A DNA stretch of 64,000 bases. Source: Rhizobium sp. SG_E_25_P2 (GTDB lineage Bacteria > Pseudomonadota > Alphaproteobacteria > Rhizobiales > Rhizobiaceae). Of the stretch, positions 1-64,000 are shown in pieces. The position numbers were made by a program, and so were the translations under genes. The DNA lies in NCBI RefSeq assembly GCF_029892285.1, contig NZ_JARXVM010000017.1:62001-126000 (forward strand). Direction: 5' to 3'. The notes beneath the pieces were generated by a model. It worked only from the letters and a program-made list of their open reading frames with translations, did not search any database and was not told the origin of the DNA. Numbering within the stretch: position 1 is the first letter of the stretch; each line of letters starts with the position of its first letter.

Positions 1-793
1 GCAAGCCGGAGGCGGCGGCGAGCCGCGCGGCGCCGGTCTGCATTGCGCCGCCGGAAAAGACAGCCAGCGAGCCATGGCTGTATTTGTGTCCTGCTGGTGA
101 TTTGTTCGCGAGGTGGTCGCGCCAGAGATCGGGACCATTGATGCGGACAGGACCCGCATGCTTGTCGAGCAAGCGGCGGGGCACGCCGATATCGGCGATC
201 TCGATCTCGCCGCACAGCGCCCTGCCGGGCATCAACAACTGTCCTGGCTTGGCGGCGACGAATGTCACGGTCACCGCAGCCTCGAAGCCGCCGCCGCGCA
301 TTCGGCCGGAATGTCCGCAGACGCCCGAGGGCATGTCCACCGCAATGACCGCCGCGCCCGCCGCCGTCACCTTGGCCGCAAGCGTCATCACGTCGATCGA
401 AAGGTCACGCGACAGACCGGCGCCGAAAAGGGCGTCGATCACGACATCATCAGACGCTGGCTGATATTCCGCCAAAGGCTGCTGTGCGCAGCAGGCGTCG
501 GCGCGCGCGCGCCTGGCGTCATCGGTGGTCGGCGGGGCGAGCGCAAAGACGGCGATCTCCACGCCGGCCTCGGCCAGCGCGGCAGCAGCCACATAGCCGT
601 CGCCGCCATTGTTGCCAGGCCCGCAGAGGATCACGAAGCGGCGCGCGCCCGGATAGCGACGGAGCGCGGCGGCGGAGACCGCCCTGCCCGCTCGCGCCAT
701 CAAGGCGTAGCCCGTTATGCCTGACGCGATGCAGTCGGCGTCAACAGCCGATACAGCCTGTGGTTCAATTAGCATACTATGGTGATTGCTCAT
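1..793 (-). CDS. nnr: Bifunctional NAD(P)H-hydrate epimerase / ADP-dependent dehydratase, 5' part only
   Basis: This cytoplasmic metabolite-repair enzyme restores NAD(P)H that has been damaged by hydration. About 264 residues are visible before the left edge cuts the gene. The N-terminal YjeF_N epimerase domain spans about residues 1–215, with the glycine-rich GPGNNGGDGY motif at 58–67, VDMPSG near 152–157 and FVAAKPG near 178–184. From about residue 230 the sequence (KYSHG, then FSGGAMQTGAA) begins the NnrD kinase-like dehydratase domain, so this is the usual bacterial fusion. The ATG at 793 is the most upstream start; a second in-frame ATG lies at 775. The gene is divergent from glnB. The family call is confident; the missing C-terminal half cannot be checked. 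Confidence 0.9.
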   Translation of the reverse strand, partial: MSNHHSMLIEPQAVSAVDADCIASGITGYALMARAGRAVSAAALRRYPGARRFVILCGPGNNGGDGYVAAAALAEAGVEIAVFALAPPTTDDARRARADACCAQQPLAEYQPASDDVVIDALFGAGLSRDLSIDVMTLAAKVTAAGAAVIAVDMPSGVCGHSGRMRGGGFEAAVTVTFVAAKPGQLLMPGRALCGEIEIADIGVPRRLLDKHAGPVRINGPDLWRDHLANKSPAGHKYSHGSLAVFSGGAMQTGAARLAAASGL

Positions 794-872
794 CGTTTGA
801 GCATCCTAGAAATATCGCAGGGCGAGCGACGTCGCGATTCTCACCGCCGCACTTTGTTCATCGGCAAAATAA

Positions 873-1493
<621 letters not shown>

Positions 1494-1563
1494 CGCCCAA
1501 TAAGACCAAGCCTGCCGGGCAACGGCAGGGAGGAAACATCGTCATAGCAAAGGAAAAACTTCG

Positions 1564-2973
1564 ATGACGACTGCAAAAGACATCATGAAGCAGATCAAGG
1601 ACAACGACGTGAAATTCGTCGACCTCCGCTTCACCGATCCCAAGGGCAAGCTGCAGCATGTGACCATGGACATTTCGGCCGTGGACGAAGACATGTTCGC
1701 CGATGGCGTCATGTTCGACGGTTCCTCGATCGCCGGCTGGAAGGCCATCAACGAGTCCGACATGGTGCTGATGCCGGATCCGGCCACGGTGCATATGGAC
1801 CCGTTCTTCGCCCAGTCCACCATGGTCATCCTTTGCGACATCCTGGATCCGATTTCGGGCGAAGCCTATAATCGCGATCCGCGCGGCACCGCCAAGAAAG
1901 CCGAAGCCTATCTCAAGGCTTCGGGCATTGGCGACACCGTGTTCGTCGGCCCGGAACCGGAATTCTTCGTGTTCGATGACGTCAAGTACAAGGCGGATCC
2001 CTACAACACCGGCTTCAAGCTCGACTCGTCGGAACTGCCGTCCAACGACGACACCGATTACGATTCCGGCAATCTCGGCCACCGCCCGCGCGTCAAGGGC
2101 GGCTATTTCCCGGTTCCGCCGATCGACAGCCTGCAGGACATGCGCTCCGAAATGCTGACCGTGCTCTCCGAAATGGGCGTGGTGGTCGAAAAACAGCATC
2201 ACGAAGTGGCCGCCGCCCAGCACGAGCTTGGCGTCAAGTTCGACACGCTGGTGCGCAACGCCGACAAGATGCAGATCTATAAATATGTCGTGCATCAGGT
2301 CGCCAACGCTTACGGCAAGACGGCAACCTTCATGCCGAAGCCTGTTTTCGGCGACAACGGCTCGGGCATGCACGTCCACCAGTCGATCTGGAAGGACGGC
2401 AAGCCGACTTTCGCCGGCGACGAATATGCCGGCCTGTCGGAAAGCTGCCTCTATTATATCGGCGGCGTGATCAAGCACGCGAAGGCGATCAACGCCTTCA
2501 CCAACCCGACCACCAACTCCTATAAGCGTCTGGTGCCGGGTTATGAAGCGCCGGTTCTCCTGGCCTACTCCGCCCGCAACCGTTCGGCCTCCTGCCGTAT
2601 TCCGTTCGGCTCTTCGCCGAAGGCCAAGCGCGTCGAAGTCCGCTTCCCGGATCCGGCTCAGAACCCCTATCTCGGCTTCGCCGCCATGCTGATGGCCGGC
2701 CTCGACGGCATCAAGAACAAGATCCATCCCGGCAAGGCCATGGACAAGGATCTTTATGACCTGCCGCCGAAGGAACTCAAGAAGATCCCGACCGTCTGCG
2801 GCTCGCTCCGCGAAGCGCTGGAAAGCCTCGACAAGGACCGCAAGTTCCTCACCGTCGGCGGCGTGTTCGACGACGACCAGATCGACAGCTATATCGAGTT
2901 GAAGATGCAGGAAGTCATGCGTTTCGAAATGACCCCGCATCCGGTCGAATTCGACATGTATTATTCCTGCTGA
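1564..2973 (+). CDS. glnA: Type I glutamine synthetase
   Basis: GlnA condenses glutamate and ammonia to glutamine using ATP and forms a cytoplasmic dodecamer. The 469-residue length is typical of the GSI-beta class. Visible motifs are FDGSSIAGW (51–59), the catalytic GPEPEFFVF (about 128–136), the [12 protein letters not shown]-binding stretch near 338–346, and the adenylylation loop LYDLPPKE with the modifiable tyrosine at about 398. GlnE-type adenylylation therefore probably controls its activity, in line with GlnB being encoded just upstream. AAAGGA lies about 9 bases before the ATG. A strong hairpin follows the stop codon. Confidence 0.98.
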
Positions 2974-2998
2974 TCTGTCAGCAGCGACTGAAAAAGAG

Positions 2999-3026
2999 AA
3001 TGGCGGGGTTTTGCCCCGCCATTTGC
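2999..3026 (+). terminator. Terminator after glnA
   Basis: A perfect 10-bp stem (AATGGCGGGG / CCCCGCCATT, loop TTTTG) is followed by a T-rich stretch. It lies between glnA and the converging acetyltransferase gene and could act in both directions. Confidence 0.75.
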
Positions 3027-3050
3027 GTTTCAGGATGTCGACACGTGGTG

Positions 3051-3587
3051 TCAGGGTTCCGGATGCCGGTAGACCAGGCATGGATCGCCGTTCGGCGTCT
3101 GCGCTGACGAGTCAAGAAACGCGCCCATGCGCTCCGCCAGTCGCCGCGATGGATGGTTGTCGGGATCGATATAGGAGACGAGGCTGCTTACACCCGCCTC
3201 CCGGAAGGCGAAATCGCGGGCGGCCGCTGCCGCCTCCGTCGCATAGCCCTTGCCCTCGAAACCATCGAACAGGAGCCAGCCGAGTTCGACTTCGGGATAA
3301 TCGACCGGATGATGCACGGCGACTTCTCCGACCAGGTCGCCCGTCCCGGAAAGCTCCACCGCCCAGCCGCCGAACCCATGGACAGGCCAGTGGCCGATCA
3401 CATTCATGAATCCGTCCCACACCTGCCGGGGCCTGAGGCGACCGCCGATGAACTGTGAGCGGTCGCTGGCGTAGATGGCCAAGAGATGCTCGAAGTCCGG
3501 GGCGCGATAGGGGCGCAGAAGCAGCCGCTCCGTGCGGATAAGCGGCGCCTCGAGCCGCTTTCCGTCCGCTGAGAGATGATCCGTCAC
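3051..3587 (-). CDS. GNAT-family N-acetyltransferase (RimJ/RimL-like)
   Basis: This 178-residue protein has the acetyl-CoA-binding GNAT fold. The N-terminal RTERLLLRPYR opening is typical of the RimJ/RimL group, and the core is VELGWLLFDGFEGKGYATEAAAAARDFAF followed in part by a late strand with NHPSRRLAERMG. The substrate is unknown. The best start is a GTG at 3587 that overlaps the stop codon of the TAXI-type gene (GTGA), so the two are translationally coupled; the reading frame stays open further upstream only inside that gene. The coupling suggests co-expression with the two upstream genes, but no shared pathway can be deduced. Confidence 0.85.
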   Translation of the reverse strand: MTDHLSADGKRLEAPLIRTERLLLRPYRAPDFEHLLAIYASDRSQFIGGRLRPRQVWDGFMNVIGHWPVHGFGGWAVELSGTGDLVGEVAVHHPVDYPEVELGWLLFDGFEGKGYATEAAAAARDFAFREAGVSSLVSYIDPDNHPSRRLAERMGAFLDSSAQTPNGDPCLVYRHPEP

Positions 3588-4618
3588 TGCTTGAGCCGCT
3601 CTTTCAGAAGCTTGAGATAATCGTCGTTCTCGCCGCCCTCGGCGTTCGTCGGCTCCGCCTTGGCGCAAGCAGGCTTGTAATCCGCCGCCAGACCTTCCTT
3701 GACGCAGACGCCGACCTTCCAGCCGGGCGGGATCGCCGTCAGGTCCACCGTCTTCCATTTCGGATGGCCGCTTTCCTTGAGTTGGGCGAGATTGTTGACG
3801 ATCAGGCTGGAGAAGTCGGCCACCGCCTTGCAGCTTTCACGATGATAGGCGTTGCGGGTCTTGTCATAGTCGAAGGTCATCAGCACCGCCTTGACCGAGA
3901 CGACATCCACCGGCTGTTTCTGGAACGGATAGGATTTGGCTTCAATGCGAGCGGGGATATAAGTCGCGAGCAAAGGCGCTTGCGTGATCGGCAGCAGATG
4001 GAATTTTCCGCCGTCGATCTTGTCGGTCTCGAATAGAGCCGCCGGCGCGCCGGCGACATAGAAGAAGGCGTCGATCTTGCCGGCCTGGAGATCCTTGAGC
4101 GCCTGATCCTGATTGATCTCCACCTGATCGGCGTCGACATCGAGAATATCGAGGATCAGGGTCGCGGTGAGAAAGGTGCCGCTGTCGCGCACGCCGACGG
4201 CGACCTTCTTGCCGGCGAGATCTTCGATCGTCTTGATCCCGGTGCGGGCGAGCACATGCACCTCCTCGTTATAGAGCGGGAACATGATGCGCACGCCCTT
4301 CACCGCCTGCTGGATCTCGGGATCATTGGCCTCGAAGGTCTTGAGGTAGTCGAGCACGTCGCTCTGAACGATGCCGAATTGGGTGTTCTTGCGTTTGCGC
4401 ACGCTAGAGAAATTTTCGAGCGAGCCGGCGCTCTCCACCACATTCAGCGTCTGTCCGCAGCTTTTTCCCAACGCAGCGATATCGCGACCGATCTTGATGT
4501 AAGTGCCTTTCGGCCCGCCGGTCATGATGTTCTTTTCAAGCTCCGCAGCTTCGGCGCCAGCGCCGAAAAGCAGTGAGGCTGCTGTCAGCCCAGCCAGAAA
4601 CCAAGTCGCGATACCCAT
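3584..4618 (-). CDS. TAXI-family TRAP transporter solute-binding protein
   Basis: This 344-residue periplasmic binding protein has a signal peptide ending near Ala24 (GAEA|AELEK). The mature start MTGGPKGTYIKIGRDIA and the stretch SAGSLENFSSV are hallmarks of the TAXI family, which normally delivers small carboxylates to a fused TRAP membrane subunit. No TRAP permease gene is present nearby, so it is an orphan: either it works with a permease encoded elsewhere or it has a sensory role. A strong GAGGAGGG ribosome-binding site precedes the ATG. It follows the coiled-coil gene by 14 bases and overlaps the acetyltransferase start, forming a three-gene operon. Confidence 0.86.
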   Translation of the reverse strand: MGIATWFLAGLTAASLLFGAGAEAAELEKNIMTGGPKGTYIKIGRDIAALGKSCGQTLNVVESAGSLENFSSVRKRKNTQFGIVQSDVLDYLKTFEANDPEIQQAVKGVRIMFPLYNEEVHVLARTGIKTIEDLAGKKVAVGVRDSGTFLTATLILDILDVDADQVEINQDQALKDLQAGKIDAFFYVAGAPAALFETDKIDGGKFHLLPITQAPLLATYIPARIEAKSYPFQKQPVDVVSVKAVLMTFDYDKTRNAYHRESCKAVADFSSLIVNNLAQLKESGHPKWKTVDLTAIPPGWKVGVCVKEGLAADYKPACAKAEPTNAEGGENDDYLKLLKERLKQ

Positions 4619-4632
4619 TCAATCCCTCCTCG

Positions 4633-5688
4633 TCAGCACGCGCCGCGCAAATCGCGCAACAGGTTTCGAAGCGCCGCAGCCGGCACGCGTCCGTAAACGG
4701 ATTTCAGCGCATCCGTGACGCATTGTCCATCGCTCAGAAGCTCGAAGAGCTTTTTCTGCTTTGCCGCGGACAAGTTGTCATAACCGGGCATGTCCGCGAG
4801 CGCGCGGCTGACATCGTCGGGATTGCGCGGGCTGACCGGATCATCCGGCTGTGGGTCGGGGCGCGTGTCGGGTTCATCGGGGCGCGGCCGCGTCGGCTCG
4901 ACCTCCGCCAATTGTTTTTCAAGCGCTGCCACTTGCCGCGTCAGTTTGACGATCTCGGTTTCGAAGCCTTTCGCCCGTTCTTCGGCGCGGGCCCGATCGG
5001 CCGCCTCACGTTTGAGACGATCCCGCAATTCCGCCGCTTCGAGCGTCAGGGTCCTGATTTCCCCCTGCAACTGATCGGCGTCACCGATATTGCCCTGGGC
5101 CTGTTTCAGTTCCGCCACCAGGATATCGCGTTCGCGCGTGAGGCGGTCGAGTTCGGCCTGAAGATCTCCGCCATCGGCGAGCGCGGCGCGGAGATCCTTG
5201 ATGGCGGCGTCGCGCGCCGCAAGTGTCTTCTGGGCGAGGGCAAGATCGGCTTCCGCCTGGTCGAGCGATGTCTGCGCGGCGGCGAGATCGCGGACTGTCT
5301 TGTCAGCGCCTTTCAGACGCGCGCGCAGATCCTTGATCTCCTTGGCGAGCGCGACGTCGTCGTTTGAGCCGGCGCGCAGCTGGTCGTTCTCGCTTTGCAG
5401 CGCCTTGAGTTCGGCATCGAGATCGCCGAGTTCCGCCTCCAGTGACTTTTCGCGGGATGCGGCTTTCTGCGCCTGCGCCTTGGCGCCGTCGAGTTCCGTC
5501 CGCAGATCGGAAATCACCTGATCGCGCTCTTCGACAACCGCACCGGTGTCGCCCTGGACATAGCGCGCGGCTCCGTAGCCGCCGCCCGCGCCGATAACGA
5601 GCGCCAGCACGGCCGCAATCAGCGCGCCGGCGGAGCGGCCGGGTTTGGCGCCCGAGGGACCGGCGTCCCTCCCCCATTGATTGACCAT
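4633..5688 (-). CDS. Membrane-anchored coiled-coil protein of unknown function
   Basis: I do not recognise this 351-residue protein. A single membrane segment lies at about residues 21–41 (AGALIAAVLALVIGAGGGYG) after a short N-terminus with Arg and Lys. Residues about 52–260 are a long Glu/Lys/Ala/Asp-rich coiled coil with repeated heptads. A Pro/Asp/Arg-rich linker follows (about 262–290), then a compact C-terminal region of about 60 residues with two cysteines, one of them the last residue. The topology suggests a periplasmic rod with a C-terminal head. GAGGAG precedes the ATG. It leads an operon with the TAXI-type protein and the acetyltransferase. Confidence 0.75.
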   Translation of the reverse strand: MVNQWGRDAGPSGAKPGRSAGALIAAVLALVIGAGGGYGAARYVQGDTGAVVEERDQVISDLRTELDGAKAQAQKAASREKSLEAELGDLDAELKALQSENDQLRAGSNDDVALAKEIKDLRARLKGADKTVRDLAAAQTSLDQAEADLALAQKTLAARDAAIKDLRAALADGGDLQAELDRLTRERDILVAELKQAQGNIGDADQLQGEIRTLTLEAAELRDRLKREAADRARAEERAKGFETEIVKLTRQVAALEKQLAEVEPTRPRPDEPDTRPDPQPDDPVSPRNPDDVSRALADMPGYDNLSAAKQKKLFELLSDGQCVTDALKSVYGRVPAAALRNLLRDLRGAC

Positions 5689-5819
5689 GAAAACTCCTCT
5701 GCCATGTCAGCCGCCTCGATTTCGGTCGGCGATTTGCAGACTGTTATGGCGCGCGAGACCCGACTTGAAAAGCCGCCCAAGCCGCACCAAATTCAGGGAT
5801 GTTCAATCGAGGTGCGGAT

Positions 5820-6149
5820 ATGCGTGAGAGAGTGGCGAAATACCAGATCGGACAGGTGGTCCGGCATCGGGTTTTCCCGTTCCGGGGGGTGATCTTCGAC
5901 GTTGATCCGGAATTCGCGAACACCGAAGAATGGTGGAATTCGATTCCGCCCGAAGTCCGACCGTCCCGGGACCAGCCTTTTTATCATCTTTATGCGGAAA
6001 ATTCGGAGACGGCCTATGTCGCCTATGTTTCCGAGCAAAATCTCATGCTCGACGAAAGCGGCGATCCCTTCCGGCATCCGGCGGTGCTGGCGAATTTCGA
6101 TCCGGAAAGCCGCACGCAATATCGGCCCAAGGCCTTGCAGACCCACTGA
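5820..6149 (+). CDS. hspQ: Heat-shock protein HspQ (YccV-like)
   Basis: HspQ is a small hemimethylated-DNA-binding-type protein; in enterobacteria it acts as a specificity factor for the Lon protease. The 109-residue product carries the family core: IGQVVRHRVFPFRGVIFDVDP, then EEWWNSIP, DQPFYHLYAE and VAYVSEQNLM. I prefer the ATG at 5820, with GAGGTG five bases upstream, over the in-frame ATG at 5799. The gene stands alone between the divergent coiled-coil gene and purC. I saw no clear heat-shock promoter. Confidence 0.92.
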   Translation: MRERVAKYQIGQVVRHRVFPFRGVIFDVDPEFANTEEWWNSIPPEVRPSRDQPFYHLYAENSETAYVAYVSEQNLMLDESGDPFRHPAVLANFDPESRTQYRPKALQTH

Positions 6150-6264
6150 GGATACTGGCGAACGCCCCGTTTCGGCTTGACCTTTGCCCGTGGCGCTGAT
6201 TTATCGGCCCAAGAGCGCGGGGCTTCCCCGCCAGGCGAACTCTGTTTTGAAAGGCTATGGCGCG

Positions 6265-7212
6265 ATGACCGGGCTTCCCGTGCTGGACGATGCGTATATT
6301 CCCGAATTGCCGAATTATTACAAAGGCAAGGTGCGCGACAATTACGATCTGGCCGATGGCAGCAGGGTGATCATCGCCACCGACAGGCTCTCGGCCTTCG
6401 ACCGCATCCTGACCGCCATTCCCTATAAGGGCCGGGTGCTGACTCAGACGGCGCGCTACTGGTTTGAAGCGACCGGCGACATCTGCCCCAATCACGTGAT
6501 TTCCTACCCGCATCCGAATGTGGTGATCGGCAAGCGGCTGGAAATCTTGCCGGTGGAGATCGTGGTGCGCGGCTATCTCGCCGGCACGACCTCCACCTCG
6601 ATCCTCACCAAATACAAGGCCGGCGAACGGACGATGTATGGCGTGACGCTGCCCGACGGCATGCGGGACAATGAGAAGCTTCCTGAAGCCATCATCACGC
6701 CGACGACCAAGGCCTTCGATGGCGGCCATGACGCGCCTTTGTCGGCGGACGAAATCCTGTCACAGCAACTTTTGACAAAAGAGCAGTGGGACACGGTGTC
6801 GGCTTATGCGCTGGCTCTGTTCAAGTTCGGTCAGGAACGCGCCGCCGAGCGCGGATTGATCCTGGCCGACACCAAATATGAGTTCGGGATTGATGCCGAC
6901 GGCAAGATCTTCGTCGCCGACGAAATTCATACGCCGGATTCCTCGCGCTACTGGATGGCCGACAGCTACCAGGCGGCGCTCGACAGCGGCACGCGGCCGG
7001 CGAGCTTCGACAAGGATTTCATCCGCTCCTGGGTGGCCGAACGCTGCGATCCGTACAACGACGAAATCCCCGCCATTCCGGCCGAACTGGTCGAGCAGGC
7101 GTCTGCTGTTTATATTGATGCGTTTGAGCGGATCACCGGTCAGAGTTTTGATCGCTCGACCGGCGGCGTGGCGCTTGCCGATATCCGCGAAAGCCTGAAG
7201 CACCTGTTTTGA
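6265..7212 (+). CDS. purC: SAICAR synthetase (phosphoribosylaminoimidazole-succinocarboxamide synthase)
   Basis: PurC catalyses the ATP-dependent joining of aspartate to CAIR in purine biosynthesis. At about 315 residues it belongs to the long form of the family. Motifs include [30 protein letters not shown] and DTKYEFGID followed by [13 protein letters not shown] chose the ATG at 6265, which follows AAAGG, because homologues begin just before this point; an in-frame TTG or GTG could extend the frame back to 6184. It is monocistronic here and converges on the MBL hydrolase gene. Confidence 0.93.
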
Positions 7213-7269
7213 TAATTTGACCGGCAGCCGGCTGGCTGTCGCACTGTCCGCTGACCTCTCGGATCGTCA

Positions 7270-7290
7270 CCCTCGGGCTTGTCCCGAGGG
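7270..7290. repeat. Intergenic palindrome CCCTCGGG-N5-CCCGAGGG
   Basis: A perfect 8-bp inverted repeat with a CTTGT loop lies between the convergent purC and MBL genes. It has no T-run, so it looks more like one of the short palindromic intergenic repeats common in Rhizobiales than a standard terminator. Only one copy was noticed in this window. Confidence 0.5.
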
Positions 7291-7390
7291 CCTACCCACC
7301 TGAACGTCGCATTCGACGATGCCGCGGCAGATGCTCGCCACAAGGGCGAGCATGACGATGGATCGGTTGGCGGTGGGCGGCTTTTGCGCC

Positions 7391-8194
7391 TCAAAGCTCT
7401 ACTTCAATCCGCATCCCGTCATAGGCCGGTTCGACATGGTCAGGGGTTTCCCGCATAACCGTGTCGTAATCGAGCGGAATATGCATATGGGTGAGAATCG
7501 CCCGTTTGGGGCCGATGCGCTCGATCCACTCCATCGCCTGTTCGAGCGACAGGTGGCTCGGGTGACGGCGATATTGCAGGCAGTCGATCACCAGCACGTC
7601 GAGGCCCACGAGCCTTTCCAGCGATTCCTCGGGAAAGTGGCTAACATCGGTGCAATAGGCGACATCGCCAATCCGAAATCCGAGCGAATGGGCGTCGCCA
7701 TGCTGCTGGATCAGCGGCAGGAAGGGGATTGGCCCGCCAGGCCCTCCGACCTCAAAACTGTTGGCGATGTCGATTTCATAGCTGCGCGCAATCGGCGGAT
7801 AGGAACTGCCGACCGGCGTTTCGAACACATAGCGGAAGCCTTCGATCACCCGCTCCAGGGTCACCGGATCGGCCCAGACCGGCATGCGGTGCTCATTCTT
7901 GTAGACGAAGGACCTGATATCATCGATGCCATGCAGATGATCGGCATGGGCATGAGTCAGCACCACGGCATGCAGATCTTCAGCTCCAACGGCCACCATC
8001 TGGCTGCGAAAATCAGGGCCGGTGTCGATCACCACGGATGTCAGCTTGCCGTCATCGGACCATTGCTCCACCAGCAAAGCGGCGCGGCTGCGACGGTTTT
8101 TGGGATTGTTGGGATCGCAGGCGCCCCAATCGCCGGTGATGCGCGGCACGCCGGGCGAAGATGAGCATCCGAGAATCGTAAAGCGTCGCTTCAT
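7391..8194 (-). CDS. MBL-fold metallohydrolase (PhnP-like)
   Basis: This 267-residue protein has the metallo-beta-lactamase fold, with the metal-binding motif THAHADH at residues 80–86 and later histidines in CTDVSHFP and LTHMHIPLDYD. The opening TILGCSSSPGVPRI and the GDWGACDP stretch match the PhnP/pyrroloquinoline-type phosphodiesterase branch. The substrate is probably a cyclic or linear phosphodiester, but this is not proven. It lies 15 bases after the tatD-like gene and is the last member of the metG–tatD–MBL operon, an order often seen in Rhizobiales. Confidence 0.87.
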   Translation of the reverse strand: MKRRFTILGCSSSPGVPRITGDWGACDPNNPKNRRSRAALLVEQWSDDGKLTSVVIDTGPDFRSQMVAVGAEDLHAVVLTHAHADHLHGIDDIRSFVYKNEHRMPVWADPVTLERVIEGFRYVFETPVGSSYPPIARSYEIDIANSFEVGGPGGPIPFLPLIQQHGDAHSLGFRIGDVAYCTDVSHFPEESLERLVGLDVLVIDCLQYRRHPSHLSLEQAMEWIERIGPKRAILTHMHIPLDYDTVMRETPDHVEPAYDGMRIEVEL

Positions 8195-8209
8195 GAGCGA
8201 GGTTCTCCG

Positions 8210-8995
8210 TCAGGCGACACGCGTCATCTTGGAAAAGCAGCGAAAGGCGTTTTCGGTGGTGATCTCAGCGATCTCTTCCGCGCTCACGCCGATTGTTTCC
8301 GCCAGCACAGCCGCCGTGTTGACCACATAAGACGGCTCGTTGCGTTTTCCCCGCCAGGTTTTCGGCGCGAGATAGGGCGCGTCGGTTTCCACCAGCAGCC
8401 GGTCTCGGGGCACCGACGCAGCGATGTCGCGGATATCCTGCGACTTCGGAAAGGTCAGGATGCCCGAGAAAGAGATATAGCCGCCGAGTTCCACACCGAC
8501 GCGCGCCAGTTCCGCCCCCGAAGAGAAGCAATGGAGAAGGAAGGGGAAAGCGCCGCCCGTCTCCGTCTCATCCCTCAGGATCGCCGCCATATCGTCATCG
8601 GCGGCGCGGGAATGGATCACCAGCGGCAGGCCGGTAATGCGTGCGGCGGCGATATGCCGGCGCAGACCGGTCGCCTGCTGCTCGGGCGTCGCATAGTCGT
8701 AGAAATAATCGAGACCCGCCTCCCCGATCGCCACGCATTTCGGATGCTCGGTCAGGGCCACGAGTTCATCCGTCTGGATATCCGGCTCCTCATGCGCATG
8801 ATTGGGATGCGTGCCGACCGAGCAGAACACCTGCGGATAGGTGTCCGCAATCGCCTTGATGCGTTCGAAGCGATGCACCAGCGTCGAGATGGTGATCATC
8901 TGGCCGACGCCGGCCGCCTGAGCGCGAGCGATCAGCTCGTCGCGCTCAGCGTCGAAATCCGGAAAATCCAGATGGCAATGCGTGTCGATCAGCAT
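8210..8995 (-). CDS. TatD-family metal-dependent hydrolase
   Basis: TatD-like proteins are TIM-barrel metal-dependent nucleases. This 261-residue protein shows the N-terminal metal ligands in IDTHCHLDFPDFD, the internal EAGLDYFYD, a histidine in VIHSRAADDD, HCFSSG, and the C-terminal ETDAPYLAPK, all in the order expected for the family. The ATG at 8995 is 8 bases after the metG stop codon, so the two are co-transcribed. The cellular role (DNA repair or RNA processing) remains uncertain. Confidence 0.92.
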   Translation of the reverse strand: MLIDTHCHLDFPDFDAERDELIARAQAAGVGQMITISTLVHRFERIKAIADTYPQVFCSVGTHPNHAHEEPDIQTDELVALTEHPKCVAIGEAGLDYFYDYATPEQQATGLRRHIAAARITGLPLVIHSRAADDDMAAILRDETETGGAFPFLLHCFSSGAELARVGVELGGYISFSGILTFPKSQDIRDIAASVPRDRLLVETDAPYLAPKTWRGKRNEPSYVVNTAAVLAETIGVSAEEIAEITTENAFRCFSKMTRVA

Positions 8996-9002
8996 GCCGA
9001 CC

Positions 9003-10550
9003 TCACGCTTTCGGCGGGAAATATTTCGGGAAGACGCCGGTCGGCGGCGCGATCGTCACGCCGCTCTTGACGCGGCCGTTCGCGCCGAGCGAGGCGAAGT
9101 TCCGGCTCGTAACCGACTCCCCGAAGAGATCGAGCAGCTTTTCGGCCGAGGCTGGCACATAGGGCTGCAGCATCACCGCGATCTGGCGGACGACTTCGAG
9201 CGTCACATAGAGCACGGTTGACATGCGAGCGATATCGCCGGATTTCGCCAGCGCCCAGGGCGCTTGTGCTGCGAAATAGCTGTTGGCTTCCGACGACACG
9301 GCAAACACTGCTGACATCGACTTGTGAATCTGCTGCGTCGCCATTTCTGCGCGGCAAGTCGCGATCGCCTTGTCGGCGAGCGCGATCAGCGCCTCGTCGT
9401 CGGCCGTCAGCGGGCCTGGCTCGGGAATCACGCCTTCAAGATTCTTCGACACCATCGACAGCGAACGCTGGGCGAGATTGCCGATATTGTCGGCGAGATC
9501 GGCGTTGATGCGGTTGGCGATCGCCTCTTCGCTATAGGAGCCGTCCTGGCCGAAGGAGACCTCGCGCAGGAAGAAATGGCGCACCTGATCGCAGCCGAAA
9601 TGTTCGACGAGATCGAAGGGATCGACGACATTGCCGACCGACTTCGACATCTTCTCGCCCTTGTTGAGCAGGAAGCCATGCGCATAGACGCGCTTGGGCA
9701 GCGCCACGCCCGCCGACATCAGGAAAGCCGGCCAGTAAACGGCATGGAAACGGATAATGTCCTTGCCGATGATATGGATCGCCGGCCAGAACTTCCAGCG
9801 CTCATGGCTCTCGTCAGGATAACCTGCCGCAGTGATGTAGTTGGTCAGCGCGTCGACCCAGACATACATCACATGCTTGGGATCGCCCGGAACCGGAATG
9901 CCCCAATCGAAGGTGGTGCGCGACATCGAGAGATCGCGCAGGCCGGATTTCACGAAGGAGACAACCTCGTTGCGGCGCTCGTCGGGGCCGATGAAATCTG
10001 GCTGGGCCTCATAAAGCGCAAGCAGTTTGTCCTGATAGTTGGAGAGACGGAAGAAATAGCTTTCCTCCTCCACCCATTCCACCGGCGTGCCCTGCGGCCC
10101 GTAGCGTACGCCATCGGCGCGCAGCTCGGTTTCGCCTTCCTGATAATAGGCCTCGTCGCGGACCGAATACCAGCCGGAATAGCTGTCCTTGTAGATGTCG
10201 CCGGCCTCGACCATCTTGGTCCAGATGGCCTGCACCGACTTGTAGTGGCGCTCTTCCGTGGTGCGGATGAAATCGTCATTGGAGGCGTTGAGAAGCGCGC
10301 CCATGCGGCGGAATTCGGCGGAATTGCGGTCGGCCAGTTCGCGCGGCGTCAGGTCCTGGGCGCGCGCGGTCTGCTGCATTTTCTGACCATGCTCGTCGGT
10401 GCCGGTGAGGAAGAACACCTCGCGTCCATCAAGTCGCTGGAACCGCGCCAGCGCATCGGTCGCGATCAATTCATAGGCATGGCCGATATGCGGCTTGCCA
10501 TTGGGATAAGAGATCGCCGTGGTGATGTAAAAGGGCGAATTATCGGTCAT
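9003..10550 (-). CDS. metG: Methionyl-tRNA synthetase
   Basis: MetG charges tRNA-Met in the cytoplasm. The 515-residue class I enzyme has the HIGH signature at residues 21–24 (KPHIGHAYE) and KMSKS near residue 300 ([11 protein letters not shown]). The connective region ([15 protein letters not shown]) has no CxxC pairs, so this is the form without zinc knuckles, and no C-terminal EMAP-type tRNA-binding domain is present; both are normal for the shorter bacterial type. It heads the metG–tatD–MBL operon. No obvious ribosome-binding site precedes the ATG. Confidence 0.96.
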
Positions 10551-10688
10551 TCGCAGTATTGCCTTGCCTGTCGATTGCTGTTGTTGCAGCGCTTCTAAGC
10601 CTTATTTCGGGCGGCTGCAAACATGAATCGAATTTCCTTTCCAAAACTCATCCAAGTGTGCAGGCCGTGGGATAGACCGCGCCGTTTG

Positions 10689-10717
10689 CTTGACTCGAAC
10701 CGGATCGGCGACTAGTC
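10689..10717 (+). promoter_or_regulatory. Sigma-70-type promoter for the TauE/SafE gene
   Basis: CTTGAC, 17 bases, then CTAGTC fits the alphaproteobacterial housekeeping consensus CTTGAC-N17-CTATAT with a perfect -35. It lies about 80 bases before the permease start. Confidence 0.6.
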
Positions 10718-10795
10718 GATTAAGTGTGGGTCTCCTCAGCGTGAAACATTGAGGCGGAAAGCGCGACGGAATCGTTGTGCGCGAAAGGGATTGAG

Positions 10796-11596
10796 TTGGA
10801 CTTCCTGCATTACATTAATCCACTTTATTCGATATCCGGCCTTTTTGTCGGCATTCTCGTGGGAATTACCGGAGTGGGCGGCGGCTCTCTGATGACGCCG
10901 CTTCTTGTCGTCCTCTTCAATGTGCATCCCGCGACAGCAGTCGGCACCGACTTGCTCTATGCCGCCATCACCAAGAGCGCTGGCACCGCCGTGCATGGCG
11001 CCAACAAGACGATCAATTGGGCAATCGTCCGCGTTCTCGGCCTCGGCAGCGTGCCAGCAGCCCTCATCACGCTTTACATGCTGTCCGGAATCGACCGCAA
11101 AAGCATCGCAGCAGTGTCATTGATCACCTATGCGCTCGGCTGGATGCTGTTTCTGACCGCATTCCTGCTCCTGTTTCGCAATTCGATCGTCGCACGCGTC
11201 ACCGAATGGAGACAGCACAAGCCGCCGGTGTCGACGTCGACCGTGACTGTGTTGACATTTGTACTCGGCATTGTTCTCGGCACGCTCGTGACATTGACGT
11301 CGGTTGGCGCGGGCGCTCTTGGCGTCACCGTGCTTCTGATGCTCTATCCGCGCCTGCAGATCCGCGACATTGTCGGCTCCGACATCGTCCATGCGGTGCC
11401 GCTCACGCTTGTCGGCGGCATCGGCTACTGGATGATTGGCGAAATCGACTGGATGATGCTGATTTCGCTGCTGATCGGCTCCATCCCCGGCATCATCATC
11501 GGCAGCCATATCGCGCCGCGCATGCCAGACCGGCTGATCCGCCCGTTTCTTGCCGCCACGCTGGCGCTGGTCGGCCTTAAACTTGTGTTTGCGTGA
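10796..11596 (+). CDS. TauE/SafE-family sulfite/anion exporter
   Basis: This 266-residue polytopic inner-membrane protein has seven or eight hydrophobic segments. The two family half-repeats show as GILVGITGVGGGSLMTPLL and GTLVTLTSVGAGALGVTVLL. Members move sulfite, sulfonates or other small organic anions; the substrate here is unknown. I set the start at a TTG (10796) because AAAGGGA lies five bases upstream and the product then opens with MDFLHYINPLYS, directly before the first membrane segment. It lies on the opposite strand between holB and metG, genes usually neighbours in relatives, so it looks like an insertion. Confidence 0.85.
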   Translation: MDFLHYINPLYSISGLFVGILVGITGVGGGSLMTPLLVVLFNVHPATAVGTDLLYAAITKSAGTAVHGANKTINWAIVRVLGLGSVPAALITLYMLSGIDRKSIAAVSLITYALGWMLFLTAFLLLFRNSIVARVTEWRQHKPPVSTSTVTVLTFVLGIVLGTLVTLTSVGAGALGVTVLLMLYPRLQIRDIVGSDIVHAVPLTLVGGIGYWMIGEIDWMMLISLLIGSIPGIIIGSHIAPRMPDRLIRPFLAATLALVGLKLVFA

Positions 11597-11610
11597 ACGT
11601 CTGACGGCGG

Positions 11611-12642
11611 CTAGAGCCGGCCGACGATCTCGCCCATCAACGTGATGACGGTCTGTTTGCGTTCGAGATTGTAGGCGTCGGATGCGGTGATCTGCTCGTC
11701 CATCAGCGATTTCAGTTGCGACAGATCAAAAGCTCTCGCGATGTCGCCCAGCATGGCCGCGGCCCGCGCCCGACTGGACACTTCCATTCCCAGCTGATCG
11801 ATGAAGAATTCGTAGAGGATGTCGCCATCCTTCTGCGCCACCACATCGGCAATCTTATGGATGGCGCGGCGTTGTGCCGGTCCTTGCTGCTCTATCGCAG
11901 CTTTCATCGCATCCAGCATGTCCAGGCCGCCATAATTCAGAAGCTTGATCGCCTGCGAGACCGACCCGCCGGCCAAAGCCAGCAACCGATCCCGCGTGGC
12001 GTCCGGCGCGGAAAGGCCGAGATGGGCGAGCGCCGCCAGAAGCTCCGGGTGATCAAGCGGTCTCAGGCTGACCGTAAGGCAGCGCGACCGAATGGTCGGC
12101 AACAGTTTGCCCGGCGCATGCGACAGCACGAGGAACATCGACCGCTTCGGCGGTTCCTCCAGCATTTTCAGGATCGCGTTTGCGGCGCTGCGATTGAGAT
12201 CGTCGGCCGGATCGACAATGACGATGCGCCAATTGCCGGTGCCGGATGTCTGGGAAAAGAATTTGCCCGCCCGGCGCACTTCATCAACGGTGATCGCCGT
12301 TTTCACCTTGCCCGTCTTGACGTCGACCGGGCGGGCGAGATGCAGGAGATTGTGCGACGCTCCCTGGGCGATCTGCCGGAACATCGGGTGATCCGGGTCA
12401 GGATCGGCGAGGACAGCCGGCGCGGCCAGCGGATCTGGATGAGCGAGTATGTGATTGGCGAAGCGAAAAGCGAGCGTCGCCTTGCCGACCCCTTCCGGCC
12501 CTTCGAGCAACAAGGCATGGTGCCCCTTTCCGCTCGCATAGGATTCCGCCAGGAACGCCTGCGCGCCGGAATGACCGAACAGCCGCGTATTTTCCTGTGG
12601 GGCGATCGCCCCGTCCAGCAGTATTCCCGGAGTTGCGGTCAC
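11611..12642 (-). CDS. holB: DNA polymerase III subunit delta'
   Basis: HolB is the clamp-loader subunit that helps load the beta sliding clamp. The 343-residue protein has a P-loop-like GPEGVGKAT, the SRC motif (TIRSRC) that in this family supplies an arginine finger, and [14 protein letters not shown], typical of delta'. No zinc-binding cysteine cluster is visible. The start ATG overlaps the tmk stop by four bases (ATGA), so the two are translationally coupled, as in many bacteria. Confidence 0.93.
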
Positions 12643-13325
12643 GCTTCGCCCGTCTCCCGCACCCTTTGCGATTGGATCGGCAACAGGCTTTCGACAATCT
12701 CGAAAATCCTGTTGTGGACGGCCTCGGGCGGCCAGGCCGCGTCAACGACCCGGCAGCGGAGCGGCTCCCGATCGGCGATATCGAGAAAAGCCTCGCGGCG
12801 CTTCTCATGCGTGGAGACTTCCTCCTTCTCGAAGCGATCCGGCTGGGCGGCCGCATTGTCGCTTCCTGCCCGCGCCCGCGCGCGCCTCAGGCCCTCCGAG
12901 GCGGGCAGATCAAGGATCAGGGTGCAATCGGGCATGATCCCGTTTGTCGCCACGCGTTCGAGATTTTCCATGAACTCGGGCTCGAGATTGCCGGTCACGC
13001 CCTGGTAGACCCGGGAAGAATCGATAAAGCGGTCGCACAGCACCACGGCGCCCGTGGCAAGCGCCGGCCGGATCACCTCTTCGACATGGTCATTGCGGGC
13101 GGCGGCGAACAGGATCGCCTCCATGCGCGCCCCATGCGCCTCGGCGGCGCCGGACAACAGCACATGACGCACGGCCTCCGCGCCCGGAGAGCCGCCGGGT
13201 TCGCGCGTCACCAGCACATCGAGGCCCATACGCCGCAGGCGATCGGCAAGAAGCCGGATCTGGGTGCTTTTTCCGGCCCCCTCTCCCCCTTCGAACGTCA
13301 CGAATAAACCTTGTCTTGCGGCCAC
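12639..13325 (-). CDS. tmk: Thymidylate kinase
   Basis: Tmk phosphorylates dTMP to dTDP. The 228-residue protein has the P-loop [11 protein letters not shown] at 11–21, the [14 protein letters not shown] motif (DR(Y/F/H) signature) and the lid region. It starts with GTG at 13325 preceded by GGAG at a suitable distance. It lies between the dac gene (52 bases upstream) and holB, with which it overlaps. Confidence 0.95.
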
Positions 13326-13377
13326 GCCCGGGCTCCATTCTTGCCTTGCATGCTCATAACCAAGCCGGCGTCATCCG

Positions 13378-14523
13378 TCAAAGCCAGAAGAACATCAGTT
13401 CCTTCAAACCGTCCCACGCCTTCGACGCCAAGGACCCCGCCCCCACCGGCGCTGAAGCGTAGACAGGCGTTTCGAGGATTTTGCGCCCGCCCAGACTAAG
13501 TTCCATCGCGCCGATCTTTTGTCCGGCTGACACCGGCGCCGTGAGGGGCCATGTGTAGCGAATGCGGGCTCGGATTTTATCCTCCGTATCGACGGGCACG
13601 AAAATATCGACGTTTTTGTCGGCCCTAAGCGGAACCCGCGCGGCGTCGCCGCCGAAAACAGGCGCTTCCGCCACCGTCTCATCCTGGCGAAACACGGTGC
13701 GGCGGGCGAAATTCGAAAAGCCCCAATCCAACACGCGGCGGGTTTCCGCAACCCTCTCCTTGTCCGATCCGAGGCCGCTCATGGCAAGGTAAAGCCGCGT
13801 CCCGTTGCGCTCGGTCGTCGCGACGATCCCATAGCCCACGCCTTCAGCGAAACCGAGCGCCATGCCATCCAGGCCGATGCCCAGTTTCAGAATCCGATTT
13901 CGTTGCCGGATCTTGTTCCACTCGAAATCCTCTTCGCCGAACAGGCCGGCATATTCCGGATAGGCGGCGCGGATATGCATTGCGAGCCGGGCGAGATCCC
14001 GGATGGACGTCTTGTTGCCGGGGTCGGGAAGACCATTGGAATTGGCGAGCGCGGTGCTGGACAGTCCGAGTTCTTTCGCCCGCGCGGTGAGCTTTTCGGC
14101 AAAGGCTGCGTCGGAACCCGCCAGCCCCTCGCCCAGAATGATGCAGGCGTCGTTGGCGGAATGCACGATCACGCCGCGCAGGAGATCCATCACGCTGATG
14201 TCGGAATTCAGCGCCGCGAACATGGTGGAGGTGCGCGACAAGGCGCCGCCGGTGCGCCAGGCATATTCCGACACTTTGTATCGGATGTCGGGCCTGATCC
14301 GCCCCTCTTTCAATTCCCGAAAGACATATTCGGCTGTCAGCAATTTGGCGAGCGACGCGGGCGGGATCGGCGCATCCGCCTGCCGCTCAAACAGGACAGT
14401 GCCGGTGCTTTCCTCGATCAGCAGGATTTCCTTCGCCTTGGTGTCCAGCGGCGCCGCCCGTGCAAAACCGGGAACGGTGATCGACAAGACGATCGCGGCG
14501 AAAAGACGAAGCAAGATTGGCAT
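13378..14523 (-). CDS. Penicillin-binding-protein-like D-alanyl-D-alanine carboxypeptidase with a lost KTG motif
   Basis: The protein has the peptidase S11 (DacA/DacF) layout: a signal peptide ending near GFARA|AP, the SxxK box in PASLAKLLTAE, the SxN box in VHSANDACIILGEG, and a C-terminal beta domain. The third active-site motif, normally KTG, reads ALG (GLDGMALGFAEGVGYG; codons at 13852–13860), so transpeptidase-type chemistry is probably impaired. Active relatives trim the stem pentapeptide of peptidoglycan in the periplasm. I chose the ATG at 14523; a GTG at 14553 would add ten residues before the signal peptide. It lies between rlpA and tmk on the same strand, a conserved setting. Confidence 0.85.
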   Translation of the reverse strand: MPILLRLFAAIVLSITVPGFARAAPLDTKAKEILLIEESTGTVLFERQADAPIPPASLAKLLTAEYVFRELKEGRIRPDIRYKVSEYAWRTGGALSRTSTMFAALNSDISVMDLLRGVIVHSANDACIILGEGLAGSDAAFAEKLTARAKELGLSSTALANSNGLPDPGNKTSIRDLARLAMHIRAAYPEYAGLFGEEDFEWNKIRQRNRILKLGIGLDGMALGFAEGVGYGIVATTERNGTRLYLAMSGLGSDKERVAETRRVLDWGFSNFARRTVFRQDETVAEAPVFGGDAARVPLRADKNVDIFVPVDTEDKIRARIRYTWPLTAPVSAGQKIGAMELSLGGRKILETPVYASAPVGAGSLASKAWDGLKELMFFWL

Positions 14524-14630
14524 GACGATCCGGAACAGAGTGGTCCCCCTCACCCTACGCGAATTGGCAGCGGCGCCAAGTGGCGCGCCGTCGCTAATTG
14601 GGATGATCCCCCGCGACCTCCGACCGCAGA

Positions 14631-15656
14631 TCAGTTCCGGCGCTCGACGGATTTGCGGATGGCCTCGGCGTCCAGTCCGTCCGTGCCGACGAGAACAGCG
14701 TCGAAGGGCGCTGATTGCGCCGTTTGCACGCGCATTTCCGCGTATGCCGACAGGGTTCCGAGGCTCTGCTCGTTATATTGCGGCCGCTCGGCGGGAATGG
14801 GGCCAAAGTCTGGAAGTTGCACCATCATCTCGAAATCGGAGAGATCGCCGGTCCAGGCGGGCGTCGCGACGGGCGGCGCAAAGGCCACTGCGGCGGCGCG
14901 GGTCACGGAGGGTTTCGGAACCACCGGCTGCGACCGCACGTCTTCGCGCGGCGTGAACGTGGCGTCGTTGGATGCGACCATTACGCCCGTGGCGATCTGA
15001 CCCTCCGGATTGCGCCTGATACGCTCGCCCTTGGGAACGTAGGACGCCATCAGGAAGGCCTGATCGCGGCCATCCATCCGGGCCTTGCCGACATATTGCA
15101 CGCGCACCTTGGCCGTGCCGTGATGGCGCATGTCCAGCATGTCGGCGGCTTTGTCGGAAATGTCGATGATTCGGCCGGGATGATAGGGGCCGCGATCATT
15201 GACGCGCACGATCAGCGACGAGCCGGTCTGAAGATTGGTGACGCGCGCGTAACTCGGCAGCGGGAAAGTCGGATGGGCGGCGGAAAGCGAATACTGGTCG
15301 TAGATCTCGCCATTAGCGGTCAGGCGGCCATGAAAGGCGGACCCATACCAGGACGCCAGCCCAACCCTGTTGTAGGACTTGTCTTCTTTGGGCGCATACC
15401 ACTTGCCCTTGACCTGATAGGGCTTGCCGACCATTTGCCGGCCGCCGCCCTTGGGCGGATGCTTGCCCTTATAGACGCGCGGACTGGCCTTGACGCCATA
15501 TTCGCTCTCGGCGAAATATTCCTTGCCGTGCTGACGCTTCTTGCCCGCGTATTTCGTGGTTCCGCAGGAGGCCACACAGAGCGAGACGGCGACCAAGGCC
15601 ACCCATTTTCCCGCGCATGCCCAAGACGCCCGCCGCCGCTCAGTCTTTACCGCCAT
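14631..15656 (-). CDS. rlpA: RlpA-like septal lytic transglycosylase lipoprotein
   Basis: RlpA proteins cleave glycan strands that lack stem peptides and act at the septum. The 341-residue protein has a lipoprotein signal with Cys31 in SLCVASC, then a linker rich in Lys and Gly. A double-psi beta-barrel domain follows (about residues 98–190: GLASWYGSAFHGRLTANGE, then VRVNDRGPYHPGRIIDIS with the catalytic-type aspartate). I see no clear C-terminal SPOR domain; the last 130 residues are low in recognisable motifs. GAAGG lies before the ATG. It heads the rlpA–dac–tmk–holB group. Confidence 0.9.
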   Translation of the reverse strand: MAVKTERRRASWACAGKWVALVAVSLCVASCGTTKYAGKKRQHGKEYFAESEYGVKASPRVYKGKHPPKGGGRQMVGKPYQVKGKWYAPKEDKSYNRVGLASWYGSAFHGRLTANGEIYDQYSLSAAHPTFPLPSYARVTNLQTGSSLIVRVNDRGPYHPGRIIDISDKAADMLDMRHHGTAKVRVQYVGKARMDGRDQAFLMASYVPKGERIRRNPEGQIATGVMVASNDATFTPREDVRSQPVVPKPSVTRAAAVAFAPPVATPAWTGDLSDFEMMVQLPDFGPIPAERPQYNEQSLGTLSAYAEMRVQTAQSAPFDAVLVGTDGLDAEAIRKSVERRN

Positions 15657-15918
15657 ATGCCTTCTGCGCCCCGCGCCGCAAGCTTCTTTTCGTTTCAGAA
15701 CACGCCCCGCCGTCCCGGGCGGTCGAATGCGCTTCTGTTAACTACGGTTGGTAAAAACATGCCAACATCCTGGCGGAATTGCGAACGGAATTGGGATGCG
15801 GACCTGGAAATTGCTCGTTATGGTAAATGTTCGGTTAACGCGCCAAACACCGTTCGAAACAGCATGACCCGCCCATGTTGACGCCGCCGGCGAAGCTGCT
15901 AAAAGGGGCAACCGAAGC

Positions 15919-16008
15919 GGATGGGTGTCCGAGTGGTTTAAGGAACCGGTCTTGAAAACCGGCGTGCGGGAAACCGTACCGTGGGTTCGAATCCCACCCC
16001 ATCCGCCA
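15919..16008 (+). tRNA. tRNA-Ser (anticodon UGA)
   Basis: The 90-base gene folds as a class II tRNA. The 7-bp acceptor stem is GGATGGG / CCCATCC with discriminator G and encoded CCA. The anticodon stem-loop CGGTCTTGAAAACCG gives the anticodon TGA. A long variable arm (about GTGCGGGAAACCGTAC) and the T-arm GTGGG-TTCGAAT-CCCAC follow. It decodes UCA and related serine codons. Confidence 0.97.
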
Positions 16009-16083
16009 GTCCCGCCGATTTTGCGCTATGTTGCGAGACAGTTTGGCAGACGCCGCCGTTTGCCATCGAATTTTGGAGCCGTC

Positions 16084-17004
16084 TTAGTCGCTCCCGATCC
16101 CCGGCAGGCGAGCAGCCTGTTCGACCAGATAGTCGATCAGCAATCGGACGCGCGCCACCTTGGCCCGGGCAGGTACGATCAGCATGTTGAGTGGTGTCGT
16201 AGGCAGCGAATGGTCGGAGAGCAGCGGCTCAAGTTCGCCGCTCGCCAGCAAATCATCGACGAGCCAGCGATGGGCCGGGCCTATACCCCGTCCAGCCCTG
16301 AAGGCTTCGCGCGCGGCGAGACCGTGATCGACACGAAGGTCGCCCTTCGCAGGGATGGCGTGAGGCGTGCCGTCTGGTCCTGTGAGCACCAGCGTTTCGC
16401 TGCCGGCGATATTCGACATGCGGATGACGTTATGGGCCATCAGCTCCACCGGTGTCTCGGGGCGACCATGCGCGGTGAGATAGGCAGGAGCCGCCACCAA
16501 CAGCCGCGCGCTTTGCCCGAGGTGATGCAGCTTCATCGAACTGTCGGTGAGAGGTCCGAGGCGCAGGGCGATATCCACGCCTTCCTTCACCAGATCAATC
16601 CGCTCGTCGGTCAGGCCGAGGTCGATGCGGATATTAGGATAGCGCGCCTGAAACGCGAAGATCAGCCGTGTGATGTGCAGCACGCCGAGCGCGGCGGTGC
16701 AAGAGACACGGATCGTCCCCGAGTGTGCGTTGCTGACATCGCGGATTTCCTCGCACGCCTGTTCGACCAGCCGGAGGATTTGGACACATTGGGAGTAATA
16801 GCGGGTGCCTTCCTCGGTTAGCGCGACACGGCGGGTCGTGCGGTTAAGTAGAGATGCGCCCACGGCCTCTTCCAGTTCGCGCAGGTGTCGCGTGATAGTA
16901 GATTGGCCTGTTCCCAATTCCCGCGCCACAGCCGACAGGTTCCCGCGCTCCGCAACGCGGATGAAGGTGCGCATTCGTTCGAGCGTGATATTAGATTGAT
17001 CCAT
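16084..17004 (-). CDS. LysR-family transcriptional regulator
   Basis: This 306-residue protein has the LysR winged helix-turn-helix at about residues 10–65 (FIRVAERGNLSAVARELG, then RHLRELEEAVGASLLNRTTRRVALTEEG) and a C-terminal effector-binding domain. It belongs to the large group that controls a divergently transcribed oxidoreductase. The quinone oxidoreductase gene starts 96 bases away on the other strand, and a LysR-type dyad lies between them. The effector is unknown; a quinone or another electrophile is a reasonable inference. Confidence 0.93.
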   Translation of the reverse strand: MDQSNITLERMRTFIRVAERGNLSAVARELGTGQSTITRHLRELEEAVGASLLNRTTRRVALTEEGTRYYSQCVQILRLVEQACEEIRDVSNAHSGTIRVSCTAALGVLHITRLIFAFQARYPNIRIDLGLTDERIDLVKEGVDIALRLGPLTDSSMKLHHLGQSARLLVAAPAYLTAHGRPETPVELMAHNVIRMSNIAGSETLVLTGPDGTPHAIPAKGDLRVDHGLAAREAFRAGRGIGPAHRWLVDDLLASGELEPLLSDHSLPTTPLNMLIVPARAKVARVRLLIDYLVEQAARLPGIGSD

Positions 17005-17018
17005 ATTTCGGCATTATC

Positions 17019-17035
17019 ATATCCATTGCCGATAT
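17019..17035. promoter_or_regulatory. LysR-type operator between divergent genes
   Basis: ATATC-N7-GATAT is a perfect dyad that contains the T-N11-A core bound by LysR proteins. An overlapping longer inverted repeat TCGGCA-N13-TGCCGA spans 17008–17032. It sits between the regulator and the quinone oxidoreductase, the usual position for an autoregulated divergent control site. Confidence 0.6.
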
Positions 17036-17099
17036 ATACCGGAATAATCGAGGCAAGGCTACCTTGGCCGCTGATGTCACTCCAGCCTTAAGGTGCTCC

Positions 17100-17891
17100 A
17101 TGAAAATTCTCCTCGTCTTCGCCCACCCCGAACCAAAATCATTGTCCGCCTCGTTGCGCGATGTTGCGGTTCACGAACTCGAAGCTGCCGGCCATGAGGT
17201 CCGCGTGTCCGATCTCTATGCGATGAACTGGAAGTCACAGATCGATCGGGCCGACTTCCCGGCGCTTGCCTCCGGAGAACGTTTGCTGCCCGTCGCAGCC
17301 TCGAAGAACGCCTTCACGACCGACACGCTGACCGACGACGTGAAGGTGGAAATTGACAAGCTGCTCTGGGCAGACACGCTGATCCTGCAATTCCCACTCT
17401 GGTGGTTCACGATGCCGGCGATTCTGAAAGGTTGGGTTGATCGAGTGTTCGCCTACGGCTTCGCCTATGGCGTCGGCGAGCACAGCGATAAGCGGTGGGG
17501 CGACCGTTACGGCGAGGGCACGCTCGCTGGCAAGCGCGCCATGCTGATCGTCGCGGCCGGCGGCTGGCAGGAGCATTACGGCCCGCGCGGCGTGAACGGC
17601 CCGATCGACGACCTTTTGTTCCCGATAAACCACGGAATTCTCTATTATCCCGGCTACAACGTGCTGCCACCCTTCGTCACCTACAGTACCGACCGCTATA
17701 ATGAAGAACGCTTCGAAGCTGCTGCACAGGACTTACGTGAACGGATGCGCACGCTGGAGACGACGGTATCCATTCCCTACCGGCATCAGAATGGCGGCGA
17801 CTATCACATTCCAACGATGGAGTTGCGCGAAGGTCTCGAAACACCGGGCGTATCGGGTTTCGCGCTGCATCTGCGCCGGGTCGCCGATTGA
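17100..17891 (+). CDS. NAD(P)H-dependent quinone oxidoreductase (flavodoxin-2 / MdaB-like)
   Basis: The enzyme is predicted to carry out two-electron reduction of quinones, avoiding semiquinone radicals. The 263-residue protein opens with the flavodoxin-like MKILLVFAHPEPKSLSASLRD, followed by the flavin-binding LILQFPLWWFTMPAILKGWVDRVF and the GGWQEHYGPRG loop, which are diagnostic for the NQO1/MdaB family. I use the ATG at 17100 behind AAGGTG; the frame extends upstream to 17064 without family homology. It is divergent from the LysR gene and probably controlled by it. Confidence 0.9.
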   Translation: MKILLVFAHPEPKSLSASLRDVAVHELEAAGHEVRVSDLYAMNWKSQIDRADFPALASGERLLPVAASKNAFTTDTLTDDVKVEIDKLLWADTLILQFPLWWFTMPAILKGWVDRVFAYGFAYGVGEHSDKRWGDRYGEGTLAGKRAMLIVAAGGWQEHYGPRGVNGPIDDLLFPINHGILYYPGYNVLPPFVTYSTDRYNEERFEAAAQDLRERMRTLETTVSIPYRHQNGGDYHIPTMELREGLETPGVSGFALHLRRVAD

Positions 17892-18169
17892 CTGAGCAAA
17901 ATGGACGCAATCGGCACAATTGGTCCCTGGACCTTCGTTATGCGAAATGTGGGAGCGGATTAGAGGGCTATAGCGTGTGTATAGTTCTCATCCTCATCTC
18001 GCGCGGCCCGCCAGCACGCTCCTGTGCATACCAGCGCTCATTGCTGCGCATGTTTCATTCGCCATGCAAAAACGCTTTTTTAAACGCCGCAAAACTCGCG
18101 TTCTCGGCTCGATGTTTTATTGTTTCATAATTTGACGCATCTCAAATTTCCAATCTGCAAATCAGCTAG

Positions 18170-18267
18170 ATTTTCAATCAGACAGGGCATGCGCCGTTCT
18201 CCTCCCGCGGCGCATGAGGGGCTGTCGGACGCGGCCGGGCGGCGGACACCGGCCGCGTCCCATTTTT
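18170..18267 (+). ncRNA. Candidate small RNA with an anti-Shine-Dalgarno CUCCUCCC loop
   Basis: Two perfect hairpins stand next to each other. The first (CATGCGCCG / CGGCGCATG, 18188–18216) exposes an 11-base loop containing CTCCTCCC (18199–18206), which is complementary to Shine-Dalgarno sequences. The second (GGACGCGGCCGG / CCGGCCGCGTCC, 18227–18260) is followed by five T residues and fits an intrinsic terminator. This layout resembles the alphaproteobacterial sRNAs with conserved CCUCCUCCC motifs (the αr14 and CcsR/cuckoo-type groups). The 5' end is estimated; an AT-rich region with TTTGAC at 18131 lies upstream. No protein gene directly precedes the terminator, which supports an independent RNA. 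Confidence 0.62.
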
Positions 18268-18304
18268 CACCGCAACGATCCGCATTCCGAACACAGGCCG
18301 TTCC

Positions 18305-18634
18305 ATGATGTCTCTTCTGGTCGCAGGCGCAAGCGCGTGTGTTGCAGCCCTTCTCTTTGTCGGCAGCGCCATCGCCGATCGCCGGCAGGAAGAGATGCGC
18401 TATGCGCGAGAGCTGGCGCTGGCGATCGGTGGCGATTATCGTTGCGGCTATGGTTTGAACATGCAAGCGGTGCGGGAGGCGATCGAACAGCGCCTCTTCT
18501 CCCTGCCATCAGCGGCGCTACACGAATTCAACACGGCGTTGGCAGAGGTCGCCTACAACACGGATAAACGGGATGCGGCGAGTTGTGACGCGCGCCGTGA
18601 ACTCGCGGCGCGACTGGGCGTCCTGGATCATTGA
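18305..18634 (+). CDS. Small predicted secreted protein, unknown function
   Basis: This 109-residue reading frame starts with a credible signal peptide (MMSLLVAGASACVAALLFVGSAIA|DRR). The mature part is about 85 residues, helical and Ala/Arg/Glu-rich, with two cysteines (YRCGYG and ASCDAR) that could form a disulfide bond in the periplasm. I do not recognise a family. There is no strong ribosome-binding site, and two adjacent ATG codons (18305 and 18308) could serve as start. It is isolated between the candidate sRNA terminator and a downstream inverted repeat. It may be real, but without homologues it stays tentative. Confidence 0.5.
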   Translation: MMSLLVAGASACVAALLFVGSAIADRRQEEMRYARELALAIGGDYRCGYGLNMQAVREAIEQRLFSLPSAALHEFNTALAEVAYNTDKRDAASCDARRELAARLGVLDH

Positions 18635-18991
18635 CATTTCACAAATTTACTATGTTTTCACTTGACAAGCCACAGGCTCTTGTCATTCGGCTTTTTTAGG
18701 CGGCATTCTTTATGGGCGGGGTGGCGCAGGCTTTGTCCCTTTTGTTTGCCAGCCAAACCCTCATGGCGACCCGGCAGCGTCCTTTCCACGAGGATTTGTG
18801 GGAAGGGCGCCGCCGGCCTCCAGACCGCGAATCAATCGTCGCGGACACCGCCACCAAAATTTTCCGTCCGCATGTATCCGGAAGCCGTTGCGCTTTGCCT
18901 GCGATGACCTACATCGGAGCGTGAGTTCGCGCCGTGGCGCGGCTCTTTCCCTGCATGCGCCTCCAGCGCGCTAACCCATCAGGACCTGTCC
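18635..18991. other. Intergenic region with one inverted repeat, no supported gene
   Basis: The region holds the dyad TGACAAG-N9-CTTGTCA (18663–18685) with six T residues at 18692–18697. This could end transcription of the 18305 gene, although the gap between stem and T-run is longer than usual. Two short open frames here (around 18662–18924) lack a start site, signal or recognisable content, and I leave them out. The GST promoter should lie here but no clear match was seen. Confidence 0.4.
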
Positions 18992-19693
18992 ATGGCCTCC
19001 TTGTCTGCTTTTCCGATCACTGAAAAATGGCCGCCGATCGACCCATCCGTCATTCAGCTCTATTCTTTGCCCACGCCCAACGGTGTGAAAGTATCGATTG
19101 CGCTCGAAGAATTGGGGCTGGCTTATGAAGCGCATAAGGTGGATTTTTCCACCAATGCCCAGAAGAGCCCGGAATTCGTTTCGCTCAATCCAAACGGCCG
19201 CATCCCCGCGCTGATCGATCCAAACGGGCCCGACGGCAAGCCGATCGGCCTGTTCGAATCCGGTGCGATCCTGCTTTATCTCGCTGAGAAAACCGGCATG
19301 CTCCTGCCGAAGGACGCCGCGGCACGCTATGAGGCGATCTGCTGGCTCATGTTCCAGATGGGCGGCGTCGGGCCGATGTTCGGCCAGTTCGGTCATTTCT
19401 ACAAATACGCCGCCGACAAGGTCGCCAACAATTCCTATCCGATGGAGCGCTATCGCGACGAAGCCAAGCGGCTGATGAGCGTGCTCGACGCGCGCCTTCA
19501 GGATCGTCCGTTCCTGATGGGCGAGGACTATACGATCGCCGACATCACCACCTTCCCATGGATCTGGTGCGCCGATTTCTATTACGGCGGCAAGGACGTG
19601 CTGGAAATGGACACGTTCCCGGCAATGATGGCCTGGTACGAACGCTGCATGGCGCGCCCGGCGACCCAGAAGGGTCTCAAGGTTCCGGCTTGA
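18992..19693 (+). CDS. Glutathione S-transferase family protein (YghU/YfcG-like)
   Basis: The 233-residue protein has the two-domain GST layout: a thioredoxin-like N-terminal domain (LYSLPTPNGVKVSIALEELGLAYE, then LNPNGRIPALID and FESGAILLYLAEKTG) and an all-helical C-terminal domain (MGEDYTIADITTFPW). The TPNG motif and the sequence around it point to the Nu-class YghU/YfcG disulfide-bond oxidoreductases, which act on glutathione or glutathionylspermidine disulfides in the cytoplasm. AGGA precedes the ATG. It ends in a strong terminator shared with the converging IalB-family gene. Confidence 0.92.
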   Translation: MASLSAFPITEKWPPIDPSVIQLYSLPTPNGVKVSIALEELGLAYEAHKVDFSTNAQKSPEFVSLNPNGRIPALIDPNGPDGKPIGLFESGAILLYLAEKTGMLLPKDAAARYEAICWLMFQMGGVGPMFGQFGHFYKYAADKVANNSYPMERYRDEAKRLMSVLDARLQDRPFLMGEDYTIADITTFPWIWCADFYYGGKDVLEMDTFPAMMAWYERCMARPATQKGLKVPA

Positions 19694-19733
19694 ACTGAGC
19701 CGGCCCGCAAGCAGATTTCACATATCCCAAAAG

Positions 19734-19770
19734 AAAAACCCGGGACGCGCCAACCGCGTCCCGGGTTTTT
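19734..19770. terminator. Bidirectional terminator
   Basis: A perfect 16-bp inverted repeat (AAAAACCCGGGACGCG / CGCGTCCCGGGTTTTT, loop CCAAC) lies between the convergent GST and IalB-family genes. The A- and T-runs at its two ends make it an intrinsic terminator on both strands. Confidence 0.9.
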
Positions 19771-19792
19771 ATATGGCAGGAGCCGAACGGCC

Positions 19793-20413
19793 TTACTGCT
19801 GGGTGGCGGCCTTCTGGGCGTCTTCCAGCTTCTTGCGGGCTTCCTCGGCCTTCTTCTGCATTTCTTCCTGCAGCTTGCGCTGGGTTTCCTGCAGCTTGGA
19901 CTGTTCCATGGCCGGACCGTCGAACACGCCGGTGAAGCCCGACAGCGTCATCTTGATCGGATTCGGAGCGCGCTGGAAATTCACCGAGGTGAACACGACT
20001 TCATTGCCCTTCTTGAGGCTGGCGATGACGGCGTCGGTCAGCGGCATTTCGGCGATGCAGAGATCAGGCATGCAGATGCCGTAATCCAGCTTCATGCCCT
20101 TGCCGCCGTCGATCTGCATCAGAACGCCCGGGGGAATGAGGCGCGCCGGCGGCACCGAAACCTGCATGAACTTGCGGTTCACCTTGCCCGACACCGTGAC
20201 CAGCGCCACGGCGGTGATCAGCTGTCCGGTGTTGGCGGCGATGATGTTGCGCACCGAGCAGATATCCGAGTCGCCCTGCTTGTCGCACACCTTGAACCAG
20301 CCCTGCGGCGTCGCCTGCTGCGCCGACGCCGTCACCGGAGCGGCGACCAGCGTCGTTGCGAAAGTAGCGCCTGCGATCAGCGCGCCGACAACGGATTTGA
20401 ACTTGGATGTCAT
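19793..20413 (-). CDS. Invasion-associated locus B (IalB) family periplasmic protein
   Basis: This 206-residue protein has a signal peptide ending near VTASA|QQ. The IalB core begins with PQGWFKVCDKQGDSDICSVRN and includes a second pair of cysteines in YGICMPDLC, as expected for this disulfide-stabilised fold. The family is common in Rhizobiales, where it is named for the Bartonella invasion gene, but in free-living species the function is unknown. The last 40 residues form an Lys/Glu/Gln-rich helix (SKLQETQRKLQEEMQKK), an unusual tail. The ATG at 20413 is preferred to longer frames because the signal peptide begins there. Confidence 0.87.
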   Translation of the reverse strand: MTSKFKSVVGALIAGATFATTLVAAPVTASAQQATPQGWFKVCDKQGDSDICSVRNIIAANTGQLITAVALVTVSGKVNRKFMQVSVPPARLIPPGVLMQIDGGKGMKLDYGICMPDLCIAEMPLTDAVIASLKKGNEVVFTSVNFQRAPNPIKMTLSGFTGVFDGPAMEQSKLQETQRKLQEEMQKKAEEARKKLEDAQKAATQQ

Positions 20414-20679
20414 TTTGCTTTCCCGTCTCTTGGAAGATCTCCTCGGCGGCAACGCGGGCCGCTTGAGCCGCGCCCCTCCTGCCGACCAAATGAGGCGAAT
20501 GCATGACCCGCCTCGCATGGGCTCCTGTTACATCGGGCAGGCGGAGATATCCAGTATTTCTTGCTATGAAGCGGGTGAATATTTTCGCAGGGCGGCTGGT
20601 TCGTTGAAGTCTCGCGCCACACTTTGTACTGTCTGGCGTGATTCATCCGGTGTCGCCCCATGGTGCAAAGGGACAATTC

Positions 20680-22485
20680 GTGTTTAAACCGCTTTTCATT
20701 GCCATCCTGTGGCTAGCGCCGCTTTCTGCTGCGGCCCAGCCGATGCATGGCATCGCCATGCATGGCGAGCCGGCGCTGCCGGCGGACTACACGCATTTTC
20801 CCTATGCCGATCCCAAGGCCGCCAAGGGCGGAAAACTGTCGTTCGGCGTGGTTGGCACGTTCAACAATCTCAATTCTTTCATTCTCAAAGGCAAGCGCAC
20901 CACCGCGCGCGGCATGTGGGATCCGGAACTCGGCAATCTCGTGGTCGAATCGCTGATGGCGCGCTCGCGCGACGAGCCTTTCACAATGTATGGGCTCTTG
21001 GCCGAGACGGTGGAGATGGATGAGGACAGAACCTTCATCCAGTTCAACCTCAATCCCATGGCGCATTGGTCCGATGGCCAGCCGGTGACGCCGGAAGACG
21101 TCATGTTCACCTTCGAACTTCTGCGCGACAAGGGACGCCCGCCTTTCTCCAACCGGCTCAAGCTGGTCGAAAAGATGGAAAAGATCGGCGACCGCTCCGT
21201 GCGCTTCACCTTCAAGCCGGAGGCGGATCGCGAGTTTCCGTTGTTGCTGGCGCTGTCGCCGGTGCTGCCCAAGCACGCCACCAAGGTGGATAGTTTCGAG
21301 CAGACCACGCTGACGCCGCCTCTGGGCTCCGGCCCCTATCTCGTCAAGACCATCAAGCCCGGCGAGAAAATCGTTTATCAGCGCGACCCGAATTACTGGG
21401 GCAAGGACATTCCAGCCAAGGTCGGGTTCGACAATTTCGAAGAGATCTCCATCGAATATTATCTGCAGGAAAACACGCTGTTCGAAGCCTTCAAAAAAGG
21501 CCTGATCGACGTCTACAGCGAGGGCTCGCCGAAGAACTGGGACCTGGCTTACGATTTTCCCGCCGTCCAGCGGGGCGACGTGATCAAGGAAACATTCCAG
21601 CCACGCCTGCCCGCCAATACGCTGGCGATGACCTTCAACACACGGCGGCCTATCTTTGCCGATGTCAGGGTGCGCAAGGCGCTCACGCTCGCCTTCGATT
21701 TTGAATGGCTCAACCGCAGCCTGTTCGAGAAGGCCTATAGCCGCACCGAGAGCTTCTGGCAGAATTCGGACCTGTCGAGTCTTGGCGTCCCAGCGAGCCA
21801 GCACGAACTCGAGTTGCTGGGTCCGGCGCGGGCGAAAGTCGAGCCCGCCCTGCTTGACGGTTCCTTCCGCCTGCCCGTCTCCGACGGCTCAGGACGGGAT
21901 CGGAAGATCCTCAAGCAAACTTTCGCGCTTTTGAAGGAAGCCGGCTACCATATCGAGGGGGGCCGCATGCTTGGCCCCGACGGCAAGCCTTTCCGTTTCG
22001 AGATCCTGTCGCAGAGTCTGGACCAGGAGCGCATCGCCATCGCCTATCAGCGCACGCTGAGCGCGCTCGGCATCGCGGTCTCCATCCGCACAGTGGAAGA
22101 CGCGCAATATCAGGAGCGCACCCAAAAATTCGATTTCGACATGATTTTCCGCACTTATGCGGCGACGCTATCGCCGGGTCTCGAACAGGAGACGCGCTGG
22201 GCTTCGGCGTCGCGCGACATCGAAGGGTCCGACAACGCGGCCGGCGCAGCCGATCCCGATATCGACCGGATGATCGGCGTCATCCTCGCCGCCCGCGCCG
22301 ATGAGGATTACAAGGCCGCCGTCCGCGCCTTCGACCGGCTTTTGCTGTCGCAATATTACGCGATCCCGCTGTATCATTCGCCGGAACAACGCGTGGCGCG
22401 CTGGAAACATATCAACCACCCCGCAACGCTGTCTCTCTACGGCGTCCAGTTTCCCACCTGGTGGGACGAAAGGGCTCAAAAATGA
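20680..22485 (+). CDS. Extracellular solute-binding protein, YejA-type peptide ABC transporter
   Basis: This approximately 601-residue periplasmic protein belongs to family 5 substrate-binding proteins. The stretch AMHGEPALPADYTHFPYADP followed by GGKLSFGVVGTFNNLNSF is typical of YejA, the binding protein for oligopeptide and microcin C uptake. I set the start at a GTG (20680) with AAAGGGA six bases upstream, which puts the signal peptide (FKPLFIAILWLAPLSAAAQP) at the N-terminus. No yejBEF permease genes follow, which is unusual: the next gene is a DsbA-family protein overlapping by four bases (ATGA). A partner permease must be encoded elsewhere. Confidence 0.9.
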   Translation: MFKPLFIAILWLAPLSAAAQPMHGIAMHGEPALPADYTHFPYADPKAAKGGKLSFGVVGTFNNLNSFILKGKRTTARGMWDPELGNLVVESLMARSRDEPFTMYGLLAETVEMDEDRTFIQFNLNPMAHWSDGQPVTPEDVMFTFELLRDKGRPPFSNRLKLVEKMEKIGDRSVRFTFKPEADREFPLLLALSPVLPKHATKVDSFEQTTLTPPLGSGPYLVKTIKPGEKIVYQRDPNYWGKDIPAKVGFDNFEEISIEYYLQENTLFEAFKKGLIDVYSEGSPKNWDLAYDFPAVQRGDVIKETFQPRLPANTLAMTFNTRRPIFADVRVRKALTLAFDFEWLNRSLFEKAYSRTESFWQNSDLSSLGVPASQHELELLGPARAKVEPALLDGSFRLPVSDGSGRDRKILKQTFALLKEAGYHIEGGRMLGPDGKPFRFEILSQSLDQERIAIAYQRTLSALGIAVSIRTVEDAQYQERTQKFDFDMIFRTYAATLSPGLEQETRWASASRDIEGSDNAAGAADPDIDRMIGVILAARADEDYKAAVRAFDRLLLSQYYAIPLYHSPEQRVARWKHINHPATLSLYGVQFPTWWDERAQK

Positions 22486-23135
22486 CTGCAACTGTACAGA
22501 TCGACATTATTTCCGACGTTTTATGCCCCTGGTGCTATCTCGGGCAGGCAAGGCTCGGCATCGCGCTCGATAAGGTCAAAGACGTGCTGACCGCGGATAT
22601 TCATTGGAAGCCGTACCAGCTGAAACCTGATACGCCGCCAGAAGGCCTCGACACCTTCGCTTATCTCTCCTCGATCCTCGGCGGATCCGAGGGCGTGAAG
22701 CGGTCGCATGCCATGCTGACGCAGCTTGGCGAAGAGATCGGCCTGCCGTTTGCGTTGGAAAAGGCCACGGTCATGCCCAACACGATCGACGCACATCGGC
22801 TGATCTACTGGGCCGGGGCGCACGGAAGGAAAACACAGGACGCGGTGGCGAAAGCGCTGTTCAACGCCAATTTCGTCGAAGGCCTCAATGTCGGCGATCA
22901 TGCCGTTCTGCTCGACATCGCTGAAAAGAACGGGCTGGACCGCGCCGAGATCGCCGCCAAGCTGGCCTCCGACGCCGACCGCGACACGGTCAAGGCCGAT
23001 ATCGCCAGCGCCCAGCGCATGGGCGTCTCCGGCGTGCCCTGTTTCGTGATCGACAACCAATATGTCGTCACCGGCGCGCAATCGGTCGAAGTGTTCGAAA
23101 ACGCCTTCCGGCAGTTGGCCTCGATGAAGGCTTGA
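22482..23135 (+). CDS. DsbA-family oxidoreductase (FrnE/HCCA-isomerase-like)
   Basis: The 217-residue protein has a DsbA thioredoxin fold with active-site CPWC at residues 15–18 (DVLCPWCYLG), a helical insert, and the cis-proline segment GVPCFVIDN near the end. It lacks a signal peptide, so it is cytoplasmic, as in the FrnE group of dithiol-disulfide oxidoreductases and the related 2-hydroxychromene-2-carboxylate isomerases. The ATG overlaps the stop of the solute-binding gene, so the two are translationally coupled. The functional link is not evident. Confidence 0.9.
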   Translation: MTATVQIDIISDVLCPWCYLGQARLGIALDKVKDVLTADIHWKPYQLKPDTPPEGLDTFAYLSSILGGSEGVKRSHAMLTQLGEEIGLPFALEKATVMPNTIDAHRLIYWAGAHGRKTQDAVAKALFNANFVEGLNVGDHAVLLDIAEKNGLDRAEIAAKLASDADRDTVKADIASAQRMGVSGVPCFVIDNQYVVTGAQSVEVFENAFRQLASMKA

Positions 23136-23182
23136 GGCTGCGAGGGCGTGGTCTGGCGACTGCGCCCTCTCCTATCCCGGGT

Positions 23183-23503
23183 TCAGGCCTGGCGATCCTT
23201 GGCGCCGTCCGACCAGAGCGACGGGCCGTTCTGCTCGATGATCTGCGTCGCCTTTCGGAAGGTGATCTCGACCACGTCGCTTTCGCTGCTGAACAGATCG
23301 GCGCGCACGAAAGTGCGGGTCAACGTCTCGCCATTGACGACTTTTTCGATTCGTCCCGCCAAGCGGTATTGCGCGCCTTCCTTGCGGGGCGTGGCGACGA
23401 CGAGGCAATCATGAATGGTCTGCGCGGTTTCCTTCTGCTTGGCGGGCTCGCCAGCCGGAGAGGAGGAAAACAGGCTTTTGATTTTATCGAGAAATCCAGT
23501 CAT
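23183..23503 (-). CDS. HlyU-family small protein
   Basis: The 106-residue protein carries the HlyU domain seen in many alphaproteobacteria: ATPRKEGAQYRLAGRIEK, then FVRADLFSSESDVVEITFRKATQIIEQNG. The name comes from a proposed haemolysin activator, but no DNA-binding motif is visible, and the function in this order is unknown. The N-terminal FLDKIKSLFSSSPA stretch is a short amphipathic segment. It is transcribed alone, converging on the DsbA-family gene and divergent from the hydrolase gene. Confidence 0.8.
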   Translation of the reverse strand: MTGFLDKIKSLFSSSPAGEPAKQKETAQTIHDCLVVATPRKEGAQYRLAGRIEKVVNGETLTRTFVRADLFSSESDVVEITFRKATQIIEQNGPSLWSDGAKDRQA

Positions 23504-23580
23504 GATGGCGATGTAGCACAGCGTCCGGCGAGGGGGAAGCCGAAATGCGGAGCCGGAAGAGAAGCGGCGGAGGGCGTGTC

Positions 23581-24588
23581 ATGATCCTGATCTGGACGCT
23601 TATAGCGACGGCGCTTGCCGCAGGCGTCGTCTACGCGCTCGGCCCGCGCGAGACGGCCGATTTGACCATTACATTCAACGCCGACGAGATCGGCGCGGAT
23701 CTGGACGATTGGATCGCCCAAGGCGAGGCCCGTTACGACGACATCCGTCCCAACCTCGAAAAACGCATCGTCTGGCGGGACGGGCGCCCGGACGCCGAGA
23801 CGCCCCTGGCGCTTGTCTATATCCATGGTTTCTCCGCCTCTCCCGGTGAAATGCGACCCGTGCCGGAAAATCTCGCACAGCGGCTCGGCGCTCATCTCTT
23901 TCTGACGCGACTGACCGGCCATGGCCGCGCCGATCCCGACGCCATGGCAGAAGCGAGCTTGCAGGACTGGCTGAACGACACCGCCGAAGCGCTCGCCATC
24001 GGTGAGAGGCTGGGACGCAAAGTGGTGATCATGGCCACCTCCACCGGCGCGTCGCTGGTCACCATCCTGCTCGCCCGGCCGATATTTCGCGACAGGATCG
24101 CGGCGGTGATTTTCGTGTCGCCGAATTACGGCGTGCAGGCGGCGGGCGCGTTTCTTCTCGAAGGCCCCTGGGCCCGGCGCCTGGCGCATCTCATTCTCGG
24201 GCCGCGCCGGGGATTCGAGCCGGCGACGCCGGGGCACGCCGCCAACTGGACATCGGACTATCCGACGGACGCGCTTTTGCCCATGGCAGAGAGCGTCAAG
24301 CAGGCTCGGACGGTCGATCCCGCGGAGATAACCACCCCCGCGCTCTTTCTGATCTCGCCGCGAGACCGCGTCATCAGGCCTGATCTCGTCCGCGACATGC
24401 AAGCGAGATGGGGCGGGCCGAGCATGTTGATCGAAGTAGAAATGGTGCAGGATCCCTATTTTCACGTGCTGGCCGGGGATGCTCTGTCTCCCGCCACCAA
24501 TGATCTGATGGCGAACAGAGTCGCCGACTGGGTCGAAACGACGTTGGCTCCGCCTTCCACGCAGACGAAACAGTCGAATCGCTTATAA
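23581..24588 (+). CDS. Membrane-anchored alpha/beta hydrolase
   Basis: This 335-residue protein begins with an N-terminal hydrophobic segment (ILIWTLIATALAAGVVYAL) that probably anchors it in the inner membrane or is a signal. The alpha/beta hydrolase core shows YIHGFSASPGE (oxyanion loop), the nucleophile elbow MATSTGAS with serine in place of the usual GxSxG first glycine neighbour, an aspartate in ISPRDRVI, and a histidine in DPYFHVLAGD. The substrate is unknown; lipid or ester hydrolysis is the default inference. The ATG at 23581 follows GGAGGG; an extension to 23545 is possible. Confidence 0.85.
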   Translation: MILIWTLIATALAAGVVYALGPRETADLTITFNADEIGADLDDWIAQGEARYDDIRPNLEKRIVWRDGRPDAETPLALVYIHGFSASPGEMRPVPENLAQRLGAHLFLTRLTGHGRADPDAMAEASLQDWLNDTAEALAIGERLGRKVVIMATSTGASLVTILLARPIFRDRIAAVIFVSPNYGVQAAGAFLLEGPWARRLAHLILGPRRGFEPATPGHAANWTSDYPTDALLPMAESVKQARTVDPAEITTPALFLISPRDRVIRPDLVRDMQARWGGPSMLIEVEMVQDPYFHVLAGDALSPATNDLMANRVADWVETTLAPPSTQTKQSNRL

Positions 24589-24626
24589 ATGCAAAGCTCA
24601 AGCAAATTTTGCCGAAAGGACGCCGC

Positions 24627-25199
24627 ATGCGGATCAATCTTCTCCTGGCATCGCTCCTGTCACTCGCCATGCCACCCGTCGTTCTGGCCGGTCAAATCGC
24701 CGATCTGGCCAAGCAGGCGGAAGATGAAATCGGCAAGGCGGAAGGCGGACCGGCTGCGCATGAAAAAATGCGGGCGGCGTTGGCCGCAGCCCAGGCGAAG
24801 ATCCCCTTTGATATCCGCAAGGCGTTTTTCGTCAGCGAAAAGCCGCTGATGTTCGGCGCTTACCAGCGCGTCAAGGCCAACGAATTCCCTGTTGGTGCGA
24901 CCTTGATATCCTATGTCGAGCCGATCGGGCTCGCCTGGAAGTCCACCGATGACGCCAGAGTACAGGCCCGCTTTACGGTGGATTTCGAACTGCGCAGCCC
25001 GGAAGGCGAAATGCTTGCCGAACAAAAGGCGTTTGGCAATTTCTCGATCACCGCAGTCGAGCCGCTGTTCGAGATCTTCACGCCGCTGACACTCGACGTC
25101 TCCCAAGCTCCCGCCGGCGCTTATGTGTTGAAATACACCTTCACCGACCTGACGTCTGACAACAAGACCGATGTCGAGCAGCGCTTCACCCTGAAATGA
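24627..25199 (+). CDS. Predicted secreted protein of unknown function
   Basis: This 190-residue protein has a clear signal peptide (INLLLASLLSLAMPPVVLA|GQ). The mature part begins with a helix (residues about 20–60, DLAKQAEDEIGKAEGG) and then turns into a beta-rich region ending in DLTSDNKTDVEQRFTLK, which reads like an immunoglobulin-like fold common in periplasmic proteins. I do not recognise a family. AAAGGA precedes the ATG at 24627. The stop codon directly abuts the stop codon of lolD on the opposite strand (TGATCA). Confidence 0.72.
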   Translation: MRINLLLASLLSLAMPPVVLAGQIADLAKQAEDEIGKAEGGPAAHEKMRAALAAAQAKIPFDIRKAFFVSEKPLMFGAYQRVKANEFPVGATLISYVEPIGLAWKSTDDARVQARFTVDFELRSPEGEMLAEQKAFGNFSITAVEPLFEIFTPLTLDVSQAPAGAYVLKYTFTDLTSDNKTDVEQRFTLK

Positions 25200-25877
25200 T
25201 CAGAGTTCGACGATTCTGCCGGCCTCGATCGTAACGCGGCGATCCATGCGCGAGGCCAGTTCGTGATTATGGGTGGCGATCAACGCCGCAAGTCCTGACT
25301 GCCGCACCAGCGCCTCTAGCGCATCGAAGACATAGGACGCTGTGTGCGGATCGAGATTGCCGGTGGGCTCATCGGCGAGCAGTATGAGCGGAGCGTTGGC
25401 CACTGCGCGGGCGATGGCGACGCGTTGCTGCTCGCCGCCTGACAGTTCCGCAGGCCGATGCGTCGCCCTATGGCCGATGCGCATATAATCGAGCAATTGG
25501 CCGGCGCGCTCCGCAGCTTCCTTGGGGGGTAGGCCGCCGATCATCTGCGGCATCATCACATTTTCCAATGCCGAGAATTCCGGCAGAAGATGGTGAAACT
25601 GATAGACGAAACCAATATCGGAACGCCTGATATCGGTGCGTTCGGCGTCGGAAAGATTGCCGCAAGACCGGCCATTGACGATGACCTCGCCGCCATCCGG
25701 TCGCTCAAGCAGACCGGCCAGATGCAACAGCGTCGACTTGCCCGTGCCCGAGGGCGCCACCAGCCCGATCATTTCGCCCGGACGCATGGTGAAATCCGCA
25801 TCCTTGAGAATGTCGAGCTGCGTTTCGCCTTCCCCGTAATAGCGCGAAACGGCGGCGAGTTTGAGAATCTCGGTCAT
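25200..25877 (-). CDS. lolD: Lipoprotein-releasing system ATP-binding protein
   Basis: LolD powers release of outer-membrane lipoproteins from the inner membrane to LolA. The 225-residue ABC ATPase has Walker A (APSGTGKST, 41–49), the signature LSGGEQQR near 144–151, and Walker B ([13 protein letters not shown]) with the glutamate. The spacing after Walker A and the DEPTGNLD wording fit the LolD/MacB group. It starts 8 bases after lolC, its membrane partner, which supports the assignment. Confidence 0.94.
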
Positions 25878-25885
25878 ATCTGGCC

Positions 25886-27187
25886 TTATTCGTAACGCAA
25901 CGCCTGAACGGGATCGATCTTCGACGCCCTCCAGGCCGGGAAGATGGTGGCGAGGAACGACAGCGTCAACGCCATGATCATGACCGAAATTGTCTCGCTG
26001 GCGTTCATTTCCGCCGGCAGCTGGCTGAGGAAATAGAGTTCCGGGTTGAAGACGTCAGTGCCGGCGATCCAGGAGAAGAATTCCTTGATCCGTTCGATGT
26101 TGAAACAGACCAGGCTGCCGAGCACGAAACCAGCCACAGTGCCCGTCACGCCGATCGCCGCGCCGGTCATGAAGAAGATACGCATGACCGCGCCCGATGT
26201 CGCTCCCATGGTGCGCAGGATGGCGATGTCGCTGCCCTTGTCCTTCACGAGCATGATCAGGCCGGAAATGATGTTGAGCGCGGCGACGAGCACGATCAAC
26301 GTCAGGATCATGAACATCACATTGCGTTCGACATTGAGCGCCGAGAAGAAGGTGCGGTTGCGGTCGCGCCAATCGGTCAGGAATATCTGCCTGCCGGCGG
26401 CGTCCTCGACCTTGGGTATCAGTCCGTCGATCTGGTCGGGATGATCGACGAAGACCTCTATGGACTTGGCGATTCCATCGGCGTTGAAATAGAGCTGCGC
26501 CTCGTCGAACGGCATGAAAATGATCGAGCCGTCATATTCGGACATGCCGATCTCAAAAATCGCGTCGACGCGGTAGCTCTTGACGCGCGGGCTGACGCCA
26601 AGCGGCGTCACGTCGCCTTCCGGTGAAATAAGGGTGATCTGATCACCGAGCTGCAGGCCAAGTTGCGTCGCGAGCCGGCTGCCCACGACGACGCCCTGCC
26701 CCGCTGCAAAGCCAACCAGATCGCCGGCCTTGATATTGTCGGCCACCATCTTCAGCTTCGTCAGGTCGTCAGCGCGCACGCCGCGCACGATCGTGCCCGT
26801 CCCCGCACCGCCCTTGCCAGAGGCCAGCGTCTGGCCGTCGATGAAAGGAATGGCGAATTTCACACCAGGAATCTTGGAAATATTGGCGGTGATCTCGGCG
26901 TAATTGTCGAGCGGCCCATCGGCCGCCTCGATCACCATATGGCCATTGATGCCGAGAATGCGGGTGATCAGCTCTGTGCGAAAACCATTCATCACCGCCA
27001 TGACGATGATGAGCGCGGCCACGCCAAGCATGATGCCGACGAAGGAGAAGCCGGCGATCACCGAAATGAACGCCTCCTTGCGGCGCGGGCGCAGATAGCG
27101 CCACGCCACCAGGCGCTCATAGGCTGAGAAAGGCCGCGAAGACGCTCGCGAGCTTGCGCCATCCTGAGCGCCCGTCCTGTCGGTCAT
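25886..27187 (-). CDS. lolC: Lipoprotein-releasing ABC transporter permease LolC/LolE
   Basis: The 433-residue inner-membrane protein has the FtsX/MacB fold: one membrane segment near residue 40 ([23 protein letters not shown] with the conserved FxxxxLGVA motif), a large periplasmic domain, and three C-terminal segments ([20 protein letters not shown] onward). It ends with the typical [20 protein letters not shown]. Only one permease gene is present, so the complex is probably the LolF-type homodimer with LolD rather than a LolC/LolE pair. It lies 11 bases after proS. Confidence 0.93.
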
Positions 27188-27198
27188 GTCGTCCCCGT

Positions 27199-28527
27199 TC
27201 AGTTGCCCGAAGTCAGCTTGTTGATCGCCGCCTCGATGGTCATGGTTTCGCGCGCGCCGGTCTTGCGATCCTTGATCTCGACCTCGCCGGCGGCGACGCC
27301 GCGCGGACCGGCGATGATCTGGGTCGGCACGCCGATCAGGTCGGCGGTCGCAAATTTCGCGCCGGCGCGATCGTCGGTGTCGTCATAGAGCATATCGAAG
27401 CCGGCTTTGGTCAGAGCGGCGTAAATGCCCTCTGACGCCGCGTCGCAGGCGGCGTCGCCCGCCTTCATGTTGATCACCGACGCGTCGAAGGGCGCCACCG
27501 ACTTCGGCCAGATGATTCCCGCTTCGTCATGGGAGGCTTCGATAATGGCCGGAACAAGGCGCGTCGGGCCGATGCCGTAAGACCCCATATGCACTTGATG
27601 TTGCTTTCCATCCGGCCCCTGGACGGTCGCGTTCATCGTCTCGGAATATTTGGTGCCGAAATAGAAGATATGGCCGACTTCGATGCCGCGGGCGGACAGG
27701 CGTTCGCCTTCGGGAATCGCGTCGAATGCCGCCTCGTCATGCATTTCGGACGTTGCCGCATAGCGCGAGGTCCACTTGTCGAAGATGGCCTTGAGGCCAT
27801 CGACACTGTCGAAATCCGTGTCCTCGGCGGGGATGTCGAAATTCACGAAATCCTTGTGGCAGTAGACTTCGGACTCGCCGGTATCGGCGAGAATGATGAA
27901 TTCGTGGCTGTGATTGCCGCCAATCGGCCCGGTGTCGGCGCGCATCGGGATGGCGCGCAGGCCAAGACGATCAAAGGTGCGCAGATAGGCGGCGAACATC
28001 TTGTTGTAGGAATGGATGGCGCCGTCGCGGTCGAGATCGAAGGAATAGGCGTCCTTCATCAGGAATTCGCGCGAGCGCATCGTGCCGAAGCGCGGACGCA
28101 CCTCGTCACGGAACTTCAGCTGGATGTGATAGAGATTGAGCGGCAGATCCTTGTAGGACTTCACATAGGAGCGGAAGATCTCGGTGATCATTTCCTCATT
28201 GGTCGGACCATAGAGCATCTGGCGGTCCTGGCGGTCCTTGATGCGCAGCATTTCCTTGCCATAGGCGTCATAGCGGCCGCTTTCCTGCCAAAGCTCTGCA
28301 GATTGCAACGTCGGCATCAGCAATTCGATGGCGCCGGCGCGGTTCTGCTCTTCACGGATGATGGCGTTGACCTTGTCGAGCACGCGCTTGCCGAGCGGCA
28401 ACCAGCTGTAAATACCCTGGCTCTGCTGACGCACCATGCCCGCCCTCAGCATCAGGCGGTGGGAAACGATTTCCGCTTCCTTGGGATTTTCCTTGAGGAT
28501 GGGCAGGAAGTAACGGCTAAGACGCAT
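27199..28527 (-). CDS. proS: Prolyl-tRNA synthetase (short type)
   Basis: ProS charges tRNA-Pro. The 442-residue class II enzyme has motif 1 and motif 2 features ([53 protein letters not shown]) and a C-terminal anticodon-binding domain ([20 protein letters not shown]). It lacks the editing insertion of the long form, as usual in alphaproteobacteria. I chose the ATG at 28527, which starts MRLSRYFLP; the open frame runs 51 residues further but without family homology. Confidence 0.95.
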
Positions 28528-28889
28528 GTGATGATCCGGAATTTCTGCGACCCAGGTCGGAATCGCGGCAAAGACAGCAATTTTCCGCTGCTTCTTTAGC
28601 CAGTTCGAAGCAAGAAAGAAACCCGGAGGCGGAGAATTCCACCCCGAAAGCGACGCAGGCTCACAGTTGTCAGCGTTCAATCCTTGGATTTGGAAATCCT
28701 ATGGACTGATCCAATTTGGCGCGCCAGCATGGAAAGTGAGCGCAGGGAAAATTGGACTCAATGCGACAAGAATATGACCTTCACGCTGCGGAAGCCGTTA
28801 TTTTCTTGTCAACGTATTTTTTTTCTACGCTTGTCGCATTTTTGCAAAAAAGGTGATGACAACGATTAATCTTTGGGCTAGTTTCCGGT
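28528..28889. other. AT-rich intergenic region upstream of proS and of the ncRNA
   Basis: No gene is supported here. A possible promoter for the plus-strand RNA is GATGAC (28855–28860), 17 bases, CTAGTT (28878–28883), four of six matches to each alphaproteobacterial hexamer. The proS promoter must also be here but is not obvious. Confidence 0.4.
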
Positions 28890-29043
28890 CATAAAAGAGG
28901 CAGGGGGATCAAATCCTTGCCAAAATTCGCGGTTAAGTCTTGGGAGGATGGGATCTTAGGCGCGCTAACCCGCAGCCCCCTTAACTGGGTTGAAGATCAC
29001 GCGAAACTAGCTAAAAACAAGGCTTTAAGCCTTGTTTTTTTTT
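28890..29043 (+). ncRNA. Candidate structured small RNA gene with intrinsic terminator
   Basis: No open frame explains this stretch, but it folds extensively. Hairpin 1 (GGCA..GGAT / ATCC..TGCC) spans 28899–28921. A long arm follows with TTCGCG (28926–28931) pairing to CGCGAA (29000–29005), GATCTT (28952–28957) to AAGATC (28993–28998), and AACCC (28967–28971) to GGGTT (28987–28991). The 3' end is a perfect 11-bp stem (AAAAACAAGGC / GCCTTGTTTTT, 29013–29039) running into nine T residues, an intrinsic terminator. A plausible promoter ends near 28883, giving an RNA of about 150 bases. The class is unknown; 6S RNA or a Rhizobiales-specific sRNA are options. Confidence 0.6.
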
Positions 29044-29378
29044 GCCTTGATGTTTCGGAGCAAGGTCTCGGCGAATTTTTTCGGCAGAGCAACGCCCGAT
29101 CGCGGCGTCGATTTTGTCCATTTGATTAATTTTTCAGCTCGCCTGCCGCAAAACGACGACCGACGACAAAAGGCGTCGCAAAAAAATCCGCGTTGCAAAA
29201 GTCCCAGATAAAATAGCTGCGCCTCGCCACAACGGTGTGCCAGATCAACACACTTGTCGGATATTTAACGGCTCCCGCCGAAAAAACCACATGCCGAACC
29301 ACCGGATGCCCTCCGGACAAGCGACAGTTGCGCATGCGGTCTTAACGTTACGTTGGCAAACCTTGCGCCGCAATTAGA
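29044..29378. other. Intergenic region without a supported gene
   Basis: Only a weak 69-residue minus-strand frame (29126–29335) is open here; it has no ribosome-binding site and no recognisable domain, so I do not call it. I see no other structure besides short AT-rich tracts. Confidence 0.4.
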
Positions 29379-29648
29379 TCAATGGAATTCTGGAACGATC
29401 CGCGGAATTGACAGCGCGTTGAGCCCAAAGACCCGTGTGGCGATATACCAGCAGGCATAAAGAATCGCCGCCAGAATCGTTGTCCCGACAAAGACCCGCA
29501 AAGGACGAAAGCGGGCGGGCGCGCTCGAAATAGTGCCGTTGACGACGGTTTTTTCGTCGGCTTGCGTTCTGAGGCCGATCGGCAGCACGATGAACAGGGT
29601 AATCCACCAGCAGATGAAATATTCAGCAACAACCGACACGATACCCAT
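29379..29648 (-). CDS. DUF1467-family small membrane protein
   Basis: This 89-residue protein has two predicted membrane segments (VSVVAEYFICWWITLFIVLPIGL and VGTTILAAILYACWYIATRV) separated by a polar loop, matching the alphaproteobacterial DUF1467 family. Function is unknown. GGGAGG precedes the ATG. It follows the RNase J gene on the same strand after 88 bases and is often found between rnj and proS in Rhizobiales, so it may be the distal gene of the nuo–birA–rnj transcript. Confidence 0.82.
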   Translation of the reverse strand: MGIVSVVAEYFICWWITLFIVLPIGLRTQADEKTVVNGTISSAPARFRPLRVFVGTTILAAILYACWYIATRVFGLNALSIPRIVPEFH

Positions 29649-29736
29649 GGCCGCCTCCCAGCCTATGGCGGCCGCCCTGAGGGCAGACCGCCGAAGTCAC
29701 AGATTTGAGGTATCAGCCAGACGGCTGCCTCTATGT

Positions 29737-31404
29737 TTATTGTATCCGCGTCACGAACACCGTCACAACCGGTTTTTTGCCCCAGACCTGATTTGCCGCA
29801 GCCCGGACCGACCGTCGGACAGCTTCCTTGACCATATCGAGATCCTTGCGCTTGACGCGCGGAATGCTCTCCACGGCGCCGAGCACGGCGTCATAGAGAA
29901 TGTCCTCCATCTCGTCGCCATTGTCGTCGAAAGCCGGCAGACCAACGGCGGAGACATCGGGATCGTCGATGAAGTCATAACGAGCGTCGAGCAGAACATT
30001 GACCGCGACATGGCCGACATAGGACAATTTGCGGCGGTCGCCGATTCCCATCTCGTCGACATCGCCGATCAGATTGCCGTCCTTGAAAATCCGGCCGAAA
30101 GGCGCTGAATCGATAATTTCAGCCGGTCCCGGCGCCAGCCTGAGAATGCCGCCATTGCGGACCTCGGCCACTTCGGGGATGCCGCTTTGACGTCCGAGAT
30201 CGGCATGCGCATGCAGATGCGCCGCCTCGCCATGAACGGGCACGAGAATCTGGGGCTTCACCCAGTCATACATCTGCATGAGCTCGCTGCGGCGTGGATG
30301 GCCCGAGACATGCACCAGCCCATCAGCATCCGTCAACACGATCATCCCCTGATCGATCAGGGCGTTCTTGATGTCGAGAATGGCCTTTTCATTGCCTGGA
30401 ATGGCGCGCGAGGAAAACACGAATGTGTCGCCCTTGGTAAAGCCGATATTGCGCATTTCATCGCGCGAGATCTTGGCCAGCGCAGCCCTTGCCTCGCCCT
30501 GGCTGCCGGTCAGAATCACCACGGCGTTCTGGCGCGGCAGATAGCCGAATTCATCTTCAGCCACGAACGGCTTGATATCGTCGAGCATGTTCAATTGTTT
30601 GGCGACATCCGTCACCCGACGCATGGACGAGCCCAGCAACATCACCTCGCGGCCCGCCCTTTCCGCCGCCATGGCGATGGACTTTATGCGTCCGACATTC
30701 GACGAGAAGGTGGTGATCGCCACCCTGCCTTCGGCCTTGGAAATGATTTCCTCCAACCCGCGCGACACGTCGAGCTCGGACGGGGAAACACCCTCACGCT
30801 GTGCATTGGTGGAATCACAGATCAGGGCAAGCACGCCCTCCTCGCCGATTTCTCGGAAACGGGCCTCATCGGTCGGCTTGCCAAGCGATGGTTCCGGATC
30901 GATCTTCCAGTCGCCGGTATGGACGACATTGCCGAGCGGCGTCCGGATGATCAGCGACATCGCCTCGGGAATCGAGTGGGCGACATTGACCGGCTCGATG
31001 GTGAACGGGCCGACAGTGATCCGCCGGCCGGGAATCAACGTTTGAACCGGGATCGGATCGGACTTGTCATAATCGCCCTTTGCTTCCAGCAGCCCCTCGG
31101 TAAACGGGGAGGCATAAAGCGGAGCCTTCAGCCGCGGCCAGAGATCGCGCACGGCGCCGTAGTGATCCTCATGCGCATGGGTGATGAAGATCGCTTTCAG
31201 ATTCTGTTTTTCTTCCTCGATAAAGCGGATATCGGGCAGGATCAGTTCGGCGCCCGGCAAATCGGGCCCGGCGAAGGATACGCCGCAATCGACCATGATC
31301 CATTGACGCTTGTGTCGCGGACCATAGCCATAAAGCGCCAGGTTCATCCCGATTTCGCCCACGCCGCCCAGCGGCAGGAACACCAGTTCATCCTTGTCGG
31401 CCAT
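29737..31404 (-). CDS. rnj: Ribonuclease J
   Basis: RNase J is a 5'-exonuclease and endonuclease used in rRNA maturation and mRNA decay. The approximately 555-residue protein is a beta-CASP metallo-beta-lactamase: FLPLGGVGEIGMNLALYGYG at the start, the zinc-binding THAHEDHYGAV near residue 75–85, the beta-CASP segment (SNVGRIKSIAMAAERAGREVMLLGSS), and HVSGHPRRSELMQMYDWVKPQILVPVHGE. The presence of RNase J is typical of alphaproteobacteria. I chose the ATG at 31404; a GTG two codons upstream is equally possible. It lies 19 bases after birA. Confidence 0.94.
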   Translation of the reverse strand: MADKDELVFLPLGGVGEIGMNLALYGYGPRHKRQWIMVDCGVSFAGPDLPGAELILPDIRFIEEEKQNLKAIFITHAHEDHYGAVRDLWPRLKAPLYASPFTEGLLEAKGDYDKSDPIPVQTLIPGRRITVGPFTIEPVNVAHSIPEAMSLIIRTPLGNVVHTGDWKIDPEPSLGKPTDEARFREIGEEGVLALICDSTNAQREGVSPSELDVSRGLEEIISKAEGRVAITTFSSNVGRIKSIAMAAERAGREVMLLGSSMRRVTDVAKQLNMLDDIKPFVAEDEFGYLPRQNAVVILTGSQGEARAALAKISRDEMRNIGFTKGDTFVFSSRAIPGNEKAILDIKNALIDQGMIVLTDADGLVHVSGHPRRSELMQMYDWVKPQILVPVHGEAAHLHAHADLGRQSGIPEVAEVRNGGILRLAPGPAEIIDSAPFGRIFKDGNLIGDVDEMGIGDRRKLSYVGHVAVNVLLDARYDFIDDPDVSAVGLPAFDDNGDEMEDILYDAVLGAVESIPRVKRKDLDMVKEAVRRSVRAAANQVWGKKPVVTVFVTRIQ

Positions 31405-31423
31405 CGTCACTCACAGTCTTTCA

Positions 31424-32182
31424 TCATGAAAAGAATACATCGCCCGAGGCGATACGAAGCACGGCGCCATCCGCCGTCTTGAGATGCAAATATCCGTCGA
31501 GATCTATAGCCGAAAAAACGCCGGAAATCGACCGGTCCGGGAGATTGACGGTAATCGGGGCTCCGAGGCCGGCAAGACGCTCGCTCCAGGCCGCGACCAC
31601 ACCGGCTACGCCGCGCCCGCCGTCCCATTCTCCCAACACGAGCGCCATCTCGCGAAACAGATGCGCAAACAGGTCGTCTGCCGACGTCGAAACTCCGGCC
31701 TCGCCCAGCGTCATCGCGGGATAGAGCGGATTTTCAGGCCGATGAGCGACATTGACGCCGCAACCGATCACCACTGCGCGGCGTCCGTCAGCGAGTTGTT
31801 CCGCCTCTATCAGTATACCCGAAATTTTCGCGCCGTCGATCAACAGGTCATTTGGCCATTTGATCCGCAACCGGTCGCCCAGCCATGGCCCGACTGCGGC
31901 CACGGCGCGATGCAACGCCAGCGCAACCGCAATCGGCAGAGAACCAAGCGCATCCGCCGGCGCGGGATCGGTCAGCAACAGGGACGCATAGAGATTGCCG
32001 GGCTCGGAAACCCAGGTCCGTCCGCGACGGCCACGGCCACTCAACTGGCGTTGCGCCGTAAGCCAAAGCGGGCCCGGATCTCCTGCCCGCGCCCGCTCCA
32101 GACATAAGGTATTTGTCGATCCGACATCGCCCAGCGCTTCATGACGAAACTGGGCGATGGCGATCTTGCTGCTGGACGCCAT
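31424..32182 (-). CDS. birA: Biotin–[acetyl-CoA carboxylase] ligase
   Basis: BirA activates biotin with ATP and attaches it to the biotin carboxyl carrier protein. The 252-residue protein has the ATP/biotin-binding loop GRGRRGRTWVSEPGNLYASLLL and the KWPNDLLIDGAKISGILIEAE segment with the conserved KWPND. It starts directly with the catalytic domain and lacks the DNA-binding repressor domain of the E. coli protein, so it is monofunctional. The ATG overlaps the nuoN stop codon (TGATG), a conserved junction in Rhizobiales. Confidence 0.94.
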   Translation of the reverse strand: MASSSKIAIAQFRHEALGDVGSTNTLCLERARAGDPGPLWLTAQRQLSGRGRRGRTWVSEPGNLYASLLLTDPAPADALGSLPIAVALALHRAVAAVGPWLGDRLRIKWPNDLLIDGAKISGILIEAEQLADGRRAVVIGCGVNVAHRPENPLYPAMTLGEAGVSTSADDLFAHLFREMALVLGEWDGGRGVAGVVAAWSERLAGLGAPITVNLPDRSISGVFSAIDLDGYLHLKTADGAVLRIASGDVFFS

Positions 32183-33624
32183 CAAAACAGCGCGGCCGCT
32201 GCCGCTTCCGCGGCGGCGCCGATCGGGCCGCCGATCAGGATATAGCCAATCACGAGCAGCCCTGACAGCCCGTAGACCAGCTTCAGCGCCCCCGGCGCGC
32301 GGGCCATTTCAGCCACAGGCGCATCGAACCACATCACCTTGACGATGCGGAGATAGTAATAGGCGCCGACCACGGATGCGAGAACGCCAATCACCGACAG
32401 CCAGTACAGACCAGCCTTGATCGCCGCCAGGAAGACGAAATATTTGGCGAAGAAACCGGCAAGCGGTGGAATGCCAGCCAGCGAGAACATCAGCGCCGTC
32501 AGCACAAAAGCCATGAACGGATTGGTGCTCGACAGGCCCGAGAGATCGCTGATGTTTTCGAGCGCCTTGCCGTCCTTGGAGCGCATAGCCATGATGATGG
32601 CGAAAGCCCCAAGCGTCATGACGACATAGATCGCCATATAGAGCACGATGCCGGTGACGCCTTGCTGCGAGCCGGCGGCAAGGCCGACCAGCGCATAGCC
32701 CATGTGACCGATGGAGGAATAGGCCATCAGGCGCTTGATGTTGCTCTGGCCGATCGCGGCGAAGGAGCCGAGCAGCATAGAGGCGATCGAGATGAACACG
32801 ATGATCTGCTGCCAATCGGCGATCAACGGCTGGAAGGCGTCCATCACCACGCGGATGAACACCGCCATGGCCGCGACCTTCGGGGCGCCGGCGAAGAAAG
32901 CGGTCACCGGGGTCGGAGCGCCTTCATAGACATCCGGCGTCCACATGTGGAACGGCACAGCCGAAATCTTGAACGCGACGCCAGCCAGCACGAAGACGAG
33001 GCCAAAGACCAGGCCGATCGACCGTGTCTCGGCGGTTAGCGCCTGGGTGATTTCGGCAAAACCGGTGTGACCGGTGAAACCATAGACCAGCGACATACCG
33101 TACAGCATCATGCCCGAAGACAGAGCGCCGAGAACGAAATATTTCAGGCCGGCTTCAGTCGAACGGGCGGAATCGCGGTTGAGCGCCGCGACCACATAGA
33201 GCGCCAGCGACTGCAGTTCGAGCGCCATATAGACGGTGATCAGGTCGTTGGCCGAGATCATGATGGTCATGCCCAGCGTCGCCAGCACGACCAGGATCGG
33301 GAATTCGAACTTGTCGATATTGTCGAACTTGGCCTGACCGGCCGACATGAACAGCGCCACTGCGGACGCCACGAGCGCCAGCGTCTTCATGAAGCGCGTG
33401 AAGCCGTCGGCGACGAAGACGCCGCCGAACGCTCCACCCTCGGCGGGGTGAAGCACCACGGTCGCGGCTGCCGAAAGCAGCAGCAGCACGCTGAGATAGG
33501 TTACGGTCTTTGCGGATTTTTCGCCCGCGAAAACGCCGATCATCAGGAGAACCAAGGCGCCGATCGCCAGGATCAACTCCGGCGTCGTGATGGTCAGACT
33601 TGCGAGAAGGGTTTCAGCCGTCAT
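32182..33624 (-). CDS. nuoN: NADH-quinone oxidoreductase subunit N
   Basis: NuoN is one of the three antiporter-like membrane subunits of complex I. The 480-residue polytopic protein carries the proton-translocation core [31 protein letters not shown] with the key lysine, and the [16 protein letters not shown] helix. It is the last core gene of the nuo operon; the stop overlaps the birA start. The gene order matches the standard alphaproteobacterial locus. Confidence 0.97.
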
Positions 33625-33642
33625 TTTGGCAAGGTCCTGTGA

Positions 33643-35154
33643 TCAGTTGGCCACGGCGGCAACGCTATGCGCTGCCTCCAGAGCCGCAGAATAATTGTTG
33701 ACGAGAAGCTCGACCGATGCGGCCGTGGCGTCGAACACCGGCGCGGGATAAACGCCGAAGAAGATGGTCAGCACGATCAACGGATAGAGGATCAACTGTT
33801 CGCGCGGCGACAGGTCGAGAAGCTTCTTGAGGCTTTCCTTCTCCAACGCGCCCCAGACCACCCGGCGATAAAGCCAGAGAGCGTAAGCGGCCGAGAGGAT
33901 GACGCCGGTGGTGGCGAAGAGAGCGACCCAGGTGTTGGCGCGGAAAGCGCCGAGCAGGGTCAGGAATTCGCCGACGAAGCCGGAGGTGCCGGGCAGGCCG
34001 ACATTGGCCATGGTGAACACCATGAAGGCCACCGCATATTTCGGCATGTTGTTGACCAGGCCGCCATAGGCGTCGATGTCGCGGGTGTGCATGCGGTCAT
34101 AGACCACGCCGACGCAGAGGAAAAGCGCGCCGGACACGATGCCGTGGCTGAGCATCTGGAAGATCGCGCCTTGCACGCCCTGGGTATTGGCCGCGAAGAT
34201 GCCCATGGTCACGTAGCCCATGTGCGCGACCGACGAATAGGCGATCAGCTTCTTGATGTCTTCCTGCATCATCGCCACCAGCGAGGTGTAGATGATGGCG
34301 ATGACCGACAGCGCGAAGACGAAGGGCGCGAAGTAATCCGACGCCAGCGGGAACATCGGCAGCGAGAAGCGCAGGAAGCCATAACCGCCGAGCTTCAGCA
34401 TCACGCCCGCCAGGATGACCGAACCAGCCGTCGGCGCCTGAACGTGGGCGTCGGGCAGCCAGGTATGCACCGGCCACATCGGCATCTTCACCGCAAACGA
34501 GGCGAAGAAGGCCAGCCACAGCCAGGTCTGCATGTTGGCCGGGAACTTGTGGCCTGCGAGAACGGTGATGTCGGTGGTGCCGGCGTCCCAATACATGGCC
34601 ATGATGGCGAGCAGCATCAGAACCGAGCCGAGCAGCGTGTAGAGGAAGAACTTGTAGGAGGCGTAGACGCGATCCTTGCCGCCCCAGACGCCGATGATGA
34701 TGAACATCGGGATCAGCACGCCTTCGAAGAAGACATAAAAGAGCACGATGTCGAGCGCGACGAACACGCCGATCATCAGGGTTTCCAGAAGCAGGAAAGC
34801 GATCATGTATTCCTTGATGCGCTTCTCCACCGAATACCAGCTGGCCAGAATGCAGAAGGGCACCAGGAAGGTCGACAAGATGACGAACAGCATCGAGATG
34901 CCGTCAACGCCGACGTGATAGGCGATGCCGGTGTTCAGCCAGTTCATCTTCTCGACGAACTGGTAGCCCGGGTTGGAATTGTCAAAACCGATCCAGATGA
35001 ACAGGGAGACGACGAAGGTCACAACCGAGGTGGCGAGCGAGATGAGCAGGACATTGCGCCGCCCCGCTTCGCTGTCGCCCTTCATCAGGAGCAACAACGC
35101 GACGCCGACCATCGGCAGGAAGGTGACCAGGGAGAGAATGGGCCAACCGGACAT
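33643..35154 (-). CDS. nuoM: NADH-quinone oxidoreductase subunit M
   Basis: NuoM is an antiporter-like proton-pumping subunit with about 14 membrane helices. The 503-residue product shows [14 protein letters not shown] near the N-terminus, the TH-helix [16 protein letters not shown], and the conserved [21 protein letters not shown] stretch. The ATG at 35154 shares one base with the nuoL stop (TAATG); the longer frame from 35181 would overlap nuoL. Located in order between nuoL and nuoN. Confidence 0.97.
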
Positions 35155-37187
35155 TAGAACGAACTCCCGAGCATCATCCAAGTTATCAGAGCGGCAATGC
35201 CGATCAGCATCACGAAGGCGTATTGGTAGAGGAAACCGGTCTGCAGGCGCACCACGCGGCCGGTGACATCCGACACGCGGGCGGCGATGCCATTCGGGCC
35301 GAAACCGTCAATCACCGTCACGTCGCCTTGCTTCCACAGGAAACGGCCGAGCCATTTCGACGACCGCACGAACAGCAGGTCGTAAAGTTCGTCGAAGTAC
35401 CACTTGTTGAGCAGGAACTTGTAGAGCCCATCATGCTGCTTGGCGAGGTAAGACGGCATCCAGGGCGCACGGACATACATGATCCAGGCGACAATGAAAC
35501 CGAGCGCCATGGCGATGAACGAGCTCCACTTCACGAGCAAAGGCACGTGGTGATAGTGCTCGAGGATCTCGTTGCCGGGAGCGGTGAACAACGCGCCCTT
35601 CCAGAACTCCGCATAGGCTTCGCCAAAGAAGTGGTCGTGGAAGACGAAACCAGCAATCACGGCGCCGATCGCCAGAAGGTAGAGCGGGATCAACATGACA
35701 TTCGGCGATTCATGCACATGATGCATGACATCATGCGAGGCGCGCGGCTTGCCGAAGAAGGTCATGAAGATCAAGCGCCACGAATAGAAGCTCGTGAAGC
35801 AGGCGGCGATGACCAGCAGCGAGAACGCCCAGCCGGCGAGCGGGCTATGCGCCGCGAAGGCGGCTTCGATGATGGCGTCCTTGGAGAAGAAGCCCGCGAA
35901 ACCGATCGAGGTGCCGGGAATGCCGACGCCGGTGATGGCGAGCGTGCCAATCATCATCATCCAGAAGGTGCGCGGGATATGCTTGCGCAGGCCGCCCATG
36001 AAACGCATGTCCTGCTCGTTGGAAACGGCATGAATGACCGAACCGGCGCAGAGGAACAACAGCGCCTTGAAGAAGGCGTGCGTGAACAGGTGGAACACGG
36101 CCGCGCCATAGGCGCCGACGCCGAGGGCCACAAACATATAGCCGAGCTGCGAACAGGTCGAATAGGCGATGACGCGCTTGATGTCGTTCTGCACCAGGCC
36201 AACCGAAGCCGCGAAGAAGGCGGTGATCGACCCCACCAGGGTGACGATCATCAGCGCGGTGTGCGACAGTTCAAACAGCGGCGACATGCGGGCGACGAGG
36301 AAGACGCCGGCGGTGACCATGGTGGCGGCGTGAATGAGCGCCGACACCGGTGTCGGGCCTTCCATCGCGTCCGGCAGCCAGGTGTGCAGCAGGAACTGGG
36401 CGGACTTGCCCATCGCGCCCATGAACAAGAGCAGGCAGATCGCTGTCAAAGCGCTCGCTTTGTCGAGATGCATGCCCAGGAAGTTGAGGACAGTGTCGCC
36501 CGCGACGGCGGCGTGTTCGCCCGCTGCTGCTGCGGCGCCTTCAGCGCCATGTTCAGCGGCGGCCGGCAGATAGGTTGCGGCTGCGGCGAAGATCGAGTCG
36601 AAATTGATCGAACCGAACAGCACGAAAATGCCGAAAATGCCGAGCGCGAAGCCGAAGTCGCCGACGCGGTTGACGATGAAAGCCTTCATCGCCGCAGCGC
36701 TGGCCGACGGCTTCTTATACCAGAAGCCGATCAGCAGGTAGGACGCGAGACCGACGCCTTCCCAGCCGAAGAACATCTGCAGCAGGTTGTCGGAAGTCAC
36801 CAGCATCAGCATGGCGAAGGTGAACAGCGACAGATAGGCGAAGAAGCGCGGCCGATGCGGATCGTGATGCATGTAGCCGATCGAATAGAGGTGAACCAGG
36901 CACGACACCGAATTCACCACCACGAACATCACGGCGGTCAGCGTGTCGATCCGGAACGCCCATTCGACATCCACGCCGCCCGACTGGATCCAGCGCAGCA
37001 CCGGAACGATCGTGTGCGTCTCGCCGAGCGCGACGTCGAAAAACACGATCCAAGAAAGCGCCGCCACGATCATCATGAGGCCGGTGGTGACATATTCCGA
37101 CGCCTTGGCGCCGATCACATGCCCACCCAGACCCGCGATCAACGATCCCAACAGCGGAAGGAAGACAATGAGTTTGTAGATGATCAT
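35154..37187 (-). CDS. nuoL: NADH-quinone oxidoreductase subunit L
   Basis: NuoL is the distal proton pump with the long lateral helix. The 677-residue protein has [36 protein letters not shown] with the conserved lysine and histidine region, and [16 protein letters not shown]. An Ala/Glu-rich stretch (about residues 203–225, including [19 protein letters not shown]) interrupts a loop; this is variable among alphaproteobacteria. It starts 7 bases after nuoK. Confidence 0.97.
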
Positions 37188-37194
37188 AGCCTTC

Positions 37195-37503
37195 TCAGCC
37201 CTTCATCATGTTGACGTCTTCGACCGCGATCGTGCCCCGGTTGCGATAGAAGACGACGAGAATTGCAAGACCGATGGCGGCTTCCGCGGCCGCAACGGTC
37301 AGAATGAACAATGCGAATACCTGCCCGGTGATGTCGTTCAGGAAGGTGGAAAACGCCACCATGTTGATATTGACCGCAAGCAGGATCAACTCGATCGACA
37401 TCAGGATGATGATGACGTTCTTGCGGTTCAGGAAGATGCCGAACACGCCGAGCATGAACAGAATGGCGCTGACGGTGAGGTAATGACCGATGGTGATTTC
37501 CAT
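37195..37503 (-). CDS. nuoK: NADH-quinone oxidoreductase subunit K
   Basis: This 102-residue protein has three membrane helices. It contains the conserved [24 protein letters not shown] segment with the functional glutamate, and a second conserved glutamate in [25 protein letters not shown] ribosome-binding region precedes the ATG. It lies between nuoJ and nuoL in the normal order. Confidence 0.97.
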
Positions 37504-37523
37504 TTTCTTTCCTTCCCCTGCCC

Positions 37524-38138
37524 TCAGATGCCCTGGCCCGGCTTCGGGCTGACCACGGAGATTGCGGTTTCCGGCTTGCGCGCGACCTGACGGGAAATGT
37601 CCTGACGCTTGATGTCGGTGCGATGCTTCAAGGTCAGCACGATCGCGCCGATCATGGCGACCAGCAGCACGAGACCGGCTAGCTGGAAGTAGAAGACATA
37701 ATGCGTATAGAGCACATCGCCGATCGCTGCGGTGTTCTGGCGTTCGGTCAGGGCCGGGATCGGCATCGACACCGTCTTGGCGATCTCAGGAGACAGAACG
37801 CTGCCGCCGATCACGATGATCAGTTCAGCTGCAAGGATCAGGCCGATCAACACGCCCACCGGCGCATATTCAAGCGCGCTGGCCCTCAGCTTGGTGAAAT
37901 CGATGTCGAGCATCATCACCACGAACAGGAACAACACCGCGACGGCGCCGACATAAACGACCAGCAGAAGCATGGCGAGATATTCGGCGCCCGTCAGCAG
38001 GAACAGGCCCGCTGCGTTGACGAATGTCAAAATCAGAAACAGAACCGAGTGAACCGGGTTTTTCGCCCAGATGACCATGAATGCCGACGCCACAGCGACG
38101 AAGGCGAACAGATAGAAAAACAGAGCCTGCAGACCCAT
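37524..38138 (-). CDS. nuoJ: NADH-quinone oxidoreductase subunit J
   Basis: The 204-residue membrane subunit has about five helices, including the conserved [29 protein letters not shown] helix with its pi-bulge region. The C-terminal tail ([28 protein letters not shown]) is polar. It stands 118 bases after nuoI, the widest gap between core genes here, and that gap holds a strong hairpin. Confidence 0.96.
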
Positions 38139-38222
38139 TTTGGCGCCTTTTTCTTCCCCGGGGCCTGACTAGAGCCAGCCCCTGCCCCGAATACCGCCCG
38201 CTTGCACGGGCCCAATTGAATG

Positions 38223-38243
38223 AACCCCCGGAGACCGGGGGTT
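38223..38243. repeat. Perfect hairpin in the nuoI–nuoJ gap
   Basis: AACCCCCGG-AGA-CCGGGGGTT is a perfect 9-bp stem with a 3-base loop. In the sense direction of the operon it has no T-run, so it may be an mRNA-processing or stability element rather than a terminator; on the plus strand it is followed by TTTTG. A weaker GCCCG-N6-CGGGC dyad lies at 38196–38211. Confidence 0.55.
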
Positions 38244-38256
38244 TTGTCGTTCCCGC

Positions 38257-38748
38257 TCAGCGATACGGCGCGTCCATGGCGATGTTCGCCGCGATTTCGC
38301 GCTCCCACCGGTCGCCATTGTTGAGCAGTTTTTCCTTGTCGTAATAAAGCTCTTCGCGCGTCTCGGTCGCGAATTCGAAATTCGGGCCCTCGACGATGGC
38401 GTCGACGGGGCAGGCTTCCTGGCAGAAACCGCAATAGATGCACTTCACCATGTCGATATCGTAACGCACCGTGCGGCGGGTGCCGTCATTGCGGCGCGGG
38501 CCGGCTTCGATGGTGATGGCCTGGGCGGGACAGATCGCTTCACACAGCTTGCAGGCGATGCAGCGTTCTTCGCCATTGGGATAACGGCGCAGCGCGTGTT
38601 CACCACGGAAACGCGGGCTGACCGGACCTTTTTCGAAAGGATAGTTCACCGTCGCCTTCGGCTTGATGAAATAGCTCGATGCAAGGCCGAGCGCCTTCAC
38701 GAATTCCTTCAGGAACAGCGAACTGACAGCTTGGGAAAGAGCAGCCAT
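38257..38748 (-). CDS. nuoI: NADH-quinone oxidoreductase subunit I
   Basis: NuoI carries the two 4Fe-4S clusters N6a and N6b. The 163-residue protein shows both ferredoxin motifs: Cys63, 66, 69, 73 ([12 protein letters not shown]) and Cys103, 106, 109, 113 ([12 protein letters not shown]). An amphipathic N-terminal helix associates it with the membrane arm. AAGGAG precedes the ATG. It follows nuoH by 38 bases. Confidence 0.97.
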
Positions 38749-38786
38749 CGTCTATTCTCCTTTTCCAGTAAGTTTTGCGCCCGACA

Positions 38787-39830
38787 TCATGCCCAACCCG
38801 TCAGCTTGAGAACGAAGGCGGTGATGACGACCATGGCCAGCGACAGCGGCAGGAACACTTTCCAGCCCAGGCGCATCAGCTGGTCGTAGCGGTAGCGCGG
38901 AACGATCGCCTTCACCATGCCGAACATTGTGAAGCAGAGGATGACCTTGAGCAGGAACCAGACGATGCCGGGCACCCAGTTGATCAGCCAGAAATCCACC
39001 GGGGGCAGCCAGCCGCCGAGGAACAGGATGGTCGTCAGCGCGCACATCAGCACGATGGCCGCGTATTCGCCGAGCATGAACATCATGTAGGGCGTGGAGC
39101 CATATTCGACCATGAAGCCGGCGACCAGTTCCGATTCCGCTTCCGGAAGGTCGAAGGGAGGACGATTGGTTTCAGCAAGCGCCGAGATGAAGAAGATGAT
39201 GAACATCGGAAACAGCGCCAGCCAATGCCAGTCCAGGAAGGAGCTGGGCAGACCGAGACGCGTACCGAGGCCGTCCTGCTGCGCCACGACGATGTCCGTG
39301 AGGTTCAGCGAGCCGACGCAGAGCAGAACGGTGACGATGATGAAGCCCATGGAGACTTCGTAGGACACCATCTGCGCCGCCGAGCGCAGCGCGCCAAGGA
39401 ACGGATATTTCGAATTCGACGCCCAGCCGCCCATGATGACGCCATAGACTTCGAGCGAAGAAATCGCGAAGACGAACAGGATGCCGACATTGATATTGGC
39501 GATCACCCAATTGCTGTTGACCGGGATCACGGCCCAAGTGGCGAGCGCGAGCGTCACGGCCACCAGCGGCGCCAGCAGGAAGACGCCCTTGTTGGCGCCG
39601 GCCGGAATGACCGGCTCCTTGAACACGAATTTCAAAAGGTCGGCGAAGGACTGGAAAAGTCCCCAGGGGCCCACCACATTCGGACCGCGACGAAGCTGAA
39701 CGGCGGCCCAGATCTTGCGGTCATAGAGCAGAACATAGGCGATGAAAACGAGCAGACAGACCAGGAGGAGCAGCGACTGCCCCACCATGATCAATGCTGG
39801 CCACAGATAGGTCGAAAGAAAAGTATCCAT
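38787..39830 (-). CDS. nuoH: NADH-quinone oxidoreductase subunit H
   Basis: NuoH forms much of the quinone-entry channel. The 347-residue polytopic protein has the diagnostic [28 protein letters not shown] and the acidic loop [25 protein letters not shown]. It lies between nuoG and nuoI in the usual order. Confidence 0.97.
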
Positions 39831-39852
39831 AATCCTTTAGCCCTTTCGCGCC

Positions 39853-41934
39853 TTACTCGGCGGCCGCCTTGAAGTTGTTGCGAGCCAAGGCCGAGCATTC
39901 GGCCATGACGGCCGACGCACGCGCTATCGGGTTCGTCAAATAGAAGTCTTTGACCGGAGAAGCAAACGTAGATTTCGCCATCGCCCTCGGTTTTTTCGCA
40001 AGTGCGGAAATCTCGTCATTCGAGCCCGCAACAATCGTATCCTCTTCGGCGAAATGCGGATGCGCAGCATAGAGCTTGGCGCGCAATTGCTGAAGCGAAT
40101 CAAAGGGAAGTTTCTTGCCGAGCACATCGGAGAGCGCCCGCAGCACGGCCCAGTCCTCGCGCGCCTCGCCGGGGGCGAAATTGGCGCGATTGGCGAACTG
40201 CACACGTCCTTCGGTGTTGACGAAAATGCCGGCCTTTTCGGTAAAGGCGGCACCCGGCAGAATGACGTCGGCGTTCGATGCGCCGGCGTCGCCATGCGAG
40301 CCGATATAGACCAGCAGATTCGTGCTCTTCTTCAAAAAGTCGAGTTCGTCGGCCCCGAGCAGGAACAGAACGTCCATGGTCGCGACCTGCGTCTGCGCAT
40401 CGACGCCCTTCTCGCCCGGCACGAAACCGAGGTCGAGGCCGCCAACGCGCGAGGCGGCTGTGTGCAGCACGGCAAAACCGTTCCAGCCGTCCTTCACCGC
40501 GCCGACGCTTTCGGCGAGCGCAGCGGCCGCGGCGAGCACCGCCCGGCCTTCGACACCAGAGATAGCGCCCTGGCCGAGGATGATCATCGGACGCTGGGCG
40601 TTCTTGAGCTTGTCTAGGAAAGCGCCGTTGCCGGCGACGAGGTCGTTGAGCGTATCGGAGCCAGCGCCAAGATAGTCATAGTTGTAGCGCAGTTCACCGC
40701 CTTCGCCGATCACGCCGATCGGGAAGCCGCCGCGGCGCCAGCGCTTGCGAATGCGCGCATTGAGCACGGCTGCTTCGAAACGCGGGTTGGAGCCGATGAT
40801 CAGCAGCGCGTCGGCGTCTTCGATGCCAGAGATGGTCGGGTTGAAGATATAGGTCGAACGTCCCAATGACGGATCGAGTTGCGCGCCGTCCTGGCGGCAA
40901 TCGATATTCTCGGAACCGAGCGACGTCATCAGCGACTTCAGCGCAAACATTTCCTCGACGGTGGCCATATCGCCGGCAATCGCGCCGATCTTTTCAGCGC
41001 TGGTCTTGGCGACTGCGGCCTTGATCGTCGCGAAGGCTTCCGCCCAGGAGGCGGGAACCAGACGACCGTCCTTGCGGACGTAGGGGCGATCGAGGCGCTG
41101 CGTGCGCAGGCCGTCCCAGATGAAGCGGCTCTTGTCGGAGATCCACTCTTCGTTGATGTCTTCATTGACGCGCGGCATGATGCGCATCACTTCGCGACCG
41201 CGCGTATCGACGCGGATCGCCGAGCCGAGCGCGTCCATCACATCGACCGATTCGGTCTTGCCAAGCTCCCAGGGGCGCGCGGTGAAAGCGAAGGGTTTCG
41301 AGGTCAGCGCGCCGACCGGGCAGAGATCAACGACATTGCCCTGCAGCTCCGACGTCATCGCCTGTTCGAGATAGGTGGTGATCTCGGCGTCTTCGCCACG
41401 GCCGATCAGGCCGAGTTCGGTGATGCCGGCGACTTCCGTGGTGAAGCGGACGCAGCGCGTGCAGTGGATGCAGCGGTTCATCACGGTCTTCACCAGCGGG
41501 CCGATATACTTGTCTTCGACCGCGCGCTTGTTTTCGGTGTAGCGCGAGGAGTCGACGCCGAAGGCCATCGCCTGGTCCTGCAGGTCGCATTCGCCGCCCT
41601 GGTCGCAGATCGGGCAGTCGAGCGGATGGTTGATGAGCAGGAACTCCATCACCCCTTCGCGCGCCTTCTTGACCATCGGCGTGTTGGTGTACACTTCCGG
41701 CAGTTCGCCATTGGGGCCGCCGCGAATGTCACGCACGCCCATAGCGCAGGACGCCGCCGGTTTCGGCGGGCCGCCCTTCACTTCGACCAGACACATGCGG
41801 CAATTGCCGGCGACCGACAGTCGCTCGTGAAAACAGAAGCGGGGAACCTCGGCGCCAGCCTCTTCGCACGCCTGCAACAGCGTGAAATGATCCGGGACCT
41901 CGATCTCTTTTCCGTCAACTTTCAGCTTCGCCAT
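39853..41934 (-). CDS. nuoG: NADH-quinone oxidoreductase subunit G
   Basis: NuoG holds one 2Fe-2S and two or more 4Fe-4S clusters of the peripheral arm. The 693-residue protein begins with a plant-type ferredoxin domain ([19 protein letters not shown]), followed by the histidine-containing [15 protein letters not shown] cluster and [10 protein letters not shown], then a molybdopterin-oxidoreductase-like domain that has lost its cofactor. The ATG at 41934 follows GGAAGG; the frame to 42012 overlaps the upstream gene and lacks homology. It directly follows the HHH-domain gene with one base between. Confidence 0.96.
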
Positions 41935-41935
41935 T

Positions 41936-42472
41936 TCAGCCTTCCAACAGCGCTTTCGCTTGTGTGACCCATTGATCCCGGACAATCCGGTTATCGAGGC
42001 CAAGCGTCTCATCCATTTTCAGCACATCGTCGTCGGACCATGTCGCAATCTGCGCGTAAGTCGTGACGCCCATGCCGTTGAGCACTTTTTCCAATCTCGG
42101 ACCGACGCCCGAAATCTTCTTCAAATCATCAGGCCTCTTTTGCGCCGGCTTGCGAACTCTCTTCGCAGTCGGCGCCGTGGCCTTCTTTGGCGGTTCAGCC
42201 GCAACAGTCTCCTGAGGCGGCTCTGGCGCTTTTACGTCAGGCTCGTCTTGCGCGACCGGTTCGGCGGCCGGGCTATCCTCGGCCTTCCGCTCCATTGCAT
42301 TGGCGACGGCGCCCATGAAAGCGCCCGCCATCTGCATGCCGAAGGCCGTCATGATCTGCAACATCGACGCCTGCTCGGCCAGCATGCGGGCGGACAGTTC
42401 GGCGAGTTCCGGAGAGCGGTCGCTCGACCCCTTACCGGTCTTGCCTGTCTTCTCCGTGCCGCCGCTGTCCAT
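41936..42472 (-). CDS. Helix-hairpin-helix protein encoded between nuoF and nuoG
   Basis: This 178-residue protein is not a core subunit of complex I. Residues about 25–60 form a helix ([23 protein letters not shown]), followed by a Pro/Ala/Glu/Lys-rich linker. The C-terminal 65 residues form a helix-hairpin-helix domain ([22 protein letters not shown], then [13 protein letters not shown] and [17 protein letters not shown]). That domain is clearly paralogous to the C-terminal extension of NuoE from the same operon. It may be an accessory or assembly factor for the NADH dehydrogenase module. The gaps to nuoF (5 bases) and nuoG (1 base) show it is an integral operon member. Confidence 0.85.
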
Positions 42473-42477
42473 CTCGC

Positions 42478-43782
<1,305 letters not shown>

Positions 43783-43792
43783 GGCTCATTCC

Positions 43793-44881
43793 TTACCGCG
43801 GCTTCTTTCCGAAGACCCTGATATATTCTTCTTCGCCGCCATCGGCCAGCGCTTTGGCCTGGCGCGCCCAATCGTCGCGCTCGATACGGCCCTTGAAATT
43901 GAGGTAGCCGTCCACCCATTCGCGTTCAGCCGGGCCCCAGGCCGCAACCTGCTCATAGGTGAAAATCCCGATCGAATGAAGCGTCGCCTCGATCTTTGGG
44001 CCAATGCCGGAAATCAGCTGCAGGTCGTCGGGCTTTTCGGGCTTTTCAACACCAGCAGGCCGGTTCGGATCATCCAGAGACGGCTTGGCGACCTTGGTCG
44101 CCGCATCCGGCTCAGCGGACTTGCCATCGGCGGGCGTCTTCAGTTTGGGATCGGTTTCAGGCGCGTTTGTGTCCGGCTTGGCGGCGTTCGAAGGCGGCGT
44201 GTGCGCCGGCTGAGCAGGCTCAGCAGCAGTCGACACGCCGGTCAACGCTTCCGATTTCGGAGCCGGAGGAATCTCTTCCGTCAGCGACGTCGGACCTCCA
44301 GCAGGCGCCGAGAAGGTGCGATCGACCTGAGGACCAGGATTGATGTCCGAACCCTTGCCCGCCTTGAAACGGTCGATGATATGCTCAAGCTGCGTGGCCG
44401 TCAGATCCTCATAGGTATCCTTGAAGATCGCGACCATCGGCGCATTCACGCAGGCCCCGAGACATTCCACTTCTTCCCAGGACAGCGTTCCATCTTCGTT
44501 GAGATGATGCGCATCGTGATGGATCTTGGACTTGCAGACCGAGATCAGATCTTCTGCGCCGCGCAACATGCAGGGCGTGGTGCCGCAGACCTGGATATGG
44601 GCGCGGGTGCCCACGGGCTGCAACTGGAACTGGGTGTAGAAGGTCGCCACTTCCAGAACGCGGATATAGGCCATGCCGAGCATGTCGGCGATCATTTCGA
44701 TTGCCGCCTTGGTCACCCAGCCGTCCTGCTCCTGAGCGCGCATCAGCAGCGGAATAACCGCCGATTGCTCGCGCCCCTCAGGGTATTTCTTGATGGTGGC
44801 TTCCGCCCAGACGGAATTTTCCGGGTTGAAGGCGAAGCTGGCTGGCTGAACGCTGTCTTCGGCTAAGCGACGTACGGACAT
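43793..44881 (-). CDS. nuoE: NADH-quinone oxidoreductase subunit E with a C-terminal helix-hairpin-helix extension
   Basis: NuoE carries the N1a 2Fe-2S cluster. Residues about 1–175 are the normal thioredoxin-like subunit, with the cluster cysteines in VCGTTPCML and [10 protein letters not shown]. The product is 362 residues, about twice the size of the E. coli protein. The extra part is a Pro/Ala/Thr-rich linker followed by a helix-hairpin-helix domain (about 275–350: [22 protein letters not shown], then [20 protein letters not shown] and [14 protein letters not shown]). Such tails are known in Rhizobiales NuoE. The same domain appears again in the gene between nuoF and nuoG. Confidence 0.96.
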
Positions 44882-44896
44882 GTTATAGACGCCCTA

Positions 44897-45145
44897 TCAA
44901 TTTATCTGGCCGCACTGCGATTGTGTCAGGGAGGACATCTCGCAGGCATAGGCTGTTGAGTCTTTCTGCAGGAACACGACGAAGCGCTTGCCGTTCGGCA
45001 CAGCCGCCTTGATCTCGTATCCGTCGGCGATCAGCTGACCGATTTGTGTCTTCGCCCCATCGCTGTCGACAACAATGCCGCCTTCCGCCGCTGACGCGGA
45101 CGTCGCGGCGGAAACGAATAGAAACGCGGACAGAATCCGGATCAT
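44897..45145 (-). CDS. Small secreted protein encoded between nuoD and nuoE
   Basis: This 82-residue protein has a signal peptide (ILSAFLFVSAATSASA|AE) and a mature part of about 63 residues with two cysteines (YACEMSSLTQSQCGQ), so it is probably periplasmic with one disulfide bond. I do not recognise a family. Its start overlaps the nuoD stop (TGATG) and nuoE begins 15 bases after its end, so it is a true operon member with translational coupling. Why a periplasmic protein should be encoded within the cytoplasmic-arm genes of complex I is unclear. Confidence 0.82.
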   Translation of the reverse strand: MIRILSAFLFVSAATSASAAEGGIVVDSDGAKTQIGQLIADGYEIKAAVPNGKRFVVFLQKDSTAYACEMSSLTQSQCGQIN

Positions 45146-46335
45146 CAGCGGTCGACCTCCCCGAACACGATATCGAGAGAGCCGAGAACGGCGGTCACGT
45201 CGGCAAGCTGATGGCCCTTGCAGAGGAAGTCCATTGCCTGCAGATGCGCAAAACCCGGAGCGCGGATCTTGCAGCGATACGGCTTGTTGGTTCCGTCGGA
45301 AACGAGATAGACGCCGAACTCGCCCTTGGGGGCTTCGACAGCAGCGTACACTTCGCCGGCGGGAACGTGATAGCCTTCGGTATAGAGCTTGAAGTGATGG
45401 ATCAGCGCTTCCATCGACCGCTTCATCTCACCGCGCTTCGGCGGCACGACCTTGCCGTCGATCGCCGAGACCGGACCGATCTTGTGCTTGCCGTTCAGCA
45501 ATTCGACGCACTGCTTCATGATCCGCACCGACTGGCGCATTTCATACATGCGGATCAGGTAGCGGTCATAGCAGTCGCCATTCTTGCCGACGGCGATGTC
45601 GAATTCGAGATCCGAATAGCATTCATAGGGCTGCGAACGACGCAGGTCCCATGCGCCGCCCGAACCGCGCACCATGACGCCGGTCATCGACCAGGACAGA
45701 GCGTCCGCAAGCGAGATCACGCCGATATCGACGTTGCGCTGCTTGAAAATGCGGTTGTCTGTCAACAGACCCTCGATATCATCGAGCGTCTTGATGAACG
45801 GATCGCACCAGTTGCCGATGTCCTCGACGAGCTTTTCCGGGATGTCCTGATGGACACCGCCCGGACGAACGTAAGCGGCGTGCATGCGGGCGCCGGATGC
45901 GCGCTCATAGAACACCATGAGCTTTTCGCGCTCTTCGAAACCCCAGACCGGCGGCGTCATCGCGCCGACGTCCATGGCCTGCGTCGTCACGTTCATGATA
46001 TGCGACAGGATACGGCCGATTTCGGAATAGAGAACGCGGATCAGCTGACCACGCATCGGAATTTCGAGGCCGATCAGCTTCTCGACCGCCAGCGAATAGG
46101 CATGTTCCTGGTTCATCGGCGCGACATAGTCGAGACGATCGAAATAAGGCAAAGCCTGGAGATAGGTCTTGGATTCGATCAGCTTCTCGGTGCCTCGATG
46201 CAGCAGTCCGATATGCGGGTCGACGCGCTCAACGATTTCGCCATCGAGCTCCAGCACCAGACGAAGCACGCCGTGCGCGGACGGATGCTCTGGCCCGAAG
46301 TTGATGGTGAAATTGCGGACGTTATGTTCTGCCAT
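45145..46335 (-). CDS. nuoD: NADH-quinone oxidoreductase subunit D
   Basis: NuoD is the 49-kDa-type subunit that forms the quinone-binding site with NuoB. The 396-residue protein opens with [26 protein letters not shown], the signature of the family, and ends with DIVFGEVDR. It is separate from nuoC, not fused as in E. coli. It lies 66 bases after nuoC. Confidence 0.97.
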
Positions 46336-46401
46336 TTGGATGCACCCCAGATCGCATCATCGCAAAAAGGCCGGCGACCCACTGGCCGCCCTGCCCTTGC
46401 A

Positions 46402-47004
46402 TTACTGACTTTTCTTCTCGTCGCCCGGCAGCACGTAATCCGTGCCTTCCCAGGGCGAAAGGAAATCGAAGCTGCGCATTTCCTGGCGAAGCTGGACCGG
46501 TTCATAAACCACCCGCTTGACCATGTCGTCGTAGCGGACCTCGACGAAGCCGGTCATCGGAAAATCCTTGCGAAGCGGAAAACCCTCGAAGCCGTAGTCC
46601 GTGAGAATACGGCGAAGATCCGGATGACCCGAGAACAGGATGCCGTACATGTCATAGGCTTCGCGCTCGAACCAATCAGCGCCCAGGAACAGGCCCGTCG
46701 CCGATTCGAGAACATCATCCTCGCCCACCTGAACCTTGACGCGGATGCGCATATTCTTGTGAACGGACAGCAGATGCGTCACGACATCGAAGCGCTTCTC
46801 GCGCTCGGGATAGTCGACGCCGCACGTGTCGATGAAATTCAGGAAGCGACAGCGCGGATCGTCGCGCAGGAACTTCAGAACCGGCACATAGTTTTCCGGG
46901 CTGACATTGATCGTCAGTTCCCCGAACGCCGTACTGACGCCGAGAATGGCATCGCCGTGGGTTTCGCGCAGATAAATCGAGAGATCTTCGAGAGCAGTGG
47001 TCAT
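46402..47004 (-). CDS. nuoC: NADH-quinone oxidoreductase subunit C
   Basis: NuoC is the 30-kDa-type peripheral-arm subunit without cofactors. The 200-residue protein shows the signature ERFDVV-like block ([24 protein letters not shown]), then the [39 protein letters not shown] stretch in part. I chose the ATG at 47004; the frame runs further upstream over nuoB but without homology. Confidence 0.97.
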
Positions 47005-47015
47005 CAGTCCGGTCC

Positions 47016-47600
47016 TCAGCGCTCGATCGTGCCAGTGCGGCGGATCTTTTTCTGCAGAAGCAACACCCCATAGAGGAGCGCTTCGGCGGTGGGGGGACAG
47101 CCCGGCACATAGACATCCACCGGCACCACGCGATCGCAACCGCGCACCACCGCATAGGAATAGTGGTAATAGCCGCCGCCATTGGCGCAGGAACCCATGG
47201 AGATCACGTAGCGCGGCTCCGGCATCTGGTCATAGACCTTGCGAAGCGCGGGCGCCATCTTATTGGTCAGCGTGCCGGCGACGATCATCACGTCGGACTG
47301 GCGCGGCGAAGCGCGCGGAGCGACGCCGAAGCGCTCCATGTCGTAACGCGGACCAGAGGCCTGCATCAGGCCTTCGACGGCGCAGCAGGCCAGGCCGAAC
47401 TGCATCCACATAAGCGAACCGGTGCGAGCCCAGGTGATCAAGTCCTGGGTGGACGTCACCAGAAAGCCCTTGTCGGCGAGTTCATTGTTGATCTCGCCGA
47501 AAAACTGGTCGTCGGCGCCCAGAGCCCGGCCTGTCGACGGATCGACAAGGCCCTTCGGCTGCGGGGCGACGAGGGTCGAATTAGCGGATGTCACTCCCAT
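47016..47600 (-). CDS. nuoB: NADH-quinone oxidoreductase subunit B
   Basis: NuoB carries the N2 4Fe-4S cluster, the final electron donor to quinone. The 194-residue protein has the tandem cysteines in FGLACCAVE and the later cysteines in [16 protein letters not shown] and [17 protein letters not shown] selected the ATG at 47600 with GGGAG upstream; this overlaps the last codons of nuoA by about ten bases. The alternative start at 47621 adds seven residues. Confidence 0.97.
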
Positions 47601-47956
47601 TCGAGCGCTCCCTTCTTCCATTCATAGATAAAGCCGATGGTCAGCACGCCCAGAAACACCATCATGGACCAGAAGCCGAACCAGCCGATTGCGCCGAATG
47701 ATACGGCCCAAGGGAAGAGAAAGGCCACTTCCAGGTCGAAAATGATGAAGAGGATCGACACGAGATAGAACCTGATGTCGAATTTCATGCGCGCATCGTC
47801 GAACGCGTTGAAGCCGCATTCATAGGCGGAAAGCTTTTCCGAATCGGGAGCGCGATAAGCGACCAGGAACGGCGTCACAAGGAGCGCCAGACCGATGACA
47901 AGAGCGATTCCGATGAAGATGGCGATTGGCAGGTAAGAGCCAAGAAGTGCAGTCAT
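47591..47956 (-). CDS. nuoA: NADH-quinone oxidoreductase subunit A
   Basis: NuoA is a small membrane subunit with three helices. The 121-residue protein has the conserved [40 protein letters not shown] block, where the cysteine-containing loop contacts the quinone site. The ATG at 47956 gives the family's usual length. It is the first gene of the operon. Confidence 0.97.
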
Positions 47957-48361
47957 TTCAATCCAACCCCGCCGCGCCGCGCGACACGATGCGCAAGACG
48001 CGCATGTGTGCTTCGGCATAGCCGAAAATTGTTGCAACGCGACGTGGTTAGCGCAGCTAGGGGGTAGAAGCAAGCATAGATTCCGTTTTCCCTTGACCTG
48101 CGATTATTTTGCGCAGGGTCAAGTTTATCGCTCCATTTTCAGGGGCTCAACAGGTTAAAAACGGTTTAATTTTTCCTCGCTCGCCAGGAACATCCCAATG
48201 AAATGGGGCGGAATTTGGGTAATTCGGCGACCCGTCCAGGCGCGTGGGAGACTCACCATCAAAGGAGCCAAATTGGCGCTGCGAACTCACCTTACGGTAT
48301 GCGCCCCGCCTTGCCTAACGGCATGCTGCGGCGCCAAGCTGTGGATTAGATGAATTGCCGC
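47957..48361. other. Region upstream of the nuo operon: inverted repeat and CtrA-like site
   Basis: This 405-base region should hold the nuo promoter. It contains a dyad CTTGACC(T)GCG / CGCAGGGTCAAG (48092–48123; one-base bulge, 9-base loop), and TTAA-AAACGGT-TTAA (48155–48169), which matches the CtrA consensus TTAA-N7-TTAA. I could not fix a convincing -35/-10 pair. No reading frame is supported. Confidence 0.45.
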
Positions 48362-48811
48362 TTATTCGTCCTCGAACAGACCGTAGAGATCGAAGCCGAT
48401 CTCACAATTGCGTTCCGCCAACAAGGCCATGACCTTCGGCGACAGGACAAAACCTGTATTTGGCTTCCCCATGAACACGCCGACGAAAAGCTCGATTTTT
48501 AAGTCCTTGGCGACCATGCGCCAAACGTCGGTCGACGCAGGTAAACCGGCGAGAAAGGCGGCGACCAATTCATAAAATTCGCCCTCGACCTCGCGTGGCC
48601 CCCTGACGCTCCACATGCCGGTTCGGCCATGGACCTCCCGGCCATTCGGCGTGTGGAAGACGCCGCCTTTGGTATAGGCAAGATCAGGGGACCTACCCAT
48701 GAGGCGGGTGATGTCATCGGGGATGAGCGCATCACCCATAATCCGCAGCGACAGCGCAAAAGTACAACTCTGCCTGCGGTTATCGTCATCTATGATGTTA
48801 AACTGAACCAC
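48362..48811 (-). CDS. DUF4279-family protein
   Basis: This 149-residue protein fits the DUF4279 family: a beta-rich N-terminal part (CTFALSLRIMGDALIPDDITRLMGRSPDLAYTKG), the central GMWSVRGPRE with its conserved tryptophan, and an LSPKVMALLAERNCEIGFDLYG end. The function is unknown. The most likely start is a GTG at 48811 that overlaps the lipA stop codon (TAGTGG), implying translational coupling to lipA. In related genomes a coenzyme-Q-binding protein is often found at this position, so this gene may be a local replacement. Confidence 0.75.
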   Translation of the reverse strand: MVQFNIIDDDNRRQSCTFALSLRIMGDALIPDDITRLMGRSPDLAYTKGGVFHTPNGREVHGRTGMWSVRGPREVEGEFYELVAAFLAGLPASTDVWRMVAKDLKIELFVGVFMGKPNTGFVLSPKVMALLAERNCEIGFDLYGLFEDE

Positions 48812-49779
48812 TACCCAGCCTTGGCCAGCAGCACCTTCTCACGCGCCGCTCTCAGCCGGGCGAAATCGTCGCCGGCGTGATGGGAGGAACGGGTGAGCGG
48901 GCTGGACGCCACCATCAGGAAGCCCTTGGTGTAGGCCACCGTCTCATAGGACTTGAATTCCTCGGGCGTCACGAAAGACATAACCTTGTGGTGCTTGCGG
49001 GTGGGCTGAAGATATTGGCCGATGGTGAGGAAATCGACATCGGCGACGCGCAGGTCGTCCATCAACTGCAGCACTTCATTGCGCTCTTCGCCGAGGCCCA
49101 CCATGATGCCGGACTTGGTGAACATGGTCGGATCGAGTTCCTTGACCCGCTGCAGCAGGCGGATCGAATGGAAATAGCGCGCGCCGGGGCGGACGGTCAG
49201 ATAGTTGCCAGGCACGGTTTCGAGATTGTGGTTGAAAACATCGGGCTTGGCGGCCACGACGCGCTCCAGCGCGCCCGGCTTTTTGAGGAAATCGGGAGTG
49301 AGGATCTCGATCGTGGTGTCCGGAGAGGCCTCGCGAATCGCCCAGGTCACCTGCTCAAAATGCTCGGCGCCGCCGTCGTCCAGATCGTCACGGTCCACCG
49401 AGGTGATGACGACATGGCTGAGGCCCATCTTCTTGACTGCCTTGGCGACATTGCCGGGCTCTTCGCGATCAAGCGCGAGCGGCCGGCCGGTGGCGACATT
49501 GCAGAAGGCGCAGGCGCGGGTGCAGATTTCGCCCATGATCATGAAAGTCGCGTGCTTCTTGTCCCAGCACTCGCCGATATTGGGGCAGCCGGCCTCTTCA
49601 CAGACCGTCACCAGCTTGTGCTCGCGCACCAGTTCGCGGGTTTCCTGATAGCCTTTGGACACGGGCGCCTTGACGCGAATCCAGTCCGGCTTGCGCATGA
49701 CCTCCGTGTCGGGGCGATGCGCCTTTTCCGGATGCCGGACGCGCTTTTCCATGTTCACCGTGTCGAGGATCGTGACCAT
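48811..49779 (-). CDS. lipA: Lipoyl synthase
   Basis: LipA is a radical SAM enzyme that inserts two sulfur atoms into octanoyl groups on lipoyl domains. The 322-residue protein has the auxiliary cluster cysteines in [13 protein letters not shown], the radical SAM motif CTRACAFC, and a C-terminal RSSHHAG serine that ligates the auxiliary cluster. Its substrates, the lipoyl domains of PdhB and PdhC, are encoded in the same block. It follows the glsB-like gene after a terminator, so it probably has its own promoter. Confidence 0.97.
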
Positions 49780-49832
49780 TCGGGCCCCCGTTTCGCTACC
49801 GGTCGATGCCGGATGGCTTCAGAAAACAAAAT

Positions 49833-49859
49833 GAGGCCGCCGCAAGATGCGGCGGCCTC
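49833..49859 (-). terminator. Terminator after the GlsB-like gene
   Basis: On the minus strand, a perfect 11-bp stem GAGGCCGCCGC / GCGGCGGCCTC with a 5-base loop is followed by ATTTTGTTTT. It separates the GlsB-like gene from lipA. Confidence 0.75.
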
Positions 49860-49888
49860 GGCACACTTAGGTCCAAGGGATTGGGAAA

Positions 49889-50146
49889 TCAACCGCGCCT
49901 GAGCGCGCGGCCGATCGCAATGAGAATGCAGGCTCCCACGAAGCCCACGATCAGATACATCAGCCAGCCAGAGCCGGTGTAGATGCCCAAAAGCGCCAGC
50001 ACGAAGTTCAGCGCGGCTGCGCCGATGATGCCGAGAATAATATTCATGATCAGGCCCATATTGGACTTCATGAACATTTCCGCGAGCCAGCCGGCAACAC
50101 CGCCGACGATAATCGCGCCTAGAAATCCTACGCCATTCAAATCCAT
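49889..50146 (-). CDS. GlsB/YeaQ/YmgE-family membrane protein
   Basis: This 85-residue protein is glycine-rich and almost entirely hydrophobic, with three predicted membrane segments (FLGAIIVGGVAGWLAEMFM, IMNIILGIIGAAALNFVLALLG, WLMYLIVGFVGACILIAIG), as in the transglycosylase-associated/stress-response family. The function is poorly known. It sits 76 bases downstream of lpdA, a common position in Rhizobiales. Confidence 0.9.
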   Translation of the reverse strand: MDLNGVGFLGAIIVGGVAGWLAEMFMKSNMGLIMNIILGIIGAAALNFVLALLGIYTGSGWLMYLIVGFVGACILIAIGRALRRG

Positions 50147-50222
50147 ATTTTTCGTCCCCGTTGCGAATGTTCGACGCGGAGAAAACGGACTGTTGACGCA
50201 GGAGTTCCATCTTTTGACTCAT

Positions 50223-51668
50223 TTAAGCGTTCAGCACGCGACCATAGGCGTCGAGTACGCTTTCCTTCATCATTTCCGACAGCGTCGGATGCGGGAAAAT
50301 TGTGTGCATCAGCTCTTCCTCGGTGGTTTCGAGATTCATCGCCACCACGAAACCCTGGATGAGTTCGGTCACTTCCGCGCCGACCATATGGGCGCCGATC
50401 AGTTCACCGGTCTTCTTGTCGAAGATGGTCTTGATCATGCCCTGGTCTTCGCCCAGCGCGATGGCCTTGCCATTGGCGTTGAAATTGTAGCGACCGACGC
50501 GGATCTCACGACCCTCGGCTTTCGCCTTGGCTTCGGTCATGCCGACAGAAGCGACCTGCGGGTTGCAATAGGTGCAGCCCGGGATCTTGGCCTTGTCCAT
50601 CGGGTGAACATTCGGCAGGCCTGCGATCTTTTCGACGCAGATCACGCCTTCATGCTCGGCCTTGTGGGCGAGCATCGGGGGGCCTGCGACATCGCCGATG
50701 GCGTAGAGGCCGGGGACACTGGTCTTGCCGTAGCCGTCGATGACGATGCAGCCGCGATCGGTCTTCACGCCCAGCGCTTCGAGACCGAGATTTTCGATAT
50801 TGCCCTGCACGCCGACGGCGGAGATCAGGCGGTCAGCGGTGATCTGGCTCACCTTGCCGTCCTTGGTCTCGACATGGGCGGTAATGGAATTGGCGCCCTT
50901 ATCGACCTTGGACACCTTGGCCTCGGTGATGATCTTGAGGCCGCGCTTTTCGAGCTGCTTGCGGGCGAAGGTGGAGATTTCCACGTCTTCGACCGGCATG
51001 ATGTTCGGCATCAACTCGACCACGGTCACATCCACGCCCATGGAGCGATAGAAGGACGCGAATTCGATGCCGATGGCGCCCGAGCCCATGACGACGATCG
51101 ATTTGGGCATGAAATCCGGCTTCATCGCTTCGAAATAGGTCCAGATCAGCTTGCCATCCGGCTCAATGCCCGGCAGCGCGCGGGGACGGGCGCCGGTGGC
51201 GACGATGATGTGCTTGGCAGTGTAGGTCCCCTCGCCCAGCACGCCCTTGGGAATTGGGTTTTGCGGCTCGACGACCGGCTTGGTCATCTTGCCCACAACA
51301 ATTTCATTGGCCTTCGTGAGCTTGGCTTCGCCCCAGATCACATCGACCTTGTTCTTCTTCATGAGAAAAGCCACGCCGCCATTGAGGCGGGCGGAGACGC
51401 CGCGCGAGCGGGCGACGACATCCTTGACGTCAGCGGTCATTGTGCCGTTCAGCGTCAGGCCGAAGCTCTTGGCGTGATTGGCGTGGTCCATGATTTCGGC
51501 AGACCGCAGCAGCGCCTTGGTGGGAATGCAGCCCCAGTTGAGGCAGATGCCGCCGAGATGCTCGCGCTCCACGATCGCTGTCTTCAGGCCCAGCTGGGCC
51601 GAACGAATCGCGGTCACATAGCCGCCGGGGCCGGAACCAATGATGATGACGTCATAAGCATTCGACAT
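50223..51668 (-). CDS. lpdA: Dihydrolipoyl dehydrogenase (E3)
   Basis: LpdA reoxidises dihydrolipoamide in the pyruvate dehydrogenase complex. The 481-residue flavoprotein has the FAD-binding GSGPGGYVTAIRSAQLG, the redox-active disulfide GGICLNWGCIPTKALL, the NAD-binding VMGSGAIGIEFASFYRSMG, and the C-terminal HPTLSEMMKE with the catalytic His-Glu pair. The ATG at 51668 is used; the frame to 51722 has no homology. It follows the DUF465 gene by 78 bases and may share its FNR/FixK-type control. Confidence 0.97.
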   Translation of the reverse strand: MSNAYDVIIIGSGPGGYVTAIRSAQLGLKTAIVEREHLGGICLNWGCIPTKALLRSAEIMDHANHAKSFGLTLNGTMTADVKDVVARSRGVSARLNGGVAFLMKKNKVDVIWGEAKLTKANEIVVGKMTKPVVEPQNPIPKGVLGEGTYTAKHIIVATGARPRALPGIEPDGKLIWTYFEAMKPDFMPKSIVVMGSGAIGIEFASFYRSMGVDVTVVELMPNIMPVEDVEISTFARKQLEKRGLKIITEAKVSKVDKGANSITAHVETKDGKVSQITADRLISAVGVQGNIENLGLEALGVKTDRGCIVIDGYGKTSVPGLYAIGDVAGPPMLAHKAEHEGVICVEKIAGLPNVHPMDKAKIPGCTYCNPQVASVGMTEAKAKAEGREIRVGRYNFNANGKAIALGEDQGMIKTIFDKKTGELIGAHMVGAEVTELIQGFVVAMNLETTEEELMHTIFPHPTLSEMMKESVLDAYGRVLNA

Positions 51669-51746
51669 GGGCGCTTCCACTCCTTGCGTGTGCGGCTTCC
51701 GGCGCTTGGGTCCGGAAGCCATCGGGGATGTGGACGCCTCGCTTGC

Positions 51747-52013
51747 TTATTCGCTGAGCGGCTCGGCCTCCGGTTCATAGTGAACCAGCATCCCGTAAAG
51801 TTCATCCTTGAGCTGCATCCGCTGTTTGCGGAGGTCGACGATCGTCACATCATCGGCCGGCTCGATATCGGTTTCGGCGCGGTGGATCTTGCCATTGACC
51901 TCATGATAGCGAACATAAAGCCGGGCGAAATGTCCATCCGTTTCCTTGAGATGCCGCATCTGCGCGACATATTCGGGAAACTCTGCAGCCAGTTCATGTG
52001 GTGTGTTCGACAT
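51747..52013 (-). CDS. DUF465/YdcH-family small protein
   Basis: This 88-residue helical protein matches the DUF465 (YdcH) family: FPEYVAQMRHLKETDGHFARLYVRYHEVNGKIHRAE, a two-helix coiled-coil, followed by a short acidic tail. The function is unknown. AAGGAGAGGG precedes the ATG. Two perfect FNR/FixK-type boxes are centred about 65 and 85 bases before the start, so oxygen-dependent control is likely. It lies between an SGNH hydrolase gene and lpdA on the same strand. Confidence 0.88.
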   Translation of the reverse strand: MSNTPHELAAEFPEYVAQMRHLKETDGHFARLYVRYHEVNGKIHRAETDIEPADDVTIVDLRKQRMQLKDELYGMLVHYEPEAEPLSE

Positions 52014-52070
52014 GGTCCCTCTCCTTCTTTCGAGTTCGGGATCAGGTTAAACACTCCGCGTCAGTCCTCA

Positions 52071-52104
52071 TTGATTACGATCAAGCACTCTTGATCCCGA
52101 TCAA
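52071..52104 (-). promoter_or_regulatory. Tandem FNR/FixK-type boxes
   Basis: Two perfect matches to TTGAT-N4-ATCAA stand in tandem: TTGAT-TACG-ATCAA (52071–52084) and TTGAT-CCCG-ATCAA (52091–52104), with centres 20 bases apart. They lie upstream of the DUF465 gene. If the proximal box is at -41.5, transcription would start near 52036, about 22 bases before the ATG; TTTAAC (52046–52051) is a possible -10. Confidence 0.8.
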
Positions 52105-52109
52105 GTGTT

Positions 52110-52748
52110 TCAAAGCCCCAGCATCATGCGGACGATGGGCTCCAGCCCCTTGCCCACGGCGCGGGTATTTTCAGCGTCCAAATGCACGCCATCAACAGGC
52201 GTCGTCTTGGCCACCGAACCGGCGTCGAAAAAGCCGCATTCGAGTTCGTCGGCGAGATCGGCATAGACCGAGGCCAGCATATGGCTCTCCTCGATTCGGC
52301 CTGAGAACATCGGGCCCAGCAGCGGATCGTCGGTCTCGCACAGCGGCGGCGGCGAGACGATCAGAATATCGGGCGTCTCCATCTCGACAGGCCATTCGTG
52401 ATTGCGCACCAGGCTCACCAGCCGCTTGATTCCATGACCCACCACGACGGCATTGTTGGCGTAAACAGGCTTCAGATCATTGGTGCCGAGCATGATGATG
52501 ACGAGATCAACAGGCGCATGCGTGTGCAAGATGGTCGGAAGAATCCGCGCGCCGTTGCGATCGCAATCGGCCGTATAGTCGCTATAGACGGTGGTGCGGC
52601 CGTTCAGCCCTTCGGCGATCACCCTGACGCCATGACCCAGAGCCTTTTGCAGCACGGACGGCCAGCGATTCTCATAGGCGTGGCGGGTGCGATTTTCTGC
52701 ATCCACGCCCCAGGTCAGACTGTCGCCATAAGCGAGAATTGTTTTCAT
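52110..52748 (-). CDS. SGNH/GDSL-family hydrolase
   Basis: This approximately 212-residue protein has the SGNH blocks: block I ILAYGDSLTWG with the nucleophile serine, block II glycine in EGLNGRTT, block III MLGTNDLK, and block V PVDGVHLDAEN with the Asp-His pair. Such enzymes hydrolyse esters of small acids, aryl esters or acylated sugars; the substrate is unknown. I chose the ATG at 52748; a TTG three codons upstream is possible. It sits 32 bases after the small coiled-coil gene. Confidence 0.9.
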   Translation of the reverse strand: MKTILAYGDSLTWGVDAENRTRHAYENRWPSVLQKALGHGVRVIAEGLNGRTTVYSDYTADCDRNGARILPTILHTHAPVDLVIIMLGTNDLKPVYANNAVVVGHGIKRLVSLVRNHEWPVEMETPDILIVSPPPLCETDDPLLGPMFSGRIEESHMLASVYADLADELECGFFDAGSVAKTTPVDGVHLDAENTRAVGKGLEPIVRMMLGL

Positions 52749-52780
52749 GCCGCTCAAACCATCCGCTTTGCTGGCTATTT

Positions 52781-53029
52781 CTAATTCGTGTTCCTCAGGT
52801 CTTCGACCTTGCGTTCGAGATCAGTGATCCTGGCGCCGTATCGAGCCCACATAACCTTGGACGCTGCGGCTTTAGCCTCTATGGCTTTCGCCAACTCTTC
52901 CTGTTCAGCCTCTAGAATCTCTAATCGCTGCTTCAGCGCGTCGAGTTCCCGATCGACCTCACCGAACATGGTGCGCATCTCTTCCGTCATCAGCCGAATA
53001 AGCGACGCCGGGTTCTCGTCATTCGCCAT
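52781..53029 (-). CDS. Small coiled-coil protein in the pdh locus, unknown function
   Basis: This 82-residue protein is predicted to be almost wholly helical, with heptads such as REMRTMFGEVDRELDALKQRLEILEAEQEEL-type spacing from residue 17 to 50 and a second helix at 60–80. No signal peptide or membrane segment is present. I do not recognise the family. It lies between the terminator after pdhC and the SGNH hydrolase gene, with which it is probably co-transcribed. Confidence 0.7.
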   Translation of the reverse strand: MANDENPASLIRLMTEEMRTMFGEVDRELDALKQRLEILEAEQEELAKAIEAKAAASKVMWARYGARITDLERKVEDLRNTN

Positions 53030-53070
53030 TACGCATCCTCCCGAAAATGGGGACTGCCATGCCGAAAGGA

Positions 53071-53092
53071 GCGGACGCCCTAAGGCGTCCGC
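53071..53092 (-). terminator. Hairpin after pdhC
   Basis: GCGGACGCC-N4-GGCGTCCGC, a perfect 9-bp stem, lies 11 bases after the pdhC stop codon. On the minus strand it is followed by TCCTTTCGG, a weak T-tract, so termination may be partial. Confidence 0.6.
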
Positions 53093-53102
53093 TTATCCGC
53101 TA

Positions 53103-54431
53103 TTACACCAGCATCCCCATCGGGTTTTCGATGTAGCGCTTGAAGGCGCCCAAGAGTTCGGCGCCGAGCGCGCCGTCGACGGCGCGATGGTCGGTCGAGA
53201 GCGTGACCGTCATCACCTGGGCGATGACCATCTGCTTGTTCTTGACCACAACGCGCTCCTCGCCCGCGCCGACCGCAAGGATCGTGGCGTGGGGCGGGTT
53301 GACGACGGCGGCGAAATTCTTGACGCCCATCATGCCCATGTTGGAGACGGCGGTGGTGCCGCCCTGATATTCCTCGGGCTTCAGCTTCCGGCTCTTGGCG
53401 CGCGCGCCGAGATCCTTCATCTCGTTGGAGATGGCCGACAGGCTCTTGAGTTCGGCGGAACGGATGATCGGGGTGATCAGCCCGCCCGGGATCGATACGG
53501 CGACGCCGACATCCGAATGCTTGTGCTTGACCATATTGGAATCGGTCCAGGAGACATTGGCGTCCGGCACATCGCGCAGCGCGAGCGCCATGGCCTTGAT
53601 GACCATGTCGTTGACCGAGAGCTTGTAGGCCGGGGCGCTGTCCCTGCGGGGCGCAGCGTCATTGAGCTGGGCGCGCAGCGCAAGCAATGCGTCAAGCTCG
53701 CAATCCACAGACACGTAGAAATGCGGGATGGTCTGCTTGCTCTCCTGCAAGCGCTTGGCGATGGTCTTGCGCATGCCGTCATGCGGCACAAGCTCGTAGG
53801 AGCCGGGCTCGAACAGCTTCAGAACGGCGTCTTCGCTCATGCCCTTGGGGGCAGAGGCCGCGGCGGGCGCAGGCGCGGCTGCTGCAGCGGTCGGCGCGGG
53901 CTTGGCCGAACCAGACGAGACAGCCTTTTCGACATCCGACTTGACCACGCGGCCATGCGGGCCGGAACCGGCGATCAGCTTAATGTCGAGGCCGGCTTCC
54001 TTGGCGAGACGACGCGCGAGCGGCGAGGAGAACGGACGATCGCCATGCGAGACAGTAGCAGCCGGAGCAGACGCCTGTGCGGCAGGAGCCGGCGCTGCGG
54101 CGGCGACTGACGCCGGCTGGGCAGCAGGGGCAGCTTCCGCCTTGGGCGCAGCAGTTCCGCCGCCGGCTGCAGCGGCGGCGACGTCTTCGCCATCGACGGC
54201 GAGGATGGCGATCACGGTGTTGACCTTGACGCCTTCCGTGCCTGCGGCCACCACGAGCTTGGCGACGACGCCCTCATCGACGGCTTCCACTTCCATAGTC
54301 GCCTTGTCGGTCTCGATTTCGGCGATCACATCGCCGGACTTGATCGTGTCGCCTTCCTTGACCAGCCACTTGGAGAGGTTGCCCTCTTCCATCGTGGGCG
54401 ACAGGGCCGGCATGGTGATGTTTGTGGGCAT
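53103..54431 (-). CDS. pdhC: Pyruvate dehydrogenase E2 (dihydrolipoamide acetyltransferase)
   Basis: E2 transfers the acetyl group to CoA and forms the core of the complex. The 442-residue protein has one lipoyl domain (residues 1–80, [13 protein letters not shown] with the lipoylated lysine), an Ala/Pro-rich linker, the E1/E3-binding domain ([21 protein letters not shown]), and the catalytic domain ending [16 protein letters not shown] with the active-site histidine. It follows pdhB by 14 bases. Confidence 0.96.
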
Positions 54432-54445
54432 ACCTTGCCTCCCTC

Positions 54446-55831
54446 TTACTTGTAGCAGACGGCTTTGACGGCATCGACGACTTCGCCGACATTCGGCAGA
54501 GCCAGCTTTTCGAGATTGGCCGCATACGGCATCGGCACATCCTTGCCGGCGATGGTGATCACGGGCGCATCGAGATAGTCGAAGGCTTCGCGGTTGACGC
54601 GGTTGGCGATGAAATCGCCGACCGAATTCTGCGGATAGCCTTCTTCCACGACCACGAGGCGGCCGGTCTTCTTGACCGATTCGATCACCGTCGGCAGGTC
54701 CATCGGGCGGATGGTGCGCAGATCGATCAGTTCTACATCGATGCCGATCTTCTCAAGCTCGGCGATCGCCTTGATCGCATAGGTCATGCCGATGCCGAAG
54801 GACACCATGGTGACGTCCTTGCCGGCCTTGTGGATGCGCGCCTTGCCGATCGGCAGCACGAAATCATCAAGCTTCGGCACATCGAAGGTCTGGCCATAGA
54901 GAATTTCGTTTTCGAGGAAGATCACCGGATTGGGATCGCGGATCGCAGCCTTGAGCAGACCCTTGGCGTCAGCGGCCGTATAGGGCATGACGACCTTGAG
55001 GCCCGGAATATGGCTGTACCAGGCGGCGTAGCACTGCGAGTGCTGCGCGCCGACGCGGGCGGCGGCGCCGTTCGGTCCACGGAACACCATGGGAGCGCCC
55101 ATCTGGCCGCCAGACATATAGAGCGTCTTGGCGGCGGAGTTGATGATTTGGTCGATCGCCTGCATGGCGAAGTTGAAGGTCATGAATTCGACGATCGGAC
55201 GCAGGCCGGTCATCGCCGCGCCCACCGCCATGCCGGCAAAGCCGTGTTCGGTGATCGGGGTGTCGACAACGCGCTTGGCGCCGAATTCCTGCAGGAGACC
55301 CTGGGTGACCTTATAGGCGCCCTGATATTCGGCGACTTCTTCGCCCATGACGAAGACGTCGGGATTGGCGCGCATTTCCTCGGCCATGGCGTCGCGTAGA
55401 GCTTCGCGCACGGTGGTCGGCACCATTTCCGTGCCAGCCGGGATGGCCGGATCAGACAGCGCCTGGTTGACGGGCTGTGCCGGAACAGGGGCGGAGGCAG
55501 ACCCGGTTTCGGTCGGCTTCTCCTTCTGCTCCACCTGAACCGGCGCGTCTTCCTTCTTGGCCGGCGAACCAATATTGGCGGCGGTTTCGCCATCCTGCAG
55601 GAGAACGGCGATAGGGGTGTTGACCTTGACGTTTTCGGTGCCGGCGGCGATCAGCAGCTTGCCGATCACGCCTTCATCGACGGCTTCCACTTCCATCGTG
55701 GCCTTGTCCGTTTCGATCTCGGCGATGACATCGCCAGACTTCACGGCATCGCCTTCGTTCTTCACCCATTTGGAGAGCGTGCCTTCCTCCATGGTCGGCG
55801 ACAGCGCGGGCATGAGAATCTCAATCGGCAT
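54446..55831 (-). CDS. pdhB: Pyruvate dehydrogenase E1 beta subunit with N-terminal lipoyl domain
   Basis: E1 beta forms the thiamine-diphosphate enzyme with PdhA. The 461-residue protein carries an N-terminal lipoyl domain (1–80, [17 protein letters not shown], nearly the same as in PdhC), a charged linker, and the transketolase-like domain (about 135–461: [38 protein letters not shown]-type sequence, then [13 protein letters not shown]). A lipoyl-bearing E1 beta is a known alphaproteobacterial trait. I chose the ATG at 55831 behind GAGG; the frame to 55843 adds four residues. Confidence 0.95.
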
Positions 55832-55930
55832 GGTGTTCCTCACCTGATATATGGTGTGCGGCGACCTTGGCCGACCGCGAAATTGAAGCTGGCGGAGCGA
55901 AACGGCCGGCAGATGCCGGCCCGAGACGCC

Positions 55931-56983
55931 TCACGCGTCGAGCAGGATGTCGGTGTAGAGTTCGGACGCATCCGGCTCCCTGTCCGCCTGGGCGAAATCG
56001 GCCGAGTCGGCAACGATGTCGCGAACATCTTTGTCAACAGCCTTGAGATCGTCCTCGGTCGCCCAATTCTTCTCGAGAAGACGCAGACGCACCTGCTCGA
56101 TCGGATCGTGCTCGGAGCGCATCTTCTGCACTTCGTCCTTGGAGCGGTACTTGGCCGGATCCGACATCGAGTGACCGCGATAGCGATAGGTCAGCATTTC
56201 GAGAATCATCGGGCCCTTGCCGGAGCGGGCGTGTTCGGCCGCTTCATCAGTCGCGGCCTTGACGGCGCGCACATCCATGCCGTCGACCTGGATGCCGGGA
56301 ATGCCGAAGGATGCGCCGCGCTGGGAGAAATCGGTCTGCGCCGAAGCGCGATTGACCGAGGTGCCCATGGCGTAGCGGTTGTTTTCCACCACGTAGACCA
56401 CCGGCAGCTTCCAGAGCGCGGCCATGTTGAAGCTTTCGTAGACCTGGCCCTGATTGGCGGCGCCATCGCCGAAGAAGGCGCAGGAAATATTGCCGTTGCT
56501 GCGATAGGCGTTGGCGAAGGCCAGACCGGTGCCGAGCGACACCTGGCCGCCGACGATGCCGTGGCCGCCATAGAAATGCTTCTCTTTCGAGAACATATGC
56601 ATCGAGCCGCCCTTGCCCTTGGACAGGCCGCCGCGGCGACCGGTCAACTCGGCCATGACGCCGCGCGCGCTCAGGCCCATGGCCAGCATATGGCCGTGAT
56701 CACGATAACCGGTGATCATCTGGTCGCCTTCGATCAGCGACATCTGCATGCCGACGACAACAGCTTCCTGGCCGATGTAAAGGTGACAGAAGCCGCCGAT
56801 AAAGCCCATGCCATAGAGCTGGCCGGCCTTTTCCTCGAAGCGGCGGATGAGAAGCATCTCGCGATACGCCTTGAGCTCCTGATCACGATCGAATTCTGCG
56901 ATCATCGCTTTTCCTTCTGATTTTTGAGATTTGCCGCTTGCGAGTTTGCGAGCAGGAGTAGACGCGACCTTACGCGCTGCCAT
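55931..56983 (-). CDS. pdhA: Pyruvate dehydrogenase E1 alpha subunit
   Basis: PdhA binds thiamine diphosphate and decarboxylates pyruvate. The 350-residue protein has the cofactor motif GDGAANQGQVYESFNMAALW (GDG to NN, continuing to VVENN) and the phosphorylation-loop-like region YRYRGHSMSDPAKYRS. Residues 1–30 are a Lys/Ala-rich extension (MAARKVASTPARKLASGK) before the conserved core. GGGAGG lies 8 bases before the ATG. It starts the pdhABC operon. Confidence 0.96.
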   Translation of the reverse strand: MAARKVASTPARKLASGKSQKSEGKAMIAEFDRDQELKAYREMLLIRRFEEKAGQLYGMGFIGGFCHLYIGQEAVVVGMQMSLIEGDQMITGYRDHGHMLAMGLSARGVMAELTGRRGGLSKGKGGSMHMFSKEKHFYGGHGIVGGQVSLGTGLAFANAYRSNGNISCAFFGDGAANQGQVYESFNMAALWKLPVVYVVENNRYAMGTSVNRASAQTDFSQRGASFGIPGIQVDGMDVRAVKAATDEAAEHARSGKGPMILEMLTYRYRGHSMSDPAKYRSKDEVQKMRSEHDPIEQVRLRLLEKNWATEDDLKAVDKDVRDIVADSADFAQADREPDASELYTDILLDA

Positions 56984-57138
56984 CCAGAAAGCCTCCCTAT
57001 GGGCGTTCGATTTTGGGGCGAGCATAAGAAATATTGACCGCCCTAGCAATGCCATAAATGCATGGCGGACATTCGGCTCAAGCCTATGAAAATATTGTAA
57101 AAAGTTACAGTTAACTAGATTTAAGTTAATTCAACCAC

Positions 57139-57164
57139 GCATCGCAACACGGTTATTGCGATGC
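57139..57164 (-). terminator. Hairpin between the FtsB-like gene and pdhA
   Basis: GCATCGCAA-N8-TTGCGATGC is a perfect 9-bp stem downstream of the FtsB-like gene. The following minus-strand sequence is AT-rich but has no strong T-run. It could separate this gene from pdhABC. Confidence 0.5.
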
Positions 57165-57190
57165 ACCATTTCTCCCAAAACGGGAATTTA

Positions 57191-57499
57191 TCACTTGAAG
57201 ATGACGATTTCGTCAGACCGGCTCACATTGAGAGAATACCGCGCCTTCTCATCGAGCATATCCTTCTCGAGCGAGCCGTCGCTCATCAACGCCACTTGCC
57301 GTTCCAGATCCTGGCGAACCCGCACCAAATCGGCAAGTTCCGCCACCCGCTCGATGCGGCGACGCTCGAAGTCCTCGGTCGCATTCAGGCCCAGTTCGCC
57401 ATGAATGGAGTGGTAGCCAAAATAACTGCAGAAAGCGATTGCAAGTACGGGAGTTATCAGGCGGCCCCAATGCCGCCGCTTATGCTGTTTGGTCCACAT
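57191..57499 (-). CDS. FtsB/DivIC-family septum formation initiator
   Basis: This 102-residue bitopic protein has a short basic cytoplasmic N-terminus, a membrane segment (LITPVLAIAFCSYFGYHSI) and a periplasmic coiled coil (ERRRIERVAELADLVRVRQDLERQVALM), ending in a conserved DMLDEKARYSLNVSRSDEIVI stretch typical of FtsB. It likely acts in the FtsQLB divisome complex. AAAGG precedes the ATG at 57499; the frame to 57532 has no homology. Its place between eno and pdhA is conserved in Rhizobiales. Confidence 0.86.
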   Translation of the reverse strand: MWTKQHKRRHWGRLITPVLAIAFCSYFGYHSIHGELGLNATEDFERRRIERVAELADLVRVRQDLERQVALMSDGSLEKDMLDEKARYSLNVSRSDEIVIFK

Positions 57500-57590
57500 G
57501 AGATGCCTTTGACGCAAAACGACAAAGGGCAATGTGACGCAAATTCTTTAACCGAGCGTTTAGCATGAATTGACCTGCGGCCAAAATGCC

Positions 57591-57624
57591 GGAGGCCGGC
57601 GCGGAAAATTCCGCGCCGGCCTCC
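57591..57624 (-). terminator. Terminator after eno
   Basis: A perfect 16-bp stem (GGAGGCCGGCGCGGAA and its complement) with a 2-base symmetric centre lies 23 bases after the eno stop. On the minus strand it runs into GGCATTTT. It probably separates eno from the FtsB-like gene. Confidence 0.75.
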
Positions 57625-57647
57625 AGAAGTCTCGATGATCTATCGGA

Positions 57648-59281
<1,634 letters not shown>

Positions 59282-61240
59282 ATGGGCATGACGATTTCCA
59301 GACTCTTGGTGCTCTTCGGAGCGCTGGTCACGGCTGGATTGATATTTTCAACGGGCGTCCAACACTATGCGCTCGAACGGCTCAAGGTGCGGGGGCCGGA
59401 ATACCAGCAGATTGTCTACGGCAAGGACTTGATCGCCGACATTCTACCGCCGCCGCTCTTCGTCGTGGAATCCTACATGCTGGCCACCGAAGGCATGTAT
59501 CACCCGGAGCGCGGCCCCGAGAATATCGCGAAGATCGCGGCGCTTCAGAAAGATTATGTCGCGCGACGTGAGTATTGGAGCGTCTCGGCCCTGCCGGAAG
59601 ATCTCAAAAGGCAGCTTGAGAGCGAGGTGGTCGCCACCGGAGACGCTTTCTGGCGCATTATCGACGAGAAGATCAAAGACGCATTCAACTCCTCGAATCC
59701 TGAAACCCGCATGGCGGCGCTCGACGCCCTCATGGACGCCTTTTACACACATCGCGCCGCGGTCGCCAAATTGGTTGACGCATCCAACGCCTTTCTGGCC
59801 CATGCGGAAGCCAATGCCGACACAAGTTCAACCCGGTTGACGAGTCTCGCCTTGTCGTCGGCCGGCGGATCGATCCTGCTGTTCCTCGCCGGCCTTTGGG
59901 TTCTACGATCCCGCGCCATCAAGCCGCTCGACGCAATGAAAAGCTATATGGGCGTGCTGGCCACGGGCGATTACAGCAGGGATGTGCCCTACGCCGGACG
60001 ACCCGACGAGATCGGCGCCATGGCGCAATCGGTCGCGGTGTTCCGTCGCAACGCGATGGAGCGGATGGAGCATCGCAAGCGTGACGAAGCTGCGAAAGCG
60101 GCGGAGCTCGAAAGAGAGCGCGTGCTCGCCGCCGAAAAGGCCGCGGACGACGAAAAACGTCGATTTGTCATCGATCAACTCACCCAAGGCCTGACCGAAC
60201 TTGCTGATGGCAATATTGCCTATCGGATCGACCAACCCTTCGCCGAAGCCTATGAGAACCTCCGCCAGGCCTTCAACGCCAGCCAGGCCGCGCTCTCGGA
60301 ATCCATGGCCAAGGTGACCGCCATCACCCAAGTCGTGCGCAACAGCGCCGCCGAAATTTCCGCCGCGACGGATCAACTGGCGCAACGCACGGAGCAGCAG
60401 GCGGCGACGGTGGAAGAATCGGCGGCCGCGCTCAGCCAGGTATCGACCACCGTACAATCCTCGGCCGGCAGATCCCGCGAAGCCGGGGCGATGATGTCTG
60501 AGGCGACGCAATCGACCGAAAAGTCTTTCGCGGTCGTCAAACAGGCGATAGCCGCCATGGAAGGCATCGCGGGATCGTCCGGCCAGATCGGGCAGATCAT
60601 CAATGTCATCGACGAAATCGCCTTCCAGACCAACCTTCTGGCGCTGAATGCCGGCGTCGAGGCGGCGCGGGCCGGCGACGCCGGCAAAGGCTTCGCCGTG
60701 GTCGCCCAGGAAGTGCGGGAACTGGCCTCCCGTTCAGCGACCGCCGCCAAGGAGATCAAGGCGCTGATCTCGACATCCACCTCCCAGGTCAACAATGGCG
60801 TTGCGCTTGTTAACAAGACGGGCGAAGCGCTCGACGAGATCGCCGCCCGCGTGTCGCGCGTCGCCGACATCATCAATGGCATCGGCGCGTCATCGGCCGA
60901 ACAATCGGACGCCATCAGGCAGATCGACGATTCCGTGCGGACGCTCGACCAGACCACCCAGCAAAACGCCGCCATGGTGGAGCAGACATCGGCGGCCTGT
61001 CGCTCGCTCAGCAAGGAGGCCGATACGCTGAACGACGTGTTGAGCGCCTTCCGTATCAGCGGACAGAAATTCCAGGCGACATCGCCCGCGATCGCGTCGA
61101 TCGGCCAACCACAGCGGGCCGTCAAACGGGACGCGCCGCCGCGTCCCTCGCCTGCCCGGGCTCTTGCCGGACGCATCGCCGGCGCGTTCACCGGACAAAA
61201 GCAGGCTGTCGCCCAAGGCGGCAACTGGGAAGAGTTTTGA
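59282..61240 (+). CDS. Methyl-accepting chemotaxis protein
   Basis: This approximately 652-residue receptor has a first membrane segment ([19 protein letters not shown]), a periplasmic helical sensor of about 160 residues, a second segment ([17 protein letters not shown]), a HAMP domain ([22 protein letters not shown]) and the methyl-accepting signalling domain with the hairpin tip [36 protein letters not shown] in two contiguous blocks. The C-terminus ends NWEEF, like the pentapeptide that tethers CheR/CheB. I chose the ATG at 59282 behind GGGGGA. No che genes are nearby. Confidence 0.94.
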
Positions 61241-61253
61241 CGAAATCTAGACG

Positions 61254-61288
61254 ATGCGACCGGCCAGACGCTGTGTGGCCGGTCGCAT
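61254..61288. terminator. Hairpin between convergent chemoreceptor and kdsA genes
   Basis: ATGCGACCGGCCA / TGGCCGGTCGCAT is a perfect 13-bp stem with a 9-base loop. It has no T-run on either side, but its position between convergent stops suggests transcription termination. Confidence 0.55.
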
Positions 61289-61308
61289 GACATAGCGTGG
61301 CGTCAACA

Positions 61309-62151
61309 TCAGGCCTTGGCGATCGCGTCCAGGGCCAAGAGTTTTTCAAGCAGCGCCGACATATCGGGAAGCTTGACCATGTTCGGCCCATCGGAGGGAG
61401 CGTTGTCCGGATCCTCATGGGTTTCGATGAACACGCCCGCCACGCCGACCGCGACCGCCGCTCTCGCGAGCACCGGCACCATGGTGCGATCGCCGCCGCT
61501 CGAACCGCCCTGGCCGCCCGGCTGCTGCACCGAATGGGTGGCGTCGAAGATCACCGGCGCGCCCATGGCCGCCATGATCGGCAGCGAGCGCATGTCGGAC
61601 ACCAGCGTGTTGTAACCGAACGACGCGCCGCGTTCACACAGAAGCGCATTGGGATTGCCGCTGCCATTGATCTTGGCCAGCACGTTCTTCATGTCCCAAG
61701 GCGCCAGGAATTGGCCCTTCTTGACATTGATGGCGCGCCCGGTCTTGGCCGCCGCAACCAGCAGATCCGTCTGTCGGCACAGGAAAGCCGGGATTTGCAG
61801 AATATCGACAGTCGGCGCGACGAGGGCGCATTGCTCCTCGGTATGGATGTCGGTCAGAACGGGAAAGCCATATTCGGCCTTGAGATCGGCGAAGACTTCC
61901 ATGGCCTTTTCCAGCCCGATGCCGCGCTTGCCGGAAAGCGACGTGCGGTTGGCTTTGTCATAGGACGATTTGTAGACCAGGCCGATGCCGAGCGTGTCGG
62001 CGAGTTCCACCAGGGTTCCGGCGATCATGAAGGCATGATCGCGGCTTTCCATCTGGCAGGGGCCGGCGATGATCGACAGGCGGCCGGAATTTGAAAATGA
62101 CACATGGCGGGATCCCTCGCCCACGGTCACGGTGCTGTTGTTGCTCGTCAT
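61309..62151 (-). CDS. kdsA: 3-deoxy-8-phosphooctulonate (Kdo-8-P) synthase
   Basis: KdsA condenses arabinose-5-phosphate with phosphoenolpyruvate in lipopolysaccharide core synthesis. The 280-residue TIM-barrel protein has [46 protein letters not shown], and [16 protein letters not shown]. Its ATG overlaps the stop of the VOC gene by four bases. In related genomes kdsA often lies near eno and pdh. Confidence 0.96.
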
Positions 62152-63020
62152 GCGTCTACCTCCAAAAATGCGAAAGCCAGCCCCTGCCCCGCCTGCGGCG
62201 GAACAATCAGCATGGTCCCGTTCATATGATGATCGATCCCGGTCCGCTGGAACTGCCTGCGAAGATCAGCAAGCGACGTGATCGCGAAAACGATCAGTCG
62301 TCCAACCAGGCTGCTGGCCGGGTGTAAATCGAGGCCATGGATGTCGGCAAACGCGGGCGGACTCAACACAGAAATCCGATCTGCGGCGAAGCCACCGCCA
62401 ATTCCCGCTTCCAGGGCTACCGGAGCCCGCCGCGCGAGCGTCTGTAGATAGGGTCGGACACGATCCGGCGTGTCGGTGACCAGAACCACCTCATGGATGC
62501 CGACAACCCCGTTGCGATGCGTTTGCAGCACAGTCCGGTCAGCGGCCGGAACATTGATCCTTTGGCAGGTGAACGCAAACACATCGCCGGGAACGCCGGT
62601 CTCGGCGAAAGCCAAACGAAAGCTGGCGATCTGGCTGCAGCCATCGGCAAATACCATGGGCCGAGCGAAATCCAGCATATCTCCCGCCGAAAAACCCGCC
62701 GCCAGGAATTCCGCGTGATCGGCTGCGGCATCGTCGGCGCCGAACACGACCGCCGAAAGTCCCTCTTCGCCGTACATGGCCCGAAAGCCCAGATCGCCGA
62801 GCACGAACCGATTTCCGGATACGGCCGCGTCATCATAGGCGCCGCGATCGCCAACCGCCAGGGGCTCGATAAACGCGCCGTCCGAAAAATAGACGCAACA
62901 ATTCTCCGTGCCAAACGGATGGAGCCCATTGGCGGCCACAGTAAAACCCAGCGCCGAAAGCCGCGACCGGGCGACCGCGAGATCGGCGACAGGCATGACG
63001 AGGTGATCGAGCGGGCGCAT
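62148..63020 (-). CDS. VOC-family (glyoxalase-like) protein
   Basis: This 290-residue protein begins [42 protein letters not shown], which is the glyoxalase-like (VOC) fold with a metal-ligand-type histidine, and contains a second half-domain ([22 protein letters not shown]). The substrate is unknown. I chose the ATG at 63020 behind AAAGG; the open frame upstream has no homology. It overlaps the kdsA start, so the two are coupled. Confidence 0.84.
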
Positions 63021-63379
63021 GCAAAGCCTTTCTGTTGTCCCGGCTTTGGCATATTTTCCGCTCCCCCAGCAAGCCGGATCCTGATCGGATGGAAAAAAGC
63101 GGAAACAATTCGCGCGAGGCACGGTTTGGGACGCGCCGCCATAAGCGGCGCGCAAAGCGGGCAGGCCGGCAAGACGGGCGCGGGCGATAACAACGACCCG
63201 ACCAGCACCTCCCGCAATTGCAGCGAATCCGCCGCCGCCTCTTCCGCCGACTGCCCCAACGGCACAACAGCACAATAACCGCCATCTCGCCTCGCAGTCG
63301 CCGGACGCCGCGCAGTTCGTGGTTCCGGCGACGGCCAATTTACTCACGGCGGCGCCCCACGCTTGGGAAAACACTTGCA
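63021..63379. other. Intergenic region upstream of lexA, no supported gene
   Basis: The frames open here on both strands are Arg/Ala/Gly-rich and lack any recognisable domain, ribosome-binding site or plausible start. In related genomes a comEC gene often precedes lexA, but I see no support for it here. Confidence 0.4.
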
Positions 63380-63408
63380 GAACATAAAAAGAACAGATAG
63401 GTCTGTTC
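63380..63408 (+). promoter_or_regulatory. LexA (SOS) box and overlapping palindrome
   Basis: GAAC-ATAAAAA-GAAC (63380–63394) is a perfect match to the alphaproteobacterial SOS box GTTC-N7-GTTC read on the other strand. It shares its second GAAC with the dyad GAACAGA-TAGG-TCTGTTC (63391–63408). Located 37–65 bases before lexA, it fits autoregulation. Confidence 0.85.
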
Positions 63409-63444
63409 CAGATTTGTTTCATGCGCGATTCTGCGGGGGCGCCA

Positions 63445-64000
63445 ATGCTGACGAAAAAGCAACAGGAACTACTGCTCTTCATTCACGAGCGTATGAAGGA
63501 GTCGGGCGTGCCTCCGTCCTTCGACGAAATGAAGGACGCGCTTGACCTCGCATCGAAGTCCGGCATCCACCGGCTGATCACCGCGCTCGAAGAGCGCGGC
63601 TTCATTCGCAGACTGCCCAATCGCGCTCGCGCCGTCGAGGTGATCAAGCTGCCCGAGGCGTATTCTCCCAGCCTCAGGCCGCCGGTTATCAGGGGTTTTT
63701 CGCCCAGCGTCATCGAGGGTTCCCTCGGCAAGCCGCAACCTCAACCCGCGCCCAAACCCGCCGCCAATGACGACGCGGGAACGAGCGTGAACGTGCCGAT
63801 GATGGGCCGTATCGCGGCGGGCGTGCCGATTTCGGCGATCCAGAACAATACACATGACATCGCCGTGCCCATCACCATGCTGGGCGCAGGCGAGCACTAT
63901 GCGCTGGAGGTCAAGGGCGACTCGATGATCGAAGCCGGCATCCTTGACGGCGACACGGTGATCATCCGCAATGGGTCGACGGCGAGCCCTGGCGATATCA
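63445..64000 (+). CDS. lexA: SOS repressor LexA, 5' part only
   Basis: LexA represses DNA-damage genes and cleaves itself when RecA is activated. About 185 residues are visible before the right edge. The N-terminal winged helix (about residues 1–65) includes [16 protein letters not shown] and [15 protein letters not shown]. The self-cleavage site is Ala125-Gly126 ([11 protein letters not shown]) and the catalytic serine is Ser160 ([10 protein letters not shown]); the catalytic lysine lies beyond the window. A linker rich in Pro and Ala (about 96–112) joins the domains, longer than in E. coli, as usual in alphaproteobacteria. An SOS box precedes it. Confidence 0.97.

Follow-up and report, generated by a model that had tools for sequence, protein, structure and literature searches.

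A candidate stand-alone anti-Shine-Dalgarno small RNA with a narrow distribution in Rhizobium

Introduction

The DNA analyzed here (the window) is a 64,000-nucleotide stretch of the genome of Rhizobium sp. SG_E_25_P2. On its + strand, positions 18177..18267 carry a predicted small RNA (sRNA) of about 91 nt, recognized from the stability of its fold and from its conservation in three genomes. We consider it somewhat probable that this is the gene of a lineage-restricted, single-module, trans-acting anti-Shine-Dalgarno (anti-SD) sRNA of a small rhizobial lineage. Predicted structure, predicted exposure of the loop, and conservation relative to the flanks support this reading. An earlier note on this DNA had proposed an sRNA that is independent, has its own terminator, and exposes an anti-SD loop; the predicted structure and three-genome conservation support that proposal.

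In the proposed mechanism, a 5' two-tier hairpin would present UCUCCUCCC in an open loop, and a strong intrinsic terminator would end the RNA at 18267. The loop would pair with GGGAGGAGA-type Shine-Dalgarno (SD) sequences of mRNAs encoded elsewhere in the genome; the pairing would block ribosome binding, as one NfeR1 module or the aSD1 hairpin of AbcR would. Repression in trans by SD occlusion is proposed from the loop and by analogy with NfeR1 and AbcR as these are described (PMC10746234; PMC8844928). Transcription of the candidate, its start site, its action in trans (on many mRNAs, as the earlier note had proposed), and any specific target are inferred. Among the literature titles and abstract openings searched, none reported an RNA at this locus.

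Results

The earlier note had described two adjacent perfect hairpins, and both were confirmed (9/9 and 12/12 pairs). The arms of hairpin 1 occupy 18188-18196 (CATGCGCCG) and 18208-18216 (CGGCGCATG), separated by an 11-nt stretch, TTCTCCTCCCG, which holds the octamer CTCCTCCC at 18199-18206, the anti-SD motif that the note had seen there. Folding placed an outer stem, absent from the note, around this hairpin (GACAG, 18181-18185; CTGTC, 18222-18226). The 5' element is accordingly a predicted two-tier hairpin on the + strand (18181..18226) with an outer stem, an inner 9-bp stem, and an internal single-stranded AGGGG (18217-18221). Its anti-SD loop is UUCUCCUCCCG (18197..18207, + strand). The first and last bases of the loop are predicted to pair as U-G, and the octamer has a predicted unpaired probability of at least 0.91 in all three genomes. 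The second hairpin is an intrinsic terminator, as had been claimed (18227..18267, + strand). Its 12-bp stem (18227-18238 and 18249-18260) closes a 10-nt loop, GCGGCGGACA, and is followed by C-A-TTTTT, with the five T residues at 18263-18267. A terminator scan limited to loops of 8 nt did not list it.

The minimum free energy of 18175-18269 was -53.4 kcal/mol (z = -4.05), and 0/200 shuffled sequences were equally stable. The octamer alone is not enriched in the window (1 observed, 2.1 expected). Dinucleotide shuffling of the window, repeated 300 times and scored on both strands, produced a perfect stem of at least 9 bp around CTCCTCC 1 time and stems of at least 7 bp 17 times. When 18141-18420 was folded as one piece, the inner hairpin and the terminator stayed, and the outer stem was lost to pairs with downstream sequence. 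A coding role of the RNA was rejected because the ATG at 18214 (ORF 18214-18567) is missing in G21.

A putative promoter or operator region precedes the candidate RNA at 18141..18176 on the + strand. In the three-way alignment, 22/36 of its columns are identical, compared with 17/89 immediately upstream. CTCAAA (18141-18146) and GCAAATCAGCTAG (18157-18169) are identical across all three genomes, and these blocks may be a promoter or an operator. AATC-N5-GATT forms a short inverted repeat in the source genome; G21 has GGTT. Since a sigma-70 scan found no consensus promoter at the candidate RNA, a promoter role for 18141-18176 is suggested by the alignment only.

The RNA shares 93-96% pairwise identity among the source genome, Rhizobium sp. 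FKL33, and Rhizobium sp. G21. Elsewhere in the locus, identity is 41-45% in 18060-18140, 53-64% in the spacer, 60-68% at the nucleotide level in the downstream reading frame ORF109, and 87-90% in the coding sequence of the GST gene. Counted as columns identical in the three genomes, the RNA (18177-18268) reaches 85/93, whereas the upstream stretch reaches 17/89 and the spacer 16/38. The loop octamer is invariant, and changed columns number 5/47 in the hairpin part and 2/34 in the terminator. This conservation relative to the flanks indicates, at the level of sequence, that selection acts on the RNA.

A DNA (BLAST) search of 101 genomes gave 4 with a match: the source genome, FKL33, G21, and a fragment in G046 (L035) that covers only a 39-base piece of the T run and spacer (18262-18300). 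The RNA matched its own genome once, and a search of the plasmid collection gave no match to it; a repeat or mobile element was rejected on these two results. A scan of the named genomes with an exact 19-base loop-plus-stem pattern, which misses homologues with different stems, returned 71 stretches. On these, a model (R1) scored 173.3 bits in FKL33 (L103) and 172.2 bits in G21 (L095), scores that are high by construction because R1 was built from a ragged three-row alignment of the source genome, FKL33, and G21, flanks included. The remaining 42 rows at E ≤ 1 scored at most 21.2 bits, many of them Streptomyces. A search of 297 genomes of the family with R1 matched 2, both of the genus; G21 is not among these matches and was probably outside that sample. 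The RNA was found in three genomes in all.

When the 27 consensus pairs were counted in the three sequences, 97.5% of cells paired. The outer stem retains its pairs in 3/3 sequences, the terminator stem is paired in 3/3, with one of its pairs alternating among G-C, G-U, and A-U, and the inner stem pairs in 93.3% of cells. Two broken cells lie in the lower half of the loop stem, one in FKL33 and one in G21. A covariation check of the loop stem, the test named in the earlier note, was made on these three close sequences and found, among 10 pairs, 8 invariant, 1 changed on one side, 1 departing through a broken cell, and 0 covarying. No significant covariation was detected in the three sequences; the level of the sole compensatory pair was reached in 334/500 shuffles. 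With three such close sequences, this outcome neither supports nor refutes the note's proposal. The structure is kept mainly because the sequence is kept, and covariation is therefore no evidence here. The RNA structure is probably real and under selection.

A Flavodoxin_2 family gene (Pfam PF02525; 17097..17891, + strand), which does not occur at this place in FKL33 or G21, lies upstream. Its end at 17891 is 335 nt ahead of the terminator stem and 296 nt ahead of hairpin 1, so the earlier statement that no protein gene ends within 300 bases upstream is approximately right. The upstream gene is of the LysR type in FKL33 and of a different LysR type in G21, both labels being read from sequence. 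Its gap to the promoter-like box is 265 nt in the source genome, 187 nt in FKL33, and 34 nt in G21. Because the upstream genes differ and stand at differing gaps, the RNA does not represent the 3' end of one particular gene. More broadly, the genes between a tRNA (tRNA-Ser in the source genome) and the RNA, in 15919-18176, differ across the three genomes, suggesting a variable spot beside the tRNA.

Downstream, ORF109 (18305..18634, + strand), unmentioned in the earlier note, encodes a 109-aa probable secreted protein with a CGYGL motif and a probable signal peptide predicted from its sequence. It starts 37 nt past the T run on the same strand; in FKL33 the aligned ATG is also 37 nt past the T run, and in G21 it is 39 nt past. 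The protein is 58% identical to its FKL33 counterpart, and a Pfam search gave ORF109 no family. In the G21 homologue, the first part and the main part are in different frames, which could be decay or a sequencing error. An ORF109 search matched 4/297 genomes, of which the G317 match looks like chance and the G200 match like a real distant homologue. In another genus, the 3.3-kb locus of a weak or distant homologue (L039) contains no CTCCTCC. Further downstream, FKL33 and G21 match the GST gene at 87-89%, and its best matches in the other six genomes of the genus are 69-76%. From this identity pattern, the whole locus seems to belong to one sublineage.

Other conserved blocks were seen nearby. 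Between ORF109 and the GST gene, 102/107 columns of 18720-18826 are identical in the three genomes, which makes this block at least as strongly conserved as the candidate RNA. It was found in 3/61 genomes, its Rfam matches were at chance level only, and the fold of 18690-18830 had a z of -3.0 (2/200 shuffles equally stable). It may be a leader RNA or an sRNA belonging to the GST gene. A smaller box at 18635-18668 has 29/34 columns identical in the three genomes. Past the GST gene, a short stretch at about 19728-19770 matches related loci, in one of them in both orientations, and looks like a small palindromic repeat.

An Rfam scan of the window at gathering cut-offs returned only ar9 and tRNA; the ar9 sRNA (RF02343) lies at 28891-29043 with 125.7 bits. 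At E ≤ 10 in 17892-18360, ar14 (RF02344) was the sole + strand match across the RNA and covered it end to end. The covariance-model search that the earlier note had suggested for ar14 gave 20.5 bits, 38 under the cut-off of 58.8 (E = 0.098 in 469 bases). Matches to ceN89, nrdJ, and Rubella_3 in the same interval were discarded as chance level. No match to ar15 (RF02345, cut-off 40 bits) appeared there at E ≤ 10.

Five ar14 copies lie elsewhere in the genome (60.0-105.6 bits), and the candidate is not among them. Within the matched stretch, four of the five hold three anti-SD motifs and L116 (60.0 bits) holds two; motif number in ar14 therefore varies. All five have the motif in the terminator loop, and the candidate's terminator loop has none. 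The UCUCCUCCCG loop of L115 resembles that of the candidate. L115, L116, and L117 each carry a further TCCTCCTCCC motif within 80 bases upstream of their Rfam match, so that L116 may have three modules and L115 and L117 four each. Two ar15/AbcR copies also lie elsewhere in the genome, and two of three suhB-family matches overlap them. One ar15 copy has the same 9-mer, UCUCCUCCC, as the candidate; the other reads UUCCUCCC.

The complement of the loop, GGGAGGAG, lies 4-10 nt before an ATG at 38 sites in the genome, and a reversed control pattern at 0. Before an ATG, this string amounts to a strong SD, and its count is therefore no evidence of targeting. At least 2 of the 38 sites lie antisense to an RNA gene (the candidate itself and an AbcR copy). 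Duplex energies were calculated for 30 of the 38; the candidate loop gave a stronger calculated duplex than an ar14 loop at 18/30 and a weaker one at 12/30, a crude comparison made with 13-base strings that include stem-closing bases. Several of these 30 sites precede very short frames that may not be genes. A Pfam search of 10 hand-picked downstream ORFs of the 30, an illustration and not an enrichment test, gave four substrate-binding proteins, a ROK regulator, a PNPOx protein, a molybdopterin enzyme, an aldehyde dehydrogenase, a GST, and one ORF without a family. Substrate-binding proteins are reported among the targets of NfeR1 and AbcR (PMC7143759; PMC8844928); genes of this kind may often carry strong SDs. 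The same octamer occurs in the five ar14 copies and in one of the two ar15 copies, so a separate role of the candidate is at most putative.

Discussion

Several findings speak against a stand-alone sRNA at 18177-18267: no sigma-70 promoter was found, significant covariation was absent, the RNA occurs in three genomes only, and the outer stem is replaced in the fold of 18141-18420. The principal competing explanation, which we regard as rather unlikely, is a cis-acting leader: transcription from the same promoter would mostly stop at 18267, read-through would enter ORF109, and the structure would attenuate ORF109, any free RNA being a by-product. The ORF109 region is directly downstream in each of the three RNA-bearing genomes, and with the ATG 37-39 nt past the T run a separate ORF109 promoter would have little space, whereas read-through could well reach the gene. 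Yet the 12-bp terminator is paired in 3/3 sequences and stays formed in the predicted single fold of 18141-18420, in which no antiterminator is seen; no GGGAGGAG precedes the ORF109 start, and the distant homologue at L039 does without CTCCTCC. ORF109 also diverges fast, with its frames split in G21, while the G21 RNA is still 93-95% identical to the other two. A dual output, in which the terminated form would be a trans-acting anti-SD sRNA and global repressor of translation, the read-through product the mRNA of the fast-evolving secreted protein ORF109, and the terminator would set their ratio, seems improbable to us.

Membership in ar14/cuckoo, as a divergent or worn-down copy that retains one anti-SD module, seems improbable as well. 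The end-to-end match, the similar loop of L115, and the passing score of L116 with only two motifs are compatible with it. Against it stand a score 38 bits under the cut-off, an E value of 0.098 for only 469 bases, the motif-free terminator loop, and a sequence that is strongly conserved rather than decaying. Very improbable is that the element is merely the transcription terminator of the upstream gene. Such a role would fit G21, where 34 nt separate the LysR-type gene from the promoter-like box, and the slightly better conservation of the terminator than of the hairpin part; it fits poorly with upstream genes that differ in the three genomes and with the 187- and 265-nt gaps in FKL33 and the source genome. 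The invariant octamer and the outer stem kept in 3/3 sequences are more than a mere terminator would need. A sponge for AbcR was rejected, since duplex energies for the whole RNA gave no information and G21 has not kept the key bases. In a weaker variant of the dual-output reading, the RNA might also bind AbcR through the internal AGGGG, or GAGGGG if the closing G is counted, which is complementary to CCCCUC in aSD2; G21 has GUGGGG at this position, which argues against such binding.

If the stand-alone anti-SD sRNA is real, it would be a single-module, small-lineage form of the anti-SD loop that ar14 and AbcR also carry, and would offer a convenient setting in which to study how RNAs sharing one seed partition their targets. 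The octamer is flanked by UU before and G after in the candidate and by UC and A in most ar14 5' loops; these bases predict a preference for GGGAGGAGAA sites over GGGAGGAGGAG sites. Even if true, the effect on general knowledge would be modest.

The candidate resembles NfeR1/ar14 (RF02344, cuckoo-type, Rhizobiales) in its CUCCUCCC hairpin loop, GC-rich terminator, intergenic position, and similar length class (91 nt versus 123 nt). NfeR1/ar14 RNAs are described as having three hairpins, each with an unpaired anti-SD motif (PMC10746234; PMC7143759); the candidate has two hairpins and one motif. The described NfeR1/ar14 promoter is of the sigma-70 type, CTTAGAC-N17-CTATAT, with a conserved upstream stretch (PMC10746234). 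This string was not seen in 18097-18176, and the generic scan found no sigma-70 promoter. CcsR1-4 of Rhodobacter sphaeroides, which occur with CcaF1, are anti-SD-type sRNAs of alphaproteobacteria and share the type of loop motif with the candidate. The CcsR RNAs are reported to be co-transcribed with a DUF1127 gene (PMC10253847). Unlike them, the candidate has no DUF1127 gene among its neighboring ORFs: Pfam matched none of the five neighboring small ORFs nor ORF109, and found no DUF1127 in the other three neighbors. The earlier assignment to the ar14 and CcsR/cuckoo groups is therefore not upheld, given 20.5 versus 58.8 bits, a single motif, a motif-free terminator loop, and the lack of a DUF1127 neighbor.

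Closest in idea is AbcR. Its aSD1 is described as CUCCUCCC in a 5' hairpin loop (PMC8844928), an arrangement also found in the candidate, and the AbcR1/AbcR2 copies of the source genome fold with a two-tier 5' hairpin as the candidate does. Unlike AbcR, however, the candidate lacks a middle stem-loop and aligns poorly; aSD2, UUCCCCUC, between the first and second stem-loops of AbcR, is absent, and the single-stranded AGGGG stands instead. PmaR of Agrobacterium, compared by description only, is reported as a lineage-restricted trans-sRNA that binds targets via a C-rich loop and is spoon-like, with a long stem and one loop (PMC6234868). By the tests applied here, the candidate is a member of none of these families, although it resembles ar14 and AbcR in predicted action; it appears to be a new, narrowly distributed example of a known principle.
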